IMG/VR virus record: IMGVR_UViG_3300035704_000002
Span: 1-64,000 of that record
Origin: a virus
Strand: one strand, 5' to 3'
DNA: 64,000 nucleotides
Shown here: piece after piece, positions 1 through 64,000 of the stretch
Layout: each line of letters begins with the position of its first letter
Numbering within the stretch: the stretch's first letter is position 1
Translations under genes and position numbers: made by a program
The notes under the pieces: generated by a model
Told to the model about the DNA's origin: nothing
The model's database searches: none
What the model saw: only the letters and a program-made list of their open reading frames with translations

Positions 1-143
1 TGCCGGCTGGTCAGGATGCCGCCGAGGCGTTCTACCGGATCATCGATGCCGCCTACGAACGTCGTTCGATCGCGGTGACCAGCAATATTCACCCCAGCGG
101 CTTCGATTCGATCATGCCCAAGACCCTGGCTACCGAGTCGTAG
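1..143 (+). pseudogene. istB: IstB-like IS21-family helper ATPase, C-terminal fragment
   Basis: The plus strand, read from base 3, gives a peptide containing AAYERRSIAVTSNIHPSGFD and then MPKTLAT before a TAG at 141-143. This is the conserved C-terminal part of IstB, the AAA+ helper of IS21-family transposition. The 5' part lies outside the window. The normal tail after PKTLAT (usually VDRLLHHAH) is missing and the frame stops within two codons, just where the truncated hydrolase on the other strand loses its similarity. I infer a recombination or insertion junction near 132-140. No IstA or IS end is visible. Confidence 0.7.
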
Positions 144-400
144 GTGGCGCCGTGCACGAGGATCAGCACGGTGCGCGGCGAGCGGCCACGGGGGGCGCAG
201 TCGTGCGCGGCCAGTGTGACAGCTTGCCCGGTCGGCAGGCGTGCGGGGATGGTGACCAGGTGACAGGAACCCAGCCGGGCGGGCGGGTCGGCGAAGGGCG
301 GCAGCCCGAACGGCGTGGCGGTGGTATGCGCCGACGCGGCCGGCGCGAACGTGAACAGCAGGAGCAGGGCCGCCAGTAGGGCGGTGATCCGATTTATCAT
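89..400 (-). pseudogene. Truncated secreted alpha/beta-hydrolase, N-terminal part
   Basis: The 103-aa frame starts with a clear signal peptide (basic N-terminus, LLAALLLLFTFAPA core, ASA cleavage site). A region typical of secreted actinobacterial alpha/beta-hydrolases follows, including VLILVHGATYDS, where HG is the oxyanion-hole strand. After TYDS the similarity ends and the last residues come from the IstB fragment. The nucleophile and the rest of the catalytic domain are absent, so it is probably inactive. The ATG at 400 lies 6 nt after a -10 box of the window-wide promoter type. Confidence 0.55.
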
Positions 401-406
401 TCGCTG

Positions 407-435
407 AGACTAGCCTGGTTGACCAGGTCAGTTGC
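407..435 (-). promoter_or_regulatory. Degenerate family promoter before the hydrolase fragment
   Basis: Minus strand: -10 TAGTCT, then 6 nt to ATG 400. The spacer holds CCTGGTTGACCAGG, but the -35 (GCAACT) is poor. Compared with intact copies, about 4 bp of the CTTG block seem to be missing. Confidence 0.4.
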
Positions 436-440
436 TCTGG

Positions 441-484
441 CGGATCGCAGCCTGCCGGGCGGCGGATCGCAGCCTGCCGGGCGG
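441..484. repeat. Perfect 22-bp tandem duplication
   Basis: Two adjacent identical copies (441-462 and 463-484) start with CGGATCGCAGCC and end with GGGCGG. They lie between the hydrolase fragment and the truncated phage gene, so they may mark a rearrangement joint. Confidence 0.9.
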
Positions 485-626
485 CGGAACGTGAACGCAC
501 CCGGCGTGGCGACCGGTCCTGCGGACCGGCGGCGGAGGAGCGGCGCAGGTTCTGCACGCGGGAAACGCGCACGGGTGCGGCGTAGTCCTGGCCTTCGGTG
601 AAGCCGAACCGCTTGGCCTTGCTCAT
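485..626 (-). pseudogene. 5' end of a phage gene that has lost its stop
   Basis: An ATG at 626 overlaps the TGA of the upstream gene (ATGA) and has a good Shine-Dalgarno (GAAGGAG). The protein starts MSKAKRFGFTEGQDYAAPVR. The frame then runs with no stop through the tandem repeat, the promoter and the hydrolase to the window edge, where its translation looks meaningless. The natural 3' end therefore seems to have been replaced. Function unknown. Confidence 0.5.
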
Positions 627-1033
627 CGTCCGCTCCTTCGCGATTCGGTGGAGTTGTCCCATTCTTCGCTGGTCGCGTCGAAGATGGACACGTTGCCGGG
701 CCTGACGTCGGCCGGCTCGCGGTTCGCCGCGCGGGCTGCCGCCAGGTCGAGAGCCAAACTCGTGGCAGTCAATGAAGCCGAAGGCGTCGCTTCTTTCTCG
801 TGAGTGATCCACTCCAGTACGGTGGCGCGCTTGCCACGCTGACTGTTTCCCACGATCGCGGACAGGTTGTCGGCGAAGGTCACGGCACCGGCGCGGGTGA
901 ACTTGACCCGGATCGTGTCGGTGCCGCGCGTGCACGTGGCGTGCGTGATGTCGCGCTGCTCCACGTGCCAGCCGGCATCGATCGCGGTGGCGACGATCTC
1001 GGCGCGAGCGCTGGAGAACGTGGTGGTGGGCAT
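623..1033 (-). CDS. Hypothetical phage protein, 136 aa
   Basis: Not recognised. The N-terminal half (about residues 1-70) is mixed alpha/beta with a regular hydrophobic pattern; the C-terminal part is Ala-rich and polar. It is the first gene of a minus-strand unit: the ATG at 1033 is 6 nt after the -10 of the promoter at 1040-1068, with no ribosome binding site, so a leaderless start is predicted. Its stop overlaps the next start (ATGA). Confidence 0.75.
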   Translation of the reverse strand: MPTTTFSSARAEIVATAIDAGWHVEQRDITHATCTRGTDTIRVKFTRAGAVTFADNLSAIVGNSQRGKRATVLEWITHEKEATPSASLTATSLALDLAAARAANREPADVRPGNVSIFDATSEEWDNSTESRRSGR

Positions 1034-1039
1034 GCCACT

Positions 1040-1068
1040 AGTGTAGCCTACCTATCCAGGCTTGACAA
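1040..1068 (-). promoter_or_regulatory. Family promoter/operator for the gene at 1033
   Basis: Minus strand: -35 TTGTCA, 17-nt spacer starting AGCCTGG and ending TAGGC, -10 TACACT, then 6 nt to ATG. Confidence 0.85.
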
Positions 1069-1954
1069 GCTCATGGAACCACGGCAGCGGCACCGGTAGA
1101 TCCTGCTTGCGCAGTAGTTCCAGCCACCACCGCGTGGCGTACTTCAGGCAGTAGGTGCACCGGGCGTGGTCGCACTCGGGCAGTCGGATGTCGTTCTTGC
1201 GAGCATGCAGCGACCACGCCTGAGAGTCGCAACTGGTCACGCAGTCGCCGATCAGCGTCAGGCCGGATGCCTTGAGGCCGAACCCGTGCAATGGCAGGTA
1301 CTCCGGGTCGCGGGCGCACGAGCGGATCGTGTCGAACACGTCACGGATCTCGGCCGTCGACTGTCGCGTGCACACCGACCCGACACCGATGATCGGCACG
1401 TTCTCCAGGTCGATGTTCGGCCACGGTCGACCGACCAGTGTCCGCGTCGCTCGGTCCGGGTCGTGGAACAGTTCCCAGCACTGTCGGTAGCCCCCGATTG
1501 TCCAGGACTGCAACACGGGCATGATCGGGTTTTCCGGGTGGTTGGTTTCGCCGCGCTCGGCCGCGTCCTCCCACAACCTGTACAGGGTCACGTAACTGGC
1601 GACCGAGCGGCGTTGGTGTTCCAGTTCGGACAGTCCGGTGCGGGCCAGTATTGCCGGTTCACACATCCAGTCTTGCGGTGACACCCAGCACAGGTTTCCG
1701 ATCTCACGGTCGTAGCGCAAAATGTCGATCATGTATCGCTCGGCACTGATCGTCCAGCGGCCGTGTTCCTCCAGCTCCTTGAAGCCGCGCGAATCCAGCG
1801 CCCACGTGCCGTACTGCGGTGACCGGGGCAGCTTGCGCACCAGCCGGCGCAGCCGTCCGTAGGACACGAACAGCGGCACCTCGGTGCGCTCGATCCAGGC
1901 CGGTTCGGGCGCGCCGAGGTAGACGAACGTGCTCCGTCCGTCGTACTCGCTCAT
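1052..1954 (-). CDS. dpdA: DpdA-like tRNA-guanine-transglycosylase-fold DNA base exchange protein
   Basis: This 300-aa protein resembles phage DpdA enzymes, relatives of queuine tRNA-ribosyltransferase that exchange guanine in DNA for a 7-deazaguanine. Visible landmarks in family order: the DSRGF loop (about 54-58), SPQDWMCEP (about 92-100), PVLQSW (about 145), the GVGSVCTRQ loop (about 190-198), LHGFGLKASGL (about 223), CDSQAWSLHAR (about 240-251), and a zinc-type cluster CDHARCTYC (about 260). Length fits phage DpdA. The start overlaps the preceding 30-aa gene (ATGA). No 7-deazaguanine synthesis genes (folE, queC, queD, queE) are in the window, so the base would come from elsewhere in the phage or from the host. 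Substrate identity is inference. Confidence 0.75.
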   Translation of the reverse strand: MSEYDGRSTFVYLGAPEPAWIERTEVPLFVSYGRLRRLVRKLPRSPQYGTWALDSRGFKELEEHGRWTISAERYMIDILRYDREIGNLCWVSPQDWMCEPAILARTGLSELEHQRRSVASYVTLYRLWEDAAERGETNHPENPIMPVLQSWTIGGYRQCWELFHDPDRATRTLVGRPWPNIDLENVPIIGVGSVCTRQSTAEIRDVFDTIRSCARDPEYLPLHGFGLKASGLTLIGDCVTSCDSQAWSLHARKNDIRLPECDHARCTYCLKYATRWWLELLRKQDLPVPLPWFHELVKPG

Positions 1955-2043
1955 GGTGCGGTGACCGTCACGTTCGCGGTGCGGACACCGGTGCCGTCAC
2001 GGTGCGAAGGAGGGAGGGCGTCCGGGACGTCCACGTGAGTCAC
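1951..2043 (-). CDS. 30-aa coupled small ORF
   Basis: A GTG at 2043 overlaps the stop of the upstream gene (GTGA), and its own TGA overlaps the dpdA start (ATGA). No clear ribosome binding site is seen. Four-nt overlaps at both ends support translation by coupling. The peptide begins MTHVDVPDALPPSHRDG and has no recognisable motif. It may serve mainly to carry ribosomes to dpdA. Confidence 0.5.
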   Translation of the reverse strand: MTHVDVPDALPPSHRDGTGVRTANVTVTAP

Positions 2044-2360
2044 AGCGCGGCCGGCGAGGTGTCCGGGTCGGGCACCCACGGTGTGCAGATTTCGCACAGC
2101 ATCGCGATCGGGCCGTCACCACGGCGGGCAAGGCTGAGGCATTCCCACTTGGTGTACTCGTCACGGTCGCCTTCCAGCACGAAGCCGACGATGTCGCCGC
2201 ACCGCGCACATAGCAGGCTGTCCACCTGTTCGCCGATGACGCCGAGAGCTTCCCGGTACGGCTCCGGCAGATCATGGTACTGATCGGCGATGCAGCCCGG
2301 TTCGGTGCGCGAGAACGGTGGTTCCTCGAAGTAGATGAATTCGATCGCGGTGAGGGACAC
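2040..2360 (-). CDS. Hypothetical protein with two CxxC pairs, 106 aa
   Basis: Two cysteine pairs (CARCG at about 51 and CEIC at about 90) suggest a single zinc site. The N-terminal half is acidic. The GTG at 2360 follows AGAAGGG at about 10 nt. It sits in the dpdA operon. Function not recognised. Confidence 0.65.
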   Translation of the reverse strand: MSLTAIEFIYFEEPPFSRTEPGCIADQYHDLPEPYREALGVIGEQVDSLLCARCGDIVGFVLEGDRDEYTKWECLSLARRGDGPIAMLCEICTPWVPDPDTSPAAL

Positions 2361-2366
2361 CGGTTT

Positions 2367-2642
2367 CTACCCTTCTGTTGGATCAACCCGGAAGATCGAA
2401 CCGTTCTGGCGCAACCACAGTGCCAGTCGCAGGTACTCCCGGTAGTCCTCCCGGCGGCAGGCGCGCTGCGCCGCCAGCAGGTCGGCACGGGGCCGGCCAG
2501 CGTCGGCGGGAATGGCGGACTTCGGGCGGTAGCGCCGTAGACGCCCCTGAAGGGTGCGGCTGTTGTGCAGTTTCTTGGTGGGTGTACCGACTCGGGCCAG
2601 CTTCGCCCGGACGCTCGGTCGTGTCGAGTAGGGGTCCACCAT
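2367..2642 (-). CDS. Basic hypothetical protein, 91 aa
   Basis: The start at ATG 2642 shares its A with the TGA of the upstream 42-aa gene (TGATG). The frame is open further upstream, but that part overlaps the coupled gene. Very Arg/Lys-rich (SVRAKLARVGTPTKK, LQGRLRRYRPK), so nucleic-acid binding is possible. No named family recognised. Confidence 0.6.
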   Translation of the reverse strand: MVDPYSTRPSVRAKLARVGTPTKKLHNSRTLQGRLRRYRPKSAIPADAGRPRADLLAAQRACRREDYREYLRLALWLRQNGSIFRVDPTEG

Positions 2643-2770
2643 CACGACGGGCATGTAAACGCACCACACGCCTGACGGTTGTTCGCACTCCGGCACTTGA
2701 TGCGCAGCCCATCCAGCTCGACCGGCGCCAGTTCCCGATCGGGCGGCGTTGGTGATGTGGCCATCGGCAT
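2642..2770 (-). CDS. 42-aa cysteine-containing small protein
   Basis: It starts at ATG 2770, directly after the stop at 2772-2774, and ends by a TGATG overlap with the next gene. The peptide contains IKCRSANNRQACGAFTCPS with three cysteines, which looks like a small metal-binding knuckle. Unrecognised, but the coupling at its end supports it. Confidence 0.5.
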   Translation of the reverse strand: MPMATSPTPPDRELAPVELDGLRIKCRSANNRQACGAFTCPS

Positions 2771-2771
2771 C

Positions 2772-3011
2772 TCAGATCGGTTCGATGTGGACGGATTCCA
2801 CTCGGATGTGAACGCGCGCCCGGCTGGTCGGCATACCGGCCGGCAGTTGGCCGACGCGGTGGAACGACACTGGCGTGACCTTCACGACGCGCGTTCCGTC
2901 CGGCAGTGTGATCAGGCTGGCGTTGAACTGGCCGAGCGCGCTCAGGATGTCGATCGGTTCGCCGGTGATCGTCTCGGCGGTAACCAGGAACTCGATCGAG
3001 TTCGGCGTCAT
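2772..3011 (-). CDS. Hypothetical protein, 79 aa
   Basis: The ATG at 3011 overlaps the upstream stop (ATGA). The sequence looks like a small beta-rich fold (IEFLVTAETITGEP, TRVVKVTPVSFHRV, ARVHIRVESVHIEPI). No family recognised. Confidence 0.7.
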   Translation of the reverse strand: MTPNSIEFLVTAETITGEPIDILSALGQFNASLITLPDGTRVVKVTPVSFHRVGQLPAGMPTSRARVHIRVESVHIEPI

Positions 3012-3334
3012 GGCGACACCGCGAGGGTGGCGGCCAGCCGGTCGCGGTGCGCGGTCAACTCCGTGATCACCTTGTTCAGGTCGGCGACGATCTGCCCGGT
3101 GAACTCGCGTACCTTCGCGTCGACTTCCCCGCTCGGGTAGCAGGTTCCGAACGCCACCGTGTTGACCGTGACGGTCTCGCCGGACACGTCCACATACTCA
3201 GCGTTCAGGCCGTGGTGATGGAACGGCGCGCTGGCCAGCACGCCGAGCTGGCGATGCAAGCTCGGGTGCCGACAGCACTCCAGCGGCGCGCGGGTGTCGA
3301 GCACCCACCGGGACGCGGTGCCCTCCCGGTTCAT
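3008..3334 (-). CDS. Hypothetical protein, 108 aa
   Basis: ATG 3334 overlaps the upstream stop (ATGA). The N-terminal half has CCRHPSLH and FHHHGLN, rich in Cys and His; the last 40 residues are predicted helical (VADLNKVITELTAHRDRLA). A metal site is possible. Function unknown. Confidence 0.7.
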   Translation of the reverse strand: MNREGTASRWVLDTRAPLECCRHPSLHRQLGVLASAPFHHHGLNAEYVDVSGETVTVNTVAFGTCYPSGEVDAKVREFTGQIVADLNKVITELTAHRDRLAATLAVSP

Positions 3335-3597
3335 GCGATCACGGTCCAGCAGGCTTCGATCAGGCCGATGTCGCTGCGAACGGATTGGGCGTCGGTGACC
3401 AGTTCCCGCGCGCTGGCCAGGAATCGGCGCTTACCGTCGCTCGTGGACGCGGCCAGCGCGCTGTTCACCGCGTCGTCGGCCTGCGCCAGCAGATCGGCCT
3501 CCTGCGCGATCAGCTCGGCGTGGCGGGCGTCCAGCGCGGTGGTCGCGCTGGCCAGGTCGGTGATGGACGACAGGCCGGTCAGGGTTGGGGCGGACAT
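3331..3597 (-). CDS. Helical coiled-coil-like small protein, 88 aa
   Basis: ATG 3597 is preceded by CGGAGGTC at good spacing. Residues 13-55 are Ala/Gln/Glu/Asp-rich with heptad-like hydrophobics (HAELIAQEADLLAQADDAV), suggesting a coiled coil. It is followed by ATGA coupling to the next gene. Not recognised. Confidence 0.7.
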   Translation of the reverse strand: MSAPTLTGLSSITDLASATTALDARHAELIAQEADLLAQADDAVNSALAASTSDGKRRFLASARELVTDAQSVRSDIGLIEACWTVIA

Positions 3598-3638
3598 GAT
3601 GACCTCCGGGGTGATTGATGGGGTGAAGTTCGCGGGGG

Positions 3639-3911
3639 TTAGCACGCCGCGATGGCGGCCTGGATCAGCGCCCTGTAGCGGGCGCGCAGTCGGATGGAGA
3701 AGCAGTGCAGGCACAGGTGCGAGAGCTTGACCTCATTCGCCAGCAGCACATCGCAGGTGTCGGCGTCATCGGGCACCTCGGCGATCGTGATGGCGGTGGC
3801 GAGCCGAGCGGCACCGTGGCGGCACAGGATGTGCTGCGCGTCGACACCGTGGGCCAGGTGGACCTTGCGGTCCTCGCTGATGCGCCCGATGGTGGTCCGG
3901 TATTCGCTCAT
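3639..3911 (-). CDS. Hypothetical protein, 90 aa
   Basis: First gene of its unit: ATG 3911 lies 6 nt after the -10 of the promoter at 3918-3946, and no Shine-Dalgarno is present, so it is predicted leaderless. It contains CxxxxxxxxC and LCLHCFSIR, possibly a zinc site. Function unknown. Confidence 0.75.
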   Translation of the reverse strand: MSEYRTTIGRISEDRKVHLAHGVDAQHILCRHGAARLATAITIAEVPDDADTCDVLLANEVKLSHLCLHCFSIRLRARYRALIQAAIAAC

Positions 3912-3917
3912 GTTGCT

Positions 3918-3946
3918 AGTCTAGCCTAGCTATTGCGGCTTGTCTA
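3918..3946 (-). promoter_or_regulatory. Family promoter/operator for the gene at 3911
   Basis: Minus strand: -35 TAGACA, 17-nt spacer AGCC...AGGC, -10 TAGACT, 6 nt to ATG. Confidence 0.85.
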
Positions 3947-3964
3947 GTCTTGCCGTGGGACGCG

Positions 3965-3996
3965 GCAGCGCCCGACGCACGGACGCCGGGCGCTGC
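3965..3996 (-). terminator. Hairpin terminator after the 24-aa gene
   Basis: A 10-bp stem (GCAGCGCCCG with CGGGCGCTGC) and 12-nt loop lie just after the stop at 4006 and before the next promoter. No strong T-run follows. Confidence 0.7.
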
Positions 3997-4005
3997 TGAT
4001 GCGGG

Positions 4006-4080
4006 CTACTTGCCGTTGCCCTTGGCCTTTTCCAGAATCTCGTTGGCTTCCTCGATCTCGGTGCCGCCACCGGGGATCAT
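4006..4080 (-). CDS. 24-aa acidic/lysine-rich peptide
   Basis: ATG 4080 follows GAAAGGCGG at suitable spacing. The peptide starts MIPGGGTEIEEANEILEKAK and is a single predicted helix after a Gly-rich start. It lies last in its operon, right before a terminator hairpin. Function unknown; similar mini-proteins are common in actinophages. Confidence 0.55.
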   Translation of the reverse strand: MIPGGGTEIEEANEILEKAKGNGK

Positions 4081-4106
4081 GCGTACCGCCTTTCCTCTCG
4101 AACATC

Positions 4107-4145
4107 ACGCCTGACGGTTGCCGGACGCGAAAACAAATGGGTGCA
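4107..4145 (-). CDS. 13-aa coupled mini-ORF
   Basis: ATG 4145 shares its A with the upstream stop (TGATG). It encodes MHPFVFASGNRQA and then stops. It is too short to judge alone. It could be a coupling leader for the 24-aa gene. Confidence 0.25.
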
Positions 4146-4484
4146 TCAATGGTCGTCGTCGGGTGGTGGTCCGATCAGTTGGCGGCGTGTTGCCGCCAGA
4201 TCGGTGACACCGCGAGCGATCCAGGCGGCTTCAGTGGTCGGACACGGCCACGGGCCGCCGTAGCCACAGGGGCACCGGTCCATACCCGCGTACACATCGG
4301 GCGCGATGCACGTGGTCGTGAGTCGCTTCGCGATCTCGGCCAGTCGCGTCGTCAGGCGCTCCGTCTCGTCAGCCAGCCGTTCGGCCGCGCGCGCCACGTT
4401 CAGCACTTCGGGCTGATAGGTCGCGGTGGGCATGTCGAAATCATGCGTTCGGCGCACGATGTCGATGTCGTCGCTGATCGACAT
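4146..4484 (-). CDS. Hypothetical protein with a Cys cluster, 112 aa
   Basis: Residues 25-60 form a likely helix pair (ARAAERLADETERLTTRLAE). It is followed by CIAPDVYAGMDRCPCGYGG and PWPCPT, four to five cysteines that may bind zinc. The start is 1 nt from the upstream stop. Unrecognised. Confidence 0.65.
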   Translation of the reverse strand: MSISDDIDIVRRTHDFDMPTATYQPEVLNVARAAERLADETERLTTRLAEIAKRLTTTCIAPDVYAGMDRCPCGYGGPWPCPTTEAAWIARGVTDLAATRRQLIGPPPDDDH

Positions 4485-4685
4485 TCAATCATCCTCACTT
4501 CGGTCGTGCTTGGGCACGTAGCAGCCGATAACAGGCGCGGCGATCAGCAGAACCAGCGAGATGATCAGGTCTGCGACGAACCACCCTTCCTGGCCGGCGA
4601 GACCGAGTCCGGCGCCAAGTAGGAAGATGGCGCCACCGGCGCCGGTCAGCGTCGCGGCGACCAGGTCGCGAACGGGCACGGCCAC
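4485..4685 (-). CDS. Small membrane protein, 66 aa
   Basis: Two hydrophobic segments (about 8-28 and 36-56) with a short polar loop predict a two-pass membrane protein ending in an acidic tail (KHDRSEDD). GTG 4685 is chosen because it follows GAGGAAG about 10 nt upstream, inside the end of the previous gene. Function unknown. Confidence 0.6.
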   Translation of the reverse strand: MAVPVRDLVAATLTGAGGAIFLLGAGLGLAGQEGWFVADLIISLVLLIAAPVIGCYVPKHDRSEDD

Positions 4686-4690
4686 GACGT

Positions 4691-4894
4691 TTACGCTTCC
4701 TCGTCGTCGTCCTCGGTGTTGCACTCCTCGCAGGATTCGCGTGGCTCCTCCTCGTGCTCGGGGCACATTTCGGCCGCGTACGCCTCACTGTCGCCGGCCG
4801 CACGGTGCGCGTCGCGTGCCTGTTCGGCCAAGGCAAAGGACCACAGCCCGCTCTCCACGCAGCCCTCATCGTTGAACACGCCAAACTCGATCAT
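4691..4894 (-). CDS. Acidic protein with Cys motifs, 67 aa
   Basis: Starts at ATG 4894. Acidic C-terminus (CEECNTEDDDEEA) and CPEH/CEEC cysteines suggest metal binding. It lies within the operon that starts at 5273. Not recognised. Confidence 0.6.
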   Translation of the reverse strand: MIEFGVFNDEGCVESGLWSFALAEQARDAHRAAGDSEAYAAEMCPEHEEEPRESCEECNTEDDDEEA

Positions 4895-4910
4895 CGTGGT
4901 CTCGTTTCGG

Positions 4911-5273
4911 TCAGGCGGCTGCGCGGATGCGGGCAGCGGCGGCGTGGTAGCAGCGCCGGCCGTGGCGGCCGGCAGGGCAGGTGCAACCACCGGTGGCGGC
5001 GTCGACCTCGTAGGTGGCGTCACCGCGCGAGCTGCGGACGAAGTAGAGCTTGTGGATGCGGTGGCGGATGGAGCCGTCGGCGATCAGCGTGACGGCCTTG
5101 GTCATCTGCTCATCGGTGTAGTCGCCGGTGACGGCGACGGCGTAGGTGGCGGCGGCGAGTTCGGCGACGCGCTTGACGGCGCAGGTCGGTCCGTAGCCGC
5201 GAGCGGTGGAACGCGGGTCGGTGAGTACGCGGTGGCAGCGTTCGCACTTGACGGTGGTCGCGTTCTCGTTCAT
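4911..5273 (-). CDS. DUF6011-like protein with SWIM-type zinc finger, 120 aa
   Basis: An N-terminal CERCHRVLTDP...GYGPTC (about 10-31) is the cysteine pattern of DUF6011-like zinc ribbons. The C-terminal CTCPAGRHGRRCYH (about 98-111) fits a SWIM finger (CxC...CxH). It is the first gene of its unit: ATG 5273 lies 6 nt after the -10 at 5280-5285. A role in nucleic-acid binding is inferred from the fingers. Confidence 0.75.
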   Translation of the reverse strand: MNENATTVKCERCHRVLTDPRSTARGYGPTCAVKRVAELAAATYAVAVTGDYTDEQMTKAVTLIADGSIRHRIHKLYFVRSSRGDATYEVDAATGGCTCPAGRHGRRCYHAAAARIRAAA

Positions 5274-5279
5274 ACGGCG

Positions 5280-5308
5280 AATCTAGCCTAGTTGAACCGG
5301 CTAGGCAA
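5280..5308 (-). promoter_or_regulatory. Family promoter/operator for the gene at 5273
   Basis: Minus strand: -35 TTGCCT, 17-nt spacer AGCCGG...TAGGC, -10 TAGATT, 6 nt to ATG. Confidence 0.85.
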
Positions 5309-5392
5309 GCTCAGGGTTTTCAGGGTTTCCAACTCGCGCGCGCACCATGCAACCCGTTCCCGCCGACCGGGCCGGGCGACACGCTCAGGTGC

Positions 5393-5987
5393 ATGACCAC
5401 TACCTACATCACGCCGCTCTTGCCGGTCACCACAACGATGTTCGAGACCGCGCGGGTCGGAATAGCCCAGCACGCACCAGGGTTACCGTCGCTCACGTGG
5501 GATCGGTTCACCGACACGACACAGTGGACGCTCATTCCCGATGACCGTGGCGCGCTGTCCAAGGCCGAAACCACCTTGCTGCGCACGAAGTTCCGCACGG
5601 TGCGACTGAACATCTGGTTCCGGGCCGACCTGCGCGGTGGCGACAAGCCGATGCCGCACTCCCACCCGTGGGAGTCGTTCACCGCACATGTGCTCGCGCA
5701 CGGCTACACCGAAGATCGCTATGACGTCACCGAGCACGGCCTGGCCGTGCCCACCTACGGCGTCACGCACGAGAGCCCCGGCACCAACCGCGTCGATCAC
5801 GCCACCTACCACGAGGTCACCGAGGTGCACGAGCCCGGCGCCACCCTGAGCCTGATGGTGTGCGGCGCCGGCCGGCGCGGCGACTGGGGATCTGGATGTG
5901 GACAGCGGGCAACACCGGCCGGCGCTGCTCGATCCCGACTTCACCGCGATGCTGCGCGCGCTCAATCCGCACCTGGGCGCGCTGTAA
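5393..5987 (+). pseudogene. Cupin-like protein with an apparent +1 frameshift near 5885-5890
   Basis: The only plus-strand gene in the left arm. ATG 5393 opens a frame with a cupin-like core (MPHSHPWESFTAHVLAHGYT, then GATLSLMVCG). At RRGDWG the first frame runs on into low-quality sequence. The frame one base ahead, starting at 5889, gives a sensible C-terminus (DLDVDSGQHRPALLDPDFTA) ending at TAA 5985-5987. The switch falls in a run of four G. One inserted base, a sequencing error or programmed +1 slippage would each explain it. The intact protein would be about 197 aa. Confidence 0.6.
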
Positions 5988-6075
5988 CCGTTACCTGTTC
6001 GTGATTGGAATCGCGGGGGGAACCGTACGTGGCCTGACCTATACCTATAACGAGCACTTGCGGAGGCAGCGAAAC

Positions 6076-6100
6076 GGCCCCCGAAACTGGAACGGGGGCC
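6076..6100. terminator. Hairpin between convergent genes
   Basis: An 8-bp stem (GGCCCCCG / CGGGGGCC) with a 9-nt loop lies between the ends of the plus gene at 5987 and the minus gene at 6162. Confidence 0.7.
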
Positions 6101-6161
6101 GGCCCGCGCGCGGCTCCCGGCACCACCAGGAGGCCGCCGAACCTACGGCTGTAACCGGGAC

Positions 6162-6746
6162 TCAGTGTATCTCGGGCTCCGGGTGCGCCAGGTTGCCATC
6201 GGCGCATGTCGACAGCGGCACGGACACGGTGGTCCGCACGGCGTGCCAGTCCTGCCAGTGCACGCCGCGCGCCGACTGCGGAACCCAGCGGGTCGGCTGG
6301 ATCGTCAGACCGCACGTGGTGCATGTCGCGGTCGGCGCGGGCGGGGCCAGCACGATGACGTCGGCCTGTCCGAACACGGGCGCGTCGTTCAGGATCGCCG
6401 CCAGCTCGGTTCGCTGCGCCTCGAACGTGGCCAGGTCTTCACGCGCCCACTCACGCCACCGGGCCGCCGTGTGCGCGCTCATCCCCATGCGCGCGATGGC
6501 GCGCTCGGCGTTGCCGCGCAGCCGGTCGCGGTAGGAGGTCGCGAAGGTAGGCAGGCGCACGGTTCGCACGAGGTCGGTCACGCAGTCGCGGGCCGAGGTG
6601 CCGTTGACGCCGGTGGAGATGTCGCGGTTGCGGTGGGAGTGGCCGCACTCGAACACGATGCGACGGCCGGACCGCAGAACGCCCGAGTAGCCGGCATCAC
6701 CGCTCTGGGTGCCGATGATGAAGCGCGGGGCGGTGGTCATCGTCAT
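6162..6746 (-). CDS. Hypothetical phage protein, 194 aa
   Basis: It has an N-terminal beta-rich region (RFIIGTQSGDAGYSG, RIVFECGHSHRN), a central helix-rich segment and a C-terminal CTTCG zinc-type pair. First gene of its unit: ATG 6746 lies 6 nt after the -10 of the promoter at 6753-6781. Function unknown. Confidence 0.75.
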   Translation of the reverse strand: MTMTTAPRFIIGTQSGDAGYSGVLRSGRRIVFECGHSHRNRDISTGVNGTSARDCVTDLVRTVRLPTFATSYRDRLRGNAERAIARMGMSAHTAARWREWAREDLATFEAQRTELAAILNDAPVFGQADVIVLAPPAPTATCTTCGLTIQPTRWVPQSARGVHWQDWHAVRTTVSVPLSTCADGNLAHPEPEIH

Positions 6747-6752
6747 GTAGTT

Positions 6753-6781
6753 AGTCTAGCCGTATTAGCTAGGCTTGTCTA
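6753..6781 (-). promoter_or_regulatory. Family promoter/operator for the gene at 6746
   Basis: Minus strand: -35 TAGACA, 17-nt spacer AGCCTAGCTAATACGGC, -10 TAGACT, 6 nt to ATG. The -35 overlaps the stop of the next upstream gene. Confidence 0.85.
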
Positions 6782-6967
6782 GCCATGACCACGCGCGTTG
6801 TCCCCGTTGAGTGCGTCAGTGAACCGCAACGTGTCCGACGCCGACTCTGTCGCCGAGCGCGTCGTGGAACTCAGGCCGGCCGGGCGGCCGGTGCTCGACT
6901 CCACCACCTCGCCCCGGAACCGGCCGTCATCGGTCGGCGTCACTTTGGCCACATACTGTCTACGCAC
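6779..6967 (-). CDS. Hypothetical protein, 62 aa
   Basis: GTG 6967 is preceded by AAAGGCGGG and overlaps the end of the upstream gene by 8 nt. The polar sequence (TPTDDGRFRGEVVESSTGRP) looks like a short beta-hairpin followed by a Ser/Thr-rich helix. Not recognised. Confidence 0.6.
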   Translation of the reverse strand: MRRQYVAKVTPTDDGRFRGEVVESSTGRPAGLSSTTRSATESASDTLRFTDALNGDNARGHG

Positions 6968-7283
6968 TGTCCCGCCTTTGGCTCGTTTCTACCTGACGCA
7001 AAAACTCCTCGGGGTGCCGCGACGGCATCATCACCCGGCAGCATTCATCCTCGCGCCACTGCCCGTCACGGAAGTTCAGCGTTCCCGCGTACACCGCGTT
7101 GTACTGCTCCTCTGTCATCGACTTGCCGGGGCACTCATCCGGCCATGCGCCTTCGAACGCCCGGCACCGCGTGCACGCCGACAAGCCACCCGCACAGAAC
7201 ATGCACGACCAGCCGCCGTCCTCATGCTCACCGGGGCACACGAAGTCGATGTGCCCGTCGGACTTCGCTTCCTGGTTGCTCAT
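6960..7283 (-). CDS. Zinc-ribbon-like protein, 107 aa
   Basis: Many cysteines in pairs: FVCPGEHEDGGWSCMFC, ACTRC and DECPG at about residues 15-52. They suggest one or two zinc sites, followed by a mixed domain (EEQYNAVYAGTLNFRDG). ATG 7283 is preferred over GTG 7292 because AGGTGATCACG stands in front of it. Function unknown. Confidence 0.65.
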   Translation of the reverse strand: MSNQEAKSDGHIDFVCPGEHEDGGWSCMFCAGGLSACTRCRAFEGAWPDECPGKSMTEEQYNAVYAGTLNFRDGQWREDECCRVMMPSRHPEEFLRQVETSQRRDSA

Positions 7284-7306
7284 CGTGATCACCTATTCCG
7301 TTTCAC

Positions 7307-7711
7307 TTAGCCGGGCCAGTAGTCCGCCAGGACGACCCGAGGCCGTGAGCGTGGCGTAGCGGAACCAATCCGTATGATTTTGAGTCGCTCCGGTCGCCAC
7401 TCGTTCGGCATCTGGTGGGGATGCCAGTGTGCTCCACGTGTGGCGCTTTTCGGGTTTAGCGCCATCGCGGCTTCCGGGGAGGCTGCGATGACCACAGCAC
7501 CGCAAAATTCGTCGTAATTTTGCTGGTCAACCCGCTTGATCAGGTAGATGTTCATGGTGTGTCCGGCTCGGCGGGCGCGCATCCGTGTCAGACGTTGCTG
7601 ATCCGTCGGCGCTGCCCAGCCGTGCCAGCCGACGGAGTCCGTGTAGCGCTGGCAGTGCATTCGTTGCGGGATGTCGCAGTGCCGGCACGCGTCCGGGTCG
7701 GCGATGATCAT
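7307..7711 (-). CDS. Hypothetical protein with CxxC ribbon, 134 aa
   Basis: The N-terminal CRHCDIPQRMHCQRY...GWHGW...RMRARR pattern (about 9-45) recurs in small actinophage proteins. The C-terminal half (AVVIAASPEAAMALNP) is a separate alpha/beta region. ATG 7711 overlaps the stop of the upstream 54-aa gene (ATGA). An internal ATG at 7555 could give the C-terminal half alone. Confidence 0.6.
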   Translation of the reverse strand: MIIADPDACRHCDIPQRMHCQRYTDSVGWHGWAAPTDQQRLTRMRARRAGHTMNIYLIKRVDQQNYDEFCGAVVIAASPEAAMALNPKSATRGAHWHPHQMPNEWRPERLKIIRIGSATPRSRPRVVLADYWPG

Positions 7712-7872
7712 TCGGTGCCGCGCCGAACAGGCGCGTTCTCGCGCGGCACGTTGGTGCTGACGAACGCGCCGGCCTCCCGGTAGGAGTTGCCCAGACCGAC
7801 CGGGTCTTGCGTCCACGTCACGATCACTTGATTCGGCGGGAAGGCCACCGTAAGCCTGTAAGTGGGCATCAT
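7708..7872 (-). CDS. 54-aa hypothetical protein
   Basis: It starts at ATG 7872 (or 7869), preceded by GGGAGCGCGA. It begins MMPTYRLTVAFPPNQVIVTW, a likely beta-hairpin, and ends in an ATGA overlap with the next gene. The overlap and ribosome binding site support it. Function unknown. Confidence 0.6.
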   Translation of the reverse strand: MMPTYRLTVAFPPNQVIVTWTQDPVGLGNSYREAGAFVSTNVPRENAPVRRGTE

Positions 7873-7896
7873 TCGCGCTCCCGTCCTTCCGCAGGA

Positions 7897-8334
7897 TCAG
7901 TCTTCTGTGGATTCGTCGCGGTTCAGCCAGAAGCAGGCGTCACTCCAGATTCGCGCCGCGCTGCGCGCCGGCCGCGTTCGCGGCGCCGAGTCGGGCCGCC
8001 GCGCGGTGCTCCAACCGGTCGGCCCATCCATGCGCGCTGCCCGGTCGGCCTCACGCTCCTCCATCGGGCGCGGGTCGTTGTCGATCTCGGGCTCGGCGAC
8101 GTCCAGACCGGCGGCGCGCAGTGCGGCCACGGCGGCGTTGATCATCCAGTTCTTGGCCAGACGATCGCGGCTCTGTCGGATGCCGCACATGCTCAGGCTG
8201 CGAAACCAGCGCCATCCCGAACCGGTCAGGATCCCGTAACTGCCGTCGCCGCGCGTCGTGCCCTGAACCAGGGTGCCCTCGGCGAAGCTGTGGGTAATGG
8301 TGATCACTGTGAGGCTCTCCTCGCTGGTGGACAC
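7897..8334 (-). CDS. Hypothetical protein, 145 aa
   Basis: A GTG at 8334 lies 7 nt after the -10 of the promoter at 8342-8370, so it is predicted leaderless. A compact N-terminal half (ITITHSFAEGTLVQGT, YGILTGSGWRWFRS) is followed by a helical segment and a basic, disordered tail. It is not recognised. Confidence 0.7.
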   Translation of the reverse strand: MSTSEESLTVITITHSFAEGTLVQGTTRGDGSYGILTGSGWRWFRSLSMCGIRQSRDRLAKNWMINAAVAALRAAGLDVAEPEIDNDPRPMEEREADRAARMDGPTGWSTARRPDSAPRTRPARSAARIWSDACFWLNRDESTED

Positions 8335-8341
8335 ACCTTTG

Positions 8342-8370
8342 AATATAGCCTGATTAACTAGGCTTGTCTA
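8342..8370 (-). promoter_or_regulatory. Family promoter/operator for the gene at 8334
   Basis: Minus strand: -35 TAGACA, 17-nt spacer AGCCTAGTTAATCAGGC, -10 TATATT, 7 nt to GTG. Confidence 0.85.
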
Positions 8371-8380
8371 GCTCGGGTAG

Positions 8381-8590
8381 CTAGCTTACCTGCTGCTGCG
8401 CCGCGATCTGCTCGCGTAGCCCGACCGGCGCCGCGCCCCACTTGTAGATGGCCAGAAGCCACCCGCCGTCCCGTTCGCGCTGTTGCCGGGATGCCCTTAC
8501 CTGACGCAGTGTTCCGATGTCCAGCTTGATCGGAACACTGTCCACGTAGGCCGGATGCGATCCCCACAGCGTCCATTCCCCGATAGTCAT
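8381..8590 (-). CDS. Hypothetical protein, 69 aa
   Basis: ATG 8590 follows AGAGGCC. It contains WTLWGSHPAYVDSVPIKLD and a basic helix (RQVRASRQQRER). It is the second gene of the unit starting at 9051. Function unknown. Confidence 0.65.
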   Translation of the reverse strand: MTIGEWTLWGSHPAYVDSVPIKLDIGTLRQVRASRQQRERDGGWLLAIYKWGAAPVGLREQIAAQQQVS

Positions 8591-8607
8591 TACGGCCTCT
8601 TTGGTGA

Positions 8608-9051
8608 CTAGTCGTTGTCCCAGATCTGCACGCTGAATGTGCCGTCAGAACCCTTGTACTGGGTTGCGCCGGGGTTGTTGTAGTAAATGCGCCCTTCGCC
8701 GTGGGCGCCGGAGTGCACCGTGCGGTAACCGCTCCGGCGACGCGGCTGGTAGTCCAAGGCGTCTTCGCCGGGCACTGGCTGGCGCTCGGGATGCTGTGAC
8801 ACAGCGGCCGGGTCGTTGCGGCTGAACTCCCACACCGCGTACTCCACGCCCAGCTTGGTGTTGGCGTTGTTGAGGTTCGTCGGGTAGACGATTGTGGTCG
8901 ACCCGTTCGACTTGCTGACGGTGACACGTTCGCCGATGCGCAGGTCGGCGGTCGGACCGATGATCATCCAGCAGTCGCGGGCGCGGGTGAAGACGGTACG
9001 ACCCGCCTTCACGTGCTCGAACAGCTGCCGCGCCTTGGCTTTTGCGTCCAT
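8608..9051 (-). CDS. Hypothetical protein, 147 aa
   Basis: A basic N-terminal helix (MDAKAKARQLFEHVKAG) precedes a beta-rich region (WMIIGPTADLRIGERVTVSK) and a C-terminal Gly/Tyr-rich part. ATG 9051 lies 6 nt after the -10 of the promoter at 9058-9086. Unrecognised. Confidence 0.75.
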   Translation of the reverse strand: MDAKAKARQLFEHVKAGRTVFTRARDCWMIIGPTADLRIGERVTVSKSNGSTTIVYPTNLNNANTKLGVEYAVWEFSRNDPAAVSQHPERQPVPGEDALDYQPRRRSGYRTVHSGAHGEGRIYYNNPGATQYKGSDGTFSVQIWDND

Positions 9052-9057
9052 AACTTA

Positions 9058-9086
9058 AGTGTAGCCTAGTTGACACGGCTTGTCGA
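9058..9086 (-). promoter_or_regulatory. Family promoter/operator for the gene at 9051
   Basis: Minus strand: -35 TCGACA, 17-nt spacer AGCCGTGTCAACTAGGC, -10 TACACT, 6 nt to ATG. Confidence 0.85.
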
Positions 9087-9099
9087 GCAGGAATGCCAG

Positions 9100-9127
9100 C
9101 CGGCCCGCACGAGATCGTGCGGGCCGG
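9100..9127 (-). terminator. Perfect palindromic hairpin terminator
   Basis: CCGGCCCGCAC pairs with GTGCGGGCCGG around GAGATC (11 bp, 6-nt loop). It lies just past the stop at 9141 and before the next promoter. Confidence 0.75.
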
Positions 9128-9140
9128 TCAGGTGGCGGGT

Positions 9141-10100
9141 TCACCAGCGCGGGAAGCGGATGTGCTCGTCGGTGTCCACGCTGCCCCAGTAGTTGCGGTC
9201 AAAGTGGTCAACCATCGAATCGGAGTTGTCGTAGTTGTACGCACCGTGAGCGCCCTGTACGGCTGCGTAGAACGCGGCGCACGCCGGGGTGGCTTCCTTG
9301 ATCGACTGGCCGTACTGGTCGGTGCTCTCGTTCCAACCCCACTCGGCCGGGATGCTGGAGATCTTGACGCGGATCGCGCCGCCGCCGGAGAAATACTCCG
9401 TCCGGACGCTGATCTTGATCTGCGCGGGCGCGTCGCCCAGCGGGTCGATCGTGGCGACCTCGCCCGGCTTCGGGGCGGTCCGCTTGCCCAGCTTGCGGGC
9501 CAGTTTGATGTCGGCGCGGATCCGGGCCGCGATCCGGGTGAGCGTCTCTCGACGCATCTCCTGGTACCGCTCGCCCATCCAGGCGCCGGGGTTGGTCAGC
9601 CACCGCTGGCCGTCGGCCAGCCGCGCGACGTCGGCGCCGGTGTCGTTGATGCCGGGCACGACGTAGGTGCTCAGCAGGACGGCCAGGCGATGGCGGGCGG
9701 CTTCCTGTTCGTTGGCGTCCACGTGCTCGGTGCGCTGTACCCAGTGGCGCAGTACCTTGTCTAGCTCTGGATTCACGCATCCCGCACGGGATTCACGAAT
9801 CACGATTGACGGGTGCTTGGTCAGCCATCGCTCGCACGCCGCCACGTCCTCCACGTCACCGCAGAGGTGGGCGCGCACAAGATCGCGGCGCACCAGCTCG
9901 CGCTCACGTTCCCGGCACACCGATTCGCGCGTTGCCGCGCCCGTCAGGACGGCCAGGCAGTCAGCGCACGGGTGTGGGCCGCGCTGGGTCACACGTTGGC
10001 CGCCCAGCGGCCACGGCCGGCCGCATGCGGGGCGTTGGTCGTCGGCCACCAGGTGCGTGCGGCGAGTGCCCGGCGCGATGAACCACTGGCGGCGCGCCAT
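9141..10100 (-). CDS. LPD29-like phage protein, 319 aa
   Basis: The C-terminal half (about 210-319) contains RTEYFSGGGAIRVKISSIP and YNYDNSDSMVDHFDRNYWGS, resembling the LPD29 'large polyvalent protein associated' domain of phages and mobile elements. The N-terminal part has a zinc-type region (CGRP...HPCADC) and a long helical middle. ATG 10100 overlaps the upstream TAA (TAATG). A role in DNA metabolism or host takeover is only a guess. Confidence 0.65.
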   Translation of the reverse strand: MARRQWFIAPGTRRTHLVADDQRPACGRPWPLGGQRVTQRGPHPCADCLAVLTGAATRESVCRERERELVRRDLVRAHLCGDVEDVAACERWLTKHPSIVIRESRAGCVNPELDKVLRHWVQRTEHVDANEQEAARHRLAVLLSTYVVPGINDTGADVARLADGQRWLTNPGAWMGERYQEMRRETLTRIAARIRADIKLARKLGKRTAPKPGEVATIDPLGDAPAQIKISVRTEYFSGGGAIRVKISSIPAEWGWNESTDQYGQSIKEATPACAAFYAAVQGAHGAYNYDNSDSMVDHFDRNYWGSVDTDEHIRFPRW

Positions 10101-10402
10101 TAGCACGCGACGCGCTCGTGCAGGGCGTAGCTGTTGGCGGCTGGCCGATCGGCGACAGTGGGCAAGCCTAGTCGAGTGTTGAGCTTGCCGCCGGGTAGTG
10201 GCCCGTCGGTGAGCGGCAGTACGGACACGGTGCCGAACTCGTAGAAGTGCGCCCACGAGTCGACCTTGACCGCTTCGGTGCGGGTCGACTCCACGAGGTC
10301 ATCCGCCTGTTCGCGCGTGTCGCAGGGGCCGGCCAGCAGTCCGATGGCGGCAGCGTTGCGCATGTAGACATAGAAGCAGTGGTTGTGCTTGGCGGCGCTC
10401 AT
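10100..10402 (-). CDS. Hypothetical protein, 100 aa
   Basis: The start overlaps the upstream stop (TGATG at 10402). Alternating hydrophobic strands (CFYVYMRNAAAIGLLAGP, EFGTVSVLPLTDG) suggest a small alpha/beta fold. Unrecognised. Confidence 0.65.
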   Translation of the reverse strand: MSAAKHNHCFYVYMRNAAAIGLLAGPCDTREQADDLVESTRTEAVKVDSWAHFYEFGTVSVLPLTDGPLPGGKLNTRLGLPTVADRPAANSYALHERVAC

Positions 10403-10620
10403 CACGTGCCGACGGCACTGGTGGCGAACAGGTCGCCCTCATCGGTGATCCAGGGCGTCGCGGCCGGCGCGTCGGCGCTGTAGGTGACTTCCCAGCCGCC
10501 GCTGATGGGCTTGATCAGCGCGCCGTAGCCCTGAAGTTCGATGAGCAGCACGGCGGCTGCGTCACCGCGCGCGGCGGCCAGACTGGTGGCGGCGGCGGTG
10601 GTGGTTTCGTTTGTCGTCAT
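10402..10620 (-). CDS. Hypothetical protein, 72 aa
   Basis: Thr/Ala-rich N-terminal helix (TTAAATSLAAARGDAAAVLL), then a beta-rich C-terminus. ATG 10620 lies 6 nt after the -10 at 10627-10632. Unrecognised. Confidence 0.7.
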   Translation of the reverse strand: MTTNETTTAAATSLAAARGDAAAVLLIELQGYGALIKPISGGWEVTYSADAPAATPWITDEGDLFATSAVGT

Positions 10621-10626
10621 GCCGCT

Positions 10627-10655
10627 AGTGTAGCCTAGCTAATTAGGCTGGTCAA
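10627..10655 (-). promoter_or_regulatory. Family promoter/operator for the gene at 10620
   Basis: Minus strand: -35 TTGACC, 17-nt spacer AGCCTAATTAGCTAGGC, -10 TACACT, 6 nt to ATG. The spacer is close to a perfect palindrome. Confidence 0.88.
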
Positions 10656-11146
10656 GCGATGACCAGATGGCTCCAGCCTTCATCGATCAACGAGGGAATG
10701 TCGCCTTTGATCTCGTCGTACATTTTGCGCACCACGTCTTCCGGAACGCGCCGCGAATATCCGCAGGCTGGGCACGCCGCCGCATCGCGGCGGGCGTTGC
10801 GCTCCAGCACGGTGCCCAGCGAAGGCAGCAGCACCCACGCCACGGTGTGCACGCGGTGCTGCTGGGCGACCGCGAGCAGGTTCAGTCGGTGCTCGCGGCG
10901 TGCGTTCGTCGCATCCCACACCACGCTCTCGCCCTGTCCCAGGTGTTGGTGCAGGCTGTCGAACGCGTTGTGCACCGCCTGTTCGGTGACGGACATGTCT
11001 TCCTCGCCACCACACGCGGACAACATCGACCGGTGCTGATCAATCGAAATTCGCGCGATACCGTTCAGCACCTTGTCGCAGTATGTGGTCTTTCCCGCGC
11101 CCGGCGGCCCGATCAACGCGAACAGGGTCGTTCCCGACACGATCAC
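10652..11146 (-). CDS. P-loop kinase of the polynucleotide kinase-like AAA_33 type, 164 aa
   Basis: The Walker A motif GPPGAGKTT lies at about residue 11. SIDQHRSML and VVWDATNARREHR (about 64-76) follow the PNK/zeta-toxin-like kinase layout, and a C-terminal CPACGYSRRVPEDVV forms the lid region. The GTG at 11146 is chosen because AAGGAG precedes it and it overlaps the upstream stop (GTGA). It probably phosphorylates a nucleic-acid 5' end or a small substrate. No phosphatase domain is present. Confidence 0.75.
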   Translation of the reverse strand: MIVSGTTLFALIGPPGAGKTTYCDKVLNGIARISIDQHRSMLSACGGEEDMSVTEQAVHNAFDSLHQHLGQGESVVWDATNARREHRLNLLAVAQQHRVHTVAWVLLPSLGTVLERNARRDAAACPACGYSRRVPEDVVRKMYDEIKGDIPSLIDEGWSHLVIA

Positions 11147-11475
11147 GACTGCTCCTTCTCCGCCGGGCGCACCCGTGGCGCCTGTTCGTCGGGAAACAGC
11201 CACCTGGCCTTGAAAATGGTGTGGTAGGCGTCCACCACGGCGGTCTCCTCGGCCGAGAACCACACCGCCCACTCGTGTCGGCATGCCTCGTTCGGACACT
11301 TCAGCTCGGCGCCGAGCCGGTCACGCAGCATCACTATCGGCGCGGTGCCGCATCGACACGGGGGCACGATCGGCCACGGATCGAAGAAACAGCGGTTCGT
11401 GGTGAAGCACTGGAACGAGTCGCACGGTGCGACCTGTGTCGACCGGAGAACGCATGGTTGGCCGGCGGTGCTCAC
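11143..11475 (-). CDS. Zinc-ribbon protein, 110 aa
   Basis: Cys pairs CRCG (about 42) and CPNEACRHEW (about 60) suggest a zinc ribbon, and the N-terminus has additional cysteines. GTG 11475 overlaps the upstream stop (GTGA) and the end overlaps the kinase start (GTGA). Translation with the kinase suggests a joint role. Unrecognised. Confidence 0.65.
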   Translation of the reverse strand: MSTAGQPCVLRSTQVAPCDSFQCFTTNRCFFDPWPIVPPCRCGTAPIVMLRDRLGAELKCPNEACRHEWAVWFSAEETAVVDAYHTIFKARWLFPDEQAPRVRPAEKEQS

Positions 11476-11612
11476 GACGCGGTCCGGTCACCACTGGTCG
11501 GCTCGATCAGCTCCGCGTCGGATGCCAAGCGGCGGAACGGATGCGCACCGAACCGTCGGGTGTCCCAGCGCGCGAACCACAGCACCACTATCAGCATGAT
11601 CGTTTCGGTCAC
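11472..11612 (-). CDS. 46-aa small protein, possibly membrane-associated
   Basis: GTG 11612 is preceded by CGAGGATGCC. The N-terminal VTETIMLIVVLWFARW is hydrophobic. The rest is polar and basic. It is linked to the next gene by GTGA. Confidence 0.5.
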   Translation of the reverse strand: MTETIMLIVVLWFARWDTRRFGAHPFRRLASDAELIEPTSGDRTAS

Positions 11613-11625
11613 GGCATCCTCGCGT

Positions 11626-11841
11626 TCAGGGCAGCCGGCGCACCGTGCGCGCCAGCATCTTGTGTGATGGTGGACCGTAGCGCCGCCAGTCCGCGCCGGG
11701 TACGAACTCCCAGCCACGCCGGTGCAGCAGGTCGCCGGTTGACGCGTTCCCCAGCACGATGCGCTCGTGCACGGCGTCGCTCTCGTCCACGATGATGGCG
11801 ATCGTGGCGTCGGTGCCCGTGGGTAATCGAAGTTCGAACAC
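11626..11841 (-). CDS. Hypothetical protein, 71 aa
   Basis: GTG 11841 starts a small beta-rich protein (FELRLPTGTDATIAIIVDES) with a basic C-terminus. No clear ribosome binding site; coupling from the upstream gene 12 nt away is likely. Unrecognised. Confidence 0.6.
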   Translation of the reverse strand: MFELRLPTGTDATIAIIVDESDAVHERIVLGNASTGDLLHRRGWEFVPGADWRRYGPPSHKMLARTVRRLP

Positions 11842-11853
11842 CGACGCCGGCCG

Positions 11854-12315
11854 CTAGTGGTCGGAGACGAAGAAGTCGATACTGGCCGCGCCGGTGGCGG
11901 CGGCGGGCGGGTCCGGCTCGGCGTAGTCCTCCAGCGGCCAGACCATCAGCATCTCCTGCGCCACGGCCAGTAACAACGCTTGGTTCCGCTCGTCCACGTC
12001 ACGCCACAGTGGCGGATGACCTGATTGGTGGCCGAACTCGGCGGCCACCCGTTCGGTTACCTCGTGCAGGCAGCGCGCGAACGTGGCGGCGTTGGGCAAC
12101 TTCGCGACCGCCTGTCGGATTAACTCGCGCAACTGGGCCACCTCCAGGCGTAGGGCCATCGTGTTGTCGGAGGGGACGGCGGTGTGCAGCACGACCTTGC
12201 TCGGGTCCAGCACGGCCCCGTCGTACTCCACCGCGATACCGAACAGCGCGCGCACCTGGTCGATCCGCTCGTGCCGTGCGCGATCCCTGGCCTTCGGGAT
12301 ACGGGAATAGTCCAT
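11854..12315 (-). CDS. Hypothetical helical protein, 153 aa
   Basis: Predicted mainly helical (ALRLEVAQLRELIRQAVAKL, HEVTERVAAEFG, ALLLAVAQEMLMVW), with an acidic, Ala-rich tail. It lies directly downstream of the HD hydrolase. Not recognised. Confidence 0.65.
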   Translation of the reverse strand: MDYSRIPKARDRARHERIDQVRALFGIAVEYDGAVLDPSKVVLHTAVPSDNTMALRLEVAQLRELIRQAVAKLPNAATFARCLHEVTERVAAEFGHQSGHPPLWRDVDERNQALLLAVAQEMLMVWPLEDYAEPDPPAAATGAASIDFFVSDH

Positions 12316-12321
12316 GATGTG

Positions 12322-13065
12322 TCAGCTTTCTGTCCAGGACGACGCGGTCACGACTTCGCGCCGCCGACCGGTCGTGTCACAGAGCGGGTGGTGGCCGTTC
12401 GGGCGCGGCACCCGGATGTCGCCCGCCCACGCCCGGCACGGGCACGTGGACGCGGTCTTGGTGCTCAACAGCTCGGCTACCCGCCGCGTCAGCTCGGCGT
12501 GCAGATCCAGCAGTTCGCGGAACTCGCCTGCGTAGCCGGCCATGTCCACGCGCTGGCGGCCCATTCGTTCGGTCAGCTCGGCCGCATCCATGCCCTGCTC
12601 GATCAGGCCGGTCGCGCCGTCCAGCAGGTGCACGATCTTGGGCAGGATCTTGTCCAACGCGCGCACGAATCGTGCCTCGGGCAGCACCTGACTCTCGTAC
12701 GCGCCGATCATGTGCGTGAAGTAGGGCAGCGTCGGCAGGAACTGCGTGTCCAGCCGCCGTATCGCCTCCTGCTCGGCCTCCGCTTTCGTGGCGGCCACCT
12801 CGGCCGTGAGGCGCAGCGTCGGCGTGTCACCGGCGTACACCTCGGGCGCGTCGTGGATCAGTGCGAACTGGGCCACCAGGCCGGGATTCAGGTCCGGGTA
12901 CCACAGTGCGGCCAGGGGGCAGGCCAGCCAGCCCAGCATGATCGTGTGATCGGCGTCGGACTCGGGAGTGACTCGGTCGGCGTGGTAGCAGGCCGTCCGG
13001 TCGATGCGGCCGAACCGCAAGGCCAGCGCGCCCAGCTCGATGATGGACTCGGTCAGATCAGTCAT
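12322..13065 (-). CDS. HD-domain phosphohydrolase, YfbR/HDDC-like
   Basis: 247 aa. HD motifs are visible: CYHADRV (about 27), ESDADHTIML (about 35-44) and ALIHDAPEVYAGD (about 68-80), then a helical domain. The pattern fits 5'-deoxynucleotidase or HD-type nucleotidases that adjust dNTP pools. The last 40 residues (CPCRAW..., HPLCDTTGRR) are an unusual Cys/His tail. ATG 13065 has GAAGGACGG upstream. The exact substrate cannot be read from sequence. Confidence 0.75.
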   Translation of the reverse strand: MTDLTESIIELGALALRFGRIDRTACYHADRVTPESDADHTIMLGWLACPLAALWYPDLNPGLVAQFALIHDAPEVYAGDTPTLRLTAEVAATKAEAEQEAIRRLDTQFLPTLPYFTHMIGAYESQVLPEARFVRALDKILPKIVHLLDGATGLIEQGMDAAELTERMGRQRVDMAGYAGEFRELLDLHAELTRRVAELLSTKTASTCPCRAWAGDIRVPRPNGHHPLCDTTGRRREVVTASSWTES

Positions 13066-13140
13066 GTTCCGTCCTTCGGGGTTGGCGTTTCGCTCGGTTG
13101 GTCGGTCGGGCGGATCAGACCAGCGGCGATCAGCTATTCA

Positions 13141-13593
13141 TCAGAGTTCGACCAGTTCACCGCTGATCGGCCAGCGCAGCACCGCGTGTTCTTTGCGGTG
13201 CGTCTGCCAGGTGCGACCCAGACCGGACTCCACATCGCTGAACCAGTAGCGCTCCACATCGCCCTGATCCTCACCGCTGCGTACCAGGTAGGCGTTCACG
13301 TCGCAGCACGATCCGGCCGCGAGCACTTGCGCGGCCATCTCGTCAAGATCCTTGGCCAGCTCAAAAGCATAGATCGGCTCATCACTGGCGGGCACGATTC
13401 CAGCTACGTAGAGCGCGATTCCGGTGCCGTACACCGGATCGGTGATCGAACGTTCCTCCACATGGAACATGGCGCCCATTCCGACACTGCGCTGTGAACG
13501 CATGCCGGGGAGGAACTTCTGGCTGGACAGTCGAGAAGCGTGGAACGGTGGCGTCACCGGGATCGTCCCGCTGATGCGCGAGTTGTAGCCCAT
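13141..13593 (-). CDS. Hypothetical protein, 150 aa
   Basis: Middle section has regular strands (VYGTGIALYVAGIV, AYLVRSGEDQGDVERYWF) with CC in the centre. It lies between the HD gene and an operon of unknown genes. The roughly 75 nt upstream of the HD gene contain only its ribosome binding site. Unrecognised. Confidence 0.65.
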   Translation of the reverse strand: MGYNSRISGTIPVTPPFHASRLSSQKFLPGMRSQRSVGMGAMFHVEERSITDPVYGTGIALYVAGIVPASDEPIYAFELAKDLDEMAAQVLAAGSCCDVNAYLVRSGEDQGDVERYWFSDVESGLGRTWQTHRKEHAVLRWPISGELVEL

Positions 13594-13596
13594 GGT

Positions 13597-14193
13597 TCAG
13601 TCCTCGCGATTGATCGGGGTCAGCACTTCGGGGGTCGCGCGTGGCGGCATTGCCGCGAGTGCTTTACGCACCAAGCGGCGGGCTTCGCGGATCTTCTCTC
13701 GCAGTGGACCGTCCGGATTGTGACGGCCGTCCTTGCCGATCGGCGCGAGCGGAAGCAAGTTGTGCACGGTATCCAGTGCGTCGGCGATATCGGTTCGCCC
13801 ACGGGCGATCAGCGCCGCGCGGGCCTGATCGAGAGTGTCTTTTGCGATTGTCATGCCGCGCCTACGACGTACCTGGAGGGACGCTGTTCGATACTGGGCA
13901 ACCAGCACCGGAATCGATGTCGCGTTCGCGTCGCGGCTGGTGAGGTGGAAGTGGTTGCGCCAGCGGCAGCAGTACGGGTGCTGTGTGATGCCGAGATCAC
14001 GTAGTGCCGCAACGGCTTTGCTGACCTGTTCCTCGCTGTCGAAGATGAGTTTCACGCTGCTCGGTGGGCCGCCCTGGGTGCACTGTTCAAACCGGCCAGG
14101 TACGAGCACGTCGTTCCGAACGAGCGGGCGGGCGTAGCGACTCGCTGCCAGCGCCGCCCTGGCGTCCCAGTCGGCGTAGTCCGGCCTGATCAT
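13597..14193 (-). CDS. Hypothetical protein, 198 aa
   Basis: ATG 14193 follows GGGAGAG. Residues 45-110 are alpha/beta (SVKLIFDSEEQVSKAVAALR, HPYCCRWRNHFHLTSRD). The C-terminal part is basic and helical (LREKIREARRLVRKALAAM). Function unknown. Confidence 0.65.
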   Translation of the reverse strand: MIRPDYADWDARAALAASRYARPLVRNDVLVPGRFEQCTQGGPPSSVKLIFDSEEQVSKAVAALRDLGITQHPYCCRWRNHFHLTSRDANATSIPVLVAQYRTASLQVRRRRGMTIAKDTLDQARAALIARGRTDIADALDTVHNLLPLAPIGKDGRHNPDGPLREKIREARRLVRKALAAMPPRATPEVLTPINRED

Positions 14194-14195
14194 GG

Positions 14196-14549
14196 TTACT
14201 CTCCCAGTCGCGCGTTCCCGCAAGCGATGCGGGCCGCGTCGCGGTCGAGTAGTTCGATCTGGGACTGGCGGACGGTGCGCCGCATCGGCGCGTCGGCGTG
14301 GACGCATACGGCCAGCGCGGCCAACTGTTCGCCGGAGATGGTGCGCCAGCCGGTCGCGGTGCCGTCGGTCTCGCGGTAGGTCAGCGCCTCGGCGAGCACC
14401 TCCAGTGTCGCGCGCACCGCGCGAGCGGCCTGGCGCACCTCTCGCTCGGCCGACGTGATGCTGTTGTCGGGCTGTTCGACAGCACCGATGGCGTGATCGA
14501 TCATCCGGTCCAGCGTGGTCTCGCCGGAGTCGGCGGGCAGGCGATCCAT
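14196..14549 (-). CDS. Hypothetical helical protein, 117 aa
   Basis: ATG 14549 follows GGGAGGAC. Almost entirely helical (EREVRQAARAVRATLEVLAE), ending in a basic region. Second gene of the unit that begins at 15041. Unrecognised. Confidence 0.7.
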   Translation of the reverse strand: MDRLPADSGETTLDRMIDHAIGAVEQPDNSITSAEREVRQAARAVRATLEVLAEALTYRETDGTATGWRTISGEQLAALAVCVHADAPMRRTVRQSQIELLDRDAARIACGNARLGE

Positions 14550-14552
14550 CGT

Positions 14553-15041
14553 TCAGTCCTCCCAGTTCAGGCGCGCGAGCACGGCGACGCGGCGCGGGTC
14601 GTCGGCGCGGTACATGTGGGCGGCGTAGGCCGGTTCGGGCTGTTCGTCCACGGCGTCGAGGTCGCGGCGTGTCTGTTCGACGGCGCCAGCGATGGTGCGC
14701 AACCGCTTGCCGGACAGCGCGCCGTAGTCGAAGTAGTGTTCACCGTTGATCAGGATCTCGATCGCGGAGAAGCCGTCGCGCTTGCGGCGGATCGCGGTGA
14801 TGCGCCGGCCCTTGTACTCCAGCGAGACGCGCGGGCGGCCCAAGCCCAGTTCGGGCAGGCGCGGGTCGTCGCCGTCGATGATGCCCTTGGCGGTGAACAC
14901 GAGATCGCGGTGGGCGGTGAGGCTGATGTGCTCGGACAGCGCCACGCCGTCGATCGTGGTGGTCATGCACTCAGTGCCGTTGCGTACGGTATCGGCAATG
15001 ACGATCTTGCGACCCTGGTGGTAGATCGTGGTGGTGGCCAT
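14553..15041 (-). CDS. Hypothetical protein, 162 aa
   Basis: First gene of its unit: ATG 15041 lies 6 nt after the -10 at 15048-15053. Repeated strands (IYHQGRKIVIADTV, LVFTAKGIIDGDD, VSLEYKGRRITAIRRKRDG) are followed by a C-terminal helix. Function unknown. Confidence 0.75.
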   Translation of the reverse strand: MATTTIYHQGRKIVIADTVRNGTECMTTTIDGVALSEHISLTAHRDLVFTAKGIIDGDDPRLPELGLGRPRVSLEYKGRRITAIRRKRDGFSAIEILINGEHYFDYGALSGKRLRTIAGAVEQTRRDLDAVDEQPEPAYAAHMYRADDPRRVAVLARLNWED

Positions 15042-15047
15042 GTTGCT

Positions 15048-15076
15048 AGTATAGCCTAGTTATCCGGGCTTGACTA
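15048..15076 (-). promoter_or_regulatory. Family promoter/operator for the gene at 15041
   Basis: Minus strand: -35 TAGTCA, 17-nt spacer AGCCCGGATAACTAGGC, -10 TATACT, 6 nt to ATG. Confidence 0.85.
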
Positions 15077-15262
15077 GCTGGTTCGAACCCAGAACATGCG
15101 CCCGCACCGTGAACACGTTCCGACCAGCCTGCGCCACCGCAACAGCGCGACCGGTCGTACGTCGTCCAGCGGCACGTGAACCACGATGCCCTCCAGCAGC
15201 GAGGCGTCGCAATCCGGGCAGCACGGCCGCGCCTGGCTATCGAGAATCGCTCGACGCGGCAT
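15074..15262 (-). CDS. 62-aa double zinc-ribbon protein
   Basis: CCPDC (about 14) and CSRCGRMF (about 49) form a classical four-cysteine ribbon. ATG 15262 is preceded by GAGGAGAGCGG. It may bind nucleic acid; not assigned further. Confidence 0.65.
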   Translation of the reverse strand: MPRRAILDSQARPCCPDCDASLLEGIVVHVPLDDVRPVALLRWRRLVGTCSRCGRMFWVRTS

Positions 15263-15836
15263 CGTCCGCTCTCCTCGGGTTCGCGTCGGCCGTGCGTGCC
15301 AACTCGGCGACCAGGCCAGCCAGAGTGCAGTTGGCCTCCGCGTCACCCACCTCGTGGATGACCGTTCCGCTGCATCGGCACAACAGCACCGGGTCGGGCA
15401 TCGGCCCGTTGGGTGAGCGCAGCGCCGTCGGCGCGTGCTCCCCGTCCGGCCACATACTTCTCGGCGCCAAGGCGCAACCGTTGTCCGCGTGATCTCGCCA
15501 TACCGACCAGCCGATTTCGGCGCTGGGCTTGTGGATGTCACGGGCGCACCAGCGGCAGATGCTCTGGTGTGGGAACGGATGCGGTGTCACGCCGCCCATG
15601 GCGCACAGATCGTCCACCAGGTCGGCCGTGGGCGCGTCCGACCAGTCGATGTTCAGCGCGGACAGCAGCCGGCCGCGCGCCTGGCGCAACTCCTCGGCGA
15701 TCTCGTCGCGCTCAGCTTGCACGCGGGCAAGTCGGTCAGTTGGCCTGACGGTACCGCTGGACATCCTGGGCGGTGGCCCGATCTCGCCGGCCGACTTTCC
15801 GCCGGAGTAGCCACCTGTCGCGTCCGGACCGTTCAT
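15237..15836 (-). CDS. Hypothetical protein with Cys/His motif, 199 aa
   Basis: A coiled-coil-like stretch (about 35-62, RLARVQAERDEIAEELRQAR) precedes a Cys/His region (HQSICRWCARDIH...HADNGCA) that looks zinc-binding. ATG 15836 overlaps the upstream stop (ATGA). Unrecognised. Confidence 0.65.
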   Translation of the reverse strand: MNGPDATGGYSGGKSAGEIGPPPRMSSGTVRPTDRLARVQAERDEIAEELRQARGRLLSALNIDWSDAPTADLVDDLCAMGGVTPHPFPHQSICRWCARDIHKPSAEIGWSVWRDHADNGCALAPRSMWPDGEHAPTALRSPNGPMPDPVLLCRCSGTVIHEVGDAEANCTLAGLVAELARTADANPRRADDAASSDSR

Positions 15837-16501
15837 AGCCCAGTCACCCGGAACGAAGCACTGCCCGAGTCGTAGGTGTTCGCGATGTCGGTGAGGATGT
15901 CACTCGGCGTCCAGGTGCCGGCCGGCGCCGGATCGATGCGGTGGGAGTAACCGAGCCGACGCTCCGCTTCGGACAGCCAGACCTTGAGTTGTTCGGGATT
16001 TTCCTCGAATGGCGGCGGTTGGAGGTCGGAGAATCCGAGCCATGGTAGCCGGCGCAGGACGTGCGAACGCACGGCGACCGCCGCGCTGGGGATCTGGCTG
16101 CACGCGCCGGCCATCACCGGTCCGCTCACGAGGTGTTCCAGCGCGAAGTGCAGGTGCGCGATCTCGTAGGCCAGCAGCCGGCCCGTGGTGATGCTCAGCA
16201 GCGTCGCCAACCGCAGGTACATCGCGCCCGGCCACGCTGCTACAGGGTATTGATCTTCCTGGTAGCTGAAGGCGCGGCCTGCGGCCAAACCGTCCAGTGC
16301 GCTCAGCTCGCCGGTAGCGGTGCGCCTGACGATCCACGGGTCGTTGAACGGCGTCTGGCGACAGTAGGTCCAGCGCGCCTCTGGTCGGCCGTCGATGATC
16401 ACGGTGTCGACGGACGCGGCGGTCCAGACTTCGGGACCGTGTGGGCCGGGCCGATATACGGTGAGTTCGGGCTGTAGCTGCGTCAGCGGGGAAGTCGTCA
16501 T
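15833..16501 (-). CDS. Hypothetical protein, 222 aa
   Basis: ATG 16501 follows AGGAACC. The N-terminal third is beta-rich. A central helical region (YLRLATLLSITTGRLLAYEI) is amphipathic to hydrophobic. No motif recognised. Confidence 0.7.
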   Translation of the reverse strand: MTTSPLTQLQPELTVYRPGPHGPEVWTAASVDTVIIDGRPEARWTYCRQTPFNDPWIVRRTATGELSALDGLAAGRAFSYQEDQYPVAAWPGAMYLRLATLLSITTGRLLAYEIAHLHFALEHLVSGPVMAGACSQIPSAAVAVRSHVLRRLPWLGFSDLQPPPFEENPEQLKVWLSEAERRLGYSHRIDPAPAGTWTPSDILTDIANTYDSGSASFRVTGL

Positions 16502-16510
16502 GGTTCCTGC

Positions 16511-17089
16511 CTACCTCGTGGTGACCGCGCCGGGGCGCAGGCCGTCGGATCGGATGTCCCACTGGTGCGTGCGGGGGTGCCACATGACCAGGTCGCCGGT
16601 GATGGCGACGTCGGCGGCCGGTCCGAGCTGGGGAGCGCGCACGGTGTGCAGCACGCGCACGCCGCGCACGGTCAGTGTCGCGCGTTCGTCACGGCCCAGC
16701 ACACGACCGGTGATCCACTGGGCGTCATCGGTGTTGCGCAGCAGCCACACCGCGCAGTCGGGGCAGTGCCGGCCGAACATGCCCAGCAGGTGCGGCGTGT
16801 CGGCGTCCAGCGGCGCGTACTCGGTGTTGGCCAGGATGGCGGGCATGAGGTCGGCGCCCACGACGGTGGGTCTGTAGGAGCTGGCGGTGAGCACGCACGC
16901 GGCGCACGTCTCGGCCAGTGCGCGGGCGTTGATGTAGGCGTCGCGGTAGTCGCTGGTGGTGAACAGCACCTGGGTGGCCTTGCCGCCGGGGGTGCTCAGC
17001 ACGATGGCCAACCGGGCGGGGTCGTGGTGCAGGTTGAAGTCGTCGCGCAGGCTGGCGGTCATGGGCTCGACGGTGATCGAGTCGGGCAT
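16511..17089 (-). CDS. Hypothetical protein, 192 aa
   Basis: ATG 17089 follows AAGGAG. The N-terminal part (LAIVLSTPGGKATQVLFTTS) looks alpha/beta; the middle has HCPDCAVWLL. It lies between two family-promoter genes in a short operon. Unrecognised. Confidence 0.7.
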   Translation of the reverse strand: MPDSITVEPMTASLRDDFNLHHDPARLAIVLSTPGGKATQVLFTTSDYRDAYINARALAETCAACVLTASSYRPTVVGADLMPAILANTEYAPLDADTPHLLGMFGRHCPDCAVWLLRNTDDAQWITGRVLGRDERATLTVRGVRVLHTVRAPQLGPAADVAITGDLVMWHPRTHQWDIRSDGLRPGAVTTR

Positions 17090-17092
17090 CGG

Positions 17093-17314
17093 TCAGTCTC
17101 CTTGGGCCAGGTAGCGCAGCACATTGCCGCGCTTGTCCACGTCGAAGGCGCGAGTATCGGTGTGCGCCTCGGTCAGGCCACCGGTCGCGCTGAACGTCAT
17201 GGACACGAAGCGCTCGCCACGTCGCAGCACCAGCACGCGGCCGGTGAAGCGCTCGTCCACGGTCCACTCGTGCCGCTGGGCGGCGAGATGGATTTGGAGG
17301 CGCGTCGTGCTCAC
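17093..17314 (-). CDS. Hypothetical protein, 73 aa
   Basis: GTG 17314 lies 6 nt after the -10 at 17321-17326, so it is predicted leaderless. A compact beta protein by pattern (TGRVLVLRRGERFVSMTFSA). Function unknown. Confidence 0.7.
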   Translation of the reverse strand: MSTTRLQIHLAAQRHEWTVDERFTGRVLVLRRGERFVSMTFSATGGLTEAHTDTRAFDVDKRGNVLRYLAQGD

Positions 17315-17320
17315 GAGTAG

Positions 17321-17349
17321 AGACTAGCCGAACAAGCTAGGCTATGCAA
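17321..17349 (-). promoter_or_regulatory. Family promoter/operator for the gene at 17314
   Basis: Minus strand: -35 TTGCAT, 17-nt spacer AGCCTAGCTTGTTCGGC, -10 TAGTCT, 6 nt to GTG. Confidence 0.85.
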
Positions 17350-17620
17350 GGTCATTGACCCAGTCCGGCACCAACAGGAGCAGCACCGACGCCAGTTCCG
17401 GATGCGCCGTGGCCAGCGCGCGGCCGACGGCGATGTTCACCGCGTCCGACCACTCGCGCGCCGCGACGGTCCACGCCGTCGCGGGAAAGATCTCACGGTG
17501 TCGGATCGCGATTTCCCACCAGAGCCAGCCGGGCTGCTCGCTCACCGGCAGCGTGTCGCGCGCAGTGATCGTGACCAGGTCGGTTTTCTGGCTGTCCGAC
17601 CGCCATGTCAGCGTGATCAT
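17342..17620 (-). CDS. Hypothetical protein, 92 aa
   Basis: ATG 17620 shares an A with the upstream TGA (TGATG). Contains LWWEIAIRHREIFPATAW and a hydrophobic C-terminal helix (LASVLLLLVPDWV). Its stop lies inside the promoter of the next unit. Unrecognised. Confidence 0.65.
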   Translation of the reverse strand: MITLTWRSDSQKTDLVTITARDTLPVSEQPGWLWWEIAIRHREIFPATAWTVAAREWSDAVNIAVGRALATAHPELASVLLLLVPDWVNDLA

Positions 17621-17844
17621 CACAGCGCGCTCGGGTCCGGACGCCACACCAGGTGTTCATTGGCGCTCAGCTCGCCGGTGCCGCGTAGGTAGTCGGTCAA
17701 CTGCCTGGCAAGAGACTGTCCAGGAAATGTCCAACGTCGCGCCGACCGGACAGCCGGCGGCTCGATCGGCCGGCCAGGATCTTCCTGCGCCAGCAGCGCG
17801 TCGCAGCGCTCGATCAGTTCGCCGGCCGCCCGGTAGGCGCCCAT
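17620..17844 (-). CDS. Hypothetical protein, 74 aa
   Basis: The start shares an A with the upstream TGA (TGATG at 17844). Begins MGAYRAAGELIERCDALLAQ, a clear helix. The C-terminus is also helical (SLARQLTDYLRGTGELS). Not recognised. Confidence 0.6.
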   Translation of the reverse strand: MGAYRAAGELIERCDALLAQEDPGRPIEPPAVRSARRWTFPGQSLARQLTDYLRGTGELSANEHLVWRPDPSAL

Positions 17845-17972
17845 CAGGAACTCGGCCGCACGTCGGCCGCCTCGGCCTGTTTCGCGGCGCCGGCTCCGGC
17901 GCCGTCCTCGCAGTAGCGGCACAGCGTGTCGTGGATGATGTTGGCGATCGCGTCGCGCAACGTGGTGGACAT
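17844..17972 (-). CDS. 42-aa small protein
   Basis: ATG 17972 follows GAGGAG at 5-6 nt. The helix LRDAIANIIHDTLCRYCEDG ends with a CxxC. It is the first gene after the promoter at 18000-18028, whose predicted leader (about 20 nt) holds the ribosome binding site. The end couples to the next gene by TGATG. Confidence 0.6.
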   Translation of the reverse strand: MSTTLRDAIANIIHDTLCRYCEDGAGAGAAKQAEAADVRPSS

Positions 17973-17999
17973 GGGTGCTCCTCGGGGAAGGGCGCATCG

Positions 18000-18028
18000 A
18001 GTCTAGCCTGGTTAGCGAGGCTTTCCAA
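18000..18028 (-). promoter_or_regulatory. Family promoter/operator with a short leader
   Basis: Minus strand: -35 TTGGAA, 17-nt spacer AGCCTCGCTAACCAGGC, -10 TAGACT. The start codon is about 28 nt downstream of the -10 and has its own ribosome binding site, unlike the leaderless copies. Confidence 0.8.
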
Positions 18029-18158
18029 ACACGGCCCGTCGCAGTCTCCGCATCCAACCCGGCCGGCCGAGGCGCCTAGTGTCACGCCACACCGCGCCAC
18101 GGGCCGGCGAGTTCAGCATCCGCTCCATCGCCGCGAGTTCGTCGCTCCACTCGGTCAC
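18012..18158 (-). CDS. 48-aa basic small protein
   Basis: GTG 18158 overlaps the upstream stop (GTGA). The peptide begins with an acidic helix (MTEWSDELAAMERMLN) and ends very basic (WMRRLRRAVFGKPR). Its stop lies within the promoter spacer of the next unit. Confidence 0.55.
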   Translation of the reverse strand: MTEWSDELAAMERMLNSPARGAVWRDTRRLGRPGWMRRLRRAVFGKPR

Positions 18159-18421
18159 AGCTCACGCACCAACGCGCGAATGGCGTCCTGTGCCGGTTCG
18201 TCCAGGGTCGGCGTCGCGGCTCCCTGGAGCACCGCGTGGGAGAGCACGTGCGCCACGCGGTCATCGGCCTGTGACGGTGCACCCTTCAGGGTGTACGTAC
18301 CGTCCAGTACCTCACGGCCCCGGTAGGCGATGCGCCATGACCAGGTGGTGGAGTCGCGGCTGGTGGCGAGATTGGACAGCTCCGCGCGGGCACCGCTGGT
18401 CGGATTGAATATGACAATCAC
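18155..18421 (-). CDS. Hypothetical protein, 88 aa
   Basis: GTG 18421 is used, with AGGAAGGAA about 11 nt upstream; an ATG at 18505 would add 28 residues. Pattern: short beta start (VIVIFNPTSGARAEL), then WSWRIAYRGREVLDGTY and a helical end. Unrecognised. Confidence 0.55.
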   Translation of the reverse strand: MIVIFNPTSGARAELSNLATSRDSTTWSWRIAYRGREVLDGTYTLKGAPSQADDRVAHVLSHAVLQGAATPTLDEPAQDAIRALVREL

Positions 18422-18455
18422 CTGGGGGTATTCCTTCCTCTGTTCAGCCCAGTGT

Positions 18456-18632
18456 CTACGGTCTGTGACCGAGGCCGACGGGCCAGGTCTGTGGGTTGTC
18501 ACCATCGATCAGGTTGGTGGTGACGGTGCCGCGCAGTTTGTTGATCAGTTGTTCGTCGCCACGCAGTTCGCGGCGGGTGACGCGCTCGCCGGTGTCGGTG
18601 TCGCGTCTCTGACTACGCCGGATGGTTGCCAT
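18456..18632 (-). CDS. Hypothetical basic protein, 58 aa
   Basis: ATG 18632 follows GGGGGA at 5 nt; an in-frame GTG at 18653 is possible. Starts MATIRRSQRRDTDTGERVTR, strongly basic. It is the first gene after the promoter at 18668-18696, diverging from terL. Confidence 0.6.
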   Translation of the reverse strand: MATIRRSQRRDTDTGERVTRRELRGDEQLINKLRGTVTTNLIDGDNPQTWPVGLGHRP

Positions 18633-18667
18633 GTGGTCCCCCAGGATGATCACGCGCTTATCCGGTT

Positions 18668-18696
18668 AGAGTAGCCGAGCTTACCCGGCTTCACAA
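18668..18696 (-). promoter_or_regulatory. Family promoter/operator diverging from terL
   Basis: Minus strand: -35 TTGTGA, 17-nt spacer AGCCGGGTAAGCTCGGC, -10 TACTCT, followed by a leader with ribosome binding site GGGGGA. Confidence 0.8.
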
Positions 18697-18734
18697 GCTG
18701 CGTCCCGTGCGTCGCACTCCTGCCGACCGACCGC

Positions 18735-20237
18735 GTGAGCGACACTCCCGACATGAGCGCGCCCGTGATCGCCGATCTCGCCGATGAAGCGGGGTTCTTC
18801 GAGGCACTGGCACTGCTGTGGGACACTGACGCCACCACCGCGCAGGTCGAAATCGACTGGACCGACCTGGGTGTCGGCGACCCGTTCGCGCTCGATCCGC
18901 TCACCCGCGAGATCCTGGAAAGCCTCGAACCCGGCGGCGTTCGGCCGTGGCGGGCCACGGCCCGCGAGAAGCAACTTCCGCCACCGGGCAACTGGTTGTA
19001 CTGGTTGATCCGGGCCGGACGTGGCTTCGGCAAGACCTTCACCGGTGCCAACGTGCTGGCCGAGTGGGCCGTGGAAGAAGTCGGCGATTACGCGGTCGTG
19101 GCGCCGACCTTCGGTGACGCCGTCAAGATCTGCGCCTCGGGGCCGTCCGGCCTGGTCAAGGCACTGGGCGACGATTTGGACAATTTCAACAAAAACGATT
19201 ACGTCCTGTACTTGAAGAACGGGTCACGCATCGTTCTGGCCTCCGCCGACGCGCCCGACCGCATCCGTGGCTGGAACCTCTCTGGCGCCTGGTGCGACGA
19301 GATGGGCTCCTGGCGCAGCAACGACGTGTGGTACGAGGGACTCCAGTTCGCGCTGCGCATCGGCACCCGGCCGCGCTGCGTGATCACCACCACGCCCCGG
19401 CGCGGCTCGCTGATCCTCAAAGAACTGGACGCGCGCGCGGGTGACGGCTCCGGCGAGGTCGTACTGACGCGCGGCTCGATGATGGAGAACGTCGCCAACC
19501 TCAACCCGGCCGTGGTCGACATGCTGCGCCGCCGCTACGAGGGCACCACGCTGGGCCGCCAGGAGCTGGACGGCGAGCAACTGGACGAGGTCGAAGGAGC
19601 GTTGATCACCGGCGCGCTGATCAACGCCACTCGCGTCGCCGTGGCCGATGTGCCTGAGCTGCACCGCATCGCGGTCGCCGTCGACCCGGCCACCACCAGC
19701 AAGATGGGCTCGGACGAGACCGGCATCATCGTCATGGGCATCGGGCCGGCGCCGCGCGGCTGGCAACCACCACTGGGCAAGGTGGTACTGGCCGGCACGC
19801 CGCACCTGTACGTGCTGGAAGACCTGTCGCGGCGCAGCACTCCCGAAACGTGGGGCCGTGTCGCCCTTGGCGCGGCCGACGAATGGGAGGCCGATGTGCT
19901 CACCGGCGAGGTGAACCAGGGCGGCGACCTGGTGGAGACCACGATCCGGCTGATCGCGCAGACCGAAGATCTCTACATGCCCGCCTACCTCGGCGTGTCG
20001 GCCAGCAAGGGCAAGAAGGCGCGTGCCGAACCGGTGGCCGGCGTGTGGGAGCAGCACCGGATGCACATCGTGGGCACCATGCCCGCGTTGGAGGATCAGT
20101 GGACCGGCACCGTGTTCACCGATGTCAAGGAGTCGCCCGACCACCTGGACGCGCACGTGTGGGGCTCGGTCGCGCTCATGCCGGAGCTGAGCGTGAAGTC
20201 CGGAACACAGATTCGACTGATCTCGGGCGCGGCCTGA
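18735..20237 (+). CDS. terL: Terminase large subunit
   Basis: 500 aa. The ATPase domain has a Walker-A-like LIRAGRGFGKT (about 95-105), a Walker B at WCDEMGSW (about 190) and a coupling-type TTTPRRG (about 220). The nuclease domain starts at VAVDPATTSKMGSDETG (about 313-329) and ends with an acidic DHLDAH (about 470). The order and spacing fit phage terminases of the Terminase_6/HK97 group. It cuts and translocates concatemeric DNA into the procapsid through the portal. GTG 18735 or ATG 18753 could be the start. It stands alone on the plus strand, about 31 kb from the portal, with no small subunit beside it. Confidence 0.93.
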   Translation: MSDTPDMSAPVIADLADEAGFFEALALLWDTDATTAQVEIDWTDLGVGDPFALDPLTREILESLEPGGVRPWRATAREKQLPPPGNWLYWLIRAGRGFGKTFTGANVLAEWAVEEVGDYAVVAPTFGDAVKICASGPSGLVKALGDDLDNFNKNDYVLYLKNGSRIVLASADAPDRIRGWNLSGAWCDEMGSWRSNDVWYEGLQFALRIGTRPRCVITTTPRRGSLILKELDARAGDGSGEVVLTRGSMMENVANLNPAVVDMLRRRYEGTTLGRQELDGEQLDEVEGALITGALINATRVAVADVPELHRIAVAVDPATTSKMGSDETGIIVMGIGPAPRGWQPPLGKVVLAGTPHLYVLEDLSRRSTPETWGRVALGAADEWEADVLTGEVNQGGDLVETTIRLIAQTEDLYMPAYLGVSASKGKKARAEPVAGVWEQHRMHIVGTMPALEDQWTGTVFTDVKESPDHLDAHVWGSVALMPELSVKSGTQIRLISGAA

Positions 20238-20244
20238 AACGCAG

Positions 20245-20277
20245 CAACGCGTCCGGCGCGATGAACCGGACGCGTTG
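20245..20277. terminator. Bidirectional terminator between terL and whiB
   Basis: A 12-bp stem (CAACGCGTCCGG / CCGGACGCGTTG) with a 9-nt loop lies between convergent genes ending at 20237 and 20289. Confidence 0.8.
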
Positions 20278-20288
20278 TGCTTCCCCGT

Positions 20289-20822
20289 CTACAAAGCCGA
20301 GGTTATCAGGTCGCTCTGTTCGGTCATCTTCTCGGCCTCGACCTGCTCGGCCAGTTCCTTGGTCAGCGTGCCATTGATATGCAGGGTCTGGCTCACCTTC
20401 GTGCGCGTCCAGCCCAACGCGAGCAGGTGTCGCATGGCGAGCAACAGCACGTCGCGGCCGGGCTTCTCCAGTCGGCCGGCGATGCACAGTTCCACGTCTA
20501 CCGGCAGTTCGGCCGACCCTGGTCGAACCGGGTCGGCCGAACCGTCCGCGTCCGATTCGCCCTCGGTCGCGTTCTGGATGCGGGACAACGCCGTGCGACG
20601 CCGCGTCAGGGCGCGCCGCTCGTCCTCGCTCATGCCGCCCCACACGCCGGCATCCTGTCGGTTGTCCAGCGCCCAGGACAGGCAGGCGGACGCGACGGGG
20701 CAGCGGAAGCACACTGCCTTGGCCTTGGTGATCTGGAGCAGCGCGGGGCCGGTGTTGCCGACCGGAAAAAACAGTTCGGGGTCTTCGGTGCGGCAGGCCG
20801 CACGGTGACGCCAGTCCATCAT
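20289..20822 (-). CDS. whiB: WhiB-family iron-sulfur transcription factor
   Basis: 177 aa. The four-cysteine cluster site is present: AACRTEDPELFFP (Cys about 9), then CFRCPVASAC (CxxCx5C), followed by the GVWGG turn and SEDERRALTRRR. That is the Wbl layout for a [4Fe-4S] regulator that partners sigma factor. The 90-residue extension after it, with a helix-turn-helix-like MRHLLALGWTRTKVSQTLHI, is unusual for a Wbl protein. ATG 20822 has an excellent AAAGGAGGT. The promoter lies about 100 nt upstream (20925-20953), giving a long leader. Phage WhiB proteins such as that of TM4 can alter host septation and superinfection. Confidence 0.92.
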   Translation of the reverse strand: MMDWRHRAACRTEDPELFFPVGNTGPALLQITKAKAVCFRCPVASACLSWALDNRQDAGVWGGMSEDERRALTRRRTALSRIQNATEGESDADGSADPVRPGSAELPVDVELCIAGRLEKPGRDVLLLAMRHLLALGWTRTKVSQTLHINGTLTKELAEQVEAEKMTEQSDLITSAL

Positions 20823-20924
20823 GGTGACACCTCCTTTATACAAAGGACAGACAATGCGGATGCTTTGGGGCGCATGGCAACGATGGATGTGACGTTGGTG
20901 GGATTGCCCTGCGGTGCTGTTCTT

Positions 20925-20953
20925 AGTGTAGCCGGTTCAGCCAGGCTAGGCGA
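20925..20953 (-). promoter_or_regulatory. Family promoter/operator for whiB
   Basis: Minus strand: -35 TCGCCT, 17-nt spacer AGCCTGGCTGAACCGGC, -10 TACACT, about 100 nt ahead of the start. The gene thus has a leader with its own ribosome binding site. Confidence 0.8.
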
Positions 20954-20958
20954 GTGTT

Positions 20959-21165
20959 TTACAGGCTGAACACCCAGTGCGCCGCGACCATGACGGTGTT
21001 CCACACGGTCACGATCGTGCTGTCCACGAAGTACAGCGGCGGCAGCGCGATCGACCGGACGGCCGGCATGGTCAGAACGGCGACCACGGCCAGCACGCCG
21101 ATCAGGGCGGCTACGGCGAACACGGTGTTCGATTCGGCGGCCTGGACTCTCTGCGTTTCGCTCAT
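20959..21165 (-). CDS. Small two-pass membrane protein, 68 aa
   Basis: ATG 21165 lies 6 nt after the -10 at 21172-21177 (predicted leaderless). Hydrophobic segments at about 15-35 (VFAVAALIGVLAVVAVLTM) and 42-66 (PLYFVDSTIVTVWNTVMVAA). Function unknown; superinfection exclusion is one possibility. Confidence 0.7.
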   Translation of the reverse strand: MSETQRVQAAESNTVFAVAALIGVLAVVAVLTMPAVRSIALPPLYFVDSTIVTVWNTVMVAAHWVFSL

Positions 21166-21171
21166 AAAGCT

Positions 21172-21200
21172 AGAGTAGCCCTGTTAGTTAGGCTAGTCAA
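21172..21200 (-). promoter_or_regulatory. Family promoter/operator for the gene at 21165
   Basis: Minus strand: -35 TTGACT, 17-nt spacer AGCCTAACTAACAGGGC, -10 TACTCT, 6 nt to ATG. Confidence 0.85.
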
Positions 21201-21209
21201 GCCTAGCGG

Positions 21210-21617
21210 TCAACACAGGATGAGCTGCGCGTTCCGCACCACGCTCAGTGCCTGCGCGTGATTCCACACCGATATCGAGTCCGACAACTCCGCCGCGACC
21301 GCGTCCTGCGATCGGCCAGCCGCGAGCTGGCCACACACGCCGCGACCGATCAGCACTTCCGAATCGCCCGCCTTCGAACGCGGCACACCGTCGTGATCCA
21401 GCGCGGCCAGGAACGCCGCGCGTTGCCCGGCCGACGCGGTTGGCGAACTCGGTGACACCACGGTGATCAGGGTCGACGTTGAGGCAGACACCGTGAGCGG
21501 CGGCGTGATGGCCGACGTGGCCGGTTCGCGTGGTGCGGTGCTCGTACAGGCCAGCACCGCCATGCCGGTGGCCAGCAGCACGCCGCACACACTCAGGATC
21601 GCCAGCTCTCTGCGCAC
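21210..21617 (-). CDS. DUF732-type lipoprotein, 135 aa
   Basis: A lipoprotein signal (VCGVLLATGMAVLAC, lipobox LAC) is followed by a Thr/Ser-rich linker. A DUF732-like domain comes next (FLAALDHDGVP, LIGRGVCGQLAAG, NAQLILC) with the two usual cysteines. DUF732 is typical of mycobacteria and relatives. GTG 21617 lies 7 nt after CACACT, so it may be leaderless. Exported to the envelope; a role in host surface change is inferred. Confidence 0.7.
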   Translation of the reverse strand: MRRELAILSVCGVLLATGMAVLACTSTAPREPATSAITPPLTVSASTSTLITVVSPSSPTASAGQRAAFLAALDHDGVPRSKAGDSEVLIGRGVCGQLAAGRSQDAVAAELSDSISVWNHAQALSVVRNAQLILC

Positions 21618-21659
21618 GGTGCCCAGTGTGACCCACTGACGTCACGCCGGCCAACGACA

Positions 21660-21746
21660 TCAGGACCCGGTGCGTCGAGCCGGATCTGACTTCGCGACGA
21701 ACGTTCGCACCCATCCGGGCGCGGTGCTCAGCAGCGGGCCGAACAT
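21660..21746 (-). CDS. 28-aa ORF coupled to mazG
   Basis: ATG 21746 shares an A with the mazG stop (TGATG). The peptide MFGPLLSTAPGWVRTFVAKS then ends DPARRTGS. Only the coupling supports it. Confidence 0.35.
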   Translation of the reverse strand: MFGPLLSTAPGWVRTFVAKSDPARRTGS

Positions 21747-22267
21747 CAGTCGCGGGTTGTGGCGCGCCTCGAACCGCAGGTAGCGCCACGCGAGAACACG
21801 ATCTCCAGCTTGGCCTCGATCGCGGCATCCAGGTCGATGCGCAGCACGCCGGACAATCCGTAGACCATCCGCGCGATCCCTTCCAGTTCCTCGCGTATGT
21901 CACCTTTCCGCGCCCAGTGTTTGCTCAGGTATCCCACCGCACGAAAGATCGCCATGACGTACGGCCATGCGTCGGCGGGCTCCACGCCGTACATCAGGCG
22001 CACCGGCACCGTGGTCAGCTCATACCCCAGGGTGATCGCCGTGACATGCGCGGTGATCACCATGTCGGCCAGTTCGGCTTGCAGCTCCTCGATCGTGCCG
22101 GTACGGCGGGCGCGCCCCGTGCAGCGTCGCAAGGCGCCGACGACTTCGCCGGCCTCCTCCATCAGCGCCAGCATCTGCGCTTCGCCATCGTCGGGCTCGA
22201 ACCCGTTGGCGCGCAGGTTGACGACGATCTTCCGGGCGATGCCGGGCAGTTCGGTGGTGATGTTCAC
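21746..22267 (-). CDS. mazG: MazG-like NTP pyrophosphohydrolase
   Basis: 173 aa. Visible motifs: LMEEAGEVVGALRR (the EExxE site, about 37-50) and EELQAELADMVITAH (the ExxD site, about 61-75). That is the MazG/all-alpha NTPase metal-binding helix pair. It cleaves (d)NTPs or (p)ppGpp-like nucleotides. The C-terminal 90 residues add further helices. GTG 22267 is taken because AAGGAGGATGAC precedes it. The leader contains nested inverted repeats around the ribosome binding site (22279-22308) that could control translation. Confidence 0.8.
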   Translation of the reverse strand: MNITTELPGIARKIVVNLRANGFEPDDGEAQMLALMEEAGEVVGALRRCTGRARRTGTIEELQAELADMVITAHVTAITLGYELTTVPVRLMYGVEPADAWPYVMAIFRAVGYLSKHWARKGDIREELEGIARMVYGLSGVLRIDLDAAIEAKLEIVFSRGATCGSRRATTRD

Positions 22268-22278
22268 GTCATCCTCCT

Positions 22279-22308
22279 TATTCAAGTAAAACGGTGTTTC
22301 CTTGAATA
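22279..22308 (-). promoter_or_regulatory. Hairpin beside the mazG ribosome binding site
   Basis: TATTCAAG (22279-22286) pairs with CTTGAATA (22301-22308). In the mRNA the 3' arm touches the AAGGAGG site directly. The same TATTCAAG sequence recurs in the terminator stem just upstream, so alternative pairing is possible. Confidence 0.45.
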
Positions 22309-22350
22309 GCGCCGACCCCTATTCAAGGCAGCCTGAATAGGGGTCGGCGC
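22309..22350. terminator. Long perfect hairpin terminator
   Basis: A 17-bp perfect stem (GCGCCGACCCCTATTCA and its complement) with an 8-nt loop lies between the lipoprotein stop at 22355 and mazG. Confidence 0.85.
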
Positions 22351-22354
22351 CACG

Positions 22355-22645
22355 TCAGCCCGCGCAGGCAGGATCGTTGGCCAGCACGGCGATGCCGGAG
22401 GTGATCGCGTCGGTCGTCTGGCCGTGCGAGGTGACGTAGACGCCCGTCGTGCCGTGGCACTCGAACGCGACGTTGCGGAAACCGTCGGGGTACTGCATGA
22501 CGGCCTCGTTGGTGCCGGGATGGGTGTTCGCGGCCGTCGGGTCGGGTGCGTCGGTGTGGCTCGCGCCACAGCCGGCCAGCACCACGCTGAGAGCGGTGGC
22601 GATCAACGCGAAAGTGCAGATAGCAAGGCGGGTTCGGGTGGTCAT
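22355..22645 (-). CDS. Lipoprotein, 96 aa
   Basis: Signal peptide TFALIATALSVVLAGC with lipobox LAGC, then about 70 residues with two cysteines (ECHG, DPAC) that may form a disulfide. ATG 22645 follows GAAAGGAC and overlaps the upstream stop (TGATG). Envelope localisation is predicted; function unknown. Confidence 0.7.
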   Translation of the reverse strand: MTTRTRLAICTFALIATALSVVLAGCGASHTDAPDPTAANTHPGTNEAVMQYPDGFRNVAFECHGTTGVYVTSHGQTTDAITSGIAVLANDPACAG

Positions 22646-23016
22646 CAGATGTCCTTTCGGGTGATATCGGCGGCAGTGGACGAGGCGTCGGACCGCCGGT
22701 CGGTCATGGGCAGGTGGTCGGGCAGTTTCTCGGTGAACTCGATCAGCGTCTTGATCATGGTGACGATGTCGGTTCGAAAGTCCACCGAACACGTCATGCC
22801 GTCCGGTTCGGACCAGGCCAGTGTGACCAGCACGATCGGTCCGGTATCCGCGCGCCAGGCGTAGAACTTACGCACGGTGGGGCGCCGCGCGATCCAGGCC
22901 GGCTGTCGCTTCAGCGACCACACCAACAGCATGAGACCGAGCCGGTCGTACCACGGCGGTTTGGGCAGTCGGCCCAACCGATCCAACGGCGAACGGGTCG
23001 GCAGGTGCCGGCTCAC
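22645..23016 (-). CDS. Hypothetical protein with one hydrophobic segment, 123 aa
   Basis: GTG 23016 overlaps the upstream stop (GTGA). Residues 22-35 (WYDRLGLMLLVWSL) are amphipathic/hydrophobic; the rest mixes strands and a polar tail. Co-transcribed with the lipoprotein. Unrecognised. Confidence 0.65.
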   Translation of the reverse strand: MSRHLPTRSPLDRLGRLPKPPWYDRLGLMLLVWSLKRQPAWIARRPTVRKFYAWRADTGPIVLVTLAWSEPDGMTCSVDFRTDIVTMIKTLIEFTEKLPDHLPMTDRRSDASSTAADITRKDI

Positions 23017-23312
23017 GAGACGGCCTCATTCGTATGCCAGCGGGCCAGGATCGGGTCGGCGGCGGCCAGCGCGGACCGTAGCGCGCGCAGGTGGTCGCCG
23101 ACCTCGTGGCGGCTGGACTCCCACGCGGCCGAGTAGGCGTTGGCGGCGGCGTCCAGCGCGGTGCGGGCCAGTATCGGCGGCACGTAGCGTTCCCAGATCT
23201 CGCCGGCCCGTACGGCCTCGTGGCGCATCTCGGTCTGGGCGTCCAGGTGTCGGGTGATCGCGTCGGCGCCTCGGTTGGTGGATAGCTCGACGCTCGGGTC
23301 GATGGGTAGCAC
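23013..23312 (-). CDS. Hypothetical helical protein, 99 aa
   Basis: GTG 23312 is preceded by GGGAGG. Helix-rich (ALDAAANAYSAAWESSRHEV, LRALRSALAAADPILARW). First gene after the promoter at 23343-23371. Unrecognised. Confidence 0.65.
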   Translation of the reverse strand: MLPIDPSVELSTNRGADAITRHLDAQTEMRHEAVRAGEIWERYVPPILARTALDAAANAYSAAWESSRHEVGDHLRALRSALAAADPILARWHTNEAVS

Positions 23313-23342
23313 GGTGGCCCTCCCAGGGCTTTGGTTCTCGTG

Positions 23343-23371
23343 AGTCTAACCTAGCGAGCTAGGTTAGGCTA
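23343..23371 (-). promoter_or_regulatory. Variant family promoter with a perfect palindrome
   Basis: Minus strand: -35 TAGCCT, 17-nt spacer AACCTAGCTCGCTAGGT, -10 TAGACT. AACCTAGC and GCTAGGTT are exact complements. A leader with its own ribosome binding site follows. Confidence 0.75.
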
Positions 23372-23565
23372 GGTGGCAGCGGTACGATGATCATCGGAAC
23401 GCGGACCCACACCACGGACCAGTCGTGCACTCTGTCCACGTAGATCACGCGGCCGGTCAGTCGGCTCGCGCCTACCCAGACCACCACCACATCGCCGTGC
23501 CTGCGGCGGCCCACCGGTGAAGCGGGCACGTGCTCCGTGAGCATGACCGTGTCGGCGTCGATCAC
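23359..23565 (-). CDS. Small beta-rich protein, 68 aa
   Basis: GTG 23565 overlaps the upstream stop (GTGA). Repeated strands (HGDVVVVWVGASRLTGRVIYV, WSVVWVRVPMIIVPL) suggest a small beta barrel (SH3-like). Its 3' end overlaps the next promoter. Unrecognised. Confidence 0.65.
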   Translation of the reverse strand: MIDADTVMLTEHVPASPVGRRRHGDVVVVWVGASRLTGRVIYVDRVHDWSVVWVRVPMIIVPLPPSLT

Positions 23566-23837
23566 GGGTCGTCAACCGTCAGCGGACTGGGCGCATAGCC
23601 GATCATCACGTTCTCGACGACCTTGCGAATGCAGGCCGCACGATGCGCGTAGAACGGCTTCGTCTCGAAGGCGACCCCGTCACCGGTGGGAACCTCGACC
23701 GTGCCCATGATGCCGGTGTCGACCATGCCGCCGACCGTGACCAGCCCCATGAGGTTGGCCGGCCGGTCATCGTCACCGATGCCGCCGGTGGTGTAACCGC
23801 ACGCGTCGCACACGTACACGGTGCCCTGACGTTTCAT
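23562..23837 (-). CDS. Zinc-ribbon start protein, 91 aa
   Basis: ATG 23837 has GAAAGGA 8 nt upstream. The N-terminal CDACGYTTGG and a later HRAACIRK suggest one zinc site. The middle is beta-like. Co-transcribed with the TOPRIM gene. Unrecognised. Confidence 0.65.
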   Translation of the reverse strand: MKRQGTVYVCDACGYTTGGIGDDDRPANLMGLVTVGGMVDTGIMGTVEVPTGDGVAFETKPFYAHRAACIRKVVENVMIGYAPSPLTVDDP

Positions 23838-23855
23838 GCGGGCCATCCTTTCGGG

Positions 23856-24761
23856 TCAGTCTTCATCCGTCAGGTAGTCCGCCACGGCATCCCAGCGTGA
23901 CGCTACCGCCGTCAAGATTTCGCGCTGGGTTTCCATCGCGGCCGTGTCGCGCTCCCACTGCTCATCGTCCCGGTAGGACTCAACGGCGTCGGTGATGAGC
24001 TGATCGAGCACGGCCGGGTCCAGCGCGTCCAGCTCCCACGACGACGCGCCATGCTTCTCGATGTAGTTCTCGGCTCGCGAGTCGGTCAACTTCGCCGGGT
24101 TGGGCGGCGGGTTGTACTGCCGGACCTGCGGCATGTTCAACGCGATCCGCCAGACCTTCGTGTCAGCGTTGAACAGTTCGAGCCGATCGGCGATGTCGCG
24201 TGACATGTCCACGCCCGACGGGTCGTGGTCACCCAGGTGGATCACCATCACCTGTTGGCCGTCGCGCTCGTAACCTTGGTGTCGCCGAGCCGCGCTCCAC
24301 AACTCGGACTGGCTGGTGTAGCCACGGCAGGAGAACCACGGCACGTCCAGCCGCTCGGCGGTGCGACCGATCACGCCGGTGAGCGCGTCTTTCTCCACCC
24401 ACACCTCTACGCGGTACTTCTGCGACGCCCACCGGTCGGTGCGGTACTGCTTGGCCACGGCGCTCACGATCGACTCGGGGTCGTCCCAGTGCGCCAGGTC
24501 ACGCAGGTTGCGGGTCCGGTCCACCAGGTGACTCCAGTCCAGCAGTCCGGCCAGACGGGCGTCGTTGATGATCGACCCGAGGCGCTTGTACTCACTCTGC
24601 TTGTTGGGCAACAGGTCGCGCGCCACGAACTGGTAGTACAACTGTCTCAAGGTCAAGTCGTAGCCCTGTGCGGCGTAGTTGAGACAGATCTGGTCGGCCT
24701 GCTGGATGATCTCCAGGCTGCTGGCGGAGAAGCGCTTGGGCACGTACTGAATTCGGGGCAT
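23856..24761 (-). CDS. TOPRIM-domain protein like topoisomerase VI subunit A / DUF2399 relatives
   Basis: 301 aa. An N-terminal winged-helix-like part (TLRQLYYQFVARDLLPNKQS, about 35-55) precedes a TOPRIM fold. The glutamate is in RVEVWVEKDALTG (about 130-142) and the DxD motif in VIHLGDHDPSG (about 182-192). This matches the catalytic layout of Spo11/TopoVIA-type proteins, although the active-site tyrosine is not assigned. It may nick or cut DNA, or act in defence or recombination. It is immediately followed by a DUF262 gene upstream in the same operon. Confidence 0.7.
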   Translation of the reverse strand: MPRIQYVPKRFSASSLEIIQQADQICLNYAAQGYDLTLRQLYYQFVARDLLPNKQSEYKRLGSIINDARLAGLLDWSHLVDRTRNLRDLAHWDDPESIVSAVAKQYRTDRWASQKYRVEVWVEKDALTGVIGRTAERLDVPWFSCRGYTSQSELWSAARRHQGYERDGQQVMVIHLGDHDPSGVDMSRDIADRLELFNADTKVWRIALNMPQVRQYNPPPNPAKLTDSRAENYIEKHGASSWELDALDPAVLDQLITDAVESYRDDEQWERDTAAMETQREILTAVASRWDAVADYLTDED

Positions 24762-24778
24762 GGGGGCGTCTTTCTCTC

Positions 24779-25438
24779 TCAGGTCAACACTTCGACGGTT
24801 TCGGTGGTCCAGGTGTGGCCGTACTCGTCCTGGTGGTCCCAGCCGTGCGGCGTGGTGATTACGCACTGGGGCGCGGTCGATTCCGTATGACGCGGGTCGG
24901 GGCAGCGCGATTCGCAGTGCAGGACCACGTGGTCGCTCAGGGCGCCGATCTGGAGCATGTCGACGCCGGCCAGCGCGCGTGCCTTGAGCATGTCCGTGTC
25001 GCTGTGCGGGGTGCCGCCGCCGTTGATCAACAGGTATAGCTCGGCCTCACCGCGCAGGTTGGGCAGCTTGGCCTCCACCATCGGCAGATGGAAGGAACGA
25101 CCGACGAACCGGCGGCCGACCGTCTCCAGCCGCTGCTTGCCGTCCACGACCGACCAGCAGGGCTGGAAGTTCTCGCGATGCCCGTCGGCGTAGATCGAGC
25201 CTTCGTTGGCCGTCCACTCGTCGTTGTCACGGTTGTTCAGGATGATGGCGGGCACCGGGATGCCCATGATCCAGGAGCGGATCAGCGCTATGCGCTGGTC
25301 GGTGGTCCACACGGCGCCGCGCTGGTAGGGCGGCTGCATGTCGATCTGGTCCAGCATGGTGGTCACCAGGCCGTACGCCTCGCGGTTGGTCGCGTTCAGG
25401 CGCCACTCACGCAGCGGCTCGGGCGTCTGGAGCGTCAT
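24779..25438 (-). CDS. DUF262 (GmrSD N-terminal/ParB-like NTPase) protein
   Basis: 219 aa. YQRGAVWTTDQRIALIRSW then GIPVPAIILNNRD, and WSVVDGKQRLETV, form the DUF262 signature, including the DGKQR catalytic loop. A C-terminal Cys/His tail (HCESRCPDPRHT) follows. The large GmrSD nuclease half is absent, as in stand-alone DUF262 proteins. ATG 25438 is preferred on GGGAG spacing. It may use (d)NTP hydrolysis in DNA sensing. Confidence 0.8.
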   Translation of the reverse strand: MTLQTPEPLREWRLNATNREAYGLVTTMLDQIDMQPPYQRGAVWTTDQRIALIRSWIMGIPVPAIILNNRDNDEWTANEGSIYADGHRENFQPCWSVVDGKQRLETVGRRFVGRSFHLPMVEAKLPNLRGEAELYLLINGGGTPHSDTDMLKARALAGVDMLQIGALSDHVVLHCESRCPDPRHTESTAPQCVITTPHGWDHQDEYGHTWTTETVEVLT

Positions 25439-25454
25439 GGCGGTCATCTCCCGT

Positions 25455-25664
25455 TCAGGTGGTGGCGAACCAGGCCAGTGCTGCCGCGTCGTCGTTGTCG
25501 GCGCGCGCCGAGAGCAGGTTCACAATGAAGTCGATGCGCTTCTGGCGGGGTGAGAAGTTGGTGCAACGGCCCTTGTAGGACGAGATCGCCGCGTCGTACT
25601 GGCCGATCAGCTCGGCAGTGGCCAGCGCGTGGAGCCTGTCGCGGCGGATTGTCGTCGTGGTCAT
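25455..25664 (-). CDS. Hypothetical protein, 69 aa
   Basis: ATG 25664 lies 6 nt after the -10 at 25671-25676 (leaderless). A basic helical protein (TIRRDRLHALATAELIGQYD, FSPRQKRIDFIVNLL). It precedes the DUF262 and TOPRIM genes in their operon. Confidence 0.7.
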   Translation of the reverse strand: MTTTTIRRDRLHALATAELIGQYDAAISSYKGRCTNFSPRQKRIDFIVNLLSARADNDDAAALAWFATT

Positions 25665-25670
25665 AGTGCG

Positions 25671-25699
25671 AGTCTAGCCGACGTAGCACGGCTTGTCTA
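25671..25699 (-). promoter_or_regulatory. Family promoter/operator for the DUF262-TOPRIM operon
   Basis: Minus strand: -35 TAGACA, 17-nt spacer AGCCGTGCTACGTCGGC, -10 TAGACT, 6 nt to ATG. Confidence 0.85.
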
Positions 25700-25957
25700 G
25701 CCGCACGGATGCGCGGTATCGAAGATCAAGTTTGTCTGCTGCGCCCAGCGGGCATCGGTTGAACCGTCGTTCAGATAGCTCCACGAGTCGCCGTTGGGAC
25801 ACGTACCGCAGACGTAGCCGGCCGAGCACGCGGTGGACAGGTGCGCGACGACCGGCCCGCCGACACCCGGCGCGGTGGCCGGAGTCGGCGGGTTGGAGAT
25901 CCTGCTGGCGATCAGCATTGCCAGGAATGCCAGGCAGACCAGCATGCGAACGGTCAT
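25697..25957 (-). CDS. Secreted cysteine-containing protein, 86 aa
   Basis: An N-terminal hydrophobic signal (RMLVCLAFLAMLIAS) is followed by CSAGYVCGTCPNGDSW and a final HPCG. The four cysteines suggest two disulfides outside the membrane. The stop lies inside the next promoter. Function unknown. Confidence 0.65.
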   Translation of the reverse strand: MTVRMLVCLAFLAMLIASRISNPPTPATAPGVGGPVVAHLSTACSAGYVCGTCPNGDSWSYLNDGSTDARWAQQTNLIFDTAHPCG

Positions 25958-25958
25958 G

Positions 25959-26567
25959 TCAGTCGCTGCTCAGCGCGTCGTAGAGCGCCTGCGTTTCGAA
26001 CCGGTCGTGCAGCGGGATCGGCCGGTGCGAGCCCGTCAGCGCGGCGAAACGCGGGTCGTCGGACACGATCCAGGCACCCGAGGCCATCGGGCCGAGCAGG
26101 CCGGCGGGCGACGTGGCCGGCCGGGCGACCAGGTAGCCCGGTGCGGTCTCGCCGAGCCGGATGGGCGGCGAGTCGGCGCTGGACGGCCACAACCGCACCG
26201 GCACGCGCCCCCGGTTCTTCATCGTCTCGGTCAACTTCGCCAGGCGCTCGTCCAGCAGTACCGCGTTGCGATGGGCGGCGGAGATGCCGCCGTTGGAGCA
26301 GTCGCTACCAGCGGTGGTCAGTACCCAGCACATCAGCCCGCGCTCGGGCTCCACCACGGGCTTGGTCATCAGCTCGGGCACGGTCGCGGACTCGATGACC
26401 ATGCAGCGGATGCCTTCCTCGCGGTAGCGCCCGGCGATGTCGCCGGCCAGTTCGCGCCCGGCGATGGTGTTGCTGTAGGGGCCGAGGCAGACGTGTCGGC
26501 CACTCAGGCGGGGGCCGTCGGTGGGGATCACGTAGATCTTTGTGGTCGGGGTTTCGCTCTGCGTCAT
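25959..26567 (-). CDS. Hypothetical protein, 202 aa
   Basis: ATG 26567 lies 6 nt after the -10 at 26574-26579. Alpha/beta pattern (KIYVIPTDGPRLSGRHVCLG, GIRCMVIESATVPELM, GLMCWVLTTAG). No family recognised. Confidence 0.7.
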   Translation of the reverse strand: MTQSETPTTKIYVIPTDGPRLSGRHVCLGPYSNTIAGRELAGDIAGRYREEGIRCMVIESATVPELMTKPVVEPERGLMCWVLTTAGSDCSNGGISAAHRNAVLLDERLAKLTETMKNRGRVPVRLWPSSADSPPIRLGETAPGYLVARPATSPAGLLGPMASGAWIVSDDPRFAALTGSHRPIPLHDRFETQALYDALSSD

Positions 26568-26573
26568 GCCCTG

Positions 26574-26602
26574 AGTGTAGCCTAGCTATCGAGGCTTGTC
26601 GA
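26574..26602 (-). promoter_or_regulatory. Family promoter/operator for the gene at 26567
   Basis: Minus strand: -35 TCGACA, 17-nt spacer AGCCTCGATAGCTAGGC, -10 TACACT, 6 nt to ATG. Confidence 0.85.
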
Positions 26603-26619
26603 GCATGTTCCGAACAAGG

Positions 26620-26657
26620 CCGGACCCCGGCGGGCCGATCCTCCTGCCGGGGTCCGG
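26620..26657 (-). terminator. Hairpin terminator after the gene at 26674
   Basis: 12-bp stem CCGGACCCCGGC / GCCGGGGTCCGG with a 14-nt loop. Confidence 0.75.
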
Positions 26658-26673
26658 TGCTCGGTGCGGGGTG

Positions 26674-26925
26674 CTACTTCCGTGGTACCTTCGAGAGCAC
26701 CCACCGGAAGGTTTGCGGCTTGCCGTAGTCGCCGTTGTCCTCGCGCGGTTCGTCCTCGCCCAGGCAGCGTTCGAACGTGGCCACCAGTTCCACGTCGCCG
26801 ATCTCGTTCACCTGCCCAATCGTGAATCCGAACTTGCCGCCGGTGCCGTCGATCTCCTCGTCCAGGTCGTTCTCGAACATCTGGCCGATCTTGCCGACCT
26901 CCTCCAGGGCGGTGGCCTGGTTCAT
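26674..26925 (-). CDS. Acidic hypothetical protein, 83 aa
   Basis: ATG 26925 follows GGAGAGACC. Acidic (FENDLDEEIDGTG, GEDEPREDNGD) with a basic end (VLSKVPRK). No similarity recognised. The upstream 80 nt hold an inverted repeat rather than the family promoter. Confidence 0.65.
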   Translation of the reverse strand: MNQATALEEVGKIGQMFENDLDEEIDGTGGKFGFTIGQVNEIGDVELVATFERCLGEDEPREDNGDYGKPQTFRWVLSKVPRK

Positions 26926-26963
26926 GGTCTCTCCATTCTCGGTGTCACATGATTCGTGTAATT

Positions 26964-26995
26964 GCGAACTTGGTGCGGTGTGATGCTGTTCGCAC
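26964..26995. repeat. Inverted repeat upstream of the gene at 26925
   Basis: TGCGAA (26964-26969) and TTCGCA (26990-26995) flank a GGTGTGATG core. A separate operator or RNA hairpin is possible; no family promoter is present here. Confidence 0.35.
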
Positions 26996-27004
26996 TAAGG
27001 CGAA

Positions 27005-27586
27005 CTACGCCGAGGCGATCGTGATGGGCAGCTTCAGCACGTGCTCACGCAGGTGCACCAACACCCGCGTGACCTGCTCGGCTAGCGCGACAATCCGCTG
27101 GCCAACCAGTTCTACCGGCACGCACGCCAGTGGGTCACCGGCGAACAGCGGTGCCAGGGTCGTCGTGTCGATCGTGATCAGAGGCAGTTCGGAAGACTGC
27201 GAGTCGGTATCCGGGCCGGCCGCATCGTTGAAATGGTCTACGATCAGTCGAATGTTCCGGCCGGTCTCCAGGTCCGTGTCGGCCCGGTAAAAGTCGCTGT
27301 CGATCCAGTTCAGCGTGTAGGTGTTGCCGTCGGCGTCCACCTGCGTAACGGTGAACAGAAGCAGGTCTTCCGGGTCGAAGTCGTACATGTCCGATGATGC
27401 TCCGATGGCCAGACCCACGGTCTCACCAACGAGTTGGGCCGGTTGGTACTTCCAGTCGACCCATGCCTCCTCAACGAGCCACGCGCCGAGTGTCGAATCG
27501 CCGAGCAGTTCGGTCTCCGCAAGCCACCGGTTCACGCCAGCGGCGATGCCGTCGTCGTCCAGTGACGTGATCTCAATGGTGTCCAT
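27005..27586 (-). CDS. Hypothetical protein, 193 aa
   Basis: ATG 27586 follows GAGAGGAC. An acidic N-terminal half (EITSLDDDGIAAGVNRWLAE) and a beta-rich middle (LLLFTVTQVDADGNTYTLNW). Unrecognised. A GC-rich open frame upstream of this start looks non-coding. Confidence 0.7.
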   Translation of the reverse strand: MDTIEITSLDDDGIAAGVNRWLAETELLGDSTLGAWLVEEAWVDWKYQPAQLVGETVGLAIGASSDMYDFDPEDLLLFTVTQVDADGNTYTLNWIDSDFYRADTDLETGRNIRLIVDHFNDAAGPDTDSQSSELPLITIDTTTLAPLFAGDPLACVPVELVGQRIVALAEQVTRVLVHLREHVLKLPITIASA

Positions 27587-27615
27587 TATGTCCTCTCGGG
27601 GGGGATGGATTCGTT

Positions 27616-28590
27616 CTACCGCTTGAGGGTGTAGACCTTGTCCGTCACGCGCACCGGTGCGTCCTGCGGTCCGCGCCAGTGCGTCTCGATGTCCCGCCGT
27701 TCGCGTACCAGTTCGCCCGTCTCCGGGTCGCGTACCCAGTAGTGCCGCGTGTGTGACTTCACCGGCACCCGCCACGCCAGTGGTGTACCGGTGCCGGTCT
27801 CGGCCGAGTGTTCATTGCGGCGCAACGAGATCACGGTGACGCGCGGTGGAATGTTGGCCCGACGCGCACGCCTGGACTCGGCACGGTGCAGTGGTTCGTC
27901 CACCACGTTGGCTACGGACTGCGCCATCAGTTCCCAGGTGGCCAGAACGTGATGCAGCGGTGAGTTGAGCCGCTCGGCGATCGATCGTCCCTGCGCCCGT
28001 AGTTCGACCTGCTTCTCCTCGGGAACCGGATGCCAATACGGCCCGATCCGGATGTCACGCGGCATCGGGATGATGTAGATCGGGTACAGGCCGCCGAACA
28101 TGTCGATCACCGTTTGCAACTCTGAGTTTTCCTGTAGTGCACGGGTGAACGAGTTGTTGATACGGCGCGTGTCCCACCACAGCGTGAACAGGGTGCCGGT
28201 GTGGACGTCCTGGGCGTCGGGGCGACCGACCCGCACCGGACCCCACGTGATGATGTTGACGTGCTGAGTGTTGCCGGACACTTCCTCGACATCCCATGGC
28301 TGATCGAGGGTCAGCACGCCGCATGCGCTGGGCGGCTCGAACTGCTCGATCCTGCTTACTTCGCGCAGTTGTTCGCCGTGTTGTAGCACGGTGCTGGCCA
28401 TGCGTACGTCAAGGTGGTAGGTGTCGGCGACGGCCAGGTGGTTGCGCAGCGCGGTGATCAGCACCTGATGATCGATATTGGGCACTCGCAGACTGATGCG
28501 TGTCATGGCCGTGATGTAGCGCTGCGCCGGTGTCGTGCCCATCACCTCGGTGAGTAGCGCGTGAATGTCCAGCGCTTCGGCCGGTCGCAC
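27616..28590 (-). CDS. Conserved actinobacterial mobile-element protein, 324 aa
   Basis: GTG 28590 follows AAGGAG. The C-terminal region (PPRVTVISLRR, VKSHTRHYWVRDPETGEL, HWRGPQDAPV) has the look of proteins found in actinomycete phages and integrative elements, where a variable domain is followed by an HWR-type tail. The N-terminal 200 residues form an alpha/beta domain. Biochemical role unknown. Confidence 0.6.
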   Translation of the reverse strand: MRPAEALDIHALLTEVMGTTPAQRYITAMTRISLRVPNIDHQVLITALRNHLAVADTYHLDVRMASTVLQHGEQLREVSRIEQFEPPSACGVLTLDQPWDVEEVSGNTQHVNIITWGPVRVGRPDAQDVHTGTLFTLWWDTRRINNSFTRALQENSELQTVIDMFGGLYPIYIIPMPRDIRIGPYWHPVPEEKQVELRAQGRSIAERLNSPLHHVLATWELMAQSVANVVDEPLHRAESRRARRANIPPRVTVISLRRNEHSAETGTGTPLAWRVPVKSHTRHYWVRDPETGELVRERRDIETHWRGPQDAPVRVTDKVYTLKR

Positions 28591-28591
28591 G

Positions 28592-29173
28592 TCACACTCC
28601 TTCGCGTCTCGGACCGAACATCGGCGTCAGATCCATGTCGATGATCAGACGACAGCCGGCGCACTCGCAGGACGAGGGGCCGTCGGCGCCCAGGCCGGCG
28701 TGCAACGCCTTGCCGAACTCCTTTACGAAGGTGCGCAGCCGGTCGATCTCCCCGTCCCGATCGCGAATCGCGGTCATGGCAGCGGTTTCCGCCAGCTCGC
28801 GACTGATCTTCAGCTCCCACGTCAGCCGTTCGGCGTTCGTCACCAGGTCGGCCAACGTCTGCTTCTTGGGGCGTTCACCCAGGTTTTGCGCCCGGTGCGC
28901 CAACGCGCTCGCCGAGTGGGTCACCGCGTCCAGTCGTTGCCGACCGGCCAGTTCGAACACCGTGCCGGCATCGAAGATCGCCGAGCGGCGGGCAGCCGAC
29001 CACACGCGTTCGTCGTGCCGTGTCTGGCCGATCAGCAGCCGCATGTACTTGTCGTGCTCGTCACGCTTCTCACGCAACGCGCGCGCCAGGCATTCGCGCA
29101 GTTCCTCGTCCGGCATGCCGGCGGCGATCTGATCGAACACGTCCGGCGCGGCCGGTCGCACGTCACTGGTCAT
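28592..29173 (-). CDS. Hypothetical protein with C-terminal Cys motif, 193 aa
   Basis: ATG 29173 overlaps the upstream gene by 11 nt. Long helices (LRECLARALREKRDEHDKYM, LIGQTRHDERVWSAARRSAI, EIDRLRTFVKEFGKALHAG) suggest a coiled-coil protein. It ends CECAGCRLIID, a small metal site. Unrecognised. Confidence 0.65.
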   Translation of the reverse strand: MTSDVRPAAPDVFDQIAAGMPDEELRECLARALREKRDEHDKYMRLLIGQTRHDERVWSAARRSAIFDAGTVFELAGRQRLDAVTHSASALAHRAQNLGERPKKQTLADLVTNAERLTWELKISRELAETAAMTAIRDRDGEIDRLRTFVKEFGKALHAGLGADGPSSCECAGCRLIIDMDLTPMFGPRREGV

Positions 29174-29555
29174 GTTGGGCCACCCGTGCGCCGTTGACCA
29201 TGTTTCGCGCGTTGAGCGCCTGGGCGTAGGTGTCGGTGCGGTACAGCGAGGGAACGGCCGCGTCGCCGCCACCGATGATCCGACCGGTGAGCGGATTCAC
29301 CGCTACGTAGGCACAGTTGTGGATGAAGGGCGGCACGTTTACCAGGTGGCCGCGTGGCACGACGGTGGCGCCGGCTTCCACGTACTCCTGCTCGAATGAG
29401 GCGATACGCTCGATGACCCAGCCGGCCGACAGACTGGTTCGCGTGGCACGGAAGCGCAGGCTGTCCACCACGGCGTAGTGGGGTACGTCGACATCGGGCG
29501 CATTGGTGAACATGGCAGCGGCCGAGATGACCGCACTAGGAACGGTGATGTCCAT
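29163..29555 (-). CDS. Hypothetical protein, 130 aa
   Basis: ATG 29555 follows GAGGAC. Mostly beta (VDVPHYAVVDSLRFRATRTS, ATVVPRGHLVNVPPFIH, CAYVAVNPLTGRIIGGG). Not recognised. Confidence 0.65.
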   Translation of the reverse strand: MDITVPSAVISAAAMFTNAPDVDVPHYAVVDSLRFRATRTSLSAGWVIERIASFEQEYVEAGATVVPRGHLVNVPPFIHNCAYVAVNPLTGRIIGGGDAAVPSLYRTDTYAQALNARNMVNGARVAQHDQ

Positions 29556-29578
29556 GATGTCCTCACGGGTTGGGTGTC

Positions 29579-29616
29579 CCGACGGGCGCGGGCGGGAGGC
29601 AAGCCGCGCCCGTCGG
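29579..29616 (-). terminator. Hairpin terminator after the gene at 29621
   Basis: 13-bp stem CCGACGGGCGCGG / CCGCGCCCGTCGG, 12-nt loop. Confidence 0.75.
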
Positions 29617-29620
29617 GGGC

Positions 29621-30028
29621 TCAGACGGCGAACGCGTCGTGGTCGTCCTGCTGGCGCAGGGCCGAGGCGCAGACCCATTCCAGCGCGAACGTCAGGGCGG
29701 CCTCGGCGCTGCGGAAGTCGTCGGCCTGCACGACGCCGGACTCCGGTGTCTGGTAGGTGGCGGCCAGCGCGCTCTCGCCGGTCTGGTCGGGCGAGACGCC
29801 CATGGTGGCCAGCACGGTGATGCCGGAGTAGTCCTGCGCCACCTCGATGAGCTGGAGCACCCAGGTGTTGGGCCGGGGCACCCACACGTCGATGTGGGCG
29901 ACGCCTACGCCGAACGACGTGTGGGTGCCGACCGGCATGGTCGTCACGTTCGTGACGGTCCGCGCGAACCGCTGGGCCGGCGTGCGGCCACGCAGCGCGG
30001 GGATCGTCTCGGTGATGGTGGCGGCCAT
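29621..30028 (-). CDS. Hypothetical protein, 135 aa
   Basis: ATG 30028 follows AGGAGGT. The N-terminal part contains RTPAQRFARTVTNVTTMP, similar in style to the APAQRYITAMTRI start of the gene at 27616, so the two may be distant paralogues. The rest is beta-rich. Single-gene unit between a promoter and a terminator. Confidence 0.65.
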   Translation of the reverse strand: MAATITETIPALRGRTPAQRFARTVTNVTTMPVGTHTSFGVGVAHIDVWVPRPNTWVLQLIEVAQDYSGITVLATMGVSPDQTGESALAATYQTPESGVVQADDFRSAEAALTFALEWVCASALRQQDDHDAFAV

Positions 30029-30077
30029 GTGGACCTCCTGGGTGAGGGAGTGGTGGGCCGGTCGGCCCGATAAAGCA

Positions 30078-30106
30078 AGATTAGCCGCTCTAGCTAGGCT
30101 TGTCAA
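30078..30106 (-). promoter_or_regulatory. Family promoter/operator with leader
   Basis: Minus strand: -35 TTGACA, 17-nt spacer AGCCTAGCTAGAGCGGC, -10 TAATCT, then about 50 nt to ATG 30028 with its own AGGAGGT. Confidence 0.82.
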
Positions 30107-30107
30107 G

Positions 30108-30641
30108 CTACGAGTCGGCCGGTCCGCACCCATCCCAGAACGCGCCCCTGGACAGCGGGTTGTCCTCTCCGGTCACCACGATCGAAGGCACCTCGCCGGA
30201 CTCGATCACGCCATGCTGGATCCGCCGGTTCCGCTCGACCCGCTTGGATATCGAGTCGTCATCCTCGTAGCGCACGACCACCTGGCCGCCCAGGTGCGCC
30301 ACGTGCTGCATGACGATCGTCTGGTAGTTGGGGGAGGTCGCCACGAACTGCCCGTTCACCCAGACACTGAAACCGCTGTAGCTGTCCGCCGGGCGGTACA
30401 CGGCGATCACGTCGGTCACCGCGTCGGGGCTGGACTCGTCCAGCACGACGATCGTGTCGACACCGGCCGCGTCCGCATCCGCATCGCAACCGGGGCACGA
30501 GCTGGTCAGTAGATAGTCGTGCCGGCATTCCGTCCGACTGGCCACCTCCCGGCCGGGGCCGGCGATGAAGAACTCGGGCCAGCGCCGGACGTCGTCCACG
30601 GTGGGCGGTCGACACAGGACGTTGGCGGGTGGGATGCGCAT
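30108..30641 (-). CDS. Hypothetical protein, 177 aa
   Basis: ATG 30641 follows AAAAGGAG. An N-terminal Cys/His region (CRHDYLLTSSCPGCDADAD) suggests a zinc site. An alpha/beta middle follows (VWVNGQFVATSPNYQTIVM, HLGGQVVVRYEDDDSISK). Unrecognised. Confidence 0.65.
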   Translation of the reverse strand: MRIPPANVLCRPPTVDDVRRWPEFFIAGPGREVASRTECRHDYLLTSSCPGCDADADAAGVDTIVVLDESSPDAVTDVIAVYRPADSYSGFSVWVNGQFVATSPNYQTIVMQHVAHLGGQVVVRYEDDDSISKRVERNRRIQHGVIESGEVPSIVVTGEDNPLSRGAFWDGCGPADS

Positions 30642-30664
30642 GGTCACTCCTTTTGTTCGACGGG

Positions 30665-30696
30665 TCCGGCCGGGCGCGCCCTGGCGCCCGGCCGGA
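30665..30696 (-). terminator. Hairpin terminator after the gene at 30701
   Basis: 13-bp stem TCCGGCCGGGCGC / GCGCCCGGCCGGA, 6-nt loop. Confidence 0.78.
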
Positions 30697-30700
30697 TGCT

Positions 30701-31666
30701 TCAGAACTTGTTGCGCTGGCGGCGCTTGCCTTCGGCCCACACGCGCACCGTCTCGATCGGCTGGTCGCGATGGGCGGCCAGGGCCACGATCGCCGGCTCG
30801 CGCTTCTCGGCGTCCTCGAACGGGTCGCTGGCCAGCAGTTCGGTCGCCCGTACCGTCTTGATCTCGGCGTTGCGGCCGGTCCCGACGACCAGCTTGCCCA
30901 GTGCGGCGGCCTTCTCGGCCAGCCGTCGCGTCTCGGCGGCCACGGTGAAGTGGGTCTTGTAGTTGAGTCCGGCGGTGACCGTCTGGACCTGCTTGCAATC
31001 CGGGCAGACGGCGCACTTGCCGTAGGCGCGCTGTAGGCCGCGCTCGTTGCCCGCGAACCGCACTCCCTTGCCGCTGCCGGTGCACATGTCCGGGTCGACC
31101 GGCTTGTCCATCACGGGCGCACTGGGGAAGCAGTGCGAGCACAGGGTTTCGGCGGCTTGCTGCAACGTGGCGATGGCCGTGGCTTCGTCCATCCCGCTGA
31201 ACTCGGGGCGCCAGAACCGCTCCGAGCGGTATTCGGCTCGGTCCAGTGTGCCGCCGACACAGTGGTAGCCGGAGTGGATGTGCACGCACTGCACGAACCG
31301 CGTCCAGCCGCCGCGCCGGGTGAACTCGGCGTCCAGCCGGTCGAACTCGGCCCGGTTGAGGTTCACGGCCAGGAACGCGGTGGCTAGGCCGACCAGCGCC
31401 TGAGTGGCGGTCACGTCGCCGGAGTTGCGGCGCTCCCGGCAGGTGGCTTCGGCCTGCTCGTGCGCCATGACCCACTGCTCGTTCTTGTGCACCAGCCGGC
31501 GCTGCTTGGTGTCTCCAGCGGCCTGGTGGACGCGCTCCAGGGCGATACGGACTCCCTGGTGCAGGCCGGGCAGCGTGTGGTCCAGGCCGGCCAGCGCGGT
31601 GTCGATGTCGACCGGCGTGGCGGTGGTCGGGTCGGTGATCGCTTGGGCTCTGGTCATCGCGTCCAT
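30701..31666 (-). CDS. Phage zinc-cluster protein, 321 aa
   Basis: ATG 31666 lies 6 nt after the -10 at 31673-31678. The middle contains HIHSGYHCVGGT (about 130), LCSHCFPSAPV (about 177), DMCTGSGK and CAVCPDCKQVQ (about 215-225), a set of Cys/His motifs recurring in actinophage proteins of unknown role. A long N-terminal helical domain and a basic C-terminal tail (WAEGKRRQRNKF) complete it. Nucleic-acid binding is plausible. Confidence 0.68.
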   Translation of the reverse strand: MDAMTRAQAITDPTTATPVDIDTALAGLDHTLPGLHQGVRIALERVHQAAGDTKQRRLVHKNEQWVMAHEQAEATCRERRNSGDVTATQALVGLATAFLAVNLNRAEFDRLDAEFTRRGGWTRFVQCVHIHSGYHCVGGTLDRAEYRSERFWRPEFSGMDEATAIATLQQAAETLCSHCFPSAPVMDKPVDPDMCTGSGKGVRFAGNERGLQRAYGKCAVCPDCKQVQTVTAGLNYKTHFTVAAETRRLAEKAAALGKLVVGTGRNAEIKTVRATELLASDPFEDAEKREPAIVALAAHRDQPIETVRVWAEGKRRQRNKF

Positions 31667-31672
31667 AAACCA

Positions 31673-31701
31673 AGTATGACCGAGTTAGCTAGGCTTGTCA
31701 A
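31673..31701 (-). promoter_or_regulatory. Family promoter/operator for the gene at 31666
   Basis: Minus strand: -35 TTGACA, 17-nt spacer AGCCTAGCTAACTCGGT, -10 CATACT, 6 nt to ATG. Confidence 0.82.
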
Positions 31702-31774
31702 GCCTGGCCAACCCGGTCACACCGGCGCCGTCCACCATCCATCCACTCTCTGTCCACGGACGTGTGGTAGCGGC

Positions 31775-32272
31775 CTACCAGCCCATCAGCATCAGGTGCG
31801 AGAGCAGATCACCGGCCTGCTCGGGCTGGGCGACCAGGTCCAGCAGCATCGTGCGCGCCTCGGTCAGCCAGTCGCGCGTGCCGGCCACGGTGCACCGGTC
31901 GACATCGTGCGTGCGTAGGGCGCCGGTGGAGTTGCGGGTGATCACCTGCATCGCTTCGCGCAGACTGATCGACAGGTCGCCGTGCAATGCCAGTTCGTGC
32001 CAGATGTGAGCGCGGGTCTCCGTCCGGATCAGCCGCTCGCCGTAGTAGTCGACCACGGCGGCCATGGCCCAGTGCTTCGTGGTGAGGTCGGCGATCAGTT
32101 CGGCGCGCCATTCGTTGATGCTCTTGCGCAGTTCTCGGCGCGCCTGGATAGCCGCTATGCGCACCTGGTCGCGATCGTCATGCTGCACGGCGACGTAGCC
32201 GGAGCCGGAGCACGAGACGATCATCTTGTCGTCCACGCGGTGCTCGGCGACGACTTTGGTGTTCGGCTTCAA
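31775..32272 (-). CDS. Hypothetical protein, 165 aa
   Basis: TTG 32272 is taken as start since the coding pattern is good from there (MKPNTKVVAEHRVDDKMIVS). An ATG at about 32227 is the alternative. Helical C-terminal half (ARTMLLDLVAQPEQAGDLLS). It lies 10 nt after the 31-aa gene. Unrecognised. Confidence 0.6.
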   Translation of the reverse strand: MKPNTKVVAEHRVDDKMIVSCSGSGYVAVQHDDRDQVRIAAIQARRELRKSINEWRAELIADLTTKHWAMAAVVDYYGERLIRTETRAHIWHELALHGDLSISLREAMQVITRNSTGALRTHDVDRCTVAGTRDWLTEARTMLLDLVAQPEQAGDLLSHLMLMGW

Positions 32273-32281
32273 CGTGACGTC

Positions 32282-32377
32282 CTAGAGGCAGATCAGGCAG
32301 GTGGGGAGCGACTTGACGCGTTCCGCGACGGGAAGCAGGTTGATGAGCTGTTCGGCGGTGGGCGTGGTGATGGACAT
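32282..32377 (-). CDS. 31-aa peptide ahead of the gene at 32272
   Basis: ATG 32377 follows GGAAGGACC. Begins MSITTPTAEQLINLLPVAER and ends CLICL with two cysteines. First gene after the promoter at 32412-32440. Confidence 0.55.
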   Translation of the reverse strand: MSITTPTAEQLINLLPVAERVKSLPTCLICL

Positions 32378-32411
32378 CGGTCGGTCCTTCCGATACGGGT
32401 TGTGTGATGTG

Positions 32412-32440
32412 AATGTAGCCTAGCTATCAAGGCTTGACAA
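32412..32440 (-). promoter_or_regulatory. Family promoter/operator with leader
   Basis: Minus strand: -35 TTGTCA, 17-nt spacer AGCCTTGATAGCTAGGC, -10 TACATT, then about 35 nt to ATG 32377. Confidence 0.82.
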
Positions 32441-32556
32441 GCCTAGATGTGGGACCAGCACGCCACCAGCGCCGATGACCGGCGCTGCTCCCGCACTCGG
32501 CCGCACCGGTGCGCCACACTGCGCACCGACCAAACCTCACGGAGGGATCACCGCTC

Positions 32557-33030
32557 ATGTGCGCGTTCTACAACGGGGCCGGCTCTCGGCTCACCAAGAC
32601 TCAGGTGCTGGCGCTGACCCAGACGCCGGCCGTGGCCGACCCGCCGTTGCAGTTCACGGCGCCGGTGTACCAGACCTACTCCGAAGACAACGACCCGCGC
32701 GACTTCGAAGACCTCAACCGCGTGATGTGGACGACCGGCGAGGTGGTGCCCACCAGTGTGATCACCGGCGCGTTCGTGCTCGCCACGATCGCGTCGATCA
32801 CGCCGAACGCGGGCCTGGCGGCCGGCGGTACGGCCATCGTGATCAAGGGCACCGACTTCGGCGGCACGGTCGGCGTGACCATCGGCGCCGTGGCGTGTAC
32901 CAGCGTCAAGGTGGTCGACTCCAAGACGATCACCGCCGTCTCGCCGGCCAAGACGGCCGGCACGTACGACGTCATCGTGCAGGACGACGCGGGCAACGTC
33001 ACGGCCACGGCCGCGTTCACCACGGCCTGA
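32557..33030 (+). CDS. IPT/TIG-domain protein, likely virion or surface protein
   Basis: 157 aa. ATG 32557 follows GGAGGG. Residues 75-157 form an IPT/TIG fold: ITPNAGLAAGGTAIVIKGTD, GVTIGAVACTSVKVV, TITAVSPAKTAGTYDVIVQD. IPT/TIG domains decorate phage capsids and tail fibres. The N-terminal 70 residues are a separate region with LNRVMWTTGEVVPTS. It is flanked by hairpins and stands alone on the plus strand, so it is probably expressed as one gene. Confidence 0.75.
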   Translation: MCAFYNGAGSRLTKTQVLALTQTPAVADPPLQFTAPVYQTYSEDNDPRDFEDLNRVMWTTGEVVPTSVITGAFVLATIASITPNAGLAAGGTAIVIKGTDFGGTVGVTIGAVACTSVKVVDSKTITAVSPAKTAGTYDVIVQDDAGNVTATAAFTTA

Positions 33031-33033
33031 TCA

Positions 33034-33075
33034 GACGCCGGGCCGCCTACTTTTGATGACGGGCGGCCCGGCGTC
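33034..33075. terminator. Bidirectional terminator between the IPT and HNH genes
   Basis: 14-bp stem GACGCCGGGCCGCC / GGCGGCCCGGCGTC. The loop contains a T-run on the plus strand. Confidence 0.85.
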
Positions 33076-33562
33076 GTGCGCTGTTGCGATTGGAAGCCAG
33101 AACGCAGATCTTGCAGCGTCGGTATGTTCGACCGCGCCCCTGGTGGTAGTACGTATTTTCTTCGGTGAGTGCGTGACCATTCGAGCAATGATCTTTATCT
33201 AGATTGGCACGCGAGGGCGATCGGCCACGTAGCCAGTTTTCGCGCTGTGTCACTGGCTCTAGGTGAGCCGGGTTGACGCATCTGCGATGGGAACAGTCCA
33301 ATCCGCCAGGGCAACTCTGATCTTGACTGTGACATATGTGATCGAGACCCATGTTGTCAGGGATGGGTCCTACCAGAAGCGCGTAGACCAATCGGTGCGC
33401 TTTGATCTGAACTTTTTTCCCGACTGATCGGCGCCCGTAACCGCTGGCCGCATTGATATTGCCTTGCCAGGGCCAGCATCCTGACCTGGTTTCGTGCGCA
33501 CGGGATTCCGCGATGAGTTGTTCTACGGTCTTCACCGTGCCATGATGACTCTGGCACGCCAT
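33047..33562 (-). CDS. HNH homing-type endonuclease
   Basis: 171 aa. The core HRLVYALLVGPIPDN, LDHICHSQDQSC, CVNPAHLEPVTQRENW is an HNH nuclease with zinc-binding cysteines. It ends with a second Cys-rich element (DHCSNGHALTEENTYY, RRCKIC). ATG 33562 or GTG 33535 could be the start. The region is clearly poorer in GC than its neighbours, and its 5' end overlaps the start of the next plus-strand gene, as expected of a recently inserted free-standing homing endonuclease. Confidence 0.85.
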   Translation of the reverse strand: MACQSHHGTVKTVEQLIAESRAHETRSGCWPWQGNINAASGYGRRSVGKKVQIKAHRLVYALLVGPIPDNMGLDHICHSQDQSCPGGLDCSHRRCVNPAHLEPVTQRENWLRGRSPSRANLDKDHCSNGHALTEENTYYHQGRGRTYRRCKICVLASNRNSARRRAARHQK

Positions 33563-34486
33563 GATGACAAGTTACTGGGGTTGATCGAATTGATGGCACT
33601 TGGGCACGCGAAGACCGGCGTCGTCGTCGGCCTCGTCGCCGCCGATCTCGCTCACACCAGCATCATCGCCGGGCTTGCCCTGACCATGCTCACGGCCGGC
33701 GCCGCGCTGCTGCCCGACCTCGACCATCCCTCGGCGACCGCCGCGCGTGCGTTTGGTCCCGTTACCGAGCTGATCGCCGGCCTGCTGGATCGAGCGGGAG
33801 TGTGGATCTACAACGCCACCGCCACTCGATACGACCGGCGGGTACGCGACGGACACCGCACCATCACCCACACCGCGATCTTCGCACTGCTCGCCGGCAC
33901 TGGCGTCGGCGCGCTGGACGCCGCCGTGGGCCGCTGGGCGCTGCTGGGCACGCTGTTCGTGCTCGCCTCCCTGGCCGTGCGCGGACTGACCGCCTCGCCC
34001 CGGCGCGATCCCCGCGCGCACCGCGTCCTGCACCGCGTCCGGGTGATCAGCCGCGCACTGCACTGGAGCGCGCGAACCCGCAAGCGCGCGCACCGCTTCC
34101 ACGCCAACGCCCTGAGCGTCAGCGCGTACGCCATCGTGTTCACCGCCGCCTGCTACTTCGCTGTGCCCCAGATCGATCCGTTGCTGCTGGGCGAATGTGT
34201 CGCACTGGGCTGCTGGACGCACTGCCTCGGCGACTCGTGCACCCTGGCCGGCTGCCCGTGGCTGTGGCCGCTGCGCATCAAGGGCCGGCACTGGTACCCC
34301 ATTGGCACACCGCAGTTCCTGCGCTTCCGCACCGGCGGCAACAACGACGGCGGCGTCAGCGGTGAATACCGGTTCGGCGTCGCGCTGAATCTCGCGATCA
34401 TCGCGGCGGCGGCCGTCCTGATCGACCCGTGGGTCGTCACGGTCATCCGCGACGCGCACGGTGCCTACAACGCGCTGACACCCTGA
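33542..34486 (+). CDS. YdjM-like membrane-bound metal-dependent hydrolase
   Basis: 314 aa. MALGHAKTGVVVG (His about 37), LLPDLDHPSAT (about 74-83) and RTITHTAIF carry the His/Asp residues of the YdjM/DUF457 family of membrane-bound metal hydrolases. At least four hydrophobic segments are seen. ATG 33542 overlaps the HNH gene; ATG 33593 would remove the overlap and may be the original start. Its role in phage is unknown; YdjM is LexA-regulated in E. coli. Confidence 0.7.
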   Translation: MMTLARHDDKLLGLIELMALGHAKTGVVVGLVAADLAHTSIIAGLALTMLTAGAALLPDLDHPSATAARAFGPVTELIAGLLDRAGVWIYNATATRYDRRVRDGHRTITHTAIFALLAGTGVGALDAAVGRWALLGTLFVLASLAVRGLTASPRRDPRAHRVLHRVRVISRALHWSARTRKRAHRFHANALSVSAYAIVFTAACYFAVPQIDPLLLGECVALGCWTHCLGDSCTLAGCPWLWPLRIKGRHWYPIGTPQFLRFRTGGNNDGGVSGEYRFGVALNLAIIAAAAVLIDPWVVTVIRDAHGAYNALTP

Positions 34487-34704
34487 TCGTCACACCACAC
34501 CAACGCGGTCTCGCCGTCCCGCAACACGATCTGCGTATCAGCGCCCCGATATCCCGCCGGGGCGCTGTCCGCGTAGCGCACATCCACGATGAACTCGGCC
34601 CGGTCCACCCGCCAGCGCCAGCCCTCCACGTGCGCGTGCAGCGCGCCGCACCGGATCAGCGCGCCGGTGGCCAGATCCTGCGGCGGCACCGGCGTCCAGG
34701 CCAT
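34465..34704 (-). CDS. Hypothetical protein, 79 aa
   Basis: ATG 34704 shares its A with the upstream TGA (TGATG). Beta-like (LIRCGALHAHVEGWRWRVDR, AEFIVDVRYADSA, TQIVLRDGETALVW). Its 3' end overlaps the convergent plus gene by 22 nt. Confidence 0.6.
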   Translation of the reverse strand: MAWTPVPPQDLATGALIRCGALHAHVEGWRWRVDRAEFIVDVRYADSAPAGYRGADTQIVLRDGETALVWCDDQGVSAL

Positions 34705-34907
34705 CACGCCGACCGATCCACGCGCTGCCACGCCATCCCCAGCGCCGGCCCGACAAGGCAGGCCAGCCCGAAGCCGCCCAGACCCCAGTGCAGGCGCGCC
34801 GGATCGAGTGGGCCGGTACTCACGTAGCAGGCCAGGGCCAGGAGACCGGACACGTACACCAGCGTGCTCCACGCGACGACGCGGACACGGCGGTAAGCCA
34901 GACGCAT
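34704..34907 (-). CDS. Small membrane protein, 67 aa
   Basis: ATG 34907 is used (GGGGA upstream). Two hydrophobic segments (AWSTLVYVSGLLALACYV and WGLGGFGLACLVGPALGM). Function unknown. Confidence 0.6.
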   Translation of the reverse strand: MRLAYRRVRVVAWSTLVYVSGLLALACYVSTGPLDPARLHWGLGGFGLACLVGPALGMAWQRVDRSA

Positions 34908-34942
34908 TGGAATAATCCCCGAGTTCGTTGGTGTCAAAGACA

Positions 34943-34979
34943 ACGGCGCCCGGCCTCCGCGAAAGAGACCGGGCGCCGT
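34943..34979 (-). terminator. Terminator after the helix-turn-helix gene
   Basis: 11-bp stem ACGGCGCCCGG / CCGGGCGCCGT. In the minus direction it is followed by a T-rich stretch (TTGTCTTTG). Confidence 0.82.
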
Positions 34980-34994
34980 CTTCCTGTTGTTGTT

Positions 34995-35594
34995 CTACAC
35001 CGCCACCGCGTCAGGTTGCGGTGTGGCCGCCTTCTCGGCGCTCTGCCGGCGCGTGGTACGGCCACGTGGCGCACGCTCGCGCAGCCATACGCGCACCGCC
35101 GCGCCTTCGTGCACGACGAAGGGAACGCCGGAGTGGCCGTCCTCGTCGCGCTCGCGCAGCGCCACCGGCGGCGGGAAGTGCGCGTCACGCGCCTTCCAGC
35201 GGCGGATCGTCTGCTCGTGCACCCTGGCCAGCGCGGCGATCTCCACGACGGAGAGCAGGTCGCGCGCGGCGGCGTCCTCGGCGCTGACCTTGGGCAGCGG
35301 CGTGTAGGTGCCGCCCAGGTTCAGGTCGGTGGACGCGTTGCGCCGCTTCAGGCAGTCCTCGACCTGCGTGGTGCTGTAGTAGGGGTTGGTGCCGATGCGG
35401 GCCGCCGGCCGGGACAGCGCGCCCAACGGGTTGATGGCGGAGGTGATCGGCTCCCTGGACAGTAGGTCGGTGATCGTGGTCGGGCTGAACCCGGTCAGTT
35501 CCGATACCTGAGCCACGGTCAGATACGTCCGTGCGGTCTCCAGGTCGTCGTACAGGTCCGGGACGTTCGCGATCCACTGAGCCCTGGTGTTCAT
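34995..35594 (-). CDS. Two-HTH DNA-binding protein, 199 aa
   Basis: Two helix-turn-helix elements: TYLTVAQVSELTGFSPTTIT (about 24-43) and SVVEIAALARVHEQTIRRWK (about 115-134), the second MerR/excisionase-like. ATG 35594 has AGGAGGTGAC. The promoter is 40 nt upstream and is itself one of the family, so autoregulation is possible. This is a reasonable candidate for the factor that reads the palindromic spacers. It could also be an excisionase or replication regulator. Confidence 0.72.
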   Translation of the reverse strand: MNTRAQWIANVPDLYDDLETARTYLTVAQVSELTGFSPTTITDLLSREPITSAINPLGALSRPAARIGTNPYYSTTQVEDCLKRRNASTDLNLGGTYTPLPKVSAEDAAARDLLSVVEIAALARVHEQTIRRWKARDAHFPPPVALRERDEDGHSGVPFVVHEGAAVRVWLRERAPRGRTTRRQSAEKAATPQPDAVAV

Positions 35595-35632
35595 GTCACC
35601 TCCTGTGTGCGGGTGCGTGCGTGCTTGCGGCT

Positions 35633-35661
35633 ATGCTAGCCGAGTTACCCCGGCTGGTCAA
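35633..35661 (-). promoter_or_regulatory. Family promoter/operator for the HTH gene
   Basis: Minus strand: -35 TTGACC, 17-nt spacer AGCCGGGGTAACTCGGC, -10 TAGCAT, about 40 nt leader. Confidence 0.82.
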
Positions 35662-35670
35662 GCTGGCTGA

Positions 35671-36012
35671 TCACGAGCCCGGAATGGGATGCCACACCCA
35701 GTGCTGTCGGCGTCCCCGCTCGGTCAGCACCCAGTGCTGGGCATCACGCACCCGCACCCAGCCCACCTCTCGGATGTGCCCCAGTGCGGCCTCCTCGGCG
35801 TCGGTCCACGGACTGCCCGGCACTGTGCCGATGTGCCGGAAGCCCGCCGCGTGAAACGGTGACGTCCAGCTCGATCGGCTTGACCGCGCCAGGAACACCA
35901 CACTGCCGGACTGCACAGCCATCAGCATGTCGCCTTCCGGGCTATCCCGCTCGATCGCCAGCTCGGCCGGCGACGACTCCTCGGTCCGCGTCTCGACCTC
36001 CGAATCCGTCAT
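35671..36012 (-). CDS. Hypothetical protein, 113 aa
   Basis: ATG 36012 overlaps the upstream stop (ATGA). Acidic N-terminus. The C-terminal half (SPWTDAEEAALGHIREVGWV, HWVLTERGRRQHW) resembles a winged-helix pattern. Unrecognised. Confidence 0.65.
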   Translation of the reverse strand: MTDSEVETRTEESSPAELAIERDSPEGDMLMAVQSGSVVFLARSSRSSWTSPFHAAGFRHIGTVPGSPWTDAEEAALGHIREVGWVRVRDAQHWVLTERGRRQHWVWHPIPGS

Positions 36013-36290
36013 TGCAGCGGCACCTCCACTCCCTGCTCGGCTGCCGCCGCGTTCAACTGCTCGCGCGTCGCCGGGTCGAACCAGTCACCCTCCACCATCT
36101 CGGCGGCCGGTACCGGTGGCAGTGGCAGCGCTTCGGCGCGCCACACCGGCATGCCGAGCAGCATCCACACGCGCAGCGTGTGCGCGGCCCGTGTCGCCAG
36201 GCCGGGCGCGGGTAGCCGTGGTGACCACGAGGTGGACAGGATCACCGTGGTGCGCACCGGTGGGTCGGCTCTGTCACCTGGCGCGCTCAC
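36009..36290 (-). CDS. Hypothetical protein, 93 aa
   Basis: GTG 36290 overlaps the upstream stop (GTGA); its own stop overlaps the next start. Central helix (GLATRAAHTLRVWMLLGMPV) and acidic end. Unrecognised. Confidence 0.6.
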   Translation of the reverse strand: MSAPGDRADPPVRTTVILSTSWSPRLPAPGLATRAAHTLRVWMLLGMPVWRAEALPLPPVPAAEMVEGDWFDPATREQLNAAAAEQGVEVPLQ

Positions 36291-36793
36291 CGTGTCGTGC
36301 TGACGTCGCCGGGCGGACGGTCGTCGCTCATCGCCGCGTGCTGCTGTACCCACTTCTGCGGCAGCACCGTGACCGCGATATCGACCGTGGCCACCTTCGT
36401 CCTGTCGTTGCGCAGGAAGGCGACCGATTCGGGGGCGTGCGTGGTGTGCAGGTGAAGCCCGATCGGGATGACGTCCCGTTCGATACATTCGCGCATCACG
36501 GAACGCAGTGCGGCCACCAGGGAATTGATCGGGTTGTTCAGTGTCTGCGCCTGGTGGGCGAGGATGCCGAGAAGCTGTTCAGGGCTGAGCGAAGCGCTCA
36601 CGTCCGCCGCCGTCGCCCCGGATTGCCGCCACGTCCAATGCAGTGTGCCGACCATCACGCCCTGGTCCTGAATGACGTCGATGTGGATCGGTGTTGGCGG
36701 TCGATCCTGACGGGTAACTACGTTGCGGCCAATGTTGTAGAACCGGTCGATGTCCCGTTCGCTGGTCGCGGATGCGCTGCTGGAATCGCTCAC
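36287..36793 (-). CDS. Hypothetical protein, 168 aa
   Basis: GTG 36793 overlaps the upstream stop (GTGA). Strand-rich (PIHIDVIQDQGVMVGTLHW, IPIGLHLHTTHAPE) around a helix (LSPEQLLGILAHQAQTLN). Unrecognised. Confidence 0.65.
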   Translation of the reverse strand: MSDSSSASATSERDIDRFYNIGRNVVTRQDRPPTPIHIDVIQDQGVMVGTLHWTWRQSGATAADVSASLSPEQLLGILAHQAQTLNNPINSLVAALRSVMRECIERDVIPIGLHLHTTHAPESVAFLRNDRTKVATVDIAVTVLPQKWVQQHAAMSDDRPPGDVSTTR

Positions 36794-37230
36794 GTGGCCG
36801 CTCCCGATTCGGCGACCGGTGTGACGTCGGCTGGCTGCACCGGTGGTTCGGCGTACGCGGCCGACAGCACGGCCAGCGCGAAGTCGACCATGTCGGTGGG
36901 TGGCATGCGCACGGACACGACGGCGGGTCCGTGCTGGAGGGTCAGCGCCACGTGCTCCGCACTCTCGCGATGTACGGCCAGAACCGGGTACTGCGCGCCT
37001 TCGTCCAGTTCTGCGGCGCGCAGCAGGCCGTACCAGTGCCGTTCGCGCGCCAGATCGTCCCGATAGGTCGGCACGGCGGGCACGGGGGCGCCGTCGGCGA
37101 ACACGGCGATGGCCGCGTCGGCGAGCGGACCGAGAGGCGCGGCCAACGCCATGCTGCTGGGCATGTGCATGGTGGCGCTGGAGAGTTTGGCGCGGAATTC
37201 CTTGATCAAGGTGGCTCGAAGATCGGTCAC
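36790..37230 (-). CDS. Hypothetical protein, 146 aa
   Basis: GTG 37230 follows AGGAGGAAC. Alpha/beta pattern with a C-terminal Ala/Pro/Val tail. First gene of a four-gene overlapping operon behind a divergent form of the family promoter. Confidence 0.65.
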   Translation of the reverse strand: MTDLRATLIKEFRAKLSSATMHMPSSMALAAPLGPLADAAIAVFADGAPVPAVPTYRDDLARERHWYGLLRAAELDEGAQYPVLAVHRESAEHVALTLQHGPAVVSVRMPPTDMVDFALAVLSAAYAEPPVQPADVTPVAESGAAT

Positions 37231-37270
37231 CAGGTGTTCCTCCTCGGGCGTCGGGATGGTTAACCTGCGA

Positions 37271-37299
37271 ATACTAGCCCCGGCTAGTCGTACCTAGCT
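37271..37299 (-). promoter_or_regulatory. Diverged promoter with overlapping operator halves
   Basis: Minus strand: -10 TAGTAT, but the -35 position holds AGCTAG. A second half-match (AGCCGGACTAGCTAGGT) overlaps upstream. Either two operators overlap here or the copy is decaying. Confidence 0.45.
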
Positions 37300-37327
37300 A
37301 GTCCGGCTACCATTGACGGCGAGAAGT

Positions 37328-37567
37328 TCACCCTGGTGAGCGGATCAAATGATCGTGACACCGCCGTCGCCTCCCGAATGTCCATGGGAGCGGGCGGTTC
37401 GCGTAATGCCTATTCTGTCTGGTCAGCCTCCTGGTGTGCGCGGGCGCGACGAAGTCGGGCAGCGCGGTCAGCACGTCGGCCGCGTCGACATCGATGTTGT
37501 AGTCACCATTGCTGAGAACGTCGGCAATGTCGTTGGCCAGCATGTCCATGTCGAATTTCCTGTTCAT
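37328..37567 (-). CDS. Hypothetical protein, 79 aa
   Basis: ATG 37567 lies 7 nt after the -10 at 37575-37580 (leaderless). Acidic N-terminal half (DMLANDIADVLSNGDYNIDV), very basic C-terminus (FGRRRRCHDHLI). Unrecognised. Confidence 0.65.
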   Translation of the reverse strand: MNRKFDMDMLANDIADVLSNGDYNIDVDAADVLTALPDFVAPAHTRRLTRQNRHYANRPLPWTFGRRRRCHDHLIRSPG

Positions 37568-37574
37568 GGTACCT

Positions 37575-37603
37575 AGCGTAGCCTGATTATCCAGGCTTGA
37601 CAA
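37575..37603 (-). promoter_or_regulatory. Left half of the divergent family promoter pair
   Basis: Minus strand: -35 TTGTCA (complement of 37598-37603), 17-nt spacer AGCCTGGATAATCAGGC, -10 TACGCT, 7 nt to ATG 37567. Confidence 0.85.
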
Positions 37604-37625
37604 GCCTAACTAGTTCGGCTAGCCT
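37597..37625 (+). promoter_or_regulatory. Right half of the divergent family promoter pair
   Basis: Plus strand: -35 TTGACA (37597-37602) overlapping the minus -35 by 5 bp, 17-nt spacer AGCCTAACTAGTTCGGC, -10 TAGCCT, 5 nt to ATG 37631. Confidence 0.88.
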
Positions 37626-37630
37626 GACAC

Positions 37631-38818
37631 ATGTCAGCCGAGAGCGAACGGCAGGAGCCCCCGATGATCTGGACCCTCACCCCCGCCGAACTGGAAGCCA
37701 CCGAAGCGAAGATCGCGACGATCAACGCGCGCGCCGCCAAGCGCGGCTTCACCGGCCGACTGACCGTCGACTCGCGCCGCACCGAGGTCACCGAGGTCAC
37801 CGAATCCGGTTTGTCGGTCACCGAGGTGCGCTACGAAACCACCCTCGGCGGCGACGCCCCCTGCTACAACGGCTGGACGCTGTTGGCCGTACTGGACTGG
37901 GAGGGTGAGGACGGCCTGATCGTGCGCACCGCTCCCGGTGTCGAGTCGGTCAACCGCGACAGCCTGGTCCGCGACTACTGCGGTCACTGCAACACCACCC
38001 GCAACCGCCGCAAGATCTACCTGGTCGGCAACGCCGACGGCACCCAGGTGCAGGTCGGTTCCACCTGCCTGAAGGACTTCCTGGGCTGGACCGGCAACCC
38101 CGTGTTCTACGGCGTCGGCCAGATCACCGACGAGATCGACGGCATGCTGGGCGCGGGCTGTTGGGAGCACACCTACACCACCGAGACCGTGCTGGCCGCC
38201 GCATGGGCCGCCACCACGATGTTCGGCTATGTCAAGACCAGCGACTGGAGCAAGACGCCCACCAAGAACGTGGTGCTGTGCCTGCTGGATCCCCGTAGCC
38301 AGGCCGATCGGGAGCTGGCCCGCGACTGCGCGCCGGTGATCGCCAACGCCGCCGGCACGGCCGCCAAGGTCCGCGAGTTCATCTTGTCCGAGGCGTTCAG
38401 TGGTGAGGGCGAGTACGTGCGCAACCTCAAGGTGCTGGCCGGCCTGGATGAGGTGTCCTCTCGCAACATCGGCATCCTGGCATCGGCTCCGCAGGCGTGG
38501 GCGCGCGCACAGGAGCGCACGCTGATCCGCGAGCGGGAGCGCGCCGACGTGCTCAACGAGTTCGTTGGCAGCCCCAAGGCGCGCCTGGTGCTCACGGTGC
38601 GCGTCAAGGCCGTCCAGTTCATCCCCGGCGACTACGGCACGACGACGCTCTACACGATGACCGATGAAGCCGGACACCAGTTCAAGTGGTTCGCCCGCAC
38701 GGACGCCCTGGGCGAGGAGCCCAGCGAGACCCTGGTGACCATCAGGGGCACCGTGAAGAAGCACGAGGAGTACCAGGGCCAACGTTCCACCGTGCTGACC
38801 CGGTGCGCGGTGCAGTGA
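37631..38818 (+). CDS. Large zinc-finger/OB-fold-like phage protein, 395 aa
   Basis: ATG 37631 lies 5 nt after the -10 (predicted leaderless). The middle has DYCGHCNTTRNRRKIYLVGN and VGSTCLKDFLG (about 115-155), a four-cysteine zinc site. The C-terminus (about 320-393, LTVRVKAVQFIPGDYGTTTL, HQFKWFART, VTIRGTVKKHEEYQGQRSTV) has the strand pattern of an OB-fold. Similar proteins occur in actinobacterial phages and plasmids. Single-stranded DNA handling is a fair inference. Confidence 0.7.
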   Translation: MSAESERQEPPMIWTLTPAELEATEAKIATINARAAKRGFTGRLTVDSRRTEVTEVTESGLSVTEVRYETTLGGDAPCYNGWTLLAVLDWEGEDGLIVRTAPGVESVNRDSLVRDYCGHCNTTRNRRKIYLVGNADGTQVQVGSTCLKDFLGWTGNPVFYGVGQITDEIDGMLGAGCWEHTYTTETVLAAAWAATTMFGYVKTSDWSKTPTKNVVLCLLDPRSQADRELARDCAPVIANAAGTAAKVREFILSEAFSGEGEYVRNLKVLAGLDEVSSRNIGILASAPQAWARAQERTLIRERERADVLNEFVGSPKARLVLTVRVKAVQFIPGDYGTTTLYTMTDEAGHQFKWFARTDALGEEPSETLVTIRGTVKKHEEYQGQRSTVLTRCAVQ

Positions 38819-38826
38819 CCGGCGCG

Positions 38827-38860
38827 GAGGGGGACTTCCGTTGGCCCGGAAGTCCCTCCC
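38827..38860 (+). terminator. Hairpin terminator after the gene ending at 38818
   Basis: GGGACTTCCG pairs with CGGAAGTCCC (10 bp, 6-nt loop), extended by GGAGG/CCTCC with one bulge. Confidence 0.75.
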
Positions 38861-38971
38861 CTGTGCTCGGCCGGGTCACACGATGCTCGGGAACGGGCGA
38901 TGTTCTGCCTGGTCGTGAGGCTAGCGAACGTGGCGGCGGCGGGTGGTCTCGTTGGATGCCCTTGAACTACC

Positions 38972-39000
38972 TTGACAAGCCTAGTTAAGTAGGCTTCACT
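38972..39000 (+). promoter_or_regulatory. Family promoter/operator for the gene at 39031
   Basis: Plus strand: -35 TTGACA, 17-nt spacer AGCCTAGTTAAGTAGGC, -10 TTCACT, then 30 nt with AGGAGG before GTG. Confidence 0.8.
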
Positions 39001-39030
39001 TAAGACTCACCCCGCGATCAGGAGGCCACC

Positions 39031-39315
39031 GTGAACGACACGACGACCGGCACCGAATTCGTTCGCCACACCTGCAACGCCGCTCGCCCCGGTCAGCCGC
39101 TGCCCTTCGGTCGCAAGGCGCCCGAGGGTGCGTGTCCGCGTTGCGACGAACTGCGCGCCGGTGCTCCGGCCCGCGAGGCGCACCCGGCCATCCGCGCCGT
39201 CGTCGCCCGCCGGGCCGACGACGCCCAGCGCGTGCTCGACAATCGGGCGCACTTCGCCAGCCAGACGCACCGCTCGGGCGGGTGCGGCCCGGTGTGCACT
39301 TTCGGGGAGTGGTAA
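39031..39315 (+). CDS. Cysteine-rich hypothetical protein, 94 aa
   Basis: GTG 39031 has AGGAGG. CNAARPGQPLPFG..., CPRCDEL (about 39) and a C-terminal SGGCGPVCTFGEW give zinc-ligand candidates at both ends of a helical region. This resembles a common small actinophage zinc protein. Function unknown. Confidence 0.65.
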   Translation: MNDTTTGTEFVRHTCNAARPGQPLPFGRKAPEGACPRCDELRAGAPAREAHPAIRAVVARRADDAQRVLDNRAHFASQTHRSGGCGPVCTFGEW

Positions 39316-39318
39316 CCC

Positions 39319-39516
39319 GTGGTTCGCGTGAACTTCGTCGTAGAACCGGGCGGTGTCGCACTCGGCACCCTGGTCGCCCTGTTCATCGCCGCCAAGGGTG
39401 TCGGGCTCGTGACGTGGTCATGGCTGTGGGTGCTGGCTTCGCTGTGGGTTCCGGCCGGAATCGCGCTGCTGACCGTACTGGTGATCGGCTTCCTCGGTTT
39501 GCTGATCGCCGAGTAA
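39319..39516 (+). CDS. Small membrane protein, 65 aa
   Basis: GTG 39319 (or 39328) starts 3 nt after the upstream stop. Two hydrophobic helices (GTLVALFIAAKGVGLVTWSW and AGIALLTVLVIGFLGLLIA). Function unknown. Confidence 0.65.
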   Translation: MVRVNFVVEPGGVALGTLVALFIAAKGVGLVTWSWLWVLASLWVPAGIALLTVLVIGFLGLLIAE

Positions 39517-39523
39517 TCGGAGC

Positions 39524-39546
39524 TTGTCAAGCCTAGTTATCCCGTC
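39524..39546 (+). promoter_or_regulatory. Partial family element (no clear -10)
   Basis: TTGTCA followed by AGCCTAGTTATCC. The right palindrome half and -10 are not conserved, so it may be an operator relic or a stand-alone binding site. Confidence 0.35.
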
Positions 39547-39575
39547 CTGCCCACCCGTGACAACGAGGAATGATC

Positions 39576-39977
39576 ATGCCCGAGTCCACTGCGCGCATCG
39601 TCTTCGGCGACTGCGTTCTGACCTACATTCTTAGCGCGGAGGCGTGGTACGCGTACGCGCTCAGCAGCCTGGAACAGGCCGACCTGCTGCTGTTGGCTCG
39701 GTCACCGTCCGGAGTTGTGCACTGGGAGGTGCGCGTCATCGACCGCGCCGACCTCGGCCAGCCGCTGGTGGAGATCCGACTCACCGGTGACGACGTCGCC
39801 GCGTTCGTTGACGTGCCGGACTTCTTCGCCGCACTGGCGACCGGACAGCCACGCGACCTGGTCGCGGTGCGCGCCATCGCCGATGCCATCGGCGCGATCG
39901 ACGGCACGCCGCGCGAGCGTCCGCCGCTTCCCCCGTTGGACGAGGGAACGGCGCGCGCCATCGGCGAGGTGTCCTGA
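39576..39977 (+). CDS. Hypothetical protein, 133 aa
   Basis: ATG 39576 follows GAGGAA. Compact alpha/beta: ARIVFGDCVLTYILSAEAWY, VHWEVRVIDRADLG, LTGDDVAAFVDVPDFFAALA. Unrecognised. Confidence 0.65.
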   Translation: MPESTARIVFGDCVLTYILSAEAWYAYALSSLEQADLLLLARSPSGVVHWEVRVIDRADLGQPLVEIRLTGDDVAAFVDVPDFFAALATGQPRDLVAVRAIADAIGAIDGTPRERPPLPPLDEGTARAIGEVS

Positions 39978-39978
39978 C

Positions 39979-40284
39979 GTGGCCTGGGAGCGCGGTCAGC
40001 TCGTGCGTGTGAACGGCTGGCCGGCTTGGGTGTGCCACCAGCACCGGCGCAACAGCCAGGACGGCGTCATGGTCTACACGCTGCCCCGATTACCGGGTCG
40101 GTCGGTGCGCGGGGCACCGGATGTCGGTATCCAGATGTGGGCGCCACTGCCGGACGTGGGACGCACCTGCCAGCACCAGGCCGTCGATCGTGAGACGGGG
40201 GTGTTGTACTGCGGTCAGCCACCGGCGATGAACAGCGTGTACTGCGTGACTCATCAGGTTGATCACGGTGAACTGGACTGGTGA
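39979..40284 (+). CDS. Hypothetical protein with Cys/His cluster, 101 aa
   Basis: GTG 39979 is 1 nt after the upstream stop. CHQHRRN, CQHQAVD, YCGQPP, YCVTHQVDHG are scattered Cys/His groups suggestive of zinc. Unrecognised. Confidence 0.6.
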   Translation: MAWERGQLVRVNGWPAWVCHQHRRNSQDGVMVYTLPRLPGRSVRGAPDVGIQMWAPLPDVGRTCQHQAVDRETGVLYCGQPPAMNSVYCVTHQVDHGELDW

Positions 40285-40291
40285 GATGCCT

Positions 40292-40320
40292 TTGACCAGC
40301 CTGGATAACTAGGCTAGCCT
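40292..40320 (+). promoter_or_regulatory. Family promoter/operator for the gene at 40327
   Basis: Plus strand: -35 TTGACC, 17-nt spacer AGCCTGGATAACTAGGC, -10 TAGCCT, 6 nt to ATG 40327. Confidence 0.87.
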
Positions 40321-40326
40321 CACGCC

Positions 40327-40794
40327 ATGAGCAGCAAATATTCCACCACCGGCTGGAACGGCGCCCGACGTGGACACAAGGCCGAACACGCCGCCGGAGG
40401 TGTTCGCCGACACTCCGGTGGCACCACCACCGTCCTGCCCGACAACGCCGGCTTCAGTTGGAGCAGCCCCGGCGGTCAACTGTTCGTGCCCTTCGCGTCC
40501 ATCGGCGGCGGCTACAGCCCCGACATCCTGGACCGGCTACACCGTTCCCTGCTGGCCTTCGAGGACGTCGACCAGGCGCATGGCACCACCGCGCCGTTTC
40601 CGCCGGGCGTCATCCGTGCCGCCGAGATGCACACGCCGCCGATGGGCGCCGCCGTGTCAGTGCTCGCCGTGCCCGAGTCGGACGTGGATGACACCGAGCC
40701 CGGCTCGGCCCTCGATGGGTCGGTGACCGACACCGATTCGATCGCGCGGGCGGATCTACCCCTGCTGGATCAGTACCGAGAATTGGACATTTAG
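40327..40794 (+). CDS. Hypothetical protein, 155 aa
   Basis: Predicted leaderless ATG. Basic N-terminus (SSKYSTTGWNGARRGHKAEH), a middle with FVPFASIGGGYSPDILDRL and an acidic C-terminal third. Unrecognised. Confidence 0.7.
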   Translation: MSSKYSTTGWNGARRGHKAEHAAGGVRRHSGGTTTVLPDNAGFSWSSPGGQLFVPFASIGGGYSPDILDRLHRSLLAFEDVDQAHGTTAPFPPGVIRAAEMHTPPMGAAVSVLAVPESDVDDTEPGSALDGSVTDTDSIARADLPLLDQYRELDI

Positions 40795-40891
40795 TTTCTC
40801 GCGAGAATCGAACAAACGCGACAGCGAGAATCGGACATTTCGCAGCGAGACGAGAACGAGAATCCACCGCGCCACCGAGACGAGACACAGC

Positions 40892-41242
40892 ATGCGAGCG
40901 AGACGAGAACGAGAATCCACCGCGCCCACCAGCGAGACGAACCCGGCTGGCCAGCGAGACGAGAGCGAGACGACGCCCAGTGCCGACAGCAAGACGAGAC
41001 GAGAATCCACCGGCCTGCTGCGCGACCTCGTCTCGCTGCTCGCACTGCTGGCCGGCATCGCAACCGCTGTGCTGTGTCTCGTTCACCTCGGCTGGTGGAC
41101 TGTCGGTCTCGTTGTCTCGCTGGTAACCGCGAGTAGCGGTCTGCTGGGTGCGCTACGCCGTTACGGTGATGAGCCTGCGGCACCGGTGGAGCACCTGATC
41201 GAGATCCGGCATACCGACGAATGGCCCACATCGGACGAGTGA
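40892..41242 (+). CDS. Membrane protein with repeat-encoded charged N-terminus, 116 aa
   Basis: ATG 40892. The first 42 residues are encoded by the CGAGAC tract and are Arg/Glu/Ser/Thr-rich (RARRERESTAP, DESETTPS). Two membrane segments (LVSLLALLAGIATAVLCLV, WWTVGLVVSLVTASSGLLG) and an acidic tail follow. No clear ribosome binding site. Function unknown. Confidence 0.6.
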   Translation: MRARRERESTAPTSETNPAGQRDESETTPSADSKTRRESTGLLRDLVSLLALLAGIATAVLCLVHLGWWTVGLVVSLVTASSGLLGALRRYGDEPAAPVEHLIEIRHTDEWPTSDE

Positions 41243-41244
41243 GC

Positions 41245-41273
41245 TTGTCAAGCCTAGATAGCTAGGCTATACT
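41245..41273 (+). promoter_or_regulatory. Family promoter/operator for the gene at 41302
   Basis: Plus strand: -35 TTGTCA, 17-nt spacer AGCCTAGATAGCTAGGC, -10 TATACT, then a leader with GAGGAG. Confidence 0.87.
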
Positions 41274-41301
41274 CGGGTTATACCGACGCCGAGGAGTCCC
41301 G

Positions 41302-41616
41302 ATGCCCCGTATCACCTGCGGAAACTGCCAGAACACCCACCACTCTGTTGACGCTGTTCGTCGCTGCTACGCCGGCACGGCCTGGGCCTGCACCTGGCTG
41401 CTGGAACGGTGGGGCGAAGACGGCATGTACGTGGTCGAATGCGGTGCCCTGGCCTGGGAAGATGAGCGCGGCTACGGATGCGAAGCAGGTCATAGCCACG
41501 TCTACGCCGAGGTGCGTGACGCCGAAGGCTGGGACTACGCCAGCGACGCCGAAGAAGCTCAGCTCATGCGCCGCAACGGCCTGGACGCCGTCGGTCCGGA
41601 CGGCGGTTCCATCTGA
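41302..41616 (+). CDS. Hypothetical protein, 104 aa
   Basis: ATG 41302 follows GAGGAG. ITCGNCQNTHHSVDAVRRCY (about 4-22) is a zinc-ribbon-like start seen in many actinophage proteins, followed by an acidic middle (WERWGEDGM..., DEEAQLM type). Function unknown. Confidence 0.68.
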   Translation: MPRITCGNCQNTHHSVDAVRRCYAGTAWACTWLLERWGEDGMYVVECGALAWEDERGYGCEAGHSHVYAEVRDAEGWDYASDAEEAQLMRRNGLDAVGPDGGSI

Positions 41617-41640
41617 CTGAGTCGGACACACTCTGTTACA

Positions 41641-41679
41641 ACAGCAGCCCCGCCGGGTACCTACCGGCGGGGCTGCTGT
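41641..41679. terminator. Strong bidirectional terminator
   Basis: 16-bp perfect stem ACAGCAGCCCCGCCGG / CCGGCGGGGCTGCTGT with a 7-nt loop, after the gene ending at 41616. It separates the plus operon from the tra-like minus operon. The following 41680-41897 contains no gene, only CGAGAC repeats. Confidence 0.88.
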
Positions 41680-41897
41680 GCTGTCTCGTCTCGGCGTGGG
41701 CGCGGACCCAAAACGAGACGCCGACCGAGATCACCGTCTCGGTCGGCACTCAGCGTGTCTCGCTCGCGGCGAGACGTGCACCGAGACACCGAGCGAGAGA
41801 CGTCTCGCACCGAGCGAGACGCCGAACGAGAATCCCCACCCCCGCGCCACGCGCCGCGCCGGCTCGCGACGCGGCATCGACCGAGACGGCGTCTCGC

Positions 41898-42488
41898 TCA
41901 CGACTGCGCCGGAGGGTTGCTGATCGCGTTGGCGAACACACCCGGCGCCTGCCCCGGCGCGGGGCGAGACGAGACGGTAGCCGGCACCATGGGGGCGTTG
42001 TTGATGAGCTTGTCTCGCTCGTCCCCGGCCGCCCGCATCGCCGTGATCGCCTGGTGCCGATCGTCCAACAGCAGGCTGCGCCGCCGCACCATCGTCCACG
42101 CGGCGAAGCCGCCGATCGCCAGCATCGCCAGCCCGACGACGCCCGCGATCGTGCCCCACGAGCTGACCGCCATCACCAGCAAGAACAGCCCGAACAGCAC
42201 CATCAGGATGCAACGGACGAAACGGCCAGGGCGGAACTGGGTCAGGTCACGGTCGGCGCACTGCACCGCGTAGCTCGCGTTGACCACGCGCTGATCCAGC
42301 TTGCGCAGCGCGGGCGCGCGATCCTGTATCGCGAACAGCCTCCGGGTCATAGTGTCGATCTCGCCCTGGAACCGCGCGCAGTTCGCGCTGTCGGCCGCCT
42401 GCGCGTCGCGCAGCACCTTCGCTTCGATGATCCGCGTGCGCAGAGTCTGCACCTGCTCGTCGTAGAGATCCGGTTCGTCGTCTGTCAT
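41898..42488 (-). CDS. Membrane protein of the tra-like module, 196 aa
   Basis: ATG 42488 has GAGGAG. A coiled-coil-like N-terminus (YDEQVQTLRTRIIEAKVLRD, FQGEIDTMTRRLFAIQDR) leads to two membrane helices (about 105-150, CILMVLFGLFLLVMAVSSW and AGVVGLAMLAIGGFAAWTMV) and a Pro/Ala-rich tail. Last gene of the module. It may act with the translocase in spreading DNA, by position only. Confidence 0.6.
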   Translation of the reverse strand: MTDDEPDLYDEQVQTLRTRIIEAKVLRDAQAADSANCARFQGEIDTMTRRLFAIQDRAPALRKLDQRVVNASYAVQCADRDLTQFRPGRFVRCILMVLFGLFLLVMAVSSWGTIAGVVGLAMLAIGGFAAWTMVRRRSLLLDDRHQAITAMRAAGDERDKLINNAPMVPATVSSRPAPGQAPGVFANAISNPPAQS

Positions 42489-42536
42489 GGCTCCTCGCTC
42501 TGTCACTGTGGGTGGTGGTGTCCGGGGGGTAATCGG

Positions 42537-42652
42537 CTCACTCACTCACTCACTCACCGGTGTGGCAGGGCGGGGTCGTCGCCCGTAACACCCGGTCAGA
42601 CCCCTACGAGGGGGGCCTGTCGGTGAGTGAGTGAGTAGGTGAGTGAGTTGAC
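42537..42652. repeat. Inverted CACT/GTGA microsatellite repeat with central hairpin
   Basis: A run of five CACT units (42537-42558) faces GTGA runs (42622-42649) about 65 nt away; the arms are complementary. Between them GACCCCTACGAGGGGGG can also fold. It lies between the translocase gene and the gene at 42488. Confidence 0.75.
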
Positions 42653-42657
42653 ATTGG

Positions 42658-45063
42658 TCACTCGTTGTCACTCCCTGTGGTGTTGCTGTTCACGGTGTCG
42701 TACACCCGGCCGGGCAGCCCGTACCGGTCGCTCTCGTCCTTGGTCAGCCGGCCGGAGTCGACCAGCTTGCGCAGCAGGTTGTAGACAGCGATGTCGTTGT
42801 CCACCGCGTCACCGCATCCGCGCAGCGCCGCGATCAGCTCGGCCGACCGCATCGGCACCGTCATGGCATCCAAGATCGCCAGGATCGCCTCTGTCCGCGT
42901 CGGCTTCGTCGCGCCCGGCCTGCCCTGCGCCACCGTGGCCGGCGAGGGCCGCTCGCCGTCGCCTGTCCAGTTGGTGCGCGCGCCGGACGGATCGAGCACA
43001 ACCGGCGCTGCGGTGCGCGGGGAGACGGGCACCGCGTCCTGGACCGCGTCGGCCGGCACGGCATCCTCCACCGGCTGTTCACCGCCGACCGTGTAGCCGG
43101 CCGGGTCGGCGAGGAAGCGGCGGAACTCGATCAACGATCCGAACTCGTTCGCGATCGCCTCCACGAACCCGCGCTGCTCGAACGGCGACATGCCGGCCAC
43201 GTCAACGCCGCCGACCCGCGCCGCCTCCAGCACCTCGACCACGTTCAGCGGCTCCGGTCGGCGCATGGTCGACTCGCTCATGGACGCGACCGAGTTGCCG
43301 CCGGTGTAGGCCAGGAACTCCGGCGTGACTCGCTGGTGTCGGTGGGCGTACGCCGGGCCGGCCGCGCGGGCCGATTCGGCGTCCAGCGGCCGGCGGAAGT
43401 GGCGACGCGACCAGGACACGTCCGCGATGGTGAGGCCGTCGTGCAGCCGTCGTTTGGTCGGATCGACCTCCTGGATGTAGGGCGCCTTGACCAGTTGTGG
43501 CCCTTCCTCGCCTTCCTCGCCACCGCCGTTGAGCCAGAACTCACCTTTCTGATGCGGCATGGGCAGCCGGTAGTCACCCATGAGACGGCCGATCGTGGCC
43601 TGGTCGCTGATCTTGAACGCCGTTGTGAACCCGGTCTGCGCGGCGATGTCGCCACCCCGGTCGCCGAGCTGGTCGTTCGTGTCGCGTTGCGTGGCGTAAT
43701 GCAAAAAGCAGTTCGCCGAGCCCGCACCCTGGCCGATGTTGCCACCCATGTCACTCATGGTGACCGGCTGGCCGTCGTAGACGTCCAGCACCATCTTGTT
43801 TTTCAAGGCGAAGCTGGCCTCATCCATGATGCAGATGATCGTGGGCCAGCGACGCTGCGACATCGACACGGCCTGCCGATAGCGGGCCACGTTCATCAAC
43901 GAGATCATCATGGCCAGCGTGTCCTCGGGGCCACGCGCGACCCAATCGAAAGGCGGGTCGAAATCAGTCCCCAGGTACACCTCCAGCCACGCCGCCACGA
44001 GGTCGTACAGCTTCTCCGTTCCGCAGATCCAGATCACACAGTTGTCCAGCTCGAAGTCGTTGCCGGCGCACGCTGTCATGAACGCCAGCAACGTGTGGAT
44101 AAGCGATGTCTTGCCGCTGCGTGTTTTGCCGATGTGCTGGCCGTGCTGGGTGAGCAGCAACTGCACCGGCTTGGTGTCGATGCCGTAGCCGCACACCGCC
44201 GGCCGGCTGATCTGCTGCTGAACGCGCGGATCGTGATACGGGTACAGACGGCCCATCACGTCCTCGATCACCGTGGTGATCGAGTACAGGCCGGCCGCCG
44301 GCAGCTTGCGTACCCCGACGAACCGCGACTCCAGTTGCACGCCGATCTGCTCGGACAGCGCGATCGCGATCGGCTCGGCCGCGTCCGGCGGCACGACAGC
44401 CTTGTTCGCGCCGTCGGTGGCCAGCCGGGACGCCGGCACACGCACCTGGAACGCGACACCGAACACCCGCGCCGCGTCCCTGATCGGCTCGCCGCCCACC
44501 ATGACCAGCCAGCCCAGGCCAGCCGAGGCCAGGGCCGCCATCATCACCTGCTCGTCATGCGAAAGGTCAGCCCAGTCGCGAGTGCGGGCCAGCGTGCGCA
44601 CCCGGTCGGGCTCCACTTCGCCGACCGGACGCACCATCACCTCGGCGCTCGGTGCGTCCACGGGTGCCGGCGTTACGGCCGGCGTGGCGCGACGTAGCCG
44701 GAACCAGTGCAGGTGCAGCAGGTGCGACACCCCGATCTGGGTGGCCACCACCACACAGACCAGCGCCAGCCACTGCAACCACCAACCGGCGCTGGTGACC
44801 ACCAGCACCATCGTGGTCGCGGCGTAGGCGGCGACCGCGCCGCCGATCCACCACAGCGCCGCGCGCTGCACGTCTTTGCTCCAGTTCTCACACGGCTTAC
44901 TACGCCGCACGCCGTGCGTACTGATCAGCAACGCCAGGCCGGCCAGCACCACGATCACGACGGCGGTCGCGGCCACGGAGGCGTGCAACAGCACCGCCAG
45001 TAGTCCCGTCACAGCGGTGAGCACGCCGGCCAAGGCGGCGTAGAAGACCTTGAAAGACACCAC
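42658..45063 (-). CDS. traB: TraB/FtsK-type DNA translocase
   Basis: 801 aa. The N-terminal 130 residues hold three to four membrane helices (FYAALAGVLTAVTGLLAVLL, VVIVVLAGLALLIS, WWLQWLALVCVVVATQIG). A RecA-like motor follows: Walker A GKTRSGKTS (about 320), VIWICGTEKLYDLVAAW, and Walker B TIICIMDEAS (about 415). The last 75 residues (TRTEAILAILDAMTVPMRSA..., NDIAVYNLLRKLVDSGRL) form a winged helix like FtsK-gamma and the TRS-binding end of Streptomyces TraB. In mycelial actinomycetes TraB alone moves double-stranded plasmid DNA. GTG 45063 is preferred (GAGAGGAG). Its presence next to Spd-like genes and a GntR repressor in a phage genome is unusual. Confidence 0.82.
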   Translation of the reverse strand: MVSFKVFYAALAGVLTAVTGLLAVLLHASVAATAVVIVVLAGLALLISTHGVRRSKPCENWSKDVQRAALWWIGGAVAAYAATTMVLVVTSAGWWLQWLALVCVVVATQIGVSHLLHLHWFRLRRATPAVTPAPVDAPSAEVMVRPVGEVEPDRVRTLARTRDWADLSHDEQVMMAALASAGLGWLVMVGGEPIRDAARVFGVAFQVRVPASRLATDGANKAVVPPDAAEPIAIALSEQIGVQLESRFVGVRKLPAAGLYSITTVIEDVMGRLYPYHDPRVQQQISRPAVCGYGIDTKPVQLLLTQHGQHIGKTRSGKTSLIHTLLAFMTACAGNDFELDNCVIWICGTEKLYDLVAAWLEVYLGTDFDPPFDWVARGPEDTLAMMISLMNVARYRQAVSMSQRRWPTIICIMDEASFALKNKMVLDVYDGQPVTMSDMGGNIGQGAGSANCFLHYATQRDTNDQLGDRGGDIAAQTGFTTAFKISDQATIGRLMGDYRLPMPHQKGEFWLNGGGEEGEEGPQLVKAPYIQEVDPTKRRLHDGLTIADVSWSRRHFRRPLDAESARAAGPAYAHRHQRVTPEFLAYTGGNSVASMSESTMRRPEPLNVVEVLEAARVGGVDVAGMSPFEQRGFVEAIANEFGSLIEFRRFLADPAGYTVGGEQPVEDAVPADAVQDAVPVSPRTAAPVVLDPSGARTNWTGDGERPSPATVAQGRPGATKPTRTEAILAILDAMTVPMRSAELIAALRGCGDAVDNDIAVYNLLRKLVDSGRLTKDESDRYGLPGRVYDTVNSNTTGSDNE

Positions 45064-45109
45064 GGCGAACTCCTCTCGGGTAGACGGGACTACTGGCGGC
45101 GGTGAGGCA

Positions 45110-46807
45110 TCAGGAGCGCGAGCTGACGAGATTGCGCAGCGCGGCGTAACCCCTGGCCAGACCATTCCGCGTCTCGGCGGTCCGCTCCAGGTTGGTGGCC
45201 TCCTGGTTCAGCCGGTCCGCTGCCGGCGCCATGTCGGGCACGCCGGACAGTCGACCGGCCTCGGCCCGCGCGTCCCGTGCCTGCTCGGTCAGGTTGCGGG
45301 CCGAGCTGACGGCGGTGGACTCGGCGGTCGAGTAGGCGTCCGTGCGGGTCGCGGTGGTGGAGGCGTCCTGGATCGGAGTTGCGGTTCCCATGGTGTTACT
45401 CCCTGTGTGTGCGGTACCCGCTGGTGCGGGCGATGCTGGTAGTGCTGTTACCGGCGTCCAGTGGGTGCCGGTCCATCGGTGCCCGGTGGTGGGCGGGTTC
45501 GGGATGACCTCGGCGTTCACGATGTTGCTGATGCCGGGAACGCTTCGGGCACTGGGCGGGTCGGGCGTGTAGACGCGGTGGGGCGGTAGCGTCACCGTGG
45601 TGGTCGGTGCCGGCCCACCCTGGTCACCGCTTGGCGTGGTGGCGTTGCGTCGCCTGTTCCACCACCGCTGCCTCGGTGGTGCTGCCGGTGGCGGCGGCGG
45701 TCCGGCCAGCGGGATGCCGGCCGGCATCGGTGGCGGCGGCGTGGTGGGACTGGTGCTCGCGTTGGTGCTGCGGCGCTGCCACCACCGGCGCTTCGTCGGG
45801 CCGGCGGAGGCGTTGCCCGTGGGGCTGCTCGAGGGCGGTGTCGCCTTGGGGCCGGGGTTGACCTTGGTGCTTGGTGGTGTGGTAGCGGCGTTCGTGCCGG
45901 CGTTGTTACCCCTGGTGCCCTTGGTGCTCCACGGCCAGCGACGCCCGCTACCGGGTGGCGTCGTGGTCGCGGTGGAGTTGGTGCCGTTGGGCCCCTTGCC
46001 GGTCGGGCTGTTCGGCGTGGTCGCACCCTTGCCGGGGCCACCGCCCGGACCGCCGTTGGCACCGGGGTTGACCGTGTTCTTGGTGCTCCATGGCCAGCGG
46101 CGCCCGGTGGGCTTCTTCTCCGGTGTGCCCGTGGGCGAGCCGGCGCTGTCGGGCTTCTTGATTGTCGGGTTCTTGCCGGTGGGATCGGTCGCCTTCTTGC
46201 CGGCCTCCGGCTTGTCGGCCGCGTTCTTCCTCGTGCTCCACGGCCAGCGGCGACCGCCCGACGGCGCACCCTTCGGCCCGGCGCCCGGTCCACCGGGGCC
46301 GGACCCTCCTGGGCCGTTGCCGGGAGTGCCGCCCGGCGACCGCCGATTGCGGTCGAAGGGCCACAGGTGCCGGCGGTTGTGTTCGCGCGCGGCGTTCTTC
46401 TCCGGGTTCTTGGCGTTCTTCTTGGCCGCCGCGTCGCCACCGCGTCGACGATGCAGCCACCGGCGCCACAGGTGGATTAGCAGGGCGGCCAGGATCAGGG
46501 CGAGTAGGAACAGGGCGGCCATCGGGGACATCCTCCACAGCGCGATGAGCAGAACCAGGACGACAGCGCTCACCAGGACCAGCGCCAGGTGGTTGCCGTG
46601 CACGCCCGACTTCGCCGTGTCGGCGGTCTCGCCGGCCTTCGTGTCGCTCGTACTGGGCTTCTCCGTCGGGCTGGCCACCGTGGTGTCGGTCGACGGCTTG
46701 GGTGTTTCGCCGCTCGTCACGGCCGGCTTGGCGGCTTTCTCACCCTTCGTCGCCGGCTTGGGCGGTTCGCTGGGCGGTGGCGCGCTGGTGAACACGTTCT
46801 CTGCCAT
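45110..46807 (-). CDS. Spd-like membrane protein with RRWPWST repeats, 565 aa
   Basis: Domain order: Pro/Thr-rich cytoplasmic start (1-70), two membrane helices (about 75-118, LALVLVSAVVLVLLIALWR, ALFLLALILAALLIHLW), a basic stop (RRWLHRRRGG), a 280-residue low-complexity region, and a helical C-terminus with coiled-coil character (NLTEQARDARAEAGRLSG). The low-complexity part carries spaced aromatic-basic blocks: HLWPFDRN, RRWPWSTRK, RRWPWSTKN, RRWPWSTKG, RRWWQRR, RQRWWNRR. Size, topology and place next to traB recall plasmid spread (Spd) proteins; no sequence family is claimed. Confidence 0.65.
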   Translation of the reverse strand: MAENVFTSAPPPSEPPKPATKGEKAAKPAVTSGETPKPSTDTTVASPTEKPSTSDTKAGETADTAKSGVHGNHLALVLVSAVVLVLLIALWRMSPMAALFLLALILAALLIHLWRRWLHRRRGGDAAAKKNAKNPEKNAAREHNRRHLWPFDRNRRSPGGTPGNGPGGSGPGGPGAGPKGAPSGGRRWPWSTRKNAADKPEAGKKATDPTGKNPTIKKPDSAGSPTGTPEKKPTGRRWPWSTKNTVNPGANGGPGGGPGKGATTPNSPTGKGPNGTNSTATTTPPGSGRRWPWSTKGTRGNNAGTNAATTPPSTKVNPGPKATPPSSSPTGNASAGPTKRRWWQRRSTNASTSPTTPPPPMPAGIPLAGPPPPPAAPPRQRWWNRRRNATTPSGDQGGPAPTTTVTLPPHRVYTPDPPSARSVPGISNIVNAEVIPNPPTTGHRWTGTHWTPVTALPASPAPAGTAHTGSNTMGTATPIQDASTTATRTDAYSTAESTAVSSARNLTEQARDARAEAGRLSGVPDMAPAADRLNQEATNLERTAETRNGLARGYAALRNLVSSRS

Positions 46808-46811
46808 GGGG

Positions 46812-47024
46812 TTACCCGAATGCCTTACTGATGCCGTTGGTGATCTTGGCGATGAGATCGATCAGCGCGGTGACGAGCCCCTTAACCAGGCTCACAATCT
46901 TGAGGATGAGGCCGCCGATCATGTCGGCGACGCCGGCCGGGTCGTGGGCCACCCAAGCGATAAGAGTGATCACCGCAGTCCAGAAGACCAGGACCCACAT
47001 CCAGTGAAACAATGTTCGAGTCAC
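46812..47024 (-). CDS. Small Spd-like membrane protein, 70 aa
   Basis: GTG 47024 overlaps the upstream stop (GTGA). Two hydrophobic stretches: MWVLVFWTAVITLIAWV and a long amphipathic segment (IGGLILKIVSLVKGLVTALI). Short membrane proteins of this kind sit beside traB in actinomycete plasmids. Confidence 0.65.
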   Translation of the reverse strand: MTRTLFHWMWVLVFWTAVITLIAWVAHDPAGVADMIGGLILKIVSLVKGLVTALIDLIAKITNGISKAFG

Positions 47025-47854
47025 TGCCCACTCGCCTCCTTGCGCTGGTCTTCCCAGGCGCGGCGGACGCCGCGTCCGTAGTTGCGAGTTCCGAACTCCT
47101 TGTCCAGGTCGGCGCCAGTGGCGCCGGGGTTCTCATCCAGGTAGGCCAACATCTGCGCGCGGCGCGAGGCACCGGCCTGAATGGCCAGCACATTTCCGCG
47201 TGCTGCGATGGAAGCCGACGCGCCCGAGGGAATGGGCGTGGCTGCCTCGGGGAGCAGCTTGCGGGACACCTCGGGCGCGTCGACGGCCGGTGCGGTCGCG
47301 ACGGGGGATGCCTTGGCCACGTCGGTCCGCTGAGGGGTGGTCTTGGATGGGCGCTTACTACCGGAACGCCGGGTGATTACAAGAGCTGCTTTGGTGCTGG
47401 ATCGCTCTACGGCGATCAGCGCGGCCAGGTGCACGATGGCAGCCAGGCTCAGCGATGGCAGGCCGCCCACGGCCAGGCGGAGCCAGAGTGGCGCCATTTG
47501 CCCCTGCGGCACGGTGATCGCAAGATGCAGCGAGGCGCCCAGAAAACTCAACACCATGTCGGCGACCGTGATGAACGCGGCGTAGCGGCGGATTCCGGCA
47601 CCGAATCGAGTCGAGAGCCACACGCGGGTGCACACCACGGCCGACATGTCGGTGGCCACGGGCAGCACCCAGGCCAGCTTGCCTGACACACCGGCGAGCA
47701 CCGCTGTGTCGAACAGGCTGCGGGCGGAGAACGCTGCAACCGCAAGGCCGACCACGGCGATCCCGACCAGCGCGAGCAGGTCGACACCAGGCGCATCGCT
47801 GCGCGTATCCGCCCGTGGCGATACGTCCGGTGTGGTGGTCGGCGGAGTATTCAT
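47021..47854 (-). CDS. DUF2637-family protein with C-terminal HTH
   Basis: 277 aa. Residues 25-150 hold four membrane segments (LLALVGIAVVGLAVAAFSAR, AWVLPVATDMSAVVCTRVWL, FITVADMVLSFLGASLHLAI, LSLAAIVHLAALIAVER), the DUF2637 pattern of actinobacterial mobile elements. A basic linker and a helix-turn-helix-like end (RRAQMLAYLDENPGATGADL...YGRGVRRAWEDQRK) follow. ATG 47854 has GAGGGG. First gene of the tra-like operon, diverging from the GntR gene. Confidence 0.78.
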   Translation of the reverse strand: MNTPPTTTPDVSPRADTRSDAPGVDLLALVGIAVVGLAVAAFSARSLFDTAVLAGVSGKLAWVLPVATDMSAVVCTRVWLSTRFGAGIRRYAAFITVADMVLSFLGASLHLAITVPQGQMAPLWLRLAVGGLPSLSLAAIVHLAALIAVERSSTKAALVITRRSGSKRPSKTTPQRTDVAKASPVATAPAVDAPEVSRKLLPEAATPIPSGASASIAARGNVLAIQAGASRRAQMLAYLDENPGATGADLDKEFGTRNYGRGVRRAWEDQRKEASGQ

Positions 47855-47915
47855 CCGCATCCCCTCGGGCTATGGCGATCATGGGCCAAGTGTCGCTAGA
47901 CTGAAGATCGTAATA

Positions 47916-48047
47916 GGTGTAGATGTTTGCTTCGACCGACAATACCATCGACAGCTACGAACGTCTACAACTTCACTCTCCACCGCGTTTCGCAGATCAA
48001 CGAACTTGCCCTCCGCTAGCGAGGACTCAAACAAACGTCTACACTTT
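47916..48047. promoter_or_regulatory. Operator region between the tra-like operon and the GntR gene
   Basis: Three copies of a 13-bp sequence like AAACGTCTACACT lie here: AAACATCTACACC on the minus strand (47916-47928), CGAACGTCTACAA on plus (47958-47970) and AAACGTCTACACT on plus (48033-48045). The last supplies a -10 box (TACACT at 48040-48045) for the GntR gene. The layout fits KorSA-like autoregulation and silencing of tra genes. Confidence 0.65.
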
Positions 48048-48057
48048 TGGAGTTCAC

Positions 48058-48888
48058 ATGGCCGCTCTCACGCTCAAGCAGCGCATCGCGCAGGAACTGC
48101 GTCTGCTCATCCACCTCGGCGGCACCACGATCGCCGATCCGGCAGAGCCGAATTCCGATCTTCGTGACCGGTTCGGCCCGGTGATGGCGGGCGATACCCT
48201 GCCCTCCATCCGCGAACTCCAGGAGCACTACGACGTCGCTCGCGACACCGTCCGTGACGCGATCAGCGTGCTCGTGCACGAGGGGCTCGTCATTCCGCGC
48301 CGAGGTATCGGCACAGTGGTTCGCGACATCACGCCGGTGGTGGTGCCGTACAACCCAGACGCGCCTTCCCAGACCTGGCAGGAAATGATGGGCGCCGATG
48401 CTGTCGACCAGGTGATCACCGTTGAGTGGGAAGCAGCCGATCCGGAGACTGCGCAGTGGCTCGGTGTCACGCCCGGCGCGTCCGTGCTGCACCGCCTACG
48501 GCATCGTGGCCTGGCCGGCGTGATCGTGCAGACCCACCACCAATGGATCGTGGGAACGGTGGTGGATGACATTCGTACCCGCGTCGGCGTGGATCTGTCC
48601 GACCGGCGCACTCCGTTGTCAACGGACCTGTTCGTACTGATGGCGCAGGCCGGGCACCGCCTGAAGGAGACCGTCGAAAATGTGTCCTCTCGGATGCCTG
48701 ACGCCGATGAGCGGGAGTTGATGGACATCCCACTCGGTGTGCCGGCCACGGTGGTGAACCGGGTGACGCCCGAGGTGACCGGCGAACCACTGGAGGTCAG
48801 CCAGATCGTGGGTGCAGGCGATCGGATGGTGTACTCGTATCGGATGCCGATCGCCAAGCGGCTGCCATCGATTCCTACGGATAGGTAA
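48058..48888 (+). CDS. GntR-family regulator with UTRA-like ligand domain (KorSA-like)
   Basis: 276 aa. The N-terminal winged helix has LPSIRELQEHYDVARDTVRD then AISVLVHEGLVIPRRGIGTV (about 48-92), the GntR signature. The rest (about 110-270) has the UTRA-type beta layout (ETAQWLGVTPGASVLHRLRH, IPLGVPATVVNRVTPEVTGE, GDRMVYSYRMPI). Plasmid KorSA/KorA proteins of this kind repress tra genes and themselves. ATG 48058 has TTGGAG. It faces the tra-like operon across shared operators. Confidence 0.85.
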   Translation: MAALTLKQRIAQELRLLIHLGGTTIADPAEPNSDLRDRFGPVMAGDTLPSIRELQEHYDVARDTVRDAISVLVHEGLVIPRRGIGTVVRDITPVVVPYNPDAPSQTWQEMMGADAVDQVITVEWEAADPETAQWLGVTPGASVLHRLRHRGLAGVIVQTHHQWIVGTVVDDIRTRVGVDLSDRRTPLSTDLFVLMAQAGHRLKETVENVSSRMPDADERELMDIPLGVPATVVNRVTPEVTGEPLEVSQIVGAGDRMVYSYRMPIAKRLPSIPTDR

Positions 48889-48904
48889 AAGCAAAGGGAT
48901 TCCG

Positions 48905-49003
48905 ATGGGCGACTACTGGACCCAGGCACATACCCAGGCCATCAAGCCGGCCGGCGCACCCGTGCCGGCCATGTCGTCATCTACGCCGTCGGCCTCGTGT
49001 TGA
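48905..49003 (+). pseudogene. Small gene interrupted by an apparent frameshift, 5' part
   Basis: ATG 48905 follows AAAGGGATTCC. It gives MGDYWTQAHTQAIKPAGAPV and stops at 49003 after 32 codons. The frame one base back continues from about 48950 with a convincing membrane segment (HVVIYAVGLVLTVAGASETL) to 49119. One lost or gained base would join them into one protein of about 70 aa. A programmed -1 shift or a sequencing error are alternatives. Confidence 0.5.
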
Positions 49004-49119
49004 CCGTGGCAGGCGCATCCGAAACGCTCGGACTGCGCCTCCCGTGGCACCACCGGCTGGATCACCGTTGGATTGCGGGCGGACTGGCCGCCACCGCGAC
49101 TGGTGAGGTGCCCCGATGA
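48997..49119 (+). CDS. 3' part of the interrupted membrane gene, or a 40-aa ORF
   Basis: GTG 48997 could initiate a 40-aa peptide (MLTVAGASETLGLRLPWHHR...). The same frame upstream encodes more of the membrane segment but has no start codon. The stop overlaps the next start (ATGA at 49116), supporting translation in this frame. Confidence 0.45.
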   Translation: MLTVAGASETLGLRLPWHHRLDHRWIAGGLAATATGEVPR

Positions 49120-49472
49120 GAATCGTGGGTATCGCCTATTGCGCCCAGGCCAGCCCGAGATTGAGCGCACGCGGCTGGGTCGCGCCGCTCGATCTCGGTT
49201 ACGCCCTGCTCGACTTCAACTTCACGCGACAGGTCGGTCCTGTCGACATCCTGATCAGCACCGAGGGCACCATCACCGCCAGTATCGACATCGGACCGCC
49301 CCCCGAGACTCCTGATGACTTTCTGCGCTGGAACTTGTACGCCGCGCACCCCACGCTGGCCGTGGGTTACAGCGAGAAGCCAAACCGCCGGGAACCGCTG
49401 ACACTGGTCCGGGTGTCCCTGGTACGCATCAACGCGAACCCGGACACCCCCCCCTGGATAGTGGAGGGCTGA
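49116..49472 (+). CDS. Hypothetical protein, 118 aa
   Basis: ATG 49116 overlaps the upstream stop (ATGA). Beta-rich (VGPVDILISTEGTITASIDI, PLTLVRVSLVRINANPDTPP). Last gene of the GntR operon. Unrecognised. Confidence 0.65.
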   Translation: MRIVGIAYCAQASPRLSARGWVAPLDLGYALLDFNFTRQVGPVDILISTEGTITASIDIGPPPETPDDFLRWNLYAAHPTLAVGYSEKPNRREPLTLVRVSLVRINANPDTPPWIVEG

Positions 49473-49477
49473 GTTCA

Positions 49478-50041
49478 TCACCGCGTGCCGCTCGCCTCGA
49501 TCATGGCCACCGTCACCGCCAGCACATCGTCCAGACTGGAATACACCGGCATGCCCGGTCGCGCGAGTTGGCACAACATGTGCACGTCCGCCTCGCGCGG
49601 ATAGTCCGGGTGCGCACCCGCCGCGATGAGACGCCCCTCGCCCAACGCCTGCCCCAGCTCGAACATCGCGATCGGTTGCGTCGTCACCGAGGCATCGCAC
49701 GCCGGGAACCAGAACAGGGTGACCGCCGCCAGGTGCAGGTGGTGCTGTTCCCAACTGACCTGCTCCCAACTCGCGCTCGGATCGCCGATGGGAAACGAGG
49801 CACGATGCGGGTTCAGGATCACCACCGGCGTCGCGCCGGTCAGCACCTCGATCGCGCGGGCATGCCAGCGCTCGGCGACACCGGTGATGCCACCCGCGAG
49901 AAACACGGCCGGCGCGTCACAGCGCTGAGGCCGGTAGTAGGTGGGCGCCTCGAAGTACAGGTGCTGGGCGCCGCCACGAAACGGCGCGGCCGGCACATGG
50001 TGCGCGCTGGGCCGCCTGGCGGCACTGATCGCGGTGTTCAT
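49478..50041 (-). CDS. Nucleoside 2-deoxyribosyltransferase-like protein
   Basis: 187 aa. VFLAGGITGVAERW (about 47-60), VVILNPHRASFPIGDPSASW (about 71-90) and LFWFPACDASVTTQPIAMFELGQAL (about 108-132) form the fold signature, including the FELG glutamate position of the Nuc_deoxyrib_tr_3 family. ATG 50041 overlaps the upstream stop (ATGA). It may remodel deoxynucleosides or serve as a nucleotide-signal enzyme in phage metabolism. Confidence 0.78.
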   Translation of the reverse strand: MNTAISAARRPSAHHVPAAPFRGGAQHLYFEAPTYYRPQRCDAPAVFLAGGITGVAERWHARAIEVLTGATPVVILNPHRASFPIGDPSASWEQVSWEQHHLHLAAVTLFWFPACDASVTTQPIAMFELGQALGEGRLIAAGAHPDYPREADVHMLCQLARPGMPVYSSLDDVLAVTVAMIEASGTR

Positions 50042-50475
50042 GACGCCCGCTCCACGACCGGCTCACTGACGTGGTGGTGGGTCAGGCGTACGCCGTGGCC
50101 GGCCAGCGCGAGCCGTTCGGCGATTACCTCGGCCAGGGCGACGCTGCGGTGGCGGCCACCGGCGCACGCCAGGCCGATCCGCACCGGCCGCGACCGGCCC
50201 AGGCTGTCCAGCAGCGCCAGCGCGGTACCGACCAGGTAGCCGGCGAGCGCGACGGCGCCGGGCGTGGCCAGCACGTGCACCCGCGTCGCGAGGTCGCGCC
50301 CGGTGGACTGGCGCATCTGGGGCGAGGTATGCGGATCGCGTAGGAAGTCGCGCAGGTCGATCAGCAGGTCGTAGTCGCCGGGCGCGCCGTGTAGGTGTCC
50401 GAACGACTCGACGTGCACATCGGTGTCGCGCACCGTCGCCAGGGCGATGACGATGGGTGTCGTAGCGGGGCTCAT
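50038..50475 (-). CDS. Stand-alone RapZ C-terminal domain protein
   Basis: 145 aa. LIDLRDFLRDPHTSPQMRQSTGRD (in parts, about 38-60) matches the D-R-F-x-N-P-H region of RapZ. IGLACAGGRHRSVALAEVIA (about 100-119) matches its GCTGGKHRSV loop, and HHHVSEP the end. The N-terminal kinase-like P-loop half of RapZ is absent. RapZ's C-domain binds RNA and signals; a phage copy alone could act on host sRNA or nucleotide signals. ATG 50475 has GGAGAC. Confidence 0.75.
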   Translation of the reverse strand: MSPATTPIVIALATVRDTDVHVESFGHLHGAPGDYDLLIDLRDFLRDPHTSPQMRQSTGRDLATRVHVLATPGAVALAGYLVGTALALLDSLGRSRPVRIGLACAGGRHRSVALAEVIAERLALAGHGVRLTHHHVSEPVVERAS

Positions 50476-50557
50476 GTCTCCACTTCAGCGGGCCATCAGG
50501 CCGCTGACCAGGCGTTTCCCGTTCCGCACCGCGTTGGAAACTGGAAACCCGGACAAA

Positions 50558-51070
50558 TTACCGTCGATCGATCAGGTTCGGGTTGAAGTGGGGGTCCGAC
50601 TCCGGCGCGGCCTGGTGGCCGCACGCCTGACACTTCTCGCCACCGTTGCGGGTGGAGTGGTCGCAGCCGGGCAGGATCTCGCCGGCCCGGTGGCGCCGGT
50701 ACAGCTCACGCAGCGCGATGAGTGAGCTGATCATCTCATCCAGCCCGCACACGTGCAGGTAGTCGACATCGTCCGGGTTGTCCCGCCAGCTTTGTGGATC
50801 ACCGGCCGTCGTGGTGTTGCCGAACTCCCAGTAGTGCATGCACCCGATGATCTGCGCCGCGCGGGCGCCCGTCGGTGTGGCCGCGTTCAGCAGGCTGCCA
50901 TCCTGTTTGGTCACCACCCACTGCTCATCGGCGTGCGTGGCGATCGCGGCCAGGACCGCGTCGGCCCACTGGGCGGCCCGCTCAGGCGCCACCGTGCCGC
51001 CATCGTCGCCGAGGAGTTCGGCCACGGTGGTGGCGATGGTGTCGCGCAGGAAGTGATCATCGGATTCCAC
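50558..51070 (-). CDS. Hypothetical protein with Cys/His tail, 170 aa
   Basis: GTG 51070 lies 7 nt after a TACGCT -10, so it may be leaderless without the palindromic spacer. The N-terminal helical part (DTIATTVAELLGDDGGTVAP), a middle with QIIGCMHYWEFG, and a C-terminal CDHSTRNGGEKCQACGHQ zinc ribbon. The 82 nt between it and the RapZ-like gene hold no convincing gene. Confidence 0.65.
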   Translation of the reverse strand: MESDDHFLRDTIATTVAELLGDDGGTVAPERAAQWADAVLAAIATHADEQWVVTKQDGSLLNAATPTGARAAQIIGCMHYWEFGNTTTAGDPQSWRDNPDDVDYLHVCGLDEMISSLIALRELYRRHRAGEILPGCDHSTRNGGEKCQACGHQAAPESDPHFNPNLIDRR

Positions 51071-51183
51071 GCCGACCAGCGTAGGACGCGCCGGGGGCGC
51101 TCGTGCGCACCTGGGCGCGGCGTACCCGACCAGCCGCAACGCCCCGTTACCCTCGCGCTCGTCCGTGATCGTGGGAGTGGGAG

Positions 51184-52800
51184 GTGCCCGGCGTGGCGCA
51201 GCGGCGGTTCCTACCCGCGCTCCGGCGCATCTTCGCGCCCGCCCTGGAAAGCAAAGGTCTGCCCGAGCAGGTGCGCGCCAGTTCCCAGGCGTACCTCGTG
51301 CCTGGCGTCCCGTACTCGCAGAACTGGTCCACTCAGCGTGCCGTGCGCGAGGCGTACGAGCCGAATCCGCTGGTGTATCGGGCGATCGAGGTACTGGCCA
51401 CCAACGCGATCAGCCAGCGCATCGTGTTGCGCCAGGGTGACCCCGAGGAAGGCCCGATCATCGACACCGCGCACGACCCGACGCGGCTGCTCTACGTGTT
51501 CAACCGCCGCGCCAACCCGTGGGAGACCGCCAGGGTGTTCCGTCACCGGTTGGTGGCGCAGTGGCTACTGTCCTCACGCGGGCTGTTCGTGGAGATCATC
51601 CGCACACGCGGCGGCGGCATCGCCATGGTCAACCTGCTGGACCCCGACCTGGTCGACATGATCCCCGACCGGACCGACCCGATGCACGCCTTCCGGGTAC
51701 GCACCCCGAACTCCTCCACCGGATTCGACTACCTACCCCGCTTCGATCCGGCCAAGACCGCGCGCGAACAGCCCGCCTCCATCCTGTGGATGCGCAACCC
51801 GCACCCGACTGTGGCGTGGCAGGGCATGAGCCCGGTGCAGGCCGCCGGCCTGCCGATCGACCTGGATCGTTACGCCCGGCTCTACAACCGCCGATTTCTA
51901 CAGAACGACGGCCGGCCCGGCGGCCTGCTCTCGATCAAGGGTGTCGTGGCGCCGGCCACCATGGAGCTGATCCAGAGCCAGTTCATGGGCGGCCCCGACT
52001 CGGCCGGCCGTACCACCGTGATCAACGCCGACTCGGTGTCCTACGCGGACACCAGCGGCTCGCCCCGTGACACGCTCTGGGGCGACACGATGGACCGCAA
52101 CCGGCGCGAGATCTGCACCGCGTTCGGGGTGCCCGAGAGCGTGCTGGGCGACGCGTCCGGCCGCACCTTCTCCAACGCCGACGCCGAATACGCGATGTTC
52201 TGGGAACACCGCATGCTGCCGCTGGTGCGGGCGCTAGATGACCAACTCGACATCCTCACCGAGATCATGGGGCCGGATGTCTATTTGCGTCACGATGTGT
52301 CCAAGGTGTGGGTGCTGGGTCGCTACCAGCGCGAGCACGAGGACCGTCTGGCCGCCGACCAGCAGGCCGGCTACCGCACCATCGATGAGGTGCGGGTGGC
52401 CAAGGGCGAGAAGCCCCAGAACGTGCCCGCCACCCGCGTGCTGTGGATACCGCCGGGCAAGCTCGCCGTGGCCGACGCGAGTCGTCCGCACGACGCCGAG
52501 GAAGCCGCCGCCGCGCCGATCGGCGGCCCGGTCAACGCCGGCTCGGCCGGCTCCGGCGCCGCTCAGGCCGGCGTCAACCACCTGTCCGGCTCGGGCTACA
52601 GCGCCGGAGACACCGACTATCTGGGCAGCGGCAAGGGTGGCGGCGGCAACTCCGACCTGCGTTTGCTGTCCGGCTCCGGCGGCGGCCGGGCCGGTGGCGG
52701 CTTCGAGAACATGGGCGAGATCGACCCGGACGAACTGGAGGGTAAGCAGAGCGGCCCGCGACGCTGGGGCTCCCCCAGTGGAGCCCGCATCGCCGGTTAA
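51184..52800 (+). CDS. Portal protein (HK97/Phage_portal family)
   Basis: 538 aa. YEPNPLVYRAIEVLATNAIS (about 55-75), SRGLFVEIIRT, NPHPTVAWQGMSPVQAAGL (about 203-221), RRFLQNDGRPGGLLSIKG, FGVPESVLGDASGRTFSNAD (about 317-336) and EHEDRLAADQQ are standard portal landmarks. It forms the dodecameric vertex for DNA entry. The last 100 residues are Gly/Ser-rich with repeats (GSGYSAG, GSGKGGGGN, SGSGGGRAGGG). GTG 51193 fits the upstream GGGAGG better than GTG 51184. The end overlaps the MuF gene by 23 nt. Confidence 0.93.
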   Translation: MPGVAQRRFLPALRRIFAPALESKGLPEQVRASSQAYLVPGVPYSQNWSTQRAVREAYEPNPLVYRAIEVLATNAISQRIVLRQGDPEEGPIIDTAHDPTRLLYVFNRRANPWETARVFRHRLVAQWLLSSRGLFVEIIRTRGGGIAMVNLLDPDLVDMIPDRTDPMHAFRVRTPNSSTGFDYLPRFDPAKTAREQPASILWMRNPHPTVAWQGMSPVQAAGLPIDLDRYARLYNRRFLQNDGRPGGLLSIKGVVAPATMELIQSQFMGGPDSAGRTTVINADSVSYADTSGSPRDTLWGDTMDRNRREICTAFGVPESVLGDASGRTFSNADAEYAMFWEHRMLPLVRALDDQLDILTEIMGPDVYLRHDVSKVWVLGRYQREHEDRLAADQQAGYRTIDEVRVAKGEKPQNVPATRVLWIPPGKLAVADASRPHDAEEAAAAPIGGPVNAGSAGSGAAQAGVNHLSGSGYSAGDTDYLGSGKGGGGNSDLRLLSGSGGGRAGGGFENMGEIDPDELEGKQSGPRRWGSPSGARIAG

Positions 52801-55261
52801 CGGCCAAGACCTGCCCGCCATCGCGCCCGCCGACATCACCACCACCGAAGCCCATCCCGCCCCGGCGCCCGGACCCGATCGGGAAGCGCTGGTGCTGGCC
52901 AGCCGGGCACGCATCGACGCCGCCCAGGCCACGATGACCGGCGCCCTGGATGGCTACCTGTCCCGGCTGGACGGCGTGGTCACCTCGCGCGTCAGGGGGC
53001 CGCGTGTGCGCAAGGGCACGCGCTGGTGGGGCGAGAACGCCAAGAGCCTGCACACGCCGATCTCGCTGGGCGGCGTGACCGGCCTGGAGACCAAGGCAGT
53101 GGACACCGGGTACGCGCTGCCGGACAAGCTGGTCGCCGAGGCGGCCGACGTGGCCCGCCCGATCGCGCAGCGAATCGCGCACGACGCCGCGCTGGCCACC
53201 GCCCGGTCGCTGAGTGTGCGTGTGCCCGGCGATCCGGCCGATATCTCGTTCGCGGTGGACCATGTCGCCCTGGAGCAGGCCGTGGATCGGGCCGTGAGCC
53301 GCGTCCAGGCGGTCGCCGACCACCACGCCACCCTGATCCGTGACGCCATCGGCCACGCCGACGCGCACGCCGAAACACTGGACGAACTGCTGGGCCAGGT
53401 GCAGGCCGCGCATGCCCAGGGCGCCGCCTGGGTGCGCATGGCCGGCCGCGCGGTGACCAACGGCCTGATCCAGGATGTGTCCACCGGGCAGGCGCGCGCC
53501 CTGGGCGTCACCCACGCGCAGTGGCTCTGCGTTGCGGCGGACACCAGGGTTTGGGCGCCAGGCGCGATCAATGTCGCTCAGCGATGGAGTGATGAGGGAC
53601 TACTTCGGATCGCGACAGCGCGGACGGTAGGCACCAGAAATATCCTGTCCGTCACCCCGGATCACCCGCTCCTGACTCAACGCGGTTGGATTTCGGCGCG
53701 CGAGATTCACCCAGGAGATCGACTCGTTCGCAGCGCCTTCGCCCAGAGGGAATCGGGGGGTAACCCACACATAGAGAATCTTCCAGCCAAGATCAGCGAG
53801 ACGTTCCGCGCGGCGGCGCAACTTCGCCCGACCGAGCGGATTATGCGCGTTGCGCCATACTTCGATAGCGACAGGCGCGGCAGCTATGTCGATGTTGTAC
53901 CGATCGACAGCGAGCTGCGGGACTGTCTGCAATCCGCGTTCCATGAGCCACGCGCTCAACTGCTGCTCACCCTCTCCGACCTTGACTTGGAGGGCTTGCT
54001 TGAGCTTCGCTCGTTCCGCCACCACGGCATCAGGTTGGCGTCGTCCAACGTTGAGTCCCGCCAGAAAAACGTTGCGCCCAGCAGTAATGTCGACAGCCTC
54101 ATGAGCGATACGGTTGAGACCAGCGGCCGAGTGGCTCCGCCAGGTGATGCCACGCTCCGTTACGATGAGCTTGATCATTTTGAGGGAAGTGTCGAATTCG
54201 ACCGCCAGTGCTCGCGCGGCACGCCCCGCGACGTATCCGGCGACGATGCCTTCCTTGTCCAGTACGCGACGGTTCCAGCGCAGCGCTTGCGCGGCCCTGG
54301 ACTGCTCGGTAGCTTCGGGGTGAGTCGCGAAGCGGATACGAACGGCTTGCTCGGGGGATCGCAGGACACCAATGTCGCGCAGCCTTCTCCTGATGGTTTC
54401 CGCGCTGACTCCCTCCAGAGTTTCCGCGATCTCGCGGGGCGATTCTCCGATTTGGTAACGCTGGACCAGGTTGTCGATGTCGAGTTCGATCCGACCCCTT
54501 GTCACGTGTACGACCTCCAGACGGAAACTGGCTGGTTCGTAGCCGATGGTTACGTCGTACACAATAGTCGCCGTGACGAACACGTGCGCCCCACCCACGT
54601 GCGGGCCGACGGCCAGGTGCGCGAACTGGGCGCGCCGTTCCGAGTGGGCACGGTCGACCTCGCCTATCCGTGCGATCCGGCCGGACTACCCGACACCTGG
54701 CCCGAGGTGGCCGGCTGCCGATGCGGCCTCCTGTTCCGCGCGCCGGCCGCCGACCACGCCCGCGCCCTGGGCACCCTGTCGACCACCCGGCCCAGCCGCG
54801 CTGGGCCGGGTGCGTTGGCCCTGCTGGCGGCCGTGGCGGCTGGGGGCATCGCGGTACACGAGGTGGCCGCGCCGTTGGGGGTGGCCGGTGGCCCGGACGG
54901 CGCGCCGCCACCATCCCGGCAAGTCGTGACCCACCAGTCGGTGGTCGGCTACCGCGCGCTGGAGCAGGAGCTGGCGGTGACGCCGGGGCAGTGGCTGCGC
55001 CTGCCCGGCCCGATCGTGCTGGGGTTGAGTGCGCCGAGCCTGTTCGCCGAGGGCGCGCCGGTGCTCTCGGTGCTGATTCCGGCTGGCGTCACGCTGACCG
55101 TGGCCGGCGGCCTGGCGGTACTGGCGGCCGGCACGGCGCTGGAAGTGCTCTCCAACGGTCCGACCGGCGTACAGGTGCAGGTCGCGGCACCGCAGGCGTC
55201 CTACTCGAAACCTACTCGAAACCTTGCCGCCACGGACGCGATCACCGCGCCGGCCACGTGA
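52778..55261 (+). CDS. MuF-type head morphogenesis protein interrupted by an intein
   Basis: 827 aa as translated, about 481 after splicing. GTG 52778 overlaps the portal end. N-extein: Ala-rich helical, ending GVTHAQWL. Intein: 346 aa, starting at Cys 53528 (CVAADTRVW) and ending GYVVHN at 54565. C-extein begins SRRDEHVRPTHVRADGQVRE, the MuF core with DPAGLPDTWPEVAGCRCGLL. Joined, the exteins restore QWLSRRDEHVRPTH, so the insertion sits in the most conserved spot. The tail (about 130 aa) is a hydrophobic, beta-rich extension. Acts inside or at the portal during head assembly. Confidence 0.85.
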   Translation: MEPASPVNGQDLPAIAPADITTTEAHPAPAPGPDREALVLASRARIDAAQATMTGALDGYLSRLDGVVTSRVRGPRVRKGTRWWGENAKSLHTPISLGGVTGLETKAVDTGYALPDKLVAEAADVARPIAQRIAHDAALATARSLSVRVPGDPADISFAVDHVALEQAVDRAVSRVQAVADHHATLIRDAIGHADAHAETLDELLGQVQAAHAQGAAWVRMAGRAVTNGLIQDVSTGQARALGVTHAQWLCVAADTRVWAPGAINVAQRWSDEGLLRIATARTVGTRNILSVTPDHPLLTQRGWISAREIHPGDRLVRSAFAQRESGGNPHIENLPAKISETFRAAAQLRPTERIMRVAPYFDSDRRGSYVDVVPIDSELRDCLQSAFHEPRAQLLLTLSDLDLEGLLELRSFRHHGIRLASSNVESRQKNVAPSSNVDSLMSDTVETSGRVAPPGDATLRYDELDHFEGSVEFDRQCSRGTPRDVSGDDAFLVQYATVPAQRLRGPGLLGSFGVSREADTNGLLGGSQDTNVAQPSPDGFRADSLQSFRDLAGRFSDLVTLDQVVDVEFDPTPCHVYDLQTETGWFVADGYVVHNSRRDEHVRPTHVRADGQVRELGAPFRVGTVDLAYPCDPAGLPDTWPEVAGCRCGLLFRAPAADHARALGTLSTTRPSRAGPGALALLAAVAAGGIAVHEVAAPLGVAGGPDGAPPPSRQVVTHQSVVGYRALEQELAVTPGQWLRLPGPIVLGLSAPSLFAEGAPVLSVLIPAGVTLTVAGGLAVLAAGTALEVLSNGPTGVQVQVAAPQASYSKPTRNLAATDAITAPAT
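53528..54565 (+). mobile_element. Intein 1 (in the MuF protein)
   Basis: Block A starts with Cys (CVAADTRVW). Block B is SVTPDHPLLTQRGWISAREI, with DHPL in place of TxxH. C-terminal blocks F/G are PCHVYDLQTETGWFVADGYV then VHN, with Ser as +1 residue. The middle 200+ residues in this frame read as nonsense-like but stay open, because the endonuclease is encoded there on the minus strand. The intein is visibly poorer in GC than the exteins. Confidence 0.9.
53600..54505 (-). CDS. Antisense VSR/DUF559-like homing endonuclease inside intein 1
   Basis: 301 aa on the minus strand, wholly within the intein. GTG 54505 has a clear TGGAGGT about 8 nt upstream, itself inside the intein's C-terminal coding part. 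An N-terminal HTH (NLVQRYQIGESPREIAETLE, ETIRRRLRDIGVL) is followed by a linker. The nuclease end reads RYNIDIAAAPVAIEVWRNAH and AKLRRRAERLADLGWKILYV, like DUF559/VSR-type PD-(D/E)xK enzymes. The coding pattern is coherent along its length. Overlap with the splicing domains is about 160 nt at its 3' end and 60 nt at its 5' end. Confidence 0.82.
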   Translation of the reverse strand: MTRGRIELDIDNLVQRYQIGESPREIAETLEGVSAETIRRRLRDIGVLRSPEQAVRIRFATHPEATEQSRAAQALRWNRRVLDKEGIVAGYVAGRAARALAVEFDTSLKMIKLIVTERGITWRSHSAAGLNRIAHEAVDITAGRNVFLAGLNVGRRQPDAVVAERAKLKQALQVKVGEGEQQLSAWLMERGLQTVPQLAVDRYNIDIAAAPVAIEVWRNAHNPLGRAKLRRRAERLADLGWKILYVWVTPRFPLGEGAANESISWVNLARRNPTALSQERVIRGDGQDISGAYRPRCRDPK

Positions 55262-55565
55262 ACTGACCGGCCTCGTTGCCGTGCACGACCTTCTGCACCC
55301 AGTGGGTATCGGTGCCATCCAGCCACACCTGTCCGTTGACGGGCGTATCCGGGTCGATGGTGCGCGAGCCGTGCGGCAGCCCCCACAGCCGCACGATCAG
55401 CATCGGGAAGACCTGGCCCGGCGCCACGGCGTTGCCTCGGTGGATCAGTTCGCCGGCACCGTTGCGCGCCCGGCGCTGGTGCTCGATCTGGCGTATATCC
55501 TCGACGGTGAGTTGGTAGAGCACGAGTCGGGGCGGATTGGGCAGCGAAGCGTCCTGGGTTCCCAT
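55242..55565 (-). CDS. Hypothetical protein, 107 aa
   Basis: ATG 55565 lies 6 nt after TACCGT, with CCGACA 17 nt upstream, so it is predicted leaderless from a promoter lacking the palindrome. Beta-rich (PPRLVLYQLTVEDIRQIEHQ, VFPMLIVRLWGLPHG). The only minus gene in the head region; its end overlaps the MuF gene by 20 nt. Unrecognised. Confidence 0.62.
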   Translation of the reverse strand: MGTQDASLPNPPRLVLYQLTVEDIRQIEHQRRARNGAGELIHRGNAVAPGQVFPMLIVRLWGLPHGSRTIDPDTPVNGQVWLDGTDTHWVQKVVHGNEAGQFTWPAR

Positions 55566-55671
55566 GTCCGCACGGTAGTCGGACACCTCGATCGTGTCGG
55601 CATGCCGGCCGCGCCGTCGCGCTGGGCTAGATTCACCGCGACGATCACAACTATTACCCAGGAGTAACACG

Positions 55672-56955
55672 GTGGGAGCTGCACCCGAGGTCGCCGACCC
55701 GTGGTCATCCCTGCGTCACACGCTCGAACGCACCAACACCTGGTACACGATGGCGTCGGGACTGGTCAGCGGTGCGCGCAGCCTCTACGCGCACTGGCGG
55801 GAACACAGCACCTTCACCGTGTCGGTGTCCAGCGCCGATCCCGGCTACCAGGACGTGCACGACTGGCTCGTGAACGCCGTACCGCCGGCCCGGCGACGGG
55901 CGCTGATGGTGTGCTCCGGCCAGCCCTATGCCGACTCCTCCGACGCCGTGCCCGCGTCGGACTCGCCGCCGACCGCCAGCGCACCGGTGCGCCTGGCCTA
56001 CGACTCCGGCCACGAACAGACCGTGCTGGTGTCCGGCCGGGCGGTGCGGGTGGCGTTGGCGCGTGGCGAGGACGACAGCGCCGGCTCGGGCGGCATGCGA
56101 CGTGTCCCGCCGGACCGGATCGTGTTCCGATGCCCCAGCCAGGCGGCCCAGCAGGCCGTCATCGACCACCTGATCACGATCATCGGTGACCGTTCGAACC
56201 GGCGCCGGACACCCCAACTGCACGTGCTCTCCTCGTGGGGCGGCTGGACGCGCCGTTCCGACATCCCGCCGCGCAGCCTGGAATCGGTTGTGCTGCGTGC
56301 CGGCCAGATGGAGGAGTTGATCTCTGATCTGGGCGAGTTCCTGAGCGCCGAGACCGAGTACATCCGCAGGGGTCAGCCCTGGCACTACGGCTGCCTGCTG
56401 CAAGGTCCGCCCGGCACCGGCAAGACCAGCATCGTCAAGGCGCTGGCCAGCCACTTCGGCCTGGATCTGTGGCACGTGCCGCTCGGCGACCTCATCAGTG
56501 ACACCAGCCTGTCCACCCTGCTGGCGCAGGTGCATCCGCGTTCCATGCTGCTGCTGGAGGACGTGGACATCTACGCCGCCGCGACCAGCCGCAAGGCCGA
56601 GGCGGAACAGGTGTCGCTCTCGGGTCTGCTCAACGCGCTGGACGGGGTGATCACGCCACACGGCCTGATCATCGTACTGACCAGTAACGAGCCGGCATCC
56701 CTCGATCCCGCGCTGGTCCGGCCCGGCCGCATCGACCGGGTGGAGAACGTCGACCACCTCACCGACGAACAGGCACACCGGCTGTTCGTCACCTTCTACC
56801 AGCAGCCTGCGCGGCTGACCTGGACCATCGCGCCCGAGACCGCCAGCGCCGCCGTCATCGGCGTGTTCAAACACCACCTGCGCGACCCGGACGCGGCCGA
56901 GCGGGCGCTGTGCCGCGCACTGGCACACCAGCCTCCGCTCCCGGTACCGGTGTAG
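55672..56955 (+). CDS. BCS1-like AAA ATPase
   Basis: 427 aa. Residues 1-170 are an N-terminal domain of the BCS1 style. The AAA module has Walker A LLQGPPGTGKTS (about 240), Walker B SMLLLEDVDIYAA (about 290), sensor GLIIVLTSNEPASLDPALVR and arginine-finger RPGRIDRVENV (about 338-358). GTG 55672 follows CAGGAG. BCS1-type ATPases thread or remodel folded proteins; between portal/MuF and capsid genes it may serve head assembly. Phage copies exist but are not common. Confidence 0.85.
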   Translation: MGAAPEVADPWSSLRHTLERTNTWYTMASGLVSGARSLYAHWREHSTFTVSVSSADPGYQDVHDWLVNAVPPARRRALMVCSGQPYADSSDAVPASDSPPTASAPVRLAYDSGHEQTVLVSGRAVRVALARGEDDSAGSGGMRRVPPDRIVFRCPSQAAQQAVIDHLITIIGDRSNRRRTPQLHVLSSWGGWTRRSDIPPRSLESVVLRAGQMEELISDLGEFLSAETEYIRRGQPWHYGCLLQGPPGTGKTSIVKALASHFGLDLWHVPLGDLISDTSLSTLLAQVHPRSMLLLEDVDIYAAATSRKAEAEQVSLSGLLNALDGVITPHGLIIVLTSNEPASLDPALVRPGRIDRVENVDHLTDEQAHRLFVTFYQQPARLTWTIAPETASAAVIGVFKHHLRDPDAAERALCRALAHQPPLPVPV

Positions 56956-57011
56956 CCCCGGATCACCCAGTCGGCGAGCCTGACCGAGAAACCCCGCCGC
57001 ACGCTGCCACG

Positions 57012-60000
57012 ATGTCGCGCGTGGCGAACCGAGACCCCGAAGCAGACGGCCCGCGCACCTCGGGCATGGTGGCGCTGATGCCCACGGCGGCCGATGCCCA
57101 ACGTCTCGCCGTGGACGGCGGCGAAGACCCCGACCAGTTGCACCTCACGCTGGCCTACCTCGGTGACAACGCCACCGGCCTGCCGCCGGAAACCCAGCAG
57201 GCACTCCATCAGGTGATGGGGCACCTGGCAGCCGAGACACCGCCGGTGGACGCCCGCGCCGCCGGGCATCTGCTGCTGAATCCCGACGGTGGCCCGGACG
57301 GTGACCGCACGCCCGTGGCGGCCTACCTGATGTCCGACTCCGACGCGCTCACCCCGCTGCACGAGGCGGCGAAGGCGGCGGCCGGCGCGGCCGACCCGGC
57401 CCTGACCCAGTTCTCGCCGTTCATCCCGCACGTGTCCGGCGCCTACGACCGCGACGCCGGAGCGCTGGGCTACGCCGGACCGGTCAGCTTCGACCGGATG
57501 CGGGTAGCGATCGGCGACGGGCACACCGACTACCCGCTGACCGGCCCGGCGTCCGGGGGCACCGATCCGGATGCCGACGGCGACATTGATGACGGCACCG
57601 GCGTGAACACCGACGACGACCCCACCGTGGGCGATGACGGCGCCAGGTCCGACAAGCCGGAGGGCAAGTCCGTGATCAGCCTGGCCGAGTTGGTGGAGCT
57701 GGCCGAACTGACCAACCTGGTGAGCGAAACCAAGGGCGACGCCCCCGACGGCGGCAACTCCGACGCGCCGCCCCACTCGATGCCCGACGGCAGCTACCAG
57801 ATCAACCATCCCGGCCAGCTCAAGCAGGCCATCAACGCGCTGACCGCCTACCAGGTCGCCAAGGGCAAGCGCGGGGCGCTGCGCAAGCATGTGATGAAGC
57901 ACGCCGCGCGATTGCACGCGCAGAACATGGTGCCACAGTCCATTCAGGACGAAGGCGACGACGACCCCGACGCCAAGAAGGACGCCGCGCCGGAGCCGGT
58001 CGAGACGAAGAACGTCGTGGCCACCCAGGCCGGCGTGGCCAGGTACGGCAAGCCGATCGGGACCGTGCTGGGCGCGCCGCGTGATGCCGCCGCCGCGCAG
58101 GCGCAGAAGGACACCGGCGCGGTCACCGCCTACCAGGATCTGCTCGCCGGTAACACGCGGAGCGTGGAACCGCTGAACACGATGGACCCCAGCAGCCTCG
58201 AAGCACTCACGCGCGTCGCCTACAGCTACAAATCCTCCGATCCGAAGGTCGTGGCACTGCGCGTGCAACTGGCCAACGAGCTGGCCAAACGCGGCCTGAA
58301 GGTCACCAGTTTCGGCGCCCTGGGCGGTGGCGGACCGACCAAGCCCGCCAGGGGCAAGGCGCCGGTCAAGCCGAAGGCGCCCGCGAAGCCGGCCCCGACT
58401 CCAGCGCAGGTTGCCGGCGCGCGCGGCGTGGCCGCGCCGCACGTCCAGGCCAAGGGTGATCTGGACGTCACGGAGGTGGAGTACAAGACGAAGTACACCG
58501 CTGATGACCGGCGCACCATGGCCAAGAAGGGGCAGGCGCTGCCGGATGGTTGCCTCTCTGGTGACACGTTGGTGGCAACTCGCAATGGCTCCGTCCGCAT
58601 TGACGCCCTCCCGTCTGAGTGCGAATTGCTAACTGATCACGGGTGGACGCAAGCTACTGTCTGCGGATTTGGAGTACAGAAACTGCGAGCTGTTGAACTG
58701 TTTGACGGTGTGCGAACCGAGATCGTCCACGCTACGTCAGGTCACAGATGGCTGATTGATGGTGGCGACTGGAGACTCACAGACGATCTGATCGTTGGCG
58801 ACCGCATTCCCCATGTTGATGTATCGAGCAATGATTTCAATGCCGACCTCGTCAACACGGCCCATCAGCGTATTGCACGTAAGGCAAAGCAGACCCCGCA
58901 CCATTCCAGTGCGATGGTCGTGATCAACCTGGAAGCCGGTCCATGTACGACCGGTACGAGTGTTGGCACGATTGATCTTCGGGATGCGATGACAGATAGC
59001 ACACAGGCCGCGCTGACTGGCAAGAAGTGCGTCGAACTCCGCTTGTCCAATGCTGTACTTGCGCCGCAGCATTCCATCTCGGCGACGCATCCAGCGCTCA
59101 TCGGCAACATCCACCCGTTCAGCGCTGGTGCGTGCTCTGTTTTGGCAGCAGAAACGGCAGTCGGTTCGCCGACGCTGATTGCGGATATAGAAATCGGTAT
59201 GCGGTCGTTCGGCGCCGCAGGTGCGGCAGGTGACAAAACCGACATAGCCGACTGGTACACCCTTGGCGTAAACGGACACGGTCATCCCACGAATGCTACC
59301 CGTTCGTGGGAGGTTGTGGGTATCAAAGCCACGCGCCGCATCGAGGAGGTTTTTTGCGCACTGGTTCCAGACTTGCACCGGTTTGTACTAGCCAGTGGCG
59401 TTTTGACCGGAAATAGTTATCCGATCATGGACCGGTCCGACCTGGACTCCGCGATCCGACTACGCGGACGGCACAGCGAATACTCCGCCGATACGGTCGT
59501 CAAGCACATCGTCAAACGCGCCAAGGCGATCGACGCCACCGACATGCTGCCCGACGGCATGGCCGCCGGGGTGCAGGAGAAGCAACTGTCCTGGGACGGC
59601 GCGCCGGACGCGTTCACGGCCGGCGTGCTGCTCGGCCTGTCCGGCCTGGACACCGACGAAGCGCTGGAGCTGAAGGCCGGCCCGCCGGGACACACCTTCG
59701 CCTCGCCCGACCCGAACGCCGCACGGCTGCGCCGGTACTGGGTGTTCGGCAAGGGACGCGCAAAGATCAACTGGGGTGTTCCGGGCGACTTCGACCGCTG
59801 CGTCGCGGAACTCACCAAGTACGTCGGCGACCGCGCCAAGGGCTTGTGCAACATCTACCACCGCTCCGCGCTCGGCGTCGCGCCCGGCCAGGAGGACAAG
59901 CCCGGCCACGCCGTCGCCAAGGCCGTGGGTGCCATGGTGGGTGCCAAGAAGTCCGAGGACGACGAGACCGAAACCAAGGCGCTGACCGCGTTGTGGGTAC

Positions 60001-60755
60001 GCGACCCGGCCGCCGTGGACGGGTGGCGTGCCTACGCGCCCGCGTGGCCACTGGATGACGACCTGATCGCGGAAATGAAAGCGTTGCGTCCCAACAAGCC
60101 CAGCGGTGGCTACGTCGGGGCCGACGACGAGGAGGACAGCCCCGACGGCAACGCGCCCGACGATACGAACAACACCGACTCGGGCACCGACGACGACGTA
60201 CTGTCCGCGCTGGACAACTATGCCGCCATGGCACCACAGATCAGCCCCGAAGACGCCTACATGCAGGCCATCGGCGACCAGATCCCCTGGCAACTGGCCG
60301 CCACCGGCGATCTGGTCAACCCCGACTCGCCCGGTGGTGAAGTGCCTGTGCTACAACGCGAGGAAGCGCGGTTCGGTGAGGCCGGACCGTCCGACGCGGC
60401 CGTGGACGACCTGTCCGGCACCGACGAGGTACCCGACGCCGACGACGCCGGGGCGGATGACGACCCCACCTTCCCCGATGACGGTGATCTGAGCTTCGAC
60501 CCGGACGATACGAACGAGACCGATGACGGCACGGATGGCCCGGATGACGGCGCCGGGGACACCGGCGACGGTTCGAACGAGAGCGACACCGGCGCCGCCA
60601 TTCCGGAGGTGGCCGAACTGCTGGCCGACCTGATGGCCGAACAGGACACGGTGGCCGCGCCGACGGATGACGACGATGCTGGCGAGCCGGAGGAAGACAG
60701 CACGGCGATCACTACCGCCCCGAAGCGCCAGGCCGCCGCCAGTGTTACCGCGTAA
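57012..60755 (+). CDS. Capsid-region protein with 2H phosphoesterase domain and an intein
   Basis: 1247 aa translated, about 959 after splicing. ATG 57012 lies 6 nt after CACGCT. Residues 18-165 have the 2H (LigT-like) pair HLTLAYLGD and FIPHVSGAY. Next comes a helical motif (DGSYQINHPGQLKQAINALT, then HVMKHAARLHAQNMVP). It recurs after the intein (SYPIMDRSDLDSAIRL, HIVKRAKAIDATDMLPDGM), as in actinophage capsid-associated proteins. The intein splits the second DG-SYPI motif. A region with KINWGVPGDFDRCVAELTKY and an acidic tail of about 230 residues end it. Confidence 0.75.
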   Translation: MSRVANRDPEADGPRTSGMVALMPTAADAQRLAVDGGEDPDQLHLTLAYLGDNATGLPPETQQALHQVMGHLAAETPPVDARAAGHLLLNPDGGPDGDRTPVAAYLMSDSDALTPLHEAAKAAAGAADPALTQFSPFIPHVSGAYDRDAGALGYAGPVSFDRMRVAIGDGHTDYPLTGPASGGTDPDADGDIDDGTGVNTDDDPTVGDDGARSDKPEGKSVISLAELVELAELTNLVSETKGDAPDGGNSDAPPHSMPDGSYQINHPGQLKQAINALTAYQVAKGKRGALRKHVMKHAARLHAQNMVPQSIQDEGDDDPDAKKDAAPEPVETKNVVATQAGVARYGKPIGTVLGAPRDAAAAQAQKDTGAVTAYQDLLAGNTRSVEPLNTMDPSSLEALTRVAYSYKSSDPKVVALRVQLANELAKRGLKVTSFGALGGGGPTKPARGKAPVKPKAPAKPAPTPAQVAGARGVAAPHVQAKGDLDVTEVEYKTKYTADDRRTMAKKGQALPDGCLSGDTLVATRNGSVRIDALPSECELLTDHGWTQATVCGFGVQKLRAVELFDGVRTEIVHATSGHRWLIDGGDWRLTDDLIVGDRIPHVDVSSNDFNADLVNTAHQRIARKAKQTPHHSSAMVVINLEAGPCTTGTSVGTIDLRDAMTDSTQAALTGKKCVELRLSNAVLAPQHSISATHPALIGNIHPFSAGACSVLAAETAVGSPTLIADIEIGMRSFGAAGAAGDKTDIADWYTLGVNGHGHPTNATRSWEVVGIKATRRIEEVFCALVPDLHRFVLASGVLTGNSYPIMDRSDLDSAIRLRGRHSEYSADTVVKHIVKRAKAIDATDMLPDGMAAGVQEKQLSWDGAPDAFTAGVLLGLSGLDTDEALELKAGPPGHTFASPDPNAARLRRYWVFGKGRAKINWGVPGDFDRCVAELTKYVGDRAKGLCNIYHRSALGVAPGQEDKPGHAVAKAVGAMVGAKKSEDDETETKALTALWVRDPAAVDGWRAYAPAWPLDDDLIAEMKALRPNKPSGGYVGADDEEDSPDGNAPDDTNNTDSGTDDDVLSALDNYAAMAPQISPEDAYMQAIGDQIPWQLAATGDLVNPDSPGGEVPVLQREEARFGEAGPSDAAVDDLSGTDEVPDADDAGADDDPTFPDDGDLSFDPDDTNETDDGTDGPDDGAGDTGDGSNESDTGAAIPEVAELLADLMAEQDTVAAPTDDDDAGEPEEDSTAITTAPKRQAAASVTA
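58551..59414 (+). mobile_element. Intein 2 (in the 2H/capsid protein)
   Basis: 288 aa from Cys 58551 (CLSGDTLVATRNGSVRIDAL, block A) through TSGHRWLIDGGDWRLTDDLI (block B region) to RRIEEVFCALVPDLHRFVLA and LTGN, with Ser as +1. GC content falls sharply within it. The central frame is open but carries an endonuclease gene on the opposite strand. Confidence 0.92.
58737..59285 (-). CDS. Antisense endonuclease VII-like HNH homing endonuclease inside intein 2
   Basis: 182 aa from ATG 59285 (the frame is open to 59378). CRTCGAERPHTDFYIRNQRR...CRFC is a zinc ribbon. RRKYSIGQAEFDALLASQRG, LCAICHRI and FQVDHDHRTGMVRGLLC...CN form the recombination endonuclease VII core with its catalytic DHDH and zinc cysteines. 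The gene lies wholly in the intein on the opposite strand. The ribosome binding site is weak (GTGGG). Confidence 0.85.
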   Translation of the reverse strand: MTVSVYAKGVPVGYVGFVTCRTCGAERPHTDFYIRNQRRRTDCRFCCQNRARTSAERVDVADERWMRRRDGMLRRKYSIGQAEFDALLASQRGLCAICHRIPKINRANTRTGRTWTGFQVDHDHRTGMVRGLLCLTCNTLMGRVDEVGIEIIARYINMGNAVANDQIVCESPVATINQPSVT

Positions 60756-60774
60756 GGACAGGAGGGGCGCCCAC

Positions 60775-63700
60775 GTGGGTACGCCGACGATCATGGGTGC
60801 GGGGCTGCCCGCGTTCCTGGAGTACAAGACCGCACTGTCGGGCGCACCGCGTGAACTGGTCGAACCGGACGCGCCGATGGAGTTCAAGACCGCCGTGCTG
60901 ACCGCGCCGCCGGGCACGGTGCTTCGGCCCAGCGATGTCAGTGCGGACGCGCACGAGGTTACGGCCGTGATCGCGGTGACGGGCGTGCTGGACGAGGTGG
61001 GCGACGTGATCGTGCCGGGTGCGTTCGCCGACACGCTGCGCGAGCGGCCTCGGCCGAAGGTCTGCCTGGGTCACGACTGGAACCGGCCCATCGGTAAGAC
61101 GAAGTGGATCAAGGAACTGTTGCCGGGTGACCCCGGCCTGCCGCCGACCACCTATGACGGTAAGGCGTGGCCCGCCGAGGCCGGCGCCGTGCTGGCTCGT
61201 TACGTCCCGGACATGTCCACTCCGGATGGCAACAACGCCTACCACAGCGCCAAGTTCTTCGGCCCCGAGGAATCCACGTTCAGCTTCGGCTACAAGACAC
61301 AGAACTCCGAGCGCCGCAACGGCAGGCGCTACCTGAAGAAGCTCGCCGTGTACGAGTACGGCCCGGTGCTCAACCCGGCCAACCGGCTGGCCACGTTGCA
61401 GGAGATCAAGACCGACGAGCCGGACAGCCTGGAAAGCAAGGTCAAGCAGGTTCGTGACGTCGCGTACTGGGGCGAACCCTACGGCTCGCCGATCGGCGAG
61501 CACACGCACCCGCACGGGCCGAAGGCGCGGGCCGAGCGCCGGGCCGGTCGCGTGCCCTCCCGCTCGGTCGGCATCATGGAGCCCGGACACGCACCCCCCG
61601 TCGCACCCAAGATCAGCACGGCGGATCGTGCCGCCGAGATCGAACACACCGGCCTGTTCCCCGAGCCGGCGTCCGCCGCGCGCGCGCTGCCCGGTCCGCG
61701 CGCCACCGGCGCGGACCAGCAGCACATCGACGCTCTCGCCGGACACATCCGTGACGGGCTGGCCGAACCGGAGGCCGACGACGAAGACCGCGCCGCCGTC
61801 GACAAGGCGGTGCGCGGCCTGCTCACCGAGGCCATCACCCCGAACGAGGTGCACGACCGGCTCGCCGCCCATCCCGAGATCACGGCCGGCGCCGACGCGC
61901 ACAACGAGGCGGTGGACCGGGTCGGCCGCGACTACGCGGCGCGCTACGGCGCCCTGGCCGCCGAGCAACAGCGCGTGCGCACGCAGGCGGGTACGCCGCT
62001 GCCGCCGGAGCGGTTCACCGGGATGACCAACACCCAACTGCGCGGACACGAGAACGCCAGCCAGCAGATCCTGAGCGACCTGACCACATCGGGCGTCGGC
62101 CACGACGAACCGTCCGCACAGCTCGCCTCGGCCAACATCCAGGGCGCCCAGCACGAGATGGCGCTACGCGCGCGGGCCGCGCGTGAACATCCGGCCGTGC
62201 TCAAGGCGCACGCGCAGGGTGAAGCGCTGTTCCGCAAGAACCCGGCGCAGGCCGCGACGCGCGCCGATGCGATGCAGTCGGTACTGGAGGAGCTGCACCG
62301 CCAGCAGGCCGTGAAGCCACCACCGCAGGGCAGCCGCGCGGAGCGGATGCCGCACCAGATCCAGGCCATGATGCGGGGTCTGCGTGGCGTGTCGGGTGGC
62401 AGCAAGGAGACGCCACTTCCCTCGACTAACCGAGCTGAGCCGGCTAGTGTAGAGAGCATGCCCGAGGAGCCCGCCAAGCCAGCCCGCCGCATCCTGAGCG
62501 ACTTCAGCGACGCCGAACTGGCGAAGGAGAAGGACAAGGCCGCCCACACCGTGTTCATCCACGCGCAGCGGCCCGATGGCGCGCGTGCCCGAAAGCGCCT
62601 CGCTGCTATCCAGGTCGAACGAGACCGACGCAACGACGCCGCCCGACGCAGCGTGCCCGCCCACTCACTGGCGCCCGCCGACTACCAGGCCGCGCAGGAT
62701 CACGCCCTGAACACCCGGTTCGCGCAGCAGGAGATGACGCGGCAGAACGATCAGGTCGACAAGCACAACGCCCGCATCACCAGCGCCGAACAGACCGCCG
62801 CCAGCGCGCCGGCCACGATCGACCACGCGCCCGAGGGCACCGAGATCGTCGGCGGCGGTCGGCTACTGCTGGCCAATGGCACCACCAACTCCTGGTCCCT
62901 GCGCAGCGCGGACAACAAGCACCTGCTGGGTGCCGACGACTTCGCCACACTGAAAGGCGGCAAGGCGAAGCTGAGTCGGGCCAAGATCAACGACCTGGCC
63001 GACCACGTCGCCGGCATCCGTGACAGCAATGGCAACCGGGTGCCCTTCACCGCGCCCAACTCCGCCGACTGGGCGCCCGGCTTCCGCGACGAGCACGGTA
63101 ACAACCTGGTCGGCGCGAGCGCCCTGGCCGTGCGGGACTGGACCGGGCGTAACGGCGTCGGCGTGCACAAGAACTCACGATTCGCCCGTAACGTCACGCC
63201 GGCCGGCGGTCGCCTCTCCCGCACCGACAAGCCCGACGCCGACGGCTTCTATCCACGCCAGCCCATCGGCAACGCCCGACCCGGCGACGAGGTCACCACG
63301 CCCGACGGCCACGTCAAGACCGTGGTGCGCACCTCGCGCGCCGAGCACACGCACGACACGCGCGGCAACTACGTCCAACCCTCGCACCGCACCTCCACCA
63401 CCACGCTGCACTTCGGCGACGACACCAGCCACTCCGAACAGCGCAACGACTACGGCGGCAGGGGCACCATCGGCATCCGGTACGCCAACGGCGCCTCGCC
63501 GATGGACGCCTCGCGCGCGGCCGACCCCGGCATGGGCTTCACCTCCGCATCCAACATCGGCAGCCGACCCGGCAGCATCGACACCCCCTCGGCCAAGAAG
63601 TTCGACCAGGAGGCCGCCACCGCGCTACGCAACACCCCCGCCCCCGGCACCCGGTTCACCGAAGCGCGCAGCGAAGGGCAGGACTACAAAGATCAGCGAC

Positions 63701-64000
63701 CGAAGGTCGGCACGATCACCGATCGCGTCGGTCAGGTCCAGGGCGCTCCGGCCCGCGTGGTCGAGTACGACGACGGCACTTTCGACGCCATGACGCCGGC
63801 CGGCCTGGGCAAGATCAACGCTTCGCCCAGCGAAGATGAGGTCAACGAAGCGCGCTCCGCGTGGGGACTGCCGCGCACCGGGTCCGACCACGCCACCGAA
63901 GCGGCGCGCGCCGCCACTGAGGCCGCCGCGCCCGATCGTGCCGAACCGCGCCGGGTGGCGCCCAGCGAAGTGCCAACCCCGAAGACCCCGAACGTGCCCG
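60775..64000 (+). CDS. Prohead protease (peptidase S78) with a very long extension, partial
   Basis: GTG 60775 follows ACAGGAGGGG. Residues 50-200 form the HK97-type prohead protease: VTGVLDEVGDVIVPGAFADT, the catalytic His in KVCLGHDWNRPIG, and the Ser in EESTFSFGYK. It continues without a stop to the window edge, at least 1075 residues, with long helical segments (about 280-640) and beta-rich modules (GDEVTTPDGHVKTVVRTSR, ARVVEYDDGTFDAMTPAG). Normal S78 proteases are 200-300 aa. The extension may include scaffold or other fused functions. An internal promoter-like element and ATG lie at 62422-62458. Confidence 0.8.
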   Translation, partial: MGTPTIMGAGLPAFLEYKTALSGAPRELVEPDAPMEFKTAVLTAPPGTVLRPSDVSADAHEVTAVIAVTGVLDEVGDVIVPGAFADTLRERPRPKVCLGHDWNRPIGKTKWIKELLPGDPGLPPTTYDGKAWPAEAGAVLARYVPDMSTPDGNNAYHSAKFFGPEESTFSFGYKTQNSERRNGRRYLKKLAVYEYGPVLNPANRLATLQEIKTDEPDSLESKVKQVRDVAYWGEPYGSPIGEHTHPHGPKARAERRAGRVPSRSVGIMEPGHAPPVAPKISTADRAAEIEHTGLFPEPASAARALPGPRATGADQQHIDALAGHIRDGLAEPEADDEDRAAVDKAVRGLLTEAITPNEVHDRLAAHPEITAGADAHNEAVDRVGRDYAARYGALAAEQQRVRTQAGTPLPPERFTGMTNTQLRGHENASQQILSDLTTSGVGHDEPSAQLASANIQGAQHEMALRARAAREHPAVLKAHAQGEALFRKNPAQAATRADAMQSVLEELHRQQAVKPPPQGSRAERMPHQIQAMMRGLRGVSGGSKETPLPSTNRAEPASVESMPEEPAKPARRILSDFSDAELAKEKDKAAHTVFIHAQRPDGARARKRLAAIQVERDRRNDAARRSVPAHSLAPADYQAAQDHALNTRFAQQEMTRQNDQVDKHNARITSAEQTAASAPATIDHAPEGTEIVGGGRLLLANGTTNSWSLRSADNKHLLGADDFATLKGGKAKLSRAKINDLADHVAGIRDSNGNRVPFTAPNSADWAPGFRDEHGNNLVGASALAVRDWTGRNGVGVHKNSRFARNVTPAGGRLSRTDKPDADGFYPRQPIGNARPGDEVTTPDGHVKTVVRTSRAEHTHDTRGNYVQPSHRTSTTTLHFGDDTSHSEQRNDYGGRGTIGIRYANGASPMDASRAADPGMGFTSASNIGSRPGSIDTPSAKKFDQEAATALRNTPAPGTRFTEARSEGQDYKDQRPKVGTITDRVGQVQGAPARVVEYDDGTFDAMTPAGLGKINASPSEDEVNEARSAWGLPRTGSDHATEAARAATEAAAPDRAEPRRVAPSEVPTPKTPNVP
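62422..62450 (+). promoter_or_regulatory. Family-like promoter inside the protease gene
   Basis: Plus strand: TCGACT, 17-nt spacer AACCGAGCTGAGCCGGC, TAGTGT, 7 nt to in-frame ATG 62458. The geometry matches the leaderless family, although the left palindrome half is weak. Confidence 0.4.

Follow-up and report, generated by a model that had tools for sequence, protein, structure and literature searches.

An endonuclease VII-type gene antisense within an intein of a phage head-maturation protease gene

Introduction

Mobile inteins are usually described with their nuclease as a domain of the intein itself. The locus analysed here raises the question whether a gene of its own, on the opposite DNA strand, can encode the nuclease instead, and what such a gene would contribute to the intein. 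The locus lies in a stretch of 64 kb, referred to as the window, which represents the first half of an IMG/VR virus record of 128,202 bases. Two inteins of this window, intein 1 and intein 2, are considered, with the emphasis on intein 2.

Intein 2 and its host gene

The features of the plus strand are listed below (a slash marks an insertion junction).

56910 to 60755, plus strand: host gene, phage head-maturation protease / MuF-type fusion protein, a single ORF that is open through the intein
58551 to 59414, plus strand: intein 2, 288 codons, exact insert between ALPDG and SYPI (ALPDG/CLSGDT...LTGN/SYPI)
58551 to 58814, plus strand: N-terminal splicing region with Cys1, block A (CLSGDTLV), block B (T-x-x-H, here TSGH) and L..GD
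59304 to 59414, plus strand: C-terminal splicing region, EEVFCALVPDLHRFVLASGVLTGN, then Ser

The host gene matches PHROG profiles for head maturation protease (phrog_18402, 2.8e-22) as well as phrog_2659 (8.3e-30) and phrog_6439 (2.1e-22), and tblastn retrieves capsid maturation proteases and MuF-like fusion proteins of Streptomyces phages. With a GC content of 0.567 versus 0.699 in the exteins, base composition suggests a foreign origin of intein 2.

The splicing residues were compared between three lineages, namely the window and the contigs L008 and L109 described below. C1 and G4-D5-T6 are invariant, and the N-terminal splicing region is conserved in L008 and L109 (pLDDT 46-71 in the window, 10-residue means). 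Block B reads TSGH in the window, TLGH in L008 and SLGH in L109. In block G the terminal Asn and the +1 Ser are present, while the penultimate residue is Gly and not His in all three lineages (TGN). A penultimate His is usual in inteins but not universal.

Profile searches with intein 2 matched the DnaB, DnaE and RadA inteins, each weakly. The AlphaFold2 model of the plus product, calculated from three input sequences, has a low mean pLDDT of 38.4; residues 89-250 stay at about 25, and the splicing ends are folded with moderate confidence. Using this low-confidence model, the top Foldseek matches are all inteins, the first four with E<1e-3 and the rest of those listed being inteins or other Hint domains. 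Pfam, NCBIfam and PHROGs yielded no nuclease match for the plus reading of the insert, in agreement with the sequence-only reading that intein 2 lacks an in-frame nuclease.

The antisense reading frame

The minus strand of intein 2 contains the following features.

58737 to 59378, minus strand: endonuclease VII-type ORF, 213 aa from GTG 59378, facing intein codons 63-276
58812 to 59237, minus strand: nuclease core, aa 48-189, with two CxxC pairs, DHDH and RGLLC..CN
59286 to 59310, minus strand: perfect 8-bp hairpin, CCCACGAA-N9-TTCGTGGG, abutting an alternative start ATG 59285 (aa 32)

The codons of the minus ORF are in register with the intein frame (phase 0). All four motifs from which an antisense gene of the endonuclease VII type had been proposed (CRTCG, CAIC, VDHDHRTG and CN) are located in this ORF, and the assignment is borne out by matches to Pfam Endonuclease_7 (PF02945, 62.0 bits at a cut-off of 23.6, E=5.2e-17) and to PHROG endonuclease VII (phrog_2633, 1.3e-24). 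Further profile matches are Hpy99I (1.5e-10) and T4 EndoVII (5.3e-8), and the homing endonuclease F-CphI is among the top matches. The catalytic residues D152, H153 and H155, the catalytic Asn (N169) and the zinc cysteines C51, C54, C74, C77, C126 and C129 are conserved.

The nuclease core is located opposite the intein linker and not opposite the splicing blocks. Correspondingly, the structural model of the minus product is confident in the core (pLDDT 56-86, 10-residue means) but not in the tails that face the splicing blocks. The top fold match in Foldseek is again Hpy99I (E=0.012).

Neither a sigma-70-like promoter between 58400 and 59700 nor a clear Shine-Dalgarno sequence before GTG 59378 or ATG 59285 was found. 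Perfect 8-bp stems such as the one next to ATG 59285 occur twice in intein 2, compared to a mean of 0.2 in Markov-resampled sequences. One may speculate that this hairpin controls translation of the nuclease.

Chance open frame or real gene

Antisense frames are cheap at 70% GC, therefore homology has to be considered. Eight other antisense ORFs of 227-548 aa are located opposite genes in the GC-rich window and none of them has a Pfam match, hence ORF length proves little here. When the window nuclease was recoded at random with synonymous codons, the opposite frame remained free of stops in 1-5% of trials (GC 0.57-0.70). For two enterobacterial nucleases of the intein-1 class described below (L119 and L121, GC 0.48-0.52) this was the case in at most 0.025% of trials. 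As judged from the sequences, it is homology combined with conservation in an independent phage that exceeds chance.

Relatives at the intein-2 site and selection on the two strands

A scan for the junction PDG/CL.GDT across 2.9 million viral contigs yielded L007 and L008, a near-identical pair of phages clearly diverged from the window phage in host gene, intein and nuclease alike. Both have an intein at the intein-2 site (ALPDG/CLSGDT...ITGN/SFPI) and an antisense ORF of 265 aa each with 47% identity to the window nuclease, in which the core motifs (CxxC, DHDH, RGLLC..CN) are retained. A minus frame broken in close homologues next to an intact plus frame had been named as evidence against the gene; what is found at this degree of divergence is a retained nuclease, and in close homologues of the intein-1 class the minus frame is likewise retained, under purifying selection (see below).

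Since the frames are in register, minus position 3 is opposite plus position 1. In the nuclease core (140 codons) the window and L008 differ at 43/40/92 minus positions 1/2/3 (p=1.5e-5); the splicing blocks have 83 differences at plus position 3 versus 44 at plus position 1 (p=3e-4). By these counts, the wobble position changes strand at the start of the nuclease core. Intein 2 with an antisense nuclease is represented by two lineages, the window and L007/L008; selection between close homologues was assessed in the intein-1 class.

Two further contigs show other states of the same site. L109 (reverse complement 2755-3504) has an intein at this site whose EndoVII-type ORF runs in the sense direction but in a frame other than that of the intein. 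In L010 the intein site is empty (ALPDGSFPI uninterrupted), and an EndoVII ORF lies antisense in the intein-2 host gene at 3795-4430, slightly upstream of the empty site; the plus frame is open for 681 codons across it. L010 possibly represents a pre-intein state. In the nuclease tree the window, L008 and L010 form a clade (support 95/81) while L109 is placed elsewhere. Either one entry of a nuclease at the intein-2 site or several would agree with this tree.

Among 80 EndoVII relatives only L009 (the contig of L007) and L010 are nested antisense in a related gene; the remaining long antisense frames that were inspected have no intein or host-gene homology. No relatives were obtained when viral contigs were searched with the single sequences of the nuclease and of intein 2, nor when genome contigs were searched with the nuclease alignment; the peptide NTRTGRTW, used as a scan pattern, led to no further cases. 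Junction-pattern matches in genome contigs as well as C-junction matches other than L109 were rejected as chance.

Intein 1 and the antisense PD-(D/E)xK class

A second arrangement of this kind is found upstream in the window.

53528 to 54565, plus strand: intein 1, 346 codons in a MuF-type gene, site QWL/C...VVHN/SRRDEHVRPTH
53600 to 54598, minus strand: PD-(D/E)xK (MTES_1575-like) nuclease ORF of intein 1, 332 aa from GTG

Intein 1 matches PF14890 (3.8e-7, below its cut-off) and TIGR01443 (0.038). Its nuclease matches PF18741 (MTES_1575-like REase, 2.4e-5, below the family cut-off) and, by profile, 3hrl (6e-4) and the mobile-intron nuclease 3r3p (6e-3). We examined the best 80 relatives of this nuclease in IMG/VR, which represent 65 clusters at 90% identity. 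All 80 are codon-aligned antisense inside ORFs with intein blocks. Both N- and C-terminal blocks were found in 79 of the 80, 26 of these with GC <0.55. Relatives also occur in phages of Gordonia, Klebsiella, Pseudomonas, Escherichia and Salmonella, where they are encoded antisense to genes that are annotated as MuF, head morphogenesis or hypothetical. As read from these sequences, backward-coded nucleases in inteins are widespread in phages.

In the central region of three Gordonia phage inteins pN/pS is 0.25-0.38 for the minus frame versus 0.68-0.80 for the plus frame, and plus pN/pS is 0.07-0.24 in the N-terminal splicing blocks. Seven inteins of Guernseyvirinae (GC near 0.52) differ in the centre at 629/150/307 plus positions 1/2/3 (all pairs summed) and in blocks F-G at 22/6/74. 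For the Jerseyvirus pairs listed the centre has pN/pS values of 0.09-0.30 on the minus and 0.66-1.59 on the plus strand. Judged by these substitutions, purifying selection acts on the minus frame in close phages of Salmonella and Gordonia, in a region where it does not act on the plus frame.

Seven Salmonella and E. coli head-morphogenesis genes of the Guernseyvirinae type (L121, L212, L213, L214, L216, L217, L218) contain inteins with antisense PD-(D/E)xK nucleases, and their close relatives include intein-free alleles. Jerseyvirus vB_SenS_ER10, for instance, has the empty site HPN/CRS in a protein that is 93.7% identical to the spliced LSPA1 exteins. Of 451 matching phage records, 58 cover the intein-bearing Jerseyvirus gene to at least 80%. 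That the Jerseyvirus capsid gene contains an intein is already known (PMC8425127), and the passages of that paper on the intein make no mention of an antisense nuclease.

Two side observations concern this class. A plus-strand motif resembling DFHGD..DGEVEVV recurs in several distant phages in the linker after block B (L002, L003, L004, L006, L119, L120, L121). In Virus Rctr197k (L006, 616-1968) the gene annotated as head morphogenesis resembles a deoxycytidylate deaminase (PCVAC ... CAKRL), so that here an intein with antisense nuclease is located within an apparent deaminase gene.

Route of entry and orientation

The two neighbouring nucleases have unrelated folds: a His-Me finger (EndoVII/Hpy99I) in intein 2 and PD-(D/E)xK, MTES_1575/Vsr-like, in intein 1. 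Antisense nucleases thus entered inteins at least twice, as had been claimed from the sequence. The further proposal of a general route by which endonucleases invade inteins in reverse fares differently in its two parts. Generality is supported by the 80 of 80 sampled antisense relatives of nuclease 1. A route that is specifically in reverse is not supported, because the out-of-frame EndoVII-type ORFs of L109 and of an intein in the TerL gene of Gordonia phage BobBob (L219 1311-1847) are in sense, and the nuclease of L010 is antisense beside an empty site. The route therefore needs to be widened. It is better stated that a separately translated nuclease ORF may take any frame compatible with an uninterrupted intein frame, with the in-register antisense frame being favourable because only TTA, CTA and TCA have to be avoided. 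That inteins become mobile units in this way, through cleavage of the empty site, is inferred.

Collaborative homing was described for introns: a splicing element that has no nuclease is joined by a free-standing endonuclease already adapted to the insertion site (PMC2988022). The states seen in L010, L007/L008 and L109 resemble this prediction, i.e. a nuclease near its target with the splicing element joining later, and by analogy suggest such a process. Other than in the original proposal, the splicing elements would be inteins.

Proposed working of intein 2 and alternative explanations

We have high confidence that intein 2 is an intein with a selected, antisense and separately coded nuclease, and moderate confidence that this nuclease homes. 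The complete scheme, in which a plus-strand intein is combined with a minus-strand enzyme of the EndoVII type that cuts intein-free copies whereby intein and nuclease are copied together, is what we consider the likely explanation. Here the late capsid transcript would give a precursor protein from which the intein presumably splices out. The plus stretch opposite the nuclease would be an unstructured linker that need only be free of stops, which the nuclease ORF would permit by avoiding the three codons given above. A transcript of the minus strand would provide the nuclease. In mixed infections it would most likely cut intein-free alleles at ALPDG/SYPI, and repair of the cut allele would copy in intein and nuclease jointly. 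Double coding would be tolerated because the essential part of each protein faces a dispensable part of the other.

The best surviving alternative regards nuclease and intein as two independent selfish elements, the nuclease being a hitchhiker in a pre-existing mini-intein or gene that does not drive the spread of the intein. The sister nuclease of L010, antisense in the same gene while the intein site is empty, agrees with this, as does the L109 intein, which occupies the intein-2 site but contains an EndoVII ORF of a different lineage in sense. Together the two cases give the impression that entry occurred repeatedly and separately. We nevertheless give independent elements only a minor chance: the constant pairing throughout the sampled intein-1 class fits a joint mobile unit, and collaborative homing (PMC2988022) would unite both elements after entry anyway.

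A more doubtful alternative is that the nuclease is a recombination or debranching enzyme of the phage, a resolvase like T4 gp49, or a housekeeping nuclease that is found in an intein by chance. T4 endonuclease VII does belong to the same family, and many phages have EndoVII genes outside inteins. The intein-2 nuclease however occupies the usual position of a homing nuclease inside an intein, is absent from most homologues of the host gene, has a foreign base composition and has F-CphI among its top matches. In addition, the unrelated PD-(D/E)xK class is placed alike and its intein-free alleles exist. A housekeeping or recombination role therefore appears unlikely.

Very improbable, in our view, is a plus product that is no splicing intein at all but a nuclease insertion of the ShiLan kind, retained in the protein in the form of an unstructured loop. 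The penultimate Gly in place of His would be in line with this, and the ShiLan element has such insertions without splicing domains (PMC11855218), of which L010 may be one. Against a retained loop, L008 shares Cys1, block A, TxxH and the terminal Asn followed by Ser, and so does L109 apart from an S in place of T in block B; the intein matches in Foldseek point in the same direction. That the minus ORF is a mere by-product of a GC-rich plus gene, its motifs being coincidence or relic, has next to no probability and a chance ORF was rejected: as often as such frames are open at 70% GC, the eight others of the window are without Pfam match while this one reaches E=5e-17, its core is kept in L007/L008 with the wobble on the minus strand, and the parallel class exists at GC 0.41-0.55, where the recoding of L119 and L121 rarely kept the frame open.

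Known systems and significance

The likely scheme of an intein with a separate minus-strand homing nuclease shares with canonical mobile inteins (in-frame LAGLIDADG or HNH domain) that a nuclease is enclosed by splicing blocks, A and B on one side and F and G on the other, and that the interrupted gene is essential to the phage and is entered at a conserved motif. It differs in that the nuclease is outside the intein polypeptide, on the opposite strand in register, and needs its own expression. ShiLan and Pacc40 are out-of-frame hidden HNH insertions in phage methylases in which no splicing domains were found (PMC11855218). As in intein 2, a phage nuclease with presumed homing is hidden in another frame while the host frame stays open; they are in sense, however, whereas intein 2 has splicing blocks and an antisense nuclease. 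Antisense His-Cys homing endonuclease genes are known from nuclear group I introns, with cleavage demonstrated for I-DsqI (PMC9548176). There too the gene is opposite to the strand of a self-splicing element, but the carrier is an RNA intron whose opposite strand may close, while both strands of intein 2 are open reading frames.

At the level of the enzymes, F-CphI and other free-standing homing endonucleases of phages that are EndoVII-like (Synechococcus phage S-PM2) are the best-scoring phage relatives of the intein-2 nuclease and share the zinc-finger DHDH..CN architecture; F-CphI is free-standing beside its target, the intein-2 nuclease inside the intein. Analogously, the nuclease of intein 1 resembles, by profile, the PD-(D/E)xK mobile-intron nuclease of the I-Bth0305I type (PDB 3r3p) and MTES_1575 REases, yet nucleases of this class are carried by inteins, on the antisense strand, and not by an intron, and they have a helix-turn-helix N-terminus. 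Searches of open papers found no antisense nuclease in an intein; a preprint of 2025 on non-canonical inteins of actinophages may cover some of the same ground.

If the nuclease of an intein can be a separate gene on the opposite strand, mobility may extend to many "mini-inteins" whose long linkers have had no explanation, and their nucleases would escape annotation pipelines. We tentatively go further, to a generalization that may well hold although we would not yet call it probable: antisense nucleases could be a major overlooked mobility route of phage inteins, in which essential parts lie opposite dispensable ones, early nuclease expression is uncoupled from late capsid expression, and unrelated folds entered repeatedly by collaborative homing. 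The cases extend to well-studied Salmonella Jerseyviruses, so that homing is testable there. Intein 2 itself is a clean natural case of two proteins on opposite strands, with selection visibly switching strand along the DNA. Moreover, a two-element origin of mobile inteins becomes directly testable, since one phage gene is seen in three states: with the nuclease antisense but no intein, with the nuclease antisense inside an intein, and with the nuclease inside an intein in sense but out of frame.

Overlapping reading frames are also annotated in the helicase region of Pectobacterium phage Amona (L209 1575-4267), comprising an intein-like N-part, a LAGLIDADG ORF and a helicase C-part, which may be a fractured gene.
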